Source: a virus. Taken from it: a stretch of 23,775 bases of DNA. Positions 1-23,775 of the stretch are shown here, in pieces. The position numbers and the translations under genes were made by a program. Location of the stretch: the IMG/VR virus record IMGVR_UViG_3300021085_000216, positions 1 to 23,775 of that record; one strand, written 5' to 3'. The notes under the pieces are model-generated. The model ran no database searches. It was not told where the DNA came from and worked only from the letters and a program-made list of their open reading frames with translations. Position 1 is the first letter of the stretch, and the number at the start of each line of letters is the position of its first letter.

Positions 1-39
1 TTTGTTTGAGGTTATATTCGGGGTAGATAATAAATTCTC

Positions 40-68
40 TTGTCTTCATTTGTATGCAATCTTATAAT
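40..68 (+). promoter_or_regulatory. sigma70-type promoter of the early rightward block
   Basis: A -35 element TTGTCT (40-45) and a consensus -10 TATAAT (63-68) are separated by exactly 17 bp. Transcription would start near 75, about 35 nt before the first ATG at 110. The surrounding 1-109 is AT-rich and holds no ORF. This is a motif match only. Confidence 0.65.
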
Positions 69-109
69 AAGTTAAAGTAGAAATAATTACACCACAACCG
101 GAGAATAAA

Positions 110-268
110 ATGAAAGGAATAGATGATTTTGACAACCACGTGTTTATGATCGCCCAGGCGCTCGTAGAGTCCGGTAAGCACACGAACCGTTACGACCTAG
201 CCCGTGAGGCCGTTTTGATCGCCGAAGCAGTCTCAGACGAAATAGCGAGGGTCGCTGACAATGCCTGA
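110..268 (+). CDS. small hypothetical protein, first gene of the early block
   Basis: This is a 52-aa ORF starting MKGIDDFDNHVFMIAQ. The ATG at 110 has a good Shine-Dalgarno GGAGA at 100-104 and lies just downstream of a strong promoter. The sequence looks helical and amphipathic (MIAQALVESGKH, EAVLIAEAVSDEIARV) with no cysteines or membrane segment. Its stop overlaps the next gene by 8 nt, as expected for translational coupling. I do not recognise the family. Its place at the front of the early operon suggests an early host-takeover or regulatory protein, which is inference from position only. Confidence 0.7.
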   Translation: MKGIDDFDNHVFMIAQALVESGKHTNRYDLAREAVLIAEAVSDEIARVADNA

Positions 269-506
269 TTATGACGACACGAACCGCGGCGTTCTTTTCC
301 GTAACGAACGCAAGGAAAACGAAAAACATTCTGACTACAACGGAAACATCAACGTAAGTGGCCAAGAGTATTGGATCAACGCCTGGATAAAAGAAGCCAA
401 GGGCAGCGGTAAGAAATTTATGAGCCTATCGGTAAAGGCCAAGGAATCGGCACCTGCTACTCCGTCCACCCCTCTAGCGGACTTTGATAAGGACATACCC
501 TTCTGA
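261..506 (+). CDS. small phage protein with SSB-like C-terminal tip (possible ssDNA-binding/OB-fold protein)
   Basis: An 81-aa protein. The core (about residues 8-60) is beta-rich, with the pattern LFRNERK, HSDYNGNINVSGQEYWINAW and KKFMSLSVKAK. It resembles a common small phage family often left hypothetical, which I recall as DUF736-like. A low-complexity Ser/Pro/Thr linker (SAPATPSTP) leads to the C-terminus DFDKDIPF, nearly identical to the acidic tip of bacterial SSB (DFDDDIPF), which recruits replication and repair proteins. Core plus flexible linker plus tip is the layout of an SSB. The ATG at 261 has GAGGG upstream (247-251) and overlaps the preceding gene. ssDNA binding is inferred from the tip and layout, not shown. 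Confidence 0.75.
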   Translation: MPDYDDTNRGVLFRNERKENEKHSDYNGNINVSGQEYWINAWIKEAKGSGKKFMSLSVKAKESAPATPSTPLADFDKDIPF

Positions 507-697
507 TGAGTAAGTTTTCACGCGCCGATAACGGCAAAGGCAGCAAAAGACGCCCGCAGTTGATTCCCGCAAAAACTTTCGGGGAGAACTGGGCGCGTAT
601 CTTTGAAAAGAATAAGGCGGAAGAAAAGCGCAAAGCCGACCTACAACGTGAAATTAACCAAGAGAGTCCGACAGATGAAAACTCGAATCCACGTTAA
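506..697 (+). CDS. small basic hypothetical protein
   Basis: A 63-aa, strongly charged protein (MSKFSRADNGKGSKRRPQLI...). Its start overlaps the previous stop as TGATG, so it is probably translated by coupling, with AAGGA further upstream. The N-terminal half is basic (KGSKRRPQ) and the C-terminal half is a Lys/Glu/Arg helix (about residues 32-52). It may bind nucleic acid or a partner protein. No domain is recognised. Its end overlaps the next gene by 23 nt. Confidence 0.65.
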   Translation: MSKFSRADNGKGSKRRPQLIPAKTFGENWARIFEKNKAEEKRKADLQREINQESPTDENSNPR

Positions 698-902
698 TCA
701 GCACAACATCCGCGCCAATGCCAAAGGGGCCGACCTGCCCGTACTCACCGTCAAAACGTACAAGGAAAACCGCAAGTGCAACAAAGTCGTGGTTCATGGG
801 CCGAGTGCCGTGGTCTACAGCCCGGATAAGCCTCTTTCCTGCGGCGCAAAGGTGTGGATCGAAACTGAAGCCGACGTGACGGTGGAAGACCAACCCGCAT
901 AA
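675..902 (+). CDS. conserved-looking small phage protein, unknown function
   Basis: A 75-aa protein starting MKTRIHVNQHNIRANAKG. The ATG at 675 is preferred over the ATG at 603. The shorter protein is compositionally normal, the extra N-terminus would be an out-of-frame basic run overlapping the previous gene, and GAGAG lies upstream of 675. The body reads as alternating beta strands (LPVLTVKTYK, CNKVVVHGPSAVVYSP, GAKVWIETEADVTV), so a small beta-barrel or sandwich fold is likely. I recall similar proteins in aquatic phage early regions without a known role. Confidence 0.7.
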   Translation: MKTRIHVNQHNIRANAKGADLPVLTVKTYKENRKCNKVVVHGPSAVVYSPDKPLSCGAKVWIETEADVTVEDQPA

Positions 903-949
903 AAGTGTAGGAATGCAACTTATAAGACGCATTAAACGGGAAAAGCAAC

Positions 950-1357
950 ATGTACGAATACAATTGCAAGATTGTGAGGGTAATTGATGGTGACTCAATT
1001 ATTTTGGATATCGACCTTGGTTTTAGCCACTGGATTCACAATGAGTCTATACGTTTGTACGGTGTTGATACTCCAGAGTGCCGCACACGAGATGCTGAAG
1101 AAAAAGCAGCCGGACTCTTGGCGAAGGAGTTTGTCGAAGAGGCGTTGCATGTCGGAGGAACATACACCCTCACCACCAAAGAAAAAGGAAAGTTCGGACG
1201 ATACCTCGGAACAATCTTCCTAACCGAGAAAACCTCGATAAACGCCGCTCTGGTCAAAGAAAGACTTGCCGTGCCTTATTTCGGCCAAAGTAAGGTCAAG
1301 ATAAAGGAGGCGCATTTGGCAAACAGAAAATTCTTAAAAGAAAAGGGGGTGCTATGA
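950..1357 (+). CDS. staphylococcal-nuclease-fold endonuclease (thermonuclease homologue)
   Basis: A 135-aa SNase-like nuclease. The signature is clear: VIDGDSIILDIDLGF (residues 11-25), IRLYGVDTPECR (34-45) and GKFGRYLG (80-87). Residues equivalent to the catalytic R35, D40, E43 and R87 of staphylococcal nuclease are present as R35, D40, E43 and R84, with Ca2+-binding acids in the VIDGD segment. Members hydrolyse DNA or RNA phosphodiester bonds with Ca2+. There is no signal peptide, so it should act inside the infected cell, perhaps in host DNA breakdown. The ATG at 950 follows GGGAAAAGCAAC. The end overlaps the next gene as ATGA. Confidence 0.92.
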   Translation: MYEYNCKIVRVIDGDSIILDIDLGFSHWIHNESIRLYGVDTPECRTRDAEEKAAGLLAKEFVEEALHVGGTYTLTTKEKGKFGRYLGTIFLTEKTSINAALVKERLAVPYFGQSKVKIKEAHLANRKFLKEKGVL

Positions 1358-1539
1358 CAAAAGAACGCATTACCAACCAAAAGCCCTGCGAGTCCTGCCA
1401 TGCGGTGATCCGAGCAACTAAAGGCAACACCTTCTGCGACAAATGCCAGAACCTAATCCAACAACTTAACCAAAACTGGAAGACTCACGACCAAAATAAC
1501 CTTGACTCAAATTCGTGGTTTAAGTACTTTAGGCGGTGA
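1354..1539 (+). CDS. small zinc-finger-like protein
   Basis: A 61-aa protein with two CxxC pairs, C12-E-S-C15 and C28-D-K-C31, separated by 12 residues. This fits a treble-clef or zinc-ribbon knuckle. It is coupled to the nuclease gene by ATGA, with a purine-rich GGGGG just upstream of the start. The C-terminal half is Asn/Gln-rich and helical (LIQQLNQNWKTHDQNN). A role in nucleic-acid or protein binding is plausible; no specific family is recognised. It is the last gene of the early rightward block, and its TGA lies in the 5' arm of the terminator hairpin. Confidence 0.75.
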   Translation: MTKERITNQKPCESCHAVIRATKGNTFCDKCQNLIQQLNQNWKTHDQNNLDSNSWFKYFRR

Positions 1540-1559
1540 GGGAATGGTCCCTCATTTTT
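1537..1559 (+). terminator. intrinsic terminator of the early block
   Basis: A 7-bp perfect stem TGAGGGA / TCCCTCA (1537-1543 with 1548-1554) with a 4-nt loop ATGG is followed by five T. The stop codon of the preceding gene is part of the stem, so this ends the early rightward transcript. Confidence 0.8.
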
Positions 1560-1597
1560 GTTAACAATCTATGCTAATTGTTGGTTGAAGCTTATTG

Positions 1598-1624
1598 AAC
1601 CCCGCCTCTGGTGGGGTTTTTTTT
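1598..1624 (+). terminator. second, stronger intrinsic terminator
   Basis: AACCCC(1598-1603) pairs with GGGGTT(1613-1618), extended inward by GCC/GGT (one G-T pair) around a TCT loop. The stem is followed by a run of eight T (1617-1624). It lies 40 nt after the first terminator, so the early transcript is doubly terminated before the oppositely oriented HNH gene. Confidence 0.85.
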
Positions 1625-1630
1625 GGCTTT

Positions 1631-1658
1631 TTACCCATGTTGCGTGGGTCATGGGTAA
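1631..1658. repeat. inverted repeat over the HNH stop codon
   Basis: The perfect 9-bp arms TTACCCATG (1631-1639) and CATGGGTAA (1650-1658) are separated by 10 nt. The right arm contains the end of the HNH gene. In the rightward sense it is followed by TTTTC; in the leftward sense by an A-rich tract. It could be a weak third rightward terminator or a 3'-end-stabilising hairpin for the leftward HNH transcript. Confidence 0.5.
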
Positions 1659-2173
1659 TTTTCTCTGTCAAAATGCTCATGAATGTTGTTTATCCACCAG
1701 ATAAACATATCCTGACCCAAGGTGTGCTTCATCAGATTTACCCTGGATGCGACTAACTGTACGTTTTCTCGTACGTAAGGGCCTTTAGGATTTATTCGGT
1801 CTATCGAGGCGTTGAATTCTTTTGGCTTTTTATCGCCGTAGGTGCCGTCTCTTTGATGGGTCATGAGGACGCCAGAAAGCGCGCACTTGCCGTTTTGAGC
1901 ATTCCAGAGATCTATTACCTCTTCGTTAGTTAAATCGTACTGGACGCCTTGTTTAAGCCTTTGAGATTTTAACTGCGTGTTTAAGACCCGGATGTAGGCT
2001 TCAGGGGTAGCCGAGGTTTTTTTTGATCTTTGGAGGGTCACACAGTGCCGACAGACGCCCCGTACCTGCCCCTCTTTAAAATGCTCGAACTGGGACAGCA
2101 TCTTAACTTTGTTGCAGGAAGTGCATAATCGGGAGCCTTGCGACGCTGGCTTTACTTTAGGTTGTCTTGGCAT
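1649..2173 (-). CDS. HNH homing-type endonuclease with N-terminal zinc knuckle
   Basis: A 174-aa protein from the ATG at 2173. Residues 17-44 carry two CxxC pairs (LCTSC, VCRHC), a zinc finger often found before HNH domains. The HNH part (about 85-150) shows NGKCALSGVLM, NASIDRINPKGPY and ENVQLVASRVNLMK, the usual betabetaalpha-metal signature of free-standing phage HNH nucleases, which nick or cut DNA at specific sites. No good Shine-Dalgarno precedes the ATG, because a terminator hairpin with an eight-base U tract abuts it. A TTG at 2227 with AAGGA close upstream would add 18 residues with poor protein character. The gene lies between operons in opposite orientation, typical of a mobile nuclease gene. 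Confidence 0.88.
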   Translation of the reverse strand: MPRQPKVKPASQGSRLCTSCNKVKMLSQFEHFKEGQVRGVCRHCVTLQRSKKTSATPEAYIRVLNTQLKSQRLKQGVQYDLTNEEVIDLWNAQNGKCALSGVLMTHQRDGTYGDKKPKEFNASIDRINPKGPYVRENVQLVASRVNLMKHTLGQDMFIWWINNIHEHFDRENYP

Positions 2174-2174
2174 A

Positions 2175-2260
2175 GGCAAAAAAAACCCGCGGGAGCAAAG
2201 TGTGGGAGAGCGCTCAACCGCGGGCAAAAGTCCTTCTCAAGGGATACTACCCTTCTGAAG
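2175..2260 (-). ncRNA. candidate structured leader or small RNA upstream of the HNH gene
   Basis: Read leftward, 2260-2233 folds as CTTC/GAAG, a tandem AG:GA mismatch, then AAGGG/CCCTT closing a TAGTAT loop. After 8 nt a second, GC-rich hairpin with a U tract follows (2224-2178). Nothing in this segment is convincingly coding. The first hairpin hides a GAAGG sequence that could serve a TTG at 2227, so it may be a cis-acting leader for the HNH gene. Alternatively it is a free RNA of roughly 80 nt ended by the terminator. No known RNA family is recognised. Confidence 0.4.
2178..2224 (-). terminator. strong leftward terminator or attenuator just before the HNH start
   Basis: Leftward: CCCGCGG (2224-2218), a TT bulge, GAGC (2215-2212), a 15-nt loop, then GCTC CCGCGGG (2196-2186) and eight U (2185-2178). 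That is an 11-bp GC-rich stem and U8, an excellent intrinsic terminator. It ends 5 nt before the HNH ATG, so HNH expression requires read-through or anti-termination. Confidence 0.75.
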
Positions 2261-2286
2261 CTAATGGCTTAAACCCTAACTGTCAA
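2258..2286 (-). promoter_or_regulatory. possible promoter with consensus -35 and weak -10
   Basis: Leftward TTGACA (2286-2281) is a perfect -35. At 17-bp spacing the -10 is only TAGCTT (2263-2258), three of six matches. If used, transcription would start near 2251, just before or inside the structured RNA. The weak -10 suggests dependence on an activator, or that the -35 match is chance. Confidence 0.3.
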
Positions 2287-2301
2287 CAAAAGTCTAAATA
2301 C

Positions 2302-2320
2302 AAAAACTTGTGCAGTTTTT
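2302..2320 (-). terminator. possible weak terminator after the 72-aa gene
   Basis: Leftward AAAAACT (2320-2314), a 5-nt loop and AGTTTTT (2308-2302) form a 7-bp AT-rich hairpin overlapping the stop codon of the 2319-2537 gene. The U-rich 3' arm plus GTATTT makes a weak terminator plausible; the low GC makes it uncertain. Confidence 0.35.
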
Positions 2321-2537
2321 AATGAAAATGATCTTTGGGAAATCCCTCCTCGCGAGCCATTTGAACGTGATAAGCAAGCATCTTCAGCAATGATTCGGGG
2401 TCATCAATATGCTCGGTCAGCATAGATGCAATCGCTCTTATATCTTTCTTCCAAACTTCTTTGTACATCTCTCTTAGTTCTTTTACGTTCTCTACGTCAT
2501 CAAATCCTTGATCTAACAGTGTTTTTAAGTCTTTCAT
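2319..2537 (-). CDS. small acidic helical protein, unknown function
   Basis: A 72-aa protein starting MKDLKTLLDQGFDD. The ATG at 2537 is chosen because GGAG (2547-2544) lies 6 nt upstream; an upstream ATG at 2564 would sit over the promoter. The sequence is mostly helical and acidic (ENVKELREMYKEVWKKD, DDPESLLKMLAYHVQMAREEG). No domain is recognised. It is driven by its own leftward promoter that overlaps a palindrome, opposite an HTH gene. It may therefore be part of a small regulatory switch, or an anti-host or anti-defence protein; both are inference. Confidence 0.7.
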   Translation of the reverse strand: MKDLKTLLDQGFDDVENVKELREMYKEVWKKDIRAIASMLTEHIDDPESLLKMLAYHVQMAREEGFPKDHFH

Positions 2538-2553
2538 AAAATTCTCCATTGAG

Positions 2554-2591
2554 TGTGTACACATTAAATATCATATAAAAAAGCAAATCAA
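2554..2591 (-). promoter_or_regulatory. leftward promoter with palindromic operator candidate
   Basis: Leftward TTGATT (2591-2586), a 17-bp spacer and TTTAAT (2568-2563) match a sigma70 promoter well, with a start near 2556. The perfect 10-bp palindrome TGTGTACACA (2554-2563) covers the last -10 base and the start point, where a repressor would block initiation. Confidence 0.6.
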
Positions 2592-2592
2592 G

Positions 2593-2626
2593 TTGTTTCT
2601 CACACGTTTTTCTTATATTATGTGTG
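2593..2626 (+). promoter_or_regulatory. rightward promoter of the HTH gene, flanked by CACAC/GTGTG half-sites
   Basis: TTGTTT (2593-2598), 17 bp, then TATTAT (2616-2621), five of six matches. An inverted repeat CACAC (2601-2605) and GTGTG (2622-2626) brackets the spacer and -10 and echoes the TGTG/CACA of the palindrome on the other side. Together the two promoters make a divergent control region of about 110 bp. Confidence 0.55.
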
Positions 2627-2650
2627 CTTTAAAATTGAAGGGGAACACTA

Positions 2651-2815
2651 ATGACACCGCATCACGCAGCGAAATATCCTTTTGAAATAGTCGAAGCAGT
2701 CAGATACGCTAAGAACGTAGAGAAACGTTCTGTTAAATGGATAGCGAGACATTATGACATCCCCATTGATACCATCCGAGATTGGTTGTACCGAGGTAGA
2801 CGAGCTAACGATTGA
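2651..2815 (+). CDS. small helix-turn-helix DNA-binding protein
   Basis: A 54-aa protein. After MTPHHAAKYPFEIVEAVRYAK the segment KRSVKWIARHYDIPIDTI followed by RDWLYRGRR is a classic HTH of the homeodomain-like, transposase or resolvase type (W-I-A-x-x-Y-x-I-x-x-x-T-I-x-x-W). A basic tail follows. The start has GAAGGGG upstream (2637-2643) and a good promoter. Its position beside divergent promoters with palindromes suggests a local repressor or activator, possibly autoregulatory. The second recognition helix would be TIRDWLYRG. Confidence 0.75.
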   Translation: MTPHHAAKYPFEIVEAVRYAKNVEKRSVKWIARHYDIPIDTIRDWLYRGRRAND

Positions 2816-3011
2816 GGCCGAAGAGCAGTTATTTTGCTGCCCGCGTTGTGAGAAACGATTTTTAGCCTACGTAGAAGTAGTAAACGGTAATACCGACGAA
2901 ATGCCGGTAGTTGAGCTAATACTGTGCACCCAATGTGAAGAGTCTTTTGATGCGGCTAACCTTTACCTCCTTTGGCTCGATTGGAACAATTCTGAGGATA
3001 CGATTCATTAG
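2754..3011 (+). CDS. small zinc-ribbon protein
   Basis: An 85-aa ORF with C29-P-R-C32 and C58-T-Q-C61 (plus C28), spaced by 25 residues of beta-like sequence. This is a typical two-knuckle zinc ribbon, followed by an acidic, aromatic C-terminus. The only in-frame ATG (2754) makes it overlap the HTH gene by 62 nt, unusual here. The first 20 residues lack similarity to the rest and may be untranslated. Initiation at an unusual codon near 2811, or a +1 frameshift joining the HTH to the ribbon, are alternatives. No strong ribosome binding site is seen. The partner and function are unknown. Confidence 0.6.
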   Translation: MTSPLIPSEIGCTEVDELTIEAEEQLFCCPRCEKRFLAYVEVVNGNTDEMPVVELILCTQCEESFDAANLYLLWLDWNNSEDTIH

Positions 3012-3096
3012 TCTTATCTTTTAACTTTTTGTACTCAAGAATAAAAGCAATAAGCTCGTCTATATCGGTATCCTCAAGCTCCACTGTTATTTTCAT
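2956..3096 (-). CDS. tiny hypothetical protein at the end of the replication operon
   Basis: A 46-aa ORF starting MKITVELEDTDIDELIAFILEYKK. AAGGA stands 5 nt before the ATG at 3096. It overlaps the preceding 56-aa gene by 23 nt and, antisense, the last 56 nt of the zinc-ribbon gene. The beta strand followed by an acidic helix looks protein-like, whereas the C-terminus (NCSNRAKGGKG), lying antisense to the zinc-ribbon gene, does not. Unknown function. Confidence 0.5.
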   Translation of the reverse strand: MKITVELEDTDIDELIAFILEYKKLKDKTNESYPQNCSNRAKGGKG

Positions 3097-3244
3097 TCTT
3101 TTCCTTAATCTCTTCTCTAAGCTTAATCATCTCTGACCAAACTTTAGCTTTATCGACAGAATCCCGGGAAACTTCTTCCGAGTCCATTTCTCTCTTCAAC
3201 TTTAAAAGGGCCTCTTTGAGACCCTCTTCAATTGAATTGCTCAT
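3074..3244 (-). CDS. small coiled-coil-like hypothetical protein
   Basis: A 56-aa ORF beginning MSNSIEEGLKEALLKLKR. Its ATG overlaps the stop of the upstream RHH gene as ATGA, so translation is coupled. It is almost entirely a charged helix rich in Glu and Lys. No domain is recognised. It is cotranscribed with the RHH gene from the promoter at 3522-3495. Confidence 0.65.
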   Translation of the reverse strand: MSNSIEEGLKEALLKLKREMDSEEVSRDSVDKAKVWSEMIKLREEIKEKNENNSGA

Positions 3245-3471
3245 CTTGTGAACTCCGGACGAGGCCGACCTTCTTCTATGCGTTTGTTTTCCATTTCTTC
3301 TAAAAGATAGGCTTTGTCTTTCTGGCTAAGGTTTTCCCCTACCCAGTAATCAAAGATAAGCCTAAGCTGCCCGCTAAGCGTGCGCCCTTCTACTTTAGAA
3401 ACGATGTATAGCTGGTCATACACTTCACGCGGAAGCAAAACCGATTTCCATTTGTTTGTATCCAAAACCAT
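3241..3471 (-). CDS. ribbon-helix-helix (CopG/Arc-like) DNA-binding protein
   Basis: A 76-aa protein. After a short N-terminus, WKSVLLPREVYDQLYIVSKV, then EGRTLSGQLRLIFDYWV, gives one beta strand and two helices in the RHH pattern: strand, conserved Pro/Glu at the start of helix 1, Gly/Arg/Ser turn. RHH proteins dimerise and insert the strand into the DNA major groove. The ATG at 3471 has AGGAGA almost touching it, so spacing is poor; a TTG two codons later would be better placed, giving nearly the same protein. It has its own promoter and may autoregulate the small 3' cluster. Confidence 0.7.
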   Translation of the reverse strand: MVLDTNKWKSVLLPREVYDQLYIVSKVEGRTLSGQLRLIFDYWVGENLSQKDKAYLLEEMENKRIEEGRPRPEFTR

Positions 3472-3494
3472 TCTCCTGAACCTTTATGTATGAG

Positions 3495-3522
3495 ATTATA
3501 TAATACTACTCAGTAATTTCAA
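3495..3522 (-). promoter_or_regulatory. internal promoter in the end of the polymerase gene
   Basis: Leftward TTGAAA (3522-3517), a 16-bp spacer and a consensus TATAAT (3500-3495). The -35 is inside the last codons of the DNA polymerase. The start would fall near 3488, giving a short leader before the RHH gene at 3471. Confidence 0.6.
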
Positions 3523-5425
3523 CAAATTCTCCCCAATTAGGGCCCATTTCTATGTCGCATTTGCTTGGAACAACCAGTTCTACCGCGCTAGTCATGATCT
3601 TGGATAGCCCCTGGGCCTCTTCTTTGTCTTTAACGCTAAACGCCAGTTCGTCATGCACTTGCAACATAGGCGTCTTTCCTGCCCGGTAACAGTCCAACAT
3701 TGCCTGCTTAGTCATATCCGCGGCACTGGCCTGGATGAGCCTGTTTAGTGCTTTGTACGTGAATGCACGCTTGAGCCTGGTCGTTGGTCCGTAGGCCGCG
3801 GCTGCTTCTTCGTAAGGCATGGCCTTGTTCATTTCAAAGCTATCGGGCTCCCACAAGTCGAACCGACACTTACGCCCCTTGATGCTTCGTATAGAGCCCG
3901 GAGAGCGTGGATCTTCTAAGTGCCTCTGTATGCCCTGGGTCAGTCCTTTAACGAAAGGAACGCGGTTGTGGTACTTCTTAACGAGGGCCTTGGCTTCATC
4001 TAACGTAATGTCTAACTGCGCCGCCAATTTCTGCGCTCCCATGCCGTACATCATCGCCAAATTAATGACCTTCGCTTGTTTACGAGGTATGTCCGCCATC
4101 TCGGCGACCATGGTATGAAAGTCCATGTCTGGGTTTTCGTTGTACGCTTTAACAAACTCTTCGACACCCGGCATGTTTAGCTTGCGGTAGTCGCCGAACA
4201 CCTTTGCATAATGGGTCAAGATGCGTGGTTCCTGCTGCGAGAAATCTATTGCCGCCCACTGCTCACCTTCTTCCGGAAGAAACAGTTTGCGGATCAAAGG
4301 CCCGATGGTAGGGTCACGGCTCGGAATTTGTTGCATGTTCGGGTTGTTCATAGAAATGCGACCGGAGACTGTCCCGCCTTGATCAGAACGCACCTGATTA
4401 ATGTGACTGTGTATCCTACCGTCGCGCGCTACGTGCTTAATTAGCCCGTCAATAAAGCTGCCTTGAGTTTTATTTAAGTTACGCGCCCTGACTATCGCTT
4501 GTGCAAGCTCGTGCGGGTGCTCGCTCAAGAAAGTTTTGGTGAAGCTCGGGGCTCCTTTTTCGGTGCAGGGGTAAGTTATCCCTACTTTGTCGAACGCTTT
4601 GGCTATTGATGCTGCGGCCCAGATCTCTACATCATGACCCGCGAGCCGTTTGATATTCTTTCTCACTTCCTTTTCTTGCTGCATCAAATGTTGCTTCGTG
4701 CGCTCGGCCTGGTCTACATCGAAACGTATACCTTTCTCTGTCATCTCAACTAAGCAAGGCAGTAGGTCTGTCTCAAGGTTCCAGATGTCCCACAGATCTT
4801 CTTTGTTAAGAAGGTTCTTAAAGTGGTTCCACAATTCTAATGTAATCTCGGCATCGACCTCCGCGTAAGGACCAACATACATAGCGGGCAACTTCCACAT
4901 CTCAGCCTTCGGATCGACGCCAAACTCAACAGCCGCAGCGGTGAGCGTCTGCTCAGACTTTGTCTTGCCCAAGTACTCGTAACACAGCGCGTTAAGGCTG
5001 TAGCTAAAACGGTTTTCGTCGAGAAGGGCTGCGGTTAACATGGTGTCTATGACGCGTCCCTTTACTTCAAAACCCATAGCACGTATCCACCCAAGGTCGT
5101 ACTGGGCGTTGTGCATGATCTTATCGCCTGGCGCTTCGAACACTTTCTTGAGCCATTTGTTTATCTGTCGGGCGTCCATGTTGCCGCCGCCAAGATGGTT
5201 GACCGGGAAGTAACCTTTCCAACCGGGTATGGCTATAGCGTAACCAACCACCTCACCATTCTTAGTCGGCCACCCTGGACCAAACGTTTTAAGGTCCGGG
5301 TCGCGTGTCTCGACGTCTATGGCTATTTCTTTTGCTTCTAACACCGCGTCAGGGAACGGATGCTCCGGAGGCAGCCAGTCGGACTGAGGGGGAAACATCG
5401 CCATCTGCAATTTGTTATTGGCCAT
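3506..5425 (-). CDS. family A DNA polymerase with 3'-5' exonuclease domain
   Basis: A 639-aa replicative polymerase. Exonuclease motifs: DVETRD (D37, E39), HNAQYD (N106, D110) and YAEVD (187-191). Polymerase motifs: A, IDFSQQEPR (D394); B, RKQAKVINLAMMYGMG (R448, K452, Y460); C, VHDE (H591, D592, E593). All catalytic acids are present, so both activities should work. The position equal to E. coli Pol I Phe762 is Leu456. There is no 5'-3' exonuclease domain, as in T7-type enzymes. The ATG at 5425 has GGAG upstream and overlaps the previous stop by 11 nt; starting further upstream would run through the previous gene. It lies in the replication operon after helicase and primase genes. Confidence 0.96.
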   Translation of the reverse strand: MANNKLQMAMFPPQSDWLPPEHPFPDAVLEAKEIAIDVETRDPDLKTFGPGWPTKNGEVVGYAIAIPGWKGYFPVNHLGGGNMDARQINKWLKKVFEAPGDKIMHNAQYDLGWIRAMGFEVKGRVIDTMLTAALLDENRFSYSLNALCYEYLGKTKSEQTLTAAAVEFGVDPKAEMWKLPAMYVGPYAEVDAEITLELWNHFKNLLNKEDLWDIWNLETDLLPCLVEMTEKGIRFDVDQAERTKQHLMQQEKEVRKNIKRLAGHDVEIWAAASIAKAFDKVGITYPCTEKGAPSFTKTFLSEHPHELAQAIVRARNLNKTQGSFIDGLIKHVARDGRIHSHINQVRSDQGGTVSGRISMNNPNMQQIPSRDPTIGPLIRKLFLPEEGEQWAAIDFSQQEPRILTHYAKVFGDYRKLNMPGVEEFVKAYNENPDMDFHTMVAEMADIPRKQAKVINLAMMYGMGAQKLAAQLDITLDEAKALVKKYHNRVPFVKGLTQGIQRHLEDPRSPGSIRSIKGRKCRFDLWEPDSFEMNKAMPYEEAAAAYGPTTRLKRAFTYKALNRLIQASAADMTKQAMLDCYRAGKTPMLQVHDELAFSVKDKEEAQGLSKIMTSAVELVVPSKCDIEMGPNWGEFVEITE

Positions 5426-5597
5426 TGGCTGCTCTCCAAGTTTTCTCCCTGAGTATGGCTTCTGAAAAATGCTGACACTTAGGGCAGTACCAACCAAGTC
5501 TTTCGTTCTTCTGCACGTTCACTACGGCAGTTGCTTTCTTATCACCGCAGGATAAGCAGGCGTTGTAATACATAGGATCGATGTCTTGTTTTTTCAT
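5415..5597 (-). CDS. small zinc-binding protein between helicase and polymerase genes
   Basis: A 60-aa protein with C14-L-S-C17 and C38-P-K-C41, a single zinc ribbon (NACLSCGDKKATAVVNV...GWYCPKCQHFSE). Its start overlaps the helicase stop as ATGA and its end overlaps the polymerase start by 11 nt, so all three are translationally coupled. It has no clear Shine-Dalgarno of its own. A replisome accessory role is suggested by the tight coupling, not by any recognised domain. Confidence 0.75.
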   Translation of the reverse strand: MKKQDIDPMYYNACLSCGDKKATAVVNVQKNERLGWYCPKCQHFSEAILREKTWRAANGQ

Positions 5598-7096
5598 AGG
5601 ATATAAGCTCTAGAGAAATCTTCGGGTTCAATGATAAAAAGGTTTTCCATGGTGCGTGTAACGCCTACGTAAAATACGCGGTGCAAATCATCGCCCGGTG
5701 TGTCCATGGCTGCGCGAGTTAAATCAGTAATGAGAACAACGTTCTCTGCTTCACCGCCTTTTGTTCCGTGGATCGTGGACAGTCTAATGCGAGGCACGGC
5801 GTTAAACTTCTCGCCCCTACGCAATAGAGCGGTGATATAAATTGTGTCGTTAGCGGGTATCTTATCAAGCGCGTCAAACCAAGGCATGTCCTCTGTAGCT
5901 AACAAGCCGTGGTTTTCTACAAGCATTTCAAAAGAGAGCAGGTCATCGTCCTTACCCACTATTCTTTTCTTGCCGCGCTTGATTCTTGCACCGTTGCTAG
6001 ACATGTATTTATAAATTATACGAGCGGACTCTACGTGAATTAAACCGCCTTTACGCACGCGCTCCCAACTGTTTACCGCAGTGGATAAACTATTAGAAAT
6101 GCTGCGTGCGCCGTTACGCTCGAACAAGTAACCCATAGACTTAAGGTCATAGGCTATATCCGTGAGCATGTAGTTGGCCTGAGCCATCACGAGCCACGAG
6201 CCCTCCGACATATCTATAGCTCTTATGTCTGAGATTCGTTGGACGGTTCCTTGTTCTTCTCGGGGATTGTACTTTTTGGGGAAACGGTGATGGATACGGT
6301 TGACGATGGTTTCAGCGAGACGGTGGACTGCCCCAGGGACGCGGTAGCTTTGACTGAGAACTTCGCTTCCTCCTGGGAGGTTAATGAAGTGATCGACGTC
6401 TGCCCCAGCCCAGCGGTAGATGGCTTGATCGTCGTCACCTGCACAGTACATTCGTTCGGATTTTTTATCGATGGCATGAGCTATGTCCCATTGTAGTGGT
6501 GAAAGGTCTTGTGATTCATCTAAGAAAGCCAGCTTAAATGGCGGGCAGATACGATCGTAGTTTTCTACAAACAGCTTAAGCATGTCCGTATAGTCTACCA
6601 ATCGGTTAGACGATTTGTATGTTGAGTAGCATTCTGACACGTACAACACTTCATCCCAACTGTTGGGCACGTTGCTTGCATTGTACTCTGTTCGAAGGTC
6701 TGTCTTTTTTAATCGAGCTAAGTTAATGATCGACAGAATAGGATGTTCCGTGATCCCTGATTTACCGTCTTCTACATCTACATTTTTTATCGTGTTTAAC
6801 TGAAACCCAATGCGTTCGCTGAGCTCTTGGAACTGTGGACCACGCATTAAGTCTTTTTCTTTTAGGTTAAGCATCTTGTACGTCAGACTATGTAGCGTCC
6901 TGAAGTAAAACAGGTCTGTGTCTGGGTCCAAGTCAAATCGTTTAGCGGCTCTTTCTTTTGCTTCGGCAGCGGCCTTGCGAGTAAAAGCAAGAAACGCAAT
7001 ATCCTGGGGATTGACCCCATTCGAAAGCGCCTGGTCTACCATGTTTAATAGTTTAGTAGTCTTGCCTGTACCAGGTGGTCCGAAGATACGAAACAT
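5594..7096 (-). CDS. UvrD/Rep-like superfamily 1A DNA helicase
   Basis: A 500-aa ATP-dependent 3'-5' type helicase. Motif I is GPPGTGKTT (6-14, Lys12); Ia IAFLAFTRKAAAEAK; II FLDESQD (D193, E194); III AGDDDQAIYRWAG (219-231); IV SYRVP (250-254); V STIHGTKGGEAENV; VI RVFYVGVTRT. All motifs for ATP hydrolysis are intact. At 500 residues it is well below the ~700 of UvrD, so the 2B-type insertion must be reduced. It starts at once with Walker A, so the usual Q motif is missing. The start overlaps the primase stop as TAATG. It probably unwinds DNA at the fork or in recombination-dependent replication. Confidence 0.93.
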   Translation of the reverse strand: MFRIFGPPGTGKTTKLLNMVDQALSNGVNPQDIAFLAFTRKAAAEAKERAAKRFDLDPDTDLFYFRTLHSLTYKMLNLKEKDLMRGPQFQELSERIGFQLNTIKNVDVEDGKSGITEHPILSIINLARLKKTDLRTEYNASNVPNSWDEVLYVSECYSTYKSSNRLVDYTDMLKLFVENYDRICPPFKLAFLDESQDLSPLQWDIAHAIDKKSERMYCAGDDDQAIYRWAGADVDHFINLPGGSEVLSQSYRVPGAVHRLAETIVNRIHHRFPKKYNPREEQGTVQRISDIRAIDMSEGSWLVMAQANYMLTDIAYDLKSMGYLFERNGARSISNSLSTAVNSWERVRKGGLIHVESARIIYKYMSSNGARIKRGKKRIVGKDDDLLSFEMLVENHGLLATEDMPWFDALDKIPANDTIYITALLRRGEKFNAVPRIRLSTIHGTKGGEAENVVLITDLTRAAMDTPGDDLHRVFYVGVTRTMENLFIIEPEDFSRAYIL

Positions 7097-8643
7097 TAGA
7101 ACGGAGCCTCTTCTTGTCTGGTTTCTAAGTTAGGCGTCTTAATTGCTGACGAGTAACCCTGGAATGCCGGGATAGTCCACACGCGCGTAGCCTTGCCACT
7201 AATCTTAATAGAAACAGATTTACCATCTATGTCACGCAGACGTTGAGCAATCTTGTGAGACTTAAAGTCAAAGAAACGATTCTTGTGTAAGTACGCAGTA
7301 AAATCTTTTAAGCGGAAGTACGTGCGGTTCTCTTCTTCGTCAGTGTACGGACGGCGCAATAGCATCTCTTCTTTAGTCTCAGCCTTCTGCATGTCGTTAC
7401 AGAATTCTTCTAACAAGTCATAGAACTGACCCGAGATACTAGCGTCTTGCGACACTTCTACAATGGAACCATCGGTATCGGACATCTCGGTCAATAACTG
7501 ATTGATGCGAGATTCCCAGGACGCCTTTGGTGCGGACTTCGGCATAAAGTTTAACTGCTCCACGCAAGCACGCTGAAACGCAATCTGATTCATCAAGGCA
7601 TCCGTGTCTAGCTCTAGCGGCTGACCGTTTACATCCATGAACCAAACAGGTGGCGTTGAGTTGTACTTGCGTAGATTTGCGATGGTCGCACCCGACACTG
7701 CGGCTTCAATACCAAACTTCCGTGTTTTACACACGTCGGCATTGCAGTAATCACAGATCGGGGCGTCTTTGCACTTGTAAGCGTAGTCTTTCTTGCCTAG
7801 CTGCTTCGCTACAAGGTTGACCTCATTAAGAGGCAACGGAGGGTCCAGATACTTAGCGTTGTAGATTAAGATTTCTGATTCCCAACTGTCTGGGTATGCC
7901 TTGCGTAGATAAACGCCAATGTTAAACAGGCCATTGTTCCTGCCGCCTTCGCTTATCCTCTGCGTACACAAAGTCTGAAGGCACGGCGGACCGTCCTTCA
8001 CAATAATATTAGAGTCAGATTGATCTTCAATAGTAATTGCCGAGACTTGCTCGGGTGTCTGTACATATTGATGGTATAGTTCAAAAAATTCTTCAAGCGT
8101 TGCAGATTGACCGTTGTCTTTTATACCGTAACGCAAACCATCTTCAGCATCGTAGTAAGGCATGTTCAAGAAGTTGCCCACGTCACCACGTTCTAAAGAT
8201 AGTTTTATCTGCTTTGGAAAAATCTCACATCCGCCGTAGCCCAGGGCCGCAGCAATATGCTTAAGAGTCTCTTGCATTTCTTTGGCAGAAATCCATTCGC
8301 TTGTGAACAGAAAACAATGCGCACCGCCAGACTTACTGCGACACACAACCATCGGCAGCTTCATCCTACGGATCTTTTCTATTAACTCTTTATGGTCTAG
8401 CGGGTATTGGTCAACATCGATACAGCCCCACTTGCAGCTATTATCTTCGTTGATCGGAATGATTCCTATAGCATCGCCCTTACCTGAGAGGTGGCCTTCC
8501 CACGTCTCCGGCGTTCTAGGGTTTTTAACTACACCAGCCTTGCCTTGCTGCTTGCCGTTTGGAGCAGCCCGGTCAATACGATACGTACCGTAAGCCAGCT
8601 TTAGGCCGTCAAATATCCCCGCAAATGTTTTTGCGTGTTCCAT
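7096..8643 (-). CDS. archaeo-eukaryotic-type primase (prim-pol) with C-terminal cysteine cluster
   Basis: A 515-aa protein. The N-terminal part shows AEP motifs: GCIDVD (D76, D78), CRSKSGGAHCFLF (101-113, His109) and EIFPKQ (140-145). The last is typical of the primase in TOTE conflict systems and related phage enzymes. Residues about 218-310 carry PCLQTLC, EGGRNNGLF and C291, C297, C300, C305, resembling a PriL-CTD-like Fe-S or zinc module. Residues about 430-495 look like a winged helix. No P-loop helicase domain is fused, unlike many phage prim-pols; the separate UvrD-like protein may supply unwinding. It makes primers for the family A polymerase. The C-terminus is acidic and ends in EEAPF. 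The ATG at 8643 follows a hairpin. Confidence 0.85.
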   Translation of the reverse strand: MEHAKTFAGIFDGLKLAYGTYRIDRAAPNGKQQGKAGVVKNPRTPETWEGHLSGKGDAIGIIPINEDNSCKWGCIDVDQYPLDHKELIEKIRRMKLPMVVCRSKSGGAHCFLFTSEWISAKEMQETLKHIAAALGYGGCEIFPKQIKLSLERGDVGNFLNMPYYDAEDGLRYGIKDNGQSATLEEFFELYHQYVQTPEQVSAITIEDQSDSNIIVKDGPPCLQTLCTQRISEGGRNNGLFNIGVYLRKAYPDSWESEILIYNAKYLDPPLPLNEVNLVAKQLGKKDYAYKCKDAPICDYCNADVCKTRKFGIEAAVSGATIANLRKYNSTPPVWFMDVNGQPLELDTDALMNQIAFQRACVEQLNFMPKSAPKASWESRINQLLTEMSDTDGSIVEVSQDASISGQFYDLLEEFCNDMQKAETKEEMLLRRPYTDEEENRTYFRLKDFTAYLHKNRFFDFKSHKIAQRLRDIDGKSVSIKISGKATRVWTIPAFQGYSSAIKTPNLETRQEEAPF

Positions 8644-8661
8644 ATTATTGTCTCGGGGAAA

Positions 8662-8678
8662 GGGGCGCTATGCGCCCC
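8662..8678 (-). repeat. GC-rich intercistronic hairpin between ssb-like and primase genes
   Basis: GGGGCGC (8662-8668) and GCGCCCC (8672-8678) form a perfect 7-bp stem with a 3-nt loop. Leftward it is followed by TTTCCCC and then, 18 nt before the primase ATG, the sequence CGAGACAATAATATG-like. It has only three U, so at most a partial terminator; it may set the ratio of the ssDNA-binding-like protein to primase. Confidence 0.55.
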
Positions 8679-8682
8679 ACGG

Positions 8683-9456
8683 TTACCAAGGAATGTCGCT
8701 GCTATTGTTTGTCTCTTCGCTATCGTGCTTGACGTTAACTTCGCCCTTAACAATAGACTGAGCAAACGCTTTAGCCGTCTTATAAACGTTAGCGTCTTCA
8801 ATGGGTCCGTCTAACGAGACCTCCCAGCCATGCCATGATCCTTTTGAGTTTTCCTCAGAGACTGTCTTGAGATGGTAAACGTGCGAGAAGCGTGGTGGAG
8901 TAAACGAGCCATTCGCACCAGTCATAACACGAGACTGAATCATTGAGTTCCATTTACGAGACTTCTTCATCTGCGTGCTCTTCATAGTAATCAAAGCAGT
9001 TTGCATGGTTTTGTCTTCATTAACGATCACAACAAAGTGTTGATGCGTCTCTTCTAGGTAAGAGCCGTTACCGCCTACTACGTATTCGCGGTTGTCATCT
9101 GAGCTGCGTTCTGTTTTAGGACGTTGCTCGTCAGGCGTAAATATATTAACAGGGGCACCTGAGCCTGTTCCGCGTGGAGCCCATTCAATGTAACGACGCT
9201 GATAGACACAAGGAATCACACGGCAGCCTTCTTTACCTTTATAGATATCACCGGTCACGGTGTTGTATATGTCACCGGCTTTCGCGTTCTCAAGATCGTC
9301 AAGCGTTGGGTCTTGACGGCTAAGTACTTTGAGGAACGGTAGGGCCAGATCTTCCTGTCCCATGTTCTCAAGACCAACACCCTGGTCCGCTTCGAATATG
9401 CTTGCGTCAAATGCGACAACTTCTGAGTTTTTCTTTTCTGCTACGTCTTTAGTCAT
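8683..9456 (-). CDS. probable ssDNA-binding protein (phage replication)
   Basis: A 257-aa protein. It starts with a charged stretch and LALPFLKVLSRQDP; the body is beta-rich, with aromatic and basic positions (GCRVIPCVYQRRYIEWAPRGTG, QHFVVIVNEDKTMQTALITMKSTQMKKSRKWNSMI). It ends in an acidic, Ser/Asn-rich tail closing with SSDIPW, like the protein-recruiting tip of SSBs. I recall this type annotated as ssDNA-binding protein in marine podovirus-like genomes. It sits 2 nt after the coiled-coil gene and before the primase. The role, coating unwound DNA and organising the replisome, is inferred from fold impression, tail and position. Confidence 0.7.
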   Translation of the reverse strand: MTKDVAEKKNSEVVAFDASIFEADQGVGLENMGQEDLALPFLKVLSRQDPTLDDLENAKAGDIYNTVTGDIYKGKEGCRVIPCVYQRRYIEWAPRGTGSGAPVNIFTPDEQRPKTERSSDDNREYVVGGNGSYLEETHQHFVVIVNEDKTMQTALITMKSTQMKKSRKWNSMIQSRVMTGANGSFTPPRFSHVYHLKTVSEENSKGSWHGWEVSLDGPIEDANVYKTAKAFAQSIVKGEVNVKHDSEETNNSSDIPW

Positions 9457-9458
9457 GA

Positions 9459-10031
9459 TTATTTACCTTTTTTAATGTTTGCACGTTGGCCAACGAAGGC
9501 CCCGAATAAGTCCATAGGAAACTCGTCACCGGTTTCTACACGCTCTCTTACAAAAGCTTTAAGTGTAGAGGGGTGAACTTCCTCCTTTTGGTCTGCATGA
9601 ACGCCTTGTTCAGCAGCTACCTTTAAGAACTGCTCAGCCTGGGAATCTTCGCCGCGGCCAAACACGCATGAAACGGTGTTCTTAATGATGTCGTCAAAAC
9701 CATTATCACGCAGCCAGCCAAAAGCCTGAGATCGATTATCAATCTTTATGTGTGCGCCATACGTGGGTTTGAGTTCGACCTTGCTTCCATCTTCTAGTTC
9801 GAACTTTGTCAGTCCGATTTCATGGAGCAAAGCAGGGAGGTCTTCGTCGGTAAGCTTAAGAAGTTTTTTCTTTTCTTCTTTAAGCCTGTCTTCCAACTGT
9901 ACAACCAATGCGTCTTGCGCAGTTACGGCACGAGCCATTTCTGCGACAGTTTGCAAGCCTTCAGTATTTACAGAGTCTAACGCGGAAACATCGGCTTGAT
10001 CTGATTCCATCTCTTCGAACAGGTTTGTCAT
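9459..10031 (-). CDS. coiled-coil phage protein of the replication operon, unknown function
   Basis: A 190-aa protein starting MTNLFEEMESDQADVS. The ATG at 10031 has GGAGA 7 nt upstream; an in-frame ATG at 10079 lies in the promoter region and is unlikely. Residues about 38-62 (VVQLEDRLKEEKKKLLKL) are a coiled coil, followed by LPALLHEIGLTKFELEDGSKV and beta strands. The C-terminal half (TLKAFVRERVETGDEFPMDLFGAFVGQ) is mixed alpha/beta with a basic end. It is the first gene of the leftward replication operon. I recall this as a recurrent neighbour of ssDNA-binding-like genes in phages but know no function. Confidence 0.75.
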   Translation of the reverse strand: MTNLFEEMESDQADVSALDSVNTEGLQTVAEMARAVTAQDALVVQLEDRLKEEKKKLLKLTDEDLPALLHEIGLTKFELEDGSKVELKPTYGAHIKIDNRSQAFGWLRDNGFDDIIKNTVSCVFGRGEDSQAEQFLKVAAEQGVHADQKEEVHPSTLKAFVRERVETGDEFPMDLFGAFVGQRANIKKGK

Positions 10032-10051
10032 AGGTCTTCTCCTCGTGGTTA

Positions 10052-10070
10052 AAGTGCGTTTTAAGCACTT
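10052..10070. promoter_or_regulatory. inverted repeat, candidate operator between divergent genes
   Basis: AAGTGC (10052-10057) and GCACTT (10065-10070) are perfect inverted arms with a 7-nt spacer. The site lies just downstream of the leftward start point and just upstream of the rightward -10, so one bound dimer could control both directions. Confidence 0.45.
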
Positions 10071-10095
10071 GAGGAACACACTATAATCATATAAT
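10069..10095 (+). promoter_or_regulatory. rightward promoter of the SNF2-like helicase gene
   Basis: Two consensus TATAAT boxes occur at 10082-10087 and 10090-10095. The second has TTGAGG (10069-10074) upstream with a short 15-bp spacer. It overlaps the leftward promoter, so the two cannot be occupied at once. Confidence 0.45.
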
Positions 10096-10108
10096 ATTAT
10101 ATATGCAA
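10080..10108 (-). promoter_or_regulatory. leftward promoter of the replication operon
   Basis: Leftward TTGCAT (10108-10103), a 17-bp spacer and TATAGT (10085-10080), five of six -10 matches. The start would be near 10073, giving a leader of about 40 nt that includes the AAGTGC inverted repeat. Confidence 0.5.
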
Positions 10109-10117
10109 GGAGATAAT

Positions 10118-11569
10118 ATGAAAAATTACCAATTTAAAACTAAACCTTATGACCATCAGAAAGAAATCTGGGAAAAGTCCTGGTTTGAGCCGTACTACGC
10201 GTTGTTCGCGGAGATGGGCACGGGCAAGAGTAAGATTGCCATCGATACTATTGGCGCTTTATACCTGACCGGGCAGATAGATACTGCGCTAATTCTGGCT
10301 CCCAAAGGTGTCTTTGACAACTGGGTTAAAGGCGAATTCCCTACCCATTTGCCAGAGAGCATAGAATACAAGATTGTGCGCTGGCAGCCAAACTGGACTA
10401 AGAAGTATACCGCAGAAATAAAAGAAGTTGCGATACGTGGTGACTCCAAAGCGCTAAATATATTAGTAATGAACATCGAAGCACTTAGCACAGCTAAAGG
10501 CGCGGCTAGTGCCAAACGTTTTTTAGAACGTAACCCGGACAATCTAACACTAATTGACGAGTCCACTACTATAAAGAATCGTCAAGCTCAGCGTACTAAG
10601 ACCGTCCTAGATTTGACGCGAGTGTCAAAATTCCGTCGTATCTTGACCGGGAGTCCCATTACTAAATCCCCTATGGATTTGTATGCTCAGTGCGCTTTTC
10701 TGTCCCCAGAAGCCCTGGGATTCAAAAGTTTTTATGCTTTTCAAGGCCGCTACGCTGTAATCCAGCGCAGAAACATGGGCCACCGTAGCTTTCAGCACAT
10801 CGTAGGCTACCGAAAGTTGGAAGAATTAAGTGAAAAGTTAGACAAATTCTCAGTCCGCGTGCTCAAAAGCGAATGCTTAGACTTACCCGACAAGGTTTAC
10901 ACCAAACGTGACGTACCTTTGACGCCGGAACAAACAAAAGTTTACAACGAGATGAAAGAACTGGCTTTGGCTCAGTTAGAAGACGGGCAGTTATCCACAA
11001 CCGCCAGCGTTTTGACTCAGATAATGCGCTTGCAGCAGATTACATGCGGCTTTTTACAGCCTGACGACGGTCCTATCCAGGCGTTAAAGAACAACCGCAT
11101 GCCTGAATTGATGAATGTAATCGAAGAAGCGCAAGGGAAAGTCATAATCTGGGCTACCTGGACGCATGACATCATAGAGATATCCACAGCTTTATCCACA
11201 GCCTATGGCGAAGACTCGGTGGCCGCGTACTACGGAGAAACACCACAAGATGAGCGTCAGAAAATAGTTAATCGCTTCCAAGACCCGGACTCACCCCTAA
11301 GATTTTTTGTAGGGCAACCCCGAACCGGCGGATACGGCATTACTTTGACCGCTGCGCACACGATGGTTTACTACTCAAACAGCTACGATTTAGAAATCAG
11401 ACTGCAATCAGAGGACCGAGCACACCGCATTGGTCAAACAAAGTCCGTTACGTACGTAGATTTGATTTCACCTGGGACGGTAGACGAGACAATCCTCACG
11501 GCACTGCGAAACAAAATCAACATTGCTTCGGCAGTACTCGGTGAGGACGTTAAGGACTGGTTACGATAA
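10118..11569 (+). CDS. SNF2-like superfamily 2 helicase/ATPase
   Basis: A 483-aa protein. Motif I is EMGTGKSK (Lys37), Ia LAPKGVFDNW, II LIDESTTIKN (D147, E148; DEST instead of DEAH), III LTGSPITKSP, IV-like GKVIIWATWTHDI, V GGYGITLTAAH, VI EDRAHRIGQTKSVTYVDL. Both RecA-like lobes and the SNF2 hallmark RxHRIGQ are present, so ATP-driven translocation on duplex DNA is expected. Phage SNF2 proteins may clear or remodel protein-DNA complexes; the exact role is unknown. The ATG at 10118 has AAGGAG 4-5 nt upstream and is chosen over the ATG at 10103. It is the only rightward gene in the right 20 kb and its end overlaps the convergent virion gene by 9 nt. Confidence 0.92.
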   Translation: MKNYQFKTKPYDHQKEIWEKSWFEPYYALFAEMGTGKSKIAIDTIGALYLTGQIDTALILAPKGVFDNWVKGEFPTHLPESIEYKIVRWQPNWTKKYTAEIKEVAIRGDSKALNILVMNIEALSTAKGAASAKRFLERNPDNLTLIDESTTIKNRQAQRTKTVLDLTRVSKFRRILTGSPITKSPMDLYAQCAFLSPEALGFKSFYAFQGRYAVIQRRNMGHRSFQHIVGYRKLEELSEKLDKFSVRVLKSECLDLPDKVYTKRDVPLTPEQTKVYNEMKELALAQLEDGQLSTTASVLTQIMRLQQITCGFLQPDDGPIQALKNNRMPELMNVIEEAQGKVIIWATWTHDIIEISTALSTAYGEDSVAAYYGETPQDERQKIVNRFQDPDSPLRFFVGQPRTGGYGITLTAAHTMVYYSNSYDLEIRLQSEDRAHRIGQTKSVTYVDLISPGTVDETILTALRNKINIASAVLGEDVKDWLR

Positions 11570-14500
11570 CGAACCTATGCCTTGCCTAATCAGACCACTG
11601 GCCGTGTCATTAGGGAACATAGCCGCGTAGCGTGCTCTTTGGTCCGGGCTTGCTGGTGCCTGGGCCGTGGGCGCTGGGGCTTGAGCCACGGGAGGTGGCA
11701 TAGGTCTAGGTGCTGCGGCTTGTGGCGGAGGAGTCACAGGCTCAGGCGGAGGTACGATGCTAGGCTGCACACGACGTGGATTCGGCCTTTGCGGTACGAT
11801 GGGCACGGCCCCTGCTTCTTCGCGCTCAGCTTGTCTTTGCTCCGATGGTTTTTTACCGTACACTTCTTCCGCAAACATTCTGTAAGAAACTTCCGGATTT
11901 ATTATTCCTCCTCCTAATAAGAACGTGTACATACGTTTTAATTTAGGTCCGGACAAATCCGCAACAGTGTCACCCTTCATAGCTAAAGTAAGTACTTCTT
12001 CTAAAAGTTCGGTGTCTTTTAGCATTTCGGTCATCATTTGATTAGCTAACATTCCGGGTTGTTCTGAAAGCAACATCCTAGAAAGTCTACTTCCGGTTCC
12101 AGCCGCAGATAAACCACCTTGAGTAACATTTCCAGGAAGTATCTTAGTTATTAAAGAATACACCGAAGAACCTATTCCGGCACCTACTATTGAAAAAGCG
12201 CCTTGTTCTAATGTAGCTCTTATAGCGTTAGCCGGGTCTTGGTTTACAATTTCTTCGGCAGAAAGATTGGGGTCTAAACCGGAAGCCTGACGCCTAGCGG
12301 CAATTAGTTCATTTAACTCAGGAAGTCTGGCAGCGTTATTAGTTAATTGAATTTGATTCATTACATCAATTAATCTATTAATTTTAGCTACGTGTGAATT
12401 GCCTTCTTCTAAAAGGCCGGTTTTAGCTAAAATTTGAATTACCGAGTCAGCCCCTTTATTAGGAAGCATAGGGTCGTTTAAATATTGTTTAAATTTTTCA
12501 AGATCAAAGGGGATTGTACCTGTATCTTTGTCTATAGGACTGTTACCACCCGCATAAGTATACGCTTGTTGAAATATAGTATCCAAAAACCCTTGAATTA
12601 CGTTTTCATCTCCAGAATCCACGGCAATTTTAGCCGCTTCTGTAAAATCTTTTATAGGATTTCCAACAACATTACTTCTACTTGTTCCTGGATCACCTAT
12701 CATTCTTTTAAGAGCCGCTTGAGGCTGTTCATATATGCCAGAAAAATAATTAGAAAACGCATCTCGTTCTGTTAAACCTTTGTTAAACAAACTTTCTTCC
12801 AGAGTGGCGTTTTCTAATAATGCATTAAACCTATTAACATCTTTCAAATCTCCTCGAAGTGAAGGGAAATAATTGCTTAATACTCGGTCTATTTGCGGGT
12901 CAGCTATAAAATTCTGGAAAGCCTGGGTAGGCACCATATTTGTTTTTGGTATTATAAGATCTGGATTTTCAGGATCTTCAATCATTATAATTCTACCATC
13001 CGCGTCTTTAACTGGAGTCCTATTAAAATATTTAGGATTTTCTAGTAAGCCACGTAAAACTTTATCTTGTGCGCTTCGAATGGTGGGTACAATTGTAGGT
13101 GTTTCTACGTCTCTAATGGCCTCATTAACAGGTAGTCCCGACTCCAGTAATCCTTCCAAACCACCGTCGTCAATTATCCCGTCTTCTCCGCTAAACTCAC
13201 CCCTTGCCGCACCCATTTCATTTGCATTAGATAAAACTCCTGCGTTCCTTTGGTCATAATCTAATATAAACGTAGCGGCACTATCCATTTCTTGCATACG
13301 AAGAAGGGTTGAATCTCCCATATTAGAAAAAAGCATTTGCCCGGACAATTCTTTTGGTATTTGAGACCGCATGTCTTGTAGAAAAGCGTTTGAAAAAACA
13401 TTGTTAGCTTCGTCTCTAAACGCTAAATAATTATCAAAAAACTGTGAAAAACCTCCACCGGGAGTTTCTATGTTGCGATTAGCGCTGACCGCCCTTAAAC
13501 TATTTTTTGCACCTTCTTCTAAATTGGCTAACAAATTAAGAAGAGGTGTATTCCCGGCTCGTAAAGCTTGCCTTTTTGATTGATCTATTTGATCTAAAAA
13601 ATTTAAAAGATCTCCGGAAGTAATATCTTGAACAAATTCTTCCGCTGCTTCAGCCGGAGCCGAGACAGTTGGCAAATCTAATTCTAATTGTTGTTCAGGC
13701 AATTTAGGCAAATCGCCTGCTTTTTTAGCTTTTTCAGGGTTTACCAGGATGTCCATTTCCCGTAAAACTTTGTCTAAACTAATTAAGTCTTTCCCGTAAC
13801 TAAGTCTAGGACGATTACCTAATATAGCTGCCTCATCGCCAAGACGATTAAACATATCCACCAACAAGTTTGCGGTTGGTTTTCCATTATCCAAAGGACC
13901 TTGTAACGCGGTGTTCGGTACGTTTATGTTTTTAGGTATTAAATTCTTAAGTACGTTTGCTTGAGCATCAATCTTAGCCGAAACTCCGTTTGGTCCAAAT
14001 AACGTATCAAACAACACGCCTTCTGAGTCAAAAGTTTCTCCTCCTGCTAAAGCTTTTTCAGCAGCTCGATCATAGTTTTTCATGGAGGAAGTAAGTAAAT
14101 TATTAATTTCCGTTCTAAACCCTGCATCTCGTAAATCTTGATACAAGCCTAATGCAGCCGGGTCGTCTATTTCCAAAAGTTTATTTAAGAAATTGTTATA
14201 GCCTTGAAAAGCCGCTTCATGTTGTTCACGAATGCTAACATCCGGGTTTCTTATCGGAGACCCATTTTTTAATTTATTTTCAAGACCAACGCTTTCTAAT
14301 AAGAAAAGCACTGGAACCCCTGTCTTTAAGGCTGCGGTAGCATTGTCATAATCTAAACCAGCGGATCTTAAAAGTTCTGTTTCAGGAGTTCGTCTACCGG
14401 AATTGATGTCTTGTATTAACCTTAAAAAAACTTCAGGATCTTCGCCCCCTGCTCGCAATAATTCTATAAACCTGTTCCCGGAATATTCTACTCTGCTTTT

Positions 14501-15427
14501 TTGATTAATATTTTTAAGAAAAGTACCAAAGGCTCCCGTGTTGTTAACCATTAAACGACCTAAAACATCTAAAGGTTGAGCTACGGTAACCCCTATTTCT
14601 GTGCCGAATTGAGCCAAATCCGAAAGTGCCCCTCGGTCTCCTTGTTGATACGCTTCGAAACCAGCCGCAACTCCGGATGCCGTCAAAATATCTTTAGTTT
14701 CTGTGCCTAGATATGTTCTAGGGTTTTGGCGAGCAAAGTCAAACGCTTCCCTAACATAACCCTCACCTTTTTCTAAACCACTAGAAATTTTAGTACCAAA
14801 AGGTATCCTAGCGGCGTTTTTAGAAATAAAATCAGAGCCTAAATTAATCATAGCTTTTTCAGGCACCATCCAAGGAACCGCAAGTCCGGGAACACTTTCG
14901 GTAAAAAATCTAACCGCTTCTCCTCCCGTAGTATCCCCCACAATTTGCTCATACATCTCAGGATTAACTTGGCGCATAGCTAAATCGGAAGAAATCATGC
15001 TAAGGATTCCGCCCGTTAGAATTCCAGGAATGCCGAAAGGAGAGCCCGCATAGGCCCCACCCATGGTAGCCGCCGAAGGAATAAGCCCTTTTACAGCTTG
15101 CTCGGCTATATATTGTGGTTGAGGCACATCTCTAGCCGTGCTGTACATGGCTATTATTTCTCTGTCGGACATGGGTTCAACGGGTGTGCCAAAAGGAGAA
15201 TCGGCTTCCGCCATTCCTTTTTTTAAAGCCTCGTAATAACTTTCATCTAAGCTGTAATAGTTTCCGTCCGCGCCTTTAGGCTTGTATTGCCCTAAAACAA
15301 ATTTAGCAATTTCAGAATCTTCAAAGCCATCCCCTCTCATCTTGTACAAATCTAAATCCACTAAACCGGATTGATTAGGATCTAAAAGAGTTACAGGCGT
15401 TGTTTCAGAAACATTTTCTTCGGCCAT
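11561..15427 (-). CDS. very large virion protein, probable internal/ejection protein
   Basis: A 1288-aa protein, the largest in the window and last in the late operon. A Gly/Ala-rich hydrophobic stretch (about 113-147) and another near the C-terminus (AFSIVGAGIGSSVYSLITKI) could insert in membranes. The middle is helical. Residues about 1209-1259 form a Pro/Ala-rich tail, then the ending DQRARYAAMFPNDTASGLI, which I recall as a recurrent ending in marine phage virion proteins. Size, position and segments fit an ejection protein delivering DNA across the envelope, but no enzymatic motif is seen. The ATG at 15427 has AGGA upstream and lies 2 nt after the previous stop. The coding DNA is much more AT-rich than its neighbours up to residue about 1186. 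Confidence 0.8.
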   Translation of the reverse strand: MAEENVSETTPVTLLDPNQSGLVDLDLYKMRGDGFEDSEIAKFVLGQYKPKGADGNYYSLDESYYEALKKGMAEADSPFGTPVEPMSDREIIAMYSTARDVPQPQYIAEQAVKGLIPSAATMGGAYAGSPFGIPGILTGGILSMISSDLAMRQVNPEMYEQIVGDTTGGEAVRFFTESVPGLAVPWMVPEKAMINLGSDFISKNAARIPFGTKISSGLEKGEGYVREAFDFARQNPRTYLGTETKDILTASGVAAGFEAYQQGDRGALSDLAQFGTEIGVTVAQPLDVLGRLMVNNTGAFGTFLKNINQKSRVEYSGNRFIELLRAGGEDPEVFLRLIQDINSGRRTPETELLRSAGLDYDNATAALKTGVPVLFLLESVGLENKLKNGSPIRNPDVSIREQHEAAFQGYNNFLNKLLEIDDPAALGLYQDLRDAGFRTEINNLLTSSMKNYDRAAEKALAGGETFDSEGVLFDTLFGPNGVSAKIDAQANVLKNLIPKNINVPNTALQGPLDNGKPTANLLVDMFNRLGDEAAILGNRPRLSYGKDLISLDKVLREMDILVNPEKAKKAGDLPKLPEQQLELDLPTVSAPAEAAEEFVQDITSGDLLNFLDQIDQSKRQALRAGNTPLLNLLANLEEGAKNSLRAVSANRNIETPGGGFSQFFDNYLAFRDEANNVFSNAFLQDMRSQIPKELSGQMLFSNMGDSTLLRMQEMDSAATFILDYDQRNAGVLSNANEMGAARGEFSGEDGIIDDGGLEGLLESGLPVNEAIRDVETPTIVPTIRSAQDKVLRGLLENPKYFNRTPVKDADGRIIMIEDPENPDLIIPKTNMVPTQAFQNFIADPQIDRVLSNYFPSLRGDLKDVNRFNALLENATLEESLFNKGLTERDAFSNYFSGIYEQPQAALKRMIGDPGTSRSNVVGNPIKDFTEAAKIAVDSGDENVIQGFLDTIFQQAYTYAGGNSPIDKDTGTIPFDLEKFKQYLNDPMLPNKGADSVIQILAKTGLLEEGNSHVAKINRLIDVMNQIQLTNNAARLPELNELIAARRQASGLDPNLSAEEIVNQDPANAIRATLEQGAFSIVGAGIGSSVYSLITKILPGNVTQGGLSAAGTGSRLSRMLLSEQPGMLANQMMTEMLKDTELLEEVLTLAMKGDTVADLSGPKLKRMYTFLLGGGIINPEVSYRMFAEEVYGKKPSEQRQAEREEAGAVPIVPQRPNPRRVQPSIVPPPEPVTPPPQAAAPRPMPPPVAQAPAPTAQAPASPDQRARYAAMFPNDTASGLIRQGIGSLS

Positions 15428-16620
15428 TGTTAATTTCCTATTACCGGAGCACCTTTAATATACATGGATTCCATGGAGCGAAGGTCAGCAGGGGTATTTG
15501 CTCTTGAATTTCCACCACGTCGTAAAGCATTCACCAGTTCTTGCACCTGAGCGGAACGATTTTCTAAAGCGTTTATCTGGGATTTGATTCTTTCGACATC
15601 CGCGAAACTATCTTGCGGCTGCCTTAACTCAAATTGTTTTTGTCGAATTAAATTATTAAATTCGGAAATAATTGCTTCGTATTCACCCGCCGCTCTTTTT
15701 GCTGGAGTACCCATAGCAGGTATTAAGTCAGCAAAAACTTTTCTTTCATCTACGCCTAATTTTTCACCGGAATTTCCCGAAGCTGCCGAAAATAAAGTTT
15801 GTAAAATAAACGCATTTAAAGCTTTAATCTGGGTTTCAGCTTTTATTTCTTCCGGGCTTCCTGCGCCAAATTCGGATCCCGTCGCAAAGTTAACAATCTT
15901 TGGAATAACCGAGTTAAGGAAACTATCCGCTTGAGCTTGACTTCCAAAACTATCCGATGGATTCCAATCTACAAAAGCGCTGTCAGTTATCTCGGGTATA
16001 TCATTAACAATTGTTTCTTCCAACTGCTCAGAAGTTGTGGGAGAAACATTCCGCGTAGCACCGGAAGCAACACCGGATGTATTTGGAATCTGGACTTTAA
16101 CGCCTAATTCAACCGCTTTATTTACAGCCTCTATCCATTCATCCGGAATGGGGGAACTACGCAGCTCCGTTATTGCAACACCGTCATCACTAATTTCTCC
16201 GGTGAGCACGGGTTTAGGCTCTGTCTTTTTTGCAATCGCGGCGTTAATTAGTGTAAGTTGAGGACCTGTTACCTTTCCTTCGCCTAAAGCTGTACGCAAA
16301 TCGAAATTTGTGAAAACGCCCTCCATTTGTGGGTTTGATAGCGTTGGCAAAACATCTGCCGCAGGGAACAAATCCTTTAAGTCTGGAATTTCAACAACTT
16401 GAGCGTTAGGGTTAGTTGCTCTGAACGAAGCTAAATCTTCTTGAAACGTAGGGCTTTTTTGGTTAATAACACCCAACTGAGTTCCATCAGAATCGACTAC
16501 CGCAAGACCGTCAAAATCTAAACCTTTGTTTTTAGCTTTTGCGCTCTCTACGGTCATGTCGTAGATGAATTTTTGATTCATCTCTAAACCTTTGAGACGA
16601 AACTTCTCTGCCATTTCAGC
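11870..16620. other. AT-rich block inside the late module
   Basis: Sampled 60-base lines inside this stretch give about 28-47% G+C (for example lines at 12361, 13561 and 15781 near 28-35%), against about 57-62% in sampled lines at 11761, 16621, 18961 and 20281. The change is abrupt at both ends and lies inside two ORFs, at about residue 1186 of the 1288-aa protein and residue 300 of the 698-aa protein. Both reading frames stay open, so this is not decay. Confidence 0.7.
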
Positions 16621-17526
16621 TTGCTTTGCCGCTATCTTAGCGGTTTGCTCACGATCGCCTTGAACCCGGCCCGCAGCAGACTGTAGGGCCGCGTTGCGTG
16701 CACCTTGTTCACCTTTGCGTAGTTCGGCTTGTTGTGCAGAATAAGTCTGAGGAAGGGTCTGGAATACGTTAGCCAGTTGTGATGCGACGTTGCCCGTGCC
16801 ACCCGCACCGCCAGCCATAGCTAGGCCGCGCTGCGCAATGTCAAAGAACAACTGACGCTTAGAGGCATCTCTGTCTTGTTGAGTCGGAGCCATGATTTCT
16901 TGGAACGTAGCTAGATCTTCGTTGTAGTAGTCCTTAAGAGCGCTACCGCCCTTAGCGAACTTTCCCACAACACCGCCCTGCGCCATGCCCGCCGGTTGAG
17001 GTGCCTGGTTGGACATCATGAGGTTGCCCAAGCCTTGACCCATACGATTAGGTTGGCCAGGAGCCGATTCCATGTCCACGCCGCTTGCGACGTTAGCCAT
17101 AAGCTCGCCAATCCCACTTTCTGATGCGCCTTGCGCCGTCATCATCAAAGAAGGCTGGACCATAGTCAGTACGCTAAGTGGCGTTGCTGTCGCATCTTGA
17201 GGACCAACGTATTGAGCGAGTTCCTGGTAGCGCGCTTCAAGAGGCTTTTGATTGCCCCGGAATGCGTTAATAATTTGCTCCGGACCTTGCGCCTGATCTA
17301 ACTCCATCTGTCCTTTTTGAGAAACCATGGAAGCAATACCCGCTACGTCTTGAGCCGGGGGCCGTGGTGGAGCACCCGGAGCACCCATAGGCGCAGAGGC
17401 CGGTCTCATAGGAGGCATCGCGCCACTAGGCGCGGCAGCCGGTCGCATTGCAGCAGGAGGCGTGGGCACAGGCATGCGAGGAGATCCGCCTTGCTGCATA
17501 AAAAGTGGTCGCTTATATACGTTCAT
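15430..17526 (-). CDS. large virion protein with Pro/Ala-rich N-terminus
   Basis: A 698-aa protein. Residues 16-59 are Pro/Ala/Met-rich and disordered. A GGVVGKFAKGG element (184-194) resembles short Gly-rich motifs recurrent in marine phage structural proteins. Residues about 215-335 are Gln/Ala/Lys/Glu-rich helix (AQQAELRKGEQGARNAALQ, KIAAKQAEMAEKFRLKG), and a helical, coiled C-terminus ends near residue 698. The ATG at 17526 has AGGA upstream and follows the previous stop by 8 nt. It is probably an internal virion or ejection component beside the 385-aa and 1288-aa proteins; no enzyme motif is seen. Its base composition switches at about residue 300. Confidence 0.75.
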   Translation of the reverse strand: MNVYKRPLFMQQGGSPRMPVPTPPAAMRPAAAPSGAMPPMRPASAPMGAPGAPPRPPAQDVAGIASMVSQKGQMELDQAQGPEQIINAFRGNQKPLEARYQELAQYVGPQDATATPLSVLTMVQPSLMMTAQGASESGIGELMANVASGVDMESAPGQPNRMGQGLGNLMMSNQAPQPAGMAQGGVVGKFAKGGSALKDYYNEDLATFQEIMAPTQQDRDASKRQLFFDIAQRGLAMAGGAGGTGNVASQLANVFQTLPQTYSAQQAELRKGEQGARNAALQSAAGRVQGDREQTAKIAAKQAEMAEKFRLKGLEMNQKFIYDMTVESAKAKNKGLDFDGLAVVDSDGTQLGVINQKSPTFQEDLASFRATNPNAQVVEIPDLKDLFPAADVLPTLSNPQMEGVFTNFDLRTALGEGKVTGPQLTLINAAIAKKTEPKPVLTGEISDDGVAITELRSSPIPDEWIEAVNKAVELGVKVQIPNTSGVASGATRNVSPTTSEQLEETIVNDIPEITDSAFVDWNPSDSFGSQAQADSFLNSVIPKIVNFATGSEFGAGSPEEIKAETQIKALNAFILQTLFSAASGNSGEKLGVDERKVFADLIPAMGTPAKRAAGEYEAIISEFNNLIRQKQFELRQPQDSFADVERIKSQINALENRSAQVQELVNALRRGGNSRANTPADLRSMESMYIKGAPVIGN

Positions 17527-17534
17527 AATAGGTC

Positions 17535-18692
17535 CTATCCTACGCCCGCAAGAGCGCCTAGTCCGGCAATGCCGTAGCCAATAGCTTGTCCAAGACCGCT
17601 TTGCTGCGGCCCCATTTGTGTAGACACCCTGCTTTGAGTGCTAGGCAGCCTGTTTAAAGCATCACTTAAGTAGCCGTATGACTGGAACGGAAGTTGTTGA
17701 CGCTCAACGTTAGTATTACGCATGGCATCCAGTACGCTCTGTTGTAAGAGTTGCTCTTGTCCGCCAAAACCAGAAAGCGCAGAAACATCGCCACGCATTA
17801 AGTCAGTAGCAGTAGTGCCAAGGTTGGCTTCTTGTTGACCAAGAGTAGCTATACCGCTTCCGATATTGCCCATCAACTCTACGTCTCTCTGGCCTAATTG
17901 ACCAAAAGTATTGCCTAAATTGCCCAGGTATTGACCCCCTTGTAAAGCCCTACGCTGTTGTGCTTCTTGGGCTTGAGAGGCTGCGTCTAACGCTTGCGTA
18001 TAACCCGTCTGACGCAATTGACCTAGTGCATTAAGCTCTTCTCGATTTAAATTACGACGAGCCTCTTGTTCAGCAATCGCGGCCCTAGAGCCGCCGTACG
18101 CACCGGAACCGACAGCGCTTGCCGCTTGAGATATATCCGATAAACGACGAGCCTGATCAAAATCCTGCTGAACTTGTCCAACAACAGCGTCCTCGTAAGG
18201 ATTGAAGAAAGCGCTAATACCAGAAGTAGGGTCTTCTAAAGTCCCTGGCTTGAACAAGTCCATGCCACCTTGAATGGCTTGAGAACCGGCTTGTTGGTAA
18301 AGGTACGGATCTTCTCTCGTCTCTCCGGCTAACTGAGCCGCTTGCTCGTACATCCCGCTTCCGCGTTGGATACCGCCCAGTCCACCTTGTATATACGGCA
18401 TAAAGCCGCCAAGGTTTTGTTGAAGTAAATTTCTCGCTTGCTGTTGATACGGCGTTCTCCCGGCTACTTGATAGGTCGGCGCGTAGGCCGGACCAAGAGC
18501 CTCACCTGTTTCGGGGTCCGTTAGCGGACGGTTTTCAACAATTGGGTTTCCAGCTTCGTCCGTTCTACCAGTGTCTACACGCCCATAGCCCATTTGCTGG
18601 TTAACTAAGTCAAAAATAGACTCAAACAAGCCAGATTTATACGCTTCGGTATACGGGTCTTCTCTGACTATCGTTTCGGTAGTGGTAACCAT
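17535..18692 (-). CDS. Gln/Gly/Ala-rich virion protein, probable internal or ejection protein
   Basis: A 385-aa protein rich in Gln, Gly, Ala and Leu. The N-terminus (REDPYTEAYKSGLFESIFDLVNQQ) is helical. The centre (QQDFDQARRLSDISQAASAVGSG and following) is long helix with QA-type repeats, and the C-terminus (GLGQAIGYGIAGLGALAGVG) is a hydrophobic Gly/Ala segment that could contact membranes. Its ATG overlaps the previous stop as TAATG. Composition and place between other large structural genes suggest an internal virion protein, as in short-tailed phages; no specific homology is claimed. Confidence 0.7.
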   Translation of the reverse strand: MVTTTETIVREDPYTEAYKSGLFESIFDLVNQQMGYGRVDTGRTDEAGNPIVENRPLTDPETGEALGPAYAPTYQVAGRTPYQQQARNLLQQNLGGFMPYIQGGLGGIQRGSGMYEQAAQLAGETREDPYLYQQAGSQAIQGGMDLFKPGTLEDPTSGISAFFNPYEDAVVGQVQQDFDQARRLSDISQAASAVGSGAYGGSRAAIAEQEARRNLNREELNALGQLRQTGYTQALDAASQAQEAQQRRALQGGQYLGNLGNTFGQLGQRDVELMGNIGSGIATLGQQEANLGTTATDLMRGDVSALSGFGGQEQLLQQSVLDAMRNTNVERQQLPFQSYGYLSDALNRLPSTQSRVSTQMGPQQSGLGQAIGYGIAGLGALAGVG

Positions 18693-19600
18693 TAAGCAAT
18701 CCTCGACTCTAAACCTTGCATCATTCGATACATGTTACGGACGCCAGCGTCGTGGTTTCCGTTTCCAGCCGCACGCACGGCTTTTTCTGTGATTACAAAT
18801 TCGCCATCAGAGAGCATAGCGGGTATGTCATCGGAAGTGCCTGTTCCGGGGCCGTTAATTGCTCCGTTACGACGTGGGAAAGTAGACGGGTCTACATCGC
18901 CGCCTGCGGCATAGCCTCTAGCTAAGGTAGGCACGCCGGGTCGGTAACCAGGGTTTTGACGCATAAGGGCACGGCCCGTGAGGCCACCAAACGGTTCTAC
19001 TTGCTGTTGCTCGACAGGATCAAACGCACCCGCGGCATATAACCCACCGATTCCCAAACCAAGAAGACCGCCGTATTTACGAAAAATATCGGGATCACCC
19101 TCAGGGTCTGGCATAAACGCTTGCTTAAGAGCAGCCATGCGTCCACCGTCCCCGCTGATTACATCACCCATAGATTCTAAGAAACCACGGGTATCTGCTT
19201 GTGAAACGGGGGCGAGTTTGCTTTGGAATACGTTTTGTTGCGCGTTACTTGCGGCCGAATTAAACGAAGGTCCAAACCCTTCTGCTATGTTTTGTGGTGC
19301 TCTGCGGCCTTTTGCCGTCCCTCGGTTAAAGGTTTCAGCTATAAGATCTTGAGGAGTGGCGGATTGAGGACCTTGCAGAGCCGAAGTATTTACACCGGTT
19401 GCTCCCGCCGCAGGCTGTGCCGCTTTGTTTTTAAACAGGTCAAAGGGCGAACCGCCGCCCAAAACGCTTTCAGCCACGTTTAAAGCCGCTTGACCTTTAA
19501 AAGCGTCTTTAAAGTCTACGTCGGTAATTAAAGACGTTATTCCGGCTTGCACTGCCGTGTCTAACGTTGATTGCATGAATTTTCTTAGAAGATCGGACAT
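18692..19600 (-). CDS. virion-associated protein with GPGTGTSDDIPAMLSDGEFV motif
   Basis: A 302-aa protein. The N-terminal helix (LLRKFMQSTLDTAVQAGITS) is followed by low-complexity Ala/Gln/Gly sequence, then a hydrophobic LLGLGIGGLYAAGAF. The C-terminus carries GPGTGTSDDIPAMLSDGEFV followed by ITEKAVRAAGNG, a motif I recognise from many phage structural proteins, of unknown function. The ATG at 19600 has GGAG 10 nt upstream; the in-frame ATG at 19627 would add nine residues over that site. It is coupled to the 385-aa gene. Assigned as a structural protein by motif and neighbourhood. Confidence 0.75.
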   Translation of the reverse strand: MSDLLRKFMQSTLDTAVQAGITSLITDVDFKDAFKGQAALNVAESVLGGGSPFDLFKNKAAQPAAGATGVNTSALQGPQSATPQDLIAETFNRGTAKGRRAPQNIAEGFGPSFNSAASNAQQNVFQSKLAPVSQADTRGFLESMGDVISGDGGRMAALKQAFMPDPEGDPDIFRKYGGLLGLGIGGLYAAGAFDPVEQQQVEPFGGLTGRALMRQNPGYRPGVPTLARGYAAGGDVDPSTFPRRNGAINGPGTGTSDDIPAMLSDGEFVITEKAVRAAGNGNHDAGVRNMYRMMQGLESRIA

Positions 19601-19646
19601 TAGAAGGTCGCTCCTTTTGACGCACATACAATCTTATCATTACAGC

Positions 19647-19949
19647 TCATGTTATTACCACCGTTACCGCGCCTAACACACCAGAGCCTGATACACCTGC
19701 TGGGTTCGGCGAATTAGCCAAAGTTATCTTTAAAAAGCCGTCTTTCTCGTATACGGCACCTACTTCTAAACCTGTGTCTGAACCGTTTTGCAAATTGGTC
19801 AGAGTAATGTCTGTAGCCCGCACATCGCCCGGGTTTTGTATCTGACGGATCAGGGTCTCATACGCTTCCTGAATAGCCGCAATCGTATCCTGCTGGTATT
19901 CCGCAGGCGGGTTAGGAAAGTAGACACGGGTAAGTAGTCTAGAGGACAT
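19647..19949 (-). CDS. small virion-associated protein, unknown function
   Basis: A 100-aa protein. The N-terminal half is a helix after RVYFPNPPAEYQQDT (IAAIQEAYETLIRQIQNPGD); the C-terminal half is beta-rich and Gly/Ser/Val-rich (GFLKITLANS, GSGVLGAVTVVIT). Its ATG overlaps the stop of the tail/hub-like gene as TAATG. It may be a connector, minor structural or chaperone-like partner of the 639-aa protein; only the position supports this. No domain is recognised. Confidence 0.7.
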   Translation of the reverse strand: MSSRLLTRVYFPNPPAEYQQDTIAAIQEAYETLIRQIQNPGDVRATDITLTNLQNGSDTGLEVGAVYEKDGFLKITLANSPNPAGVSGSGVLGAVTVVIT

Positions 19950-21868
19950 TATCTTCTCCCGTCTGGCCTAAGTTCTACCCGGGGCGTGCCTAAACGCCAT
20001 TGTGTATCAGTCGTATCGGACTCTACTTTGACCGCAAACGACCGCCCACGCAGTCTAATCCACGTCTGCTCTGTAAACTGCTCCACCGGCGTTGTAGCGC
20101 TTTGCGTCACACCCGAGGTATCGGTCTGTAGGTATGCGCCCCCGGGGAAGTTTCGAGCTTGCAACGTGAAATCTACCGTCGGAGCCGTTGAAATGGAGTT
20201 TTCAAAGGTCAAGTCCGGAATAAGCTTGGTTAAGAAGACAAAATCATCCCCAGAACCAATGCTGATCTGACTGCTTTCTATGTAGCTAGTAATGGCGCTA
20301 GGCGGATTGGTGCTGCCGTCGTTCTGGCCGCTTTCGTGGTTATACAGATAACCGTCTGTGGAGGCCGCAATCGGGGCGTTGAACAAACCACGGTCATGCC
20401 AAGCTGTGCGCGTCAACGCGCCTATAGCCCACGTATCCTCTACGTAATTGTAAATGACGTAGCGATTGTTTTCGTTTGAATTTGACGAAGGGTAGAACCA
20501 CCATACCTCGGAGAATGTGCTGTTGAGAGCGCAAACCGTCAGCTCTATCTGACCTTCGTTTATATCGTCAAAGATATAAGCCCGTACTGGACACGGAAGC
20601 TTTTGAGTTTGACCGGTGTAGACGTAGAAGTCCCCGATACCCATCCAAAACACTTTGTCGTCCACCGCCGTCATAGCAGAAGGACCCGCAATAGTAATGT
20701 TTTCCGCAACTTGGGCTAGACCAAACGTAAAGGGTGGCCCTAAAAACTGCATAGAATGCAGGGATATGTCGGTAAATACCAACACTTGGTTACGTGTTTC
20801 TACCGCGGCAATAATTTCTGAGCCTGAACCTACCCGCAAATCGCCCGCCGTATTAGTTACTGCGGCATCCCAATCAGTCAAAGACTCCTGCGAAGAAAAA
20901 CGTATTAGCAGCGGATCTTGAACCCCTATGTTGTTTTGAGCATCACACCCAAAAGCAATAACGTGGCGATCGTTATCACTCACAATAACTTGTTTAGCTA
21001 TAGTAGGCGTACCAGGATCGGCTCCAGGCAAGTCCGCTAAAGCAACCGCCCTATCTACGTTGTAATCACTAGCGCTGGTGTCCCAGTAGTAAATACCGCC
21101 GTCACGGGCGTTGAACAAAAGGTCTTCACCAAAATTGTCTATGCCCCACAAACGCACGTTGTTGACAGTTGTCAGCGTAGCGGACGAACCCCACGTGCCA
21201 CGGCCCCAAGTGCTGGACCCCCAGCCGGTGCCTGACACCACTACGCCAAGGCCGGAGTTTATTTGATACTTGCCCACTACGCTGGAACCACCGTTTCCTG
21301 TGTCTGATCCGTCGGCCGTGACCAGTGTAGGGTTAAGCACCCCGTCGTCTGTAATGCTCGCGATAGTCGATACGGTGCGCGCTTGGATGGTGTAGTTGTT
21401 CTCGTCCACGACGTTTATCTGATATTCCTGATTCAGAACATTGGCGGTGATTTGACCACCGAGAGACGCCGCTCCGCTAAACGTAACAAAATCCCCGGTA
21501 GCAGCCCCATGGCCGGTGTCCGCAACTGCAATAGTAGCTGATCCGTTGGTCGCGCCAAACGTCACGTCGCCCGCGGCAGTGGTAGCCCGGATAGGGGTAA
21601 TATCGTAGTAGAAGCCGCCTTCGTTAATATAGAATTTATAACGAGTGCCCACGGCCATGAGCAAGGAACCCGCTAAGGTTACGTAGGAGTGCAACGCACG
21701 ACACGGAGCAAGAAAGCTGTAGTCAGACTGTCTGGTCCAACCACCTATTTTCTCGGGGAACCCAAATCGGAAACGGATTTTATCAGAGTCAGACCAACCG
21801 CCTTCGTTAGAATAGCTAGTGTTTTCTTTGTTAACACCGGGTCTGAATTGTAATTTCGCTAAGGGCAT
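19949..21868 (-). CDS. large beta-rich virion protein, probable tail hub / stabilisation-type protein
   Basis: A 639-aa, strongly beta-rich protein. It begins KLQFRPGVNKENTSYSNEGG and shows repeated blade-like units (LRALHSYV-type, VRLWGIDNFGEDLLFNARDG, RNQVLVFTDISLHSMQF, DKVFWMGIGDFYVY). These suggest a beta-propeller like the P22 gp10-type tail hub. Residues about 97-165 look like a beta-sandwich insert (HGAATGDFVTFSGAASLGG). A WGSSTWGRGTWG cluster lies at 216-227. GAGG stands 7 nt before the ATG at 21868. The propeller assignment is from pattern only; a tail-tube or neck protein is an alternative. Confidence 0.7.
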   Translation of the reverse strand: MPLAKLQFRPGVNKENTSYSNEGGWSDSDKIRFRFGFPEKIGGWTRQSDYSFLAPCRALHSYVTLAGSLLMAVGTRYKFYINEGGFYYDITPIRATTAAGDVTFGATNGSATIAVADTGHGAATGDFVTFSGAASLGGQITANVLNQEYQINVVDENNYTIQARTVSTIASITDDGVLNPTLVTADGSDTGNGGSSVVGKYQINSGLGVVVSGTGWGSSTWGRGTWGSSATLTTVNNVRLWGIDNFGEDLLFNARDGGIYYWDTSASDYNVDRAVALADLPGADPGTPTIAKQVIVSDNDRHVIAFGCDAQNNIGVQDPLLIRFSSQESLTDWDAAVTNTAGDLRVGSGSEIIAAVETRNQVLVFTDISLHSMQFLGPPFTFGLAQVAENITIAGPSAMTAVDDKVFWMGIGDFYVYTGQTQKLPCPVRAYIFDDINEGQIELTVCALNSTFSEVWWFYPSSNSNENNRYVIYNYVEDTWAIGALTRTAWHDRGLFNAPIAASTDGYLYNHESGQNDGSTNPPSAITSYIESSQISIGSGDDFVFLTKLIPDLTFENSISTAPTVDFTLQARNFPGGAYLQTDTSGVTQSATTPVEQFTEQTWIRLRGRSFAVKVESDTTDTQWRLGTPRVELRPDGRR

Positions 21869-21877
21869 TCGCTAACC

Positions 21878-22303
21878 TCATAATAGGTATTCACCTGTCT
21901 CGATCATGGATGCGAGTTCATGTGCGCGGCCTTTAACGTCCCGACTCCATTTTGAGTCAAGGAACTCCTTTGCTGCGAGGGTATAATCAGCCACTTCCAT
22001 GGCCGCCAAGGCTTTTTTGAAGCCACGCAAACGCGTAGCACCAAGGTTATAGCTGATGTCAATCATAGCATCTTTTCGCACATCATCAAGGTCATTAAAC
22101 CAAGGATATTCAGCGCTTAGCTCTTTGATGACGCGCAAAATATCGTTTTCAAGGAGCATATCAACTTCTTCGTCGGACAGACCTAAACCGGACTTAGAAA
22201 TATTCCTGCCTACGCCTATAGTTTCGTATCCAGCAGAACAACGGTAGACGTGGCTTTTTACGCCCTCATGGCGCTTGAGCATATCAAGTAGTTTTTCGGT
22301 CAC
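21878..22303 (-). CDS. GH24 T4-type endolysin (lysozyme/muramidase)
   Basis: A 141-aa lysozyme that cleaves the MurNAc-GlcNAc bond of peptidoglycan. The T4-type triad follows the known Glu-8aa-Asp/Cys-5aa-Thr rule: E13 (KRHEG), C22 in place of Asp20, T28 (YETIGVGRN). Further family sequence is DISYNLGATRLRGFKKAL and the C-terminal helix. There is no signal peptide or SAR segment, so export needs a holin. No ATG is present before the active site: the choice is GTG at 22303, joined to the lipoprotein stop as TAGTG, or TTG at 22312. GTG is chosen because it gives the usual start-to-Glu distance and the coupling; confidence in the start is moderate. Confidence 0.92.
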   Translation of the reverse strand: MTEKLLDMLKRHEGVKSHVYRCSAGYETIGVGRNISKSGLGLSDEEVDMLLENDILRVIKELSAEYPWFNDLDDVRKDAMIDISYNLGATRLRGFKKALAAMEVADYTLAAKEFLDSKWSRDVKGRAHELASMIETGEYLL

Positions 22304-22539
22304 TAGTCGCAAAGCTCGGCTAGTTCTTTCCAGTCTTGTGCAGTCCAGTTAGAGGTATCCACAGAGGCAGGAAGCTCAACCGTAATTCCGGAAACGTTAG
22401 CCCCAAGCACAGCACCGGCCGCGTTCGTGTTGCCTTTCAGACAGGCCATAGCGTTGTCCTCCGGCGTAATCTCTAAGCTGTTGAGCTGAGTACAAGCAGG
22501 GAGTGCAAGCAGCACTGCACCTAAAATAAGTAATCTCAT
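22303..22539 (-). CDS. small phage lipoprotein of the lysis region
   Basis: A 78-aa protein starting MRLLILGAVLLALPACTQ. The hydrophobic signal with lipobox LPAC predicts lipid attachment at C16 and transfer to the membrane. The mature part has two more cysteines (ACLKG, ELCD). Its ATG overlaps the preceding stop as ATGA and its stop abuts the endolysin start, so it belongs to the lysis cassette. It could be an outer-membrane spanin-type or lysis-accessory lipoprotein, but it is not Pro-rich and no inner-membrane spanin partner is recognised. The longer start at 22548 is less likely. Confidence 0.75.
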   Translation of the reverse strand: MRLLILGAVLLALPACTQLNSLEITPEDNAMACLKGNTNAAGAVLGANVSGITVELPASVDTSNWTAQDWKELAELCD

Positions 22540-22904
22540 GAGAACCATCCTTTAATAGACTGAAACGTACGCACTGGGTAGTACAGAGCGCCTGACTTAA
22601 ACCGGCCCAGACCTAGTACGCTCAGTGCTTCTCGAAACACCTTATCCGCCTGCTTTTGGTTCTTAACAACGCCGTCGCCGTGGGTGCATAAGTAATCGTG
22701 GACCACGGCTGCCTTCCGGTTTTTAGCATTGGCTACGGGGACTATCCACCGGAATATTCTGGGGACACTCGCCAGATCAGTGCAATACCCCGCAGGCACA
22801 GTCACTGTGCGCCCCAGAACGTCGCTATAATACACCAGTGGGGCGTGTAGCCGCCATCCACCATCCACAGCTTCGGCAACTAGCGCGGTCTGGAAGTGGC
22901 TCAT
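22536..22904 (-). CDS. DUF1353-like phage protein
   Basis: A 122-aa protein with the DUF1353 pattern: LHAPLVYYSDVLGRTVTVPAG, YCTDLASVPR, AVVHDYLC, QADKVFREAL, ALYYPVR. The conserved TDLASVPR and HDYL segments suggest a catalytic or metal site, but function is unknown; members often sit near lysis or tail genes. The ATG at 22904 has AGGTG 7 nt upstream; a GTG at 22913, next to the previous stop, has none. Its stop overlaps the lipoprotein start as ATGA. Confidence 0.8.
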   Translation of the reverse strand: MSHFQTALVAEAVDGGWRLHAPLVYYSDVLGRTVTVPAGYCTDLASVPRIFRWIVPVANAKNRKAAVVHDYLCTHGDGVVKNQKQADKVFREALSVLGLGRFKSGALYYPVRTFQSIKGWFS

Positions 22905-22913
22905 GATACGCAC

Positions 22914-23159
22914 CTAGGGCTTATTAAAAAAACTAAAGTAGGACCCCGTTATCAGGGCACCCAAGAAGATATAGGTAAAAGTTTTAATCACGGTAGTTGC
23001 CGCAGTACGTTTGGCCGAGCGCCAAGAGTCTAGAAGGTCGCGTATTTCACGCATGTCATGAACAGCGTCGTCGTCTTGTAAACCCACGTCACGTAAGGCT
23101 TTTTTAGCCCCCGCCTCCGCAGCACGCTGTATCATTGCTTCTAGCTCTAGCTCGGTCAT
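22914..23159 (-). CDS. candidate holin (DUF6127-like, one membrane segment)
   Basis: An 81-aa protein. The N-terminal two thirds is a charged helix (MIQRAAEAGAKKALRDVGL, MREIRDLLDSWRSAKRT) and the C-terminus a single hydrophobic segment of about 22 residues (VIKTFTYIFLGALITGSYFSFF) with a short tail. I recall this as DUF6127, found in phages beside endolysins. One transmembrane segment with a soluble N-terminus fits a pinholin- or class III-like holin but is not proof. An out-of-frame ATG-AGA-TGA minigene overlaps the start (23164-23156) and is better placed for the GGAG. Confidence 0.7.
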   Translation of the reverse strand: MTELELEAMIQRAAEAGAKKALRDVGLQDDDAVHDMREIRDLLDSWRSAKRTAATTVIKTFTYIFLGALITGSYFSFFNKP

Positions 23160-23183
23160 CTCATGGGTACTCCACTACTTCAA

Positions 23184-23456
23184 TTATGCGGCGTCTTCTT
23201 CTCGCTCAATGCGCGGATCAACCCAACCTTCGCAAAGTTCCCATGCGTCATTGACGTAGTTGTACTTACAACCGTACCAATCTTCTGGCTCAGTCACGCC
23301 TTCGATCAGCGTAGAGTTACCAGAGTTCATGTCGCCAATGATGAAGTCCAAGTTAGCAGGGTCACCCACTTCGATGTGGTCTGCTGTAATGTTTAGCTGC
23401 TTGTCGTCCTCAAAAAGGTACTTAGAGCAGTTCATTTCGCAAATAATAGTTTTCAT
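23184..23456 (-). CDS. small acidic phage protein, unknown function
   Basis: A 90-aa acidic protein: KTIICEMNCSKYLFEDDKQL, then IEVGDPANLDFIIGDMNSG, then EPEDWYGCKYNYVNDAWELC. I recall this type as frequent next to tail-fibre-like genes in marine phages and cyanophages, without a known role. AGGA precedes the ATG by 5-6 nt and the gene begins 3 nt after the stop of the fibre-like gene. The conserved-looking core is beta-rich, so an assembly or fibre-associated role is possible. Confidence 0.75.
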   Translation of the reverse strand: MKTIICEMNCSKYLFEDDKQLNITADHIEVGDPANLDFIIGDMNSGNSTLIEGVTEPEDWYGCKYNYVNDAWELCEGWVDPRIEREEDAA

Positions 23457-23458
23457 GA

Positions 23459-23775
23459 TTATCCTTCCAATAGGATTGAGGTTGCTGATAAAGCTTTGCC
23501 CGCAGGGACGGTGGACGTTGTAGTTGAGAGTGTGCCGTCAGCTTGGACGTAGTAGTCAGAGCCTATTGTGAGGCTAGATACTTTATCACTAACCCCACCC
23601 TGCACAATCACTGCGCCTGTGGCTGTATCGGCTATGGCTTGGTCTGTTATGCCTATGAAGTCGGTGTAGTTTTGAATCGCGTTGGCTTGGACAACGTAGG
23701 TTACAGTGTCGCTGTTTCCTTCGTCAGTGTATAAAATTGCGGTTTTATTATCCGAAGTACTGAATGCTGACGCGA
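23459..23775 (-). CDS. fibre-like/virion protein, C-terminal part only (runs off the right end)
   Basis: An open frame from the right edge to a TAA at 23461-23459, about 105 residues, beginning within ASAFSTSDNKTAILYTDEGN. The sequence is beta-rich and ends YVQADGTLSTTTSTVPAGKA followed by LSATSILLEG. I recall this C-terminal block (DFIGITDQAIADTATG, SLTIGSDYYVQADG) as a common ending of phage fibre or virion proteins in marine phages and cyanophages. The start lies outside the window, so the full function cannot be judged. Confidence 0.8.
   Translation of the reverse strand, partial: ASAFSTSDNKTAILYTDEGNSDTVTYVVQANAIQNYTDFIGITDQAIADTATGAVIVQGGVSDKVSSLTIGSDYYVQADGTLSTTTSTVPAGKALSATSILLEG

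Follow-up and report, generated by a model that had tools for sequence, protein, structure and literature searches.

Phages are known to encode small untranslated RNAs, among them OOP of lambda and sar of P22; OOP is provided with its own promoter and with an intrinsic terminator that forms its 3' end. The sar RNA measures 68/69 nt, and in the cyanophage S-PM2 an antisense RNA, CfrI, lies between psbA and a homing endonuclease gene (PMC12197685). In T4-like phages, terminators or hairpins are found at several homing endonuclease genes (mobE, segF, segD and seg43(25)) (PMC2988022).

The DNA analyzed here, referred to as the window, is a 23.8-kb viral record (23,775 nt). Its gene order SNF2-206-257-primase-UvrD-PolA corresponds to the replication block of phage DSL-LC04 and is also largely matched by that of 023Pt_psg01. 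The PolA sequence was 57.5% identical to that of DSL-LC04, and HTVC023P-type pelagiphages were also among its nearest relatives (50%). Based on this replication gene order and on the PolA relatives, the window appears to be part of the genome of an uncultivated phage, probably marine, with a distant relationship to DSL-LC04, 023Pt_psg01 and HTVC023P-type viruses.

At the meeting point of two converging gene units in the window, a short element on the minus strand (2286-2178) lies between orf81 (2564-2319, minus strand) and an HNH gene (2173-1649). It resembles OOP and sar in that it would encode, as predicted from sequence, a short untranslated phage RNA of similar size, and OOP in particular in having its own promoter-like boxes and a 3' end formed by an intrinsic terminator. 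OOP and sar differ from the element in having a known phage transcript to which they are antisense or with which they pair; the complementarity of the element was at chance level and no Rfam match was found for it. As with CfrI, the putative non-coding RNA would be placed beside a homing-endonuclease gene in a marine phage, yet CfrI is ~225 nt long and antisense to psbA, whereas the element is ~75 nt long, is not antisense to any gene, and is retained where the endonuclease is missing. The arrangement is also similar to that of T4-type free-standing endonuclease genes that follow a terminator or a strong hairpin, or contain one; in those cases, however, the hairpins hide the ribosome-binding site of the endonuclease or sit in its coding region, while the hairpin unit of the element is endonuclease-independent.

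Anatomy and folding of the element

The features of the locus, all on the minus strand, are the following:

2281-2286, minus: -35-like hexamer TTGACA; TTGAC is invariant in 16/16 distinct aligned copies, and conservation starts here
2258-2263, minus: -10-like hexamer TAGCTT, 17 bp from the -35 box in every copy, the spacer sequence being variable
2178-2252, minus: predicted small RNA of ~75 nt, based on anatomy and on conservation in 25 contigs
2239-2254, minus: 5' hairpin AAGGG-UAGUAU-CCCUU, with 90% of alignment cells paired among 16 copies and 2/5 pairs changed on both sides
2225-2238, minus: single-stranded linker GAGAAGGACUUUUG, in which UGAGAAG is invariant in all copies
2186-2224, minus: terminator stem-loop CCCGCGG-UU-GAGC...GCUC-CCGCGGG, paired in every alignment cell with letters on both sides
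2178-2185, minus: terminator U8 tract, read directly
1649-2173, minus: HNH / endonuclease VII-like gene, 174 aa from its ATG (phrog_1035, E 3e-19)

The arrangement TTGACA-N17-TAGCTT (2286-2258), which the initial annotation had overlooked directly upstream of the first hairpin, was the sole occurrence in the window under the pattern used (0.04 expected). The boxes would be of the sigma-70 type, with TAGCTT representing a poor -10 match (3/6 positions shared with TATAAT), and the position of the -10 box would place the transcription start near 2252-2250.

Folding bore out the initial description of a leader filled by two hairpins and a terminator: hairpin 1 (2260-2233, minus) reached -12.2 kcal/mol (z -2.0), the terminator hairpin (2224-2186) with its U8 tract (2185-2178) reached -20.5 kcal/mol for 55 nt (z -3.9, with 0/200 shuffles equally stable), and both hairpins together, over 87 nt, gave a z of -2.7. 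The terminator was absent from an automatic terminator scan because its loop exceeds 8 nt; loop length varied from ~4 to 16 nt among copies. Other structural details in that annotation needed revision. The 11-bp GC stem followed by U8 does contain 11 pairs and eight U, as an interrupted helix of 7 bp, a 2-nt UU bulge and 4 bp rather than as a continuous one; the supposed tandem A-G/G-A mismatch is a 2x2 loop opposing A/A and G/G, not a sheared tandem G-A, and is not conserved; and the distance between the U-tract and the HNH ATG at 2173 is 4 nt, not 5. The GAAGG close to a TTG codon at 2227 was found as described, but other genomes carry TTTCGC or GTTAGC there, and the codon from which a protein had been proposed to start is not conserved. 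Because the putative -10 box (TAGCTTC) shares positions with the outer CUUC/GAAG stem (2260-2257 with 2236-2233), this stem and the internal loop of hairpin 1 probably lie outside the RNA.

The terminator helix was paired in 16/16 copies, and stem and U-tract were present in every full copy. Three pairs in the whole structure were changed on both sides, one of these in the terminator helix, and these changes vanished when partner columns were slid by 1-3 positions. Such high sequence conservation leaves room for only modest covariation, and the case for the element rests mainly on other evidence. The two hairpins coexist, with no mutually exclusive terminator and antiterminator folds: the 5' arm of the terminator showed an upstream pairing probability of ~0.000-0.002 in the 13 copies with HNH-type sequence, and the terminator formed with a probability of ~0.88 in the three copies of the lineage that lacks the HNH gene (L088 type). 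A switch is unlikely since the 5' arm has no upstream partner.

A second strong intrinsic terminator was observed in the window on the plus strand (1597-1619; CCCCGCC-TCT-GGTGGGG followed by a T run, z -5.6), after the rightward SNase genes and facing the HNH gene.

Conservation in related marine phages

The element was found in 25 contigs, including the window, from one group of uncultivated marine phages, by means of HNH-based, PolA-based and pattern searches together with matches to a model (R1). Seventeen of them, counting the window, carry the HNH gene, one has an HNH remnant, six lack the gene, and one is cut by the contig end. Each element-bearing record searched contained one copy, and 16 distinct copies were aligned. 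The conserved block extends from the -35 box to the U-tract; conservation drops upstream, where the sequence is unrelated between lineages, and also downstream in those genomes where HNH is absent. Within the block, little or no variation was seen in TTGAC, TAGCTT, the 17-bp spacing, UGAGAAG, the terminator arms and the U-tract; the spacer and loop sequences vary. The block is devoid of coding potential; coding is unlikely because copies differ by indels of 1-3 nt and no start codon is conserved after the GAAGG.

The family is restricted to a single group of phages. A strict pattern had no match in bacterial and archaeal genomes, a looser one retrieved nothing beyond copies already known and matches that were coding or due to chance, and in one pattern search 4/7 new matches (L183, L185/L186, L188, L189) looked like chance hits in other phages. 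The element was not found in the scanned regions of the isolate phages DSL-LC04 and 023Pt_psg01, nor in most related PolA or capsid contigs, and no isolate phage was matched when the 2-kb locus was used as query in a DNA similarity search.

Since two gene units converge at this site in the window, a terminator would be expected there, and the element could be seen as no more than a terminator at the end of an operon, combined with a promoter-like insulator, in which case any short transcript would be a by-product. Such a function would not conserve TTGAC, the length of the 17-bp spacer, TAGCTT, the 5' hairpin and the UGAGAAG linker, and we regard it as unlikely.

Relationship with the HNH gene

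The neighbours of the element differ among genomes. Downstream, it is followed by HNH, by an HNH remnant or by a convergent SNase gene. In L088 and five further contigs of the same lineage the SNase gene follows directly and no HNH match was detected, while in L175 the HNH gene is cut in frame to ~35 codons next to an intact element; the HNH-less genomes bearing the element thus represent one close lineage, and the remnant a single deletion in a single metagenomic contig. The L175 deletion (9750-9946, minus strand) is internal to the gene, with short TGAAG repeats at its junction, and fits a decaying mobile gene. Upstream, orf81 is present in some genomes, others (L035, L036, G001 type) have a different short ORF with its stop overlapping the -35 box, and neither occurs in L007 and L175. 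Moreover, in G001 the whole block of orf81, element, HNH and SNase genes is inverted relative to PolA-RHH, and the element moves along with it. The extent of this inversion between the lineages of the window and of G001 can be followed by comparing L191 (1234-8168) with the window (950-5497), the block comprising SNase, HNH, small RNA and orf81.

HNH relatives up to 90% identical to that of the window were found at another locus, where they follow the major capsid gene and a GGGGGCTTCGGCCCCC terminator and have no element upstream, and the element-bearing G001 has no HNH at the capsid locus. Because its presence and absence differ at the element and capsid loci, the HNH gene is considered mobile, and it lies behind terminators at two unrelated loci. 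A mobile endonuclease gene would thus have settled directly behind the small-RNA terminator, as its relatives did behind the terminator of the capsid gene.

The initial annotation had also considered that the HNH gene might be attenuated, that is, that transcripts starting upstream would mostly stop at the terminator and yield low expression of the endonuclease. A spacing of 4 nt does separate the terminator from the HNH ATG in the window, and 16 further contigs show a similar arrangement; the capsid-locus relatives are likewise directly behind a strong terminator, and in T4, terminators or hairpins have been described at, or ahead of, the starts of free-standing endonucleases (PMC2988022). 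Against this, the element persists without HNH and beside the HNH remnant, HNH relatives occur elsewhere without the element, the 5' arm has no antiterminator pairing, and no alternative start codon is conserved. The persistence of the element without HNH, together with the occurrence of HNH without the element, therefore argues that the element is not an HNH leader, and we consider regulation of this type rather improbable; a passive block to read-through into HNH is possible. Hiding of a ribosome-binding site, as in T4-type systems, was rejected, as the stretch from the U-tract to the ATG at 2173 contains no Shine-Dalgarno sequence, and the GAAGG (2236-2232) lies ~60 nt upstream, beyond the terminator. 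In terms of sequence comparison, the element is best described as a gene of its own, and HNH as a neighbour that can be absent.

At the capsid locus, a shorter, related motif (TATCYCCTTGAGAAG plus a CCCG terminator) occurs just downstream of HNH. The HNH relatives there are placed between two terminators, the downstream one sharing the TATCYCCTTGAGAAG and CCCG stem with the small-RNA element (L010 3690-4330, L015 3940-4600, L197 3406-3520). Matches of the model to this motif were weak (E 0.0004-0.02), L197 keeps the motif at the capsid locus without HNH, and the capsid-locus copy lacks the TTGACA and TAGCTT boxes. Common descent of the motif and the element is suggested by these weak matches. 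That both the small-RNA gene and the capsid-locus terminator unit share an origin, and that HNH homes to such a terminator/small-RNA module, seems doubtful to us; if true, it would represent a mobile endonuclease whose specialised target is a phage small-RNA gene, not a protein gene, an intron or a tRNA. It is very improbable that the element serves chiefly as a DNA site, for instance one recognised by the HNH endonuclease: the weakly matching motif does recur downstream of the capsid-locus HNH and is retained in L197 without the gene, but the conserved promoter boxes and terminator pairing go beyond a mere site, the boxes are missing from the capsid-locus copy, and the usual cleavage site of free-standing endonucleases lies in a neighbouring gene.

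In many related phages, outside the window, the gene after the capsid gene is preceded by another conserved structured leader element (CCGG..GTGTATCTGACAGTCCCGGCTGACGACATGCAGACAGATGCAC..AACTCGCATGTGAGGA), located in L203 after 3406 and present also in L197, L201, L208, L219, L230, L242, L253, L260, L263, L268 and L274. Ten of its 16 predicted pairs were changed on both sides, and no gathering-level Rfam match was found in four loci carrying it. It may be an undescribed cis-regulatory RNA.

A candidate small-RNA gene

The element is likely to be a free-standing phage small-RNA gene with its own promoter and terminator, producing an untranslated RNA of ~75 nt that probably acts in trans. The possibility that a small RNA is made here had been raised in the initial annotation, and is supported by promoter-like boxes and a terminator that bound the conserved block exactly, as well as by the persistence of this block without HNH (6 contigs, one lineage), beside the L175 remnant, and with different upstream neighbours; the alternative of an attenuated HNH gene was disfavored by the independence of the element, the capsid-locus HNH genes lacking it and the absence of an alternative pairing for the 5' arm. 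Host RNA polymerase would most likely start at TTGACA-N17-TAGCTT, and transcription would end at the intrinsic terminator. From 5' to 3', the predicted RNA would consist of a small hairpin, the conserved UGAGAAG(GAC) linker in exposed form, and the terminator hairpin followed by the U-tail; it would probably act by base-pairing of the linker with a host or phage transcript. Trans action via an exposed linker is the commonest mode for such RNAs.

Duplex scores against the gene starts of the window reached a best z of only -1.6, with no target above chance, and complementarity to transcripts outside the own locus was at chance level in three genomes. Both pairing with window gene starts and an antisense relation to a phage gene were thus discarded as candidates; with no complementary transcript exceeding chance in the three genomes, a role as cis-antisense RNA is unlikely, and since no phage target scored above chance, trans-acting regulation is what we infer rather than observe. 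A role as primer at a replication origin was also rejected, as the cumulative GC skew follows gene strand in the window, and in the 51.8-kb relative G001 it does not turn at the element. In agreement with the earlier statement that no known RNA class is recognised, no match to Rfam 15 was obtained at the gathering cut-off in the window or in seven related loci, the sub-threshold matches being of chance level (E 0.25-5). The element would then constitute a new predicted family within a known kind, the phage small RNAs.

Few small RNAs have been described from marine phages, and the present element is well bounded by comparative evidence, surviving both the loss of its neighbour and the inversion of its locus. 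As HNH sits behind terminators at two unrelated loci, a terminator preceding a mobile HNH gene is not necessarily its regulator. The predicted RNA provides a concrete 75-nt candidate for marine metatranscriptomes.
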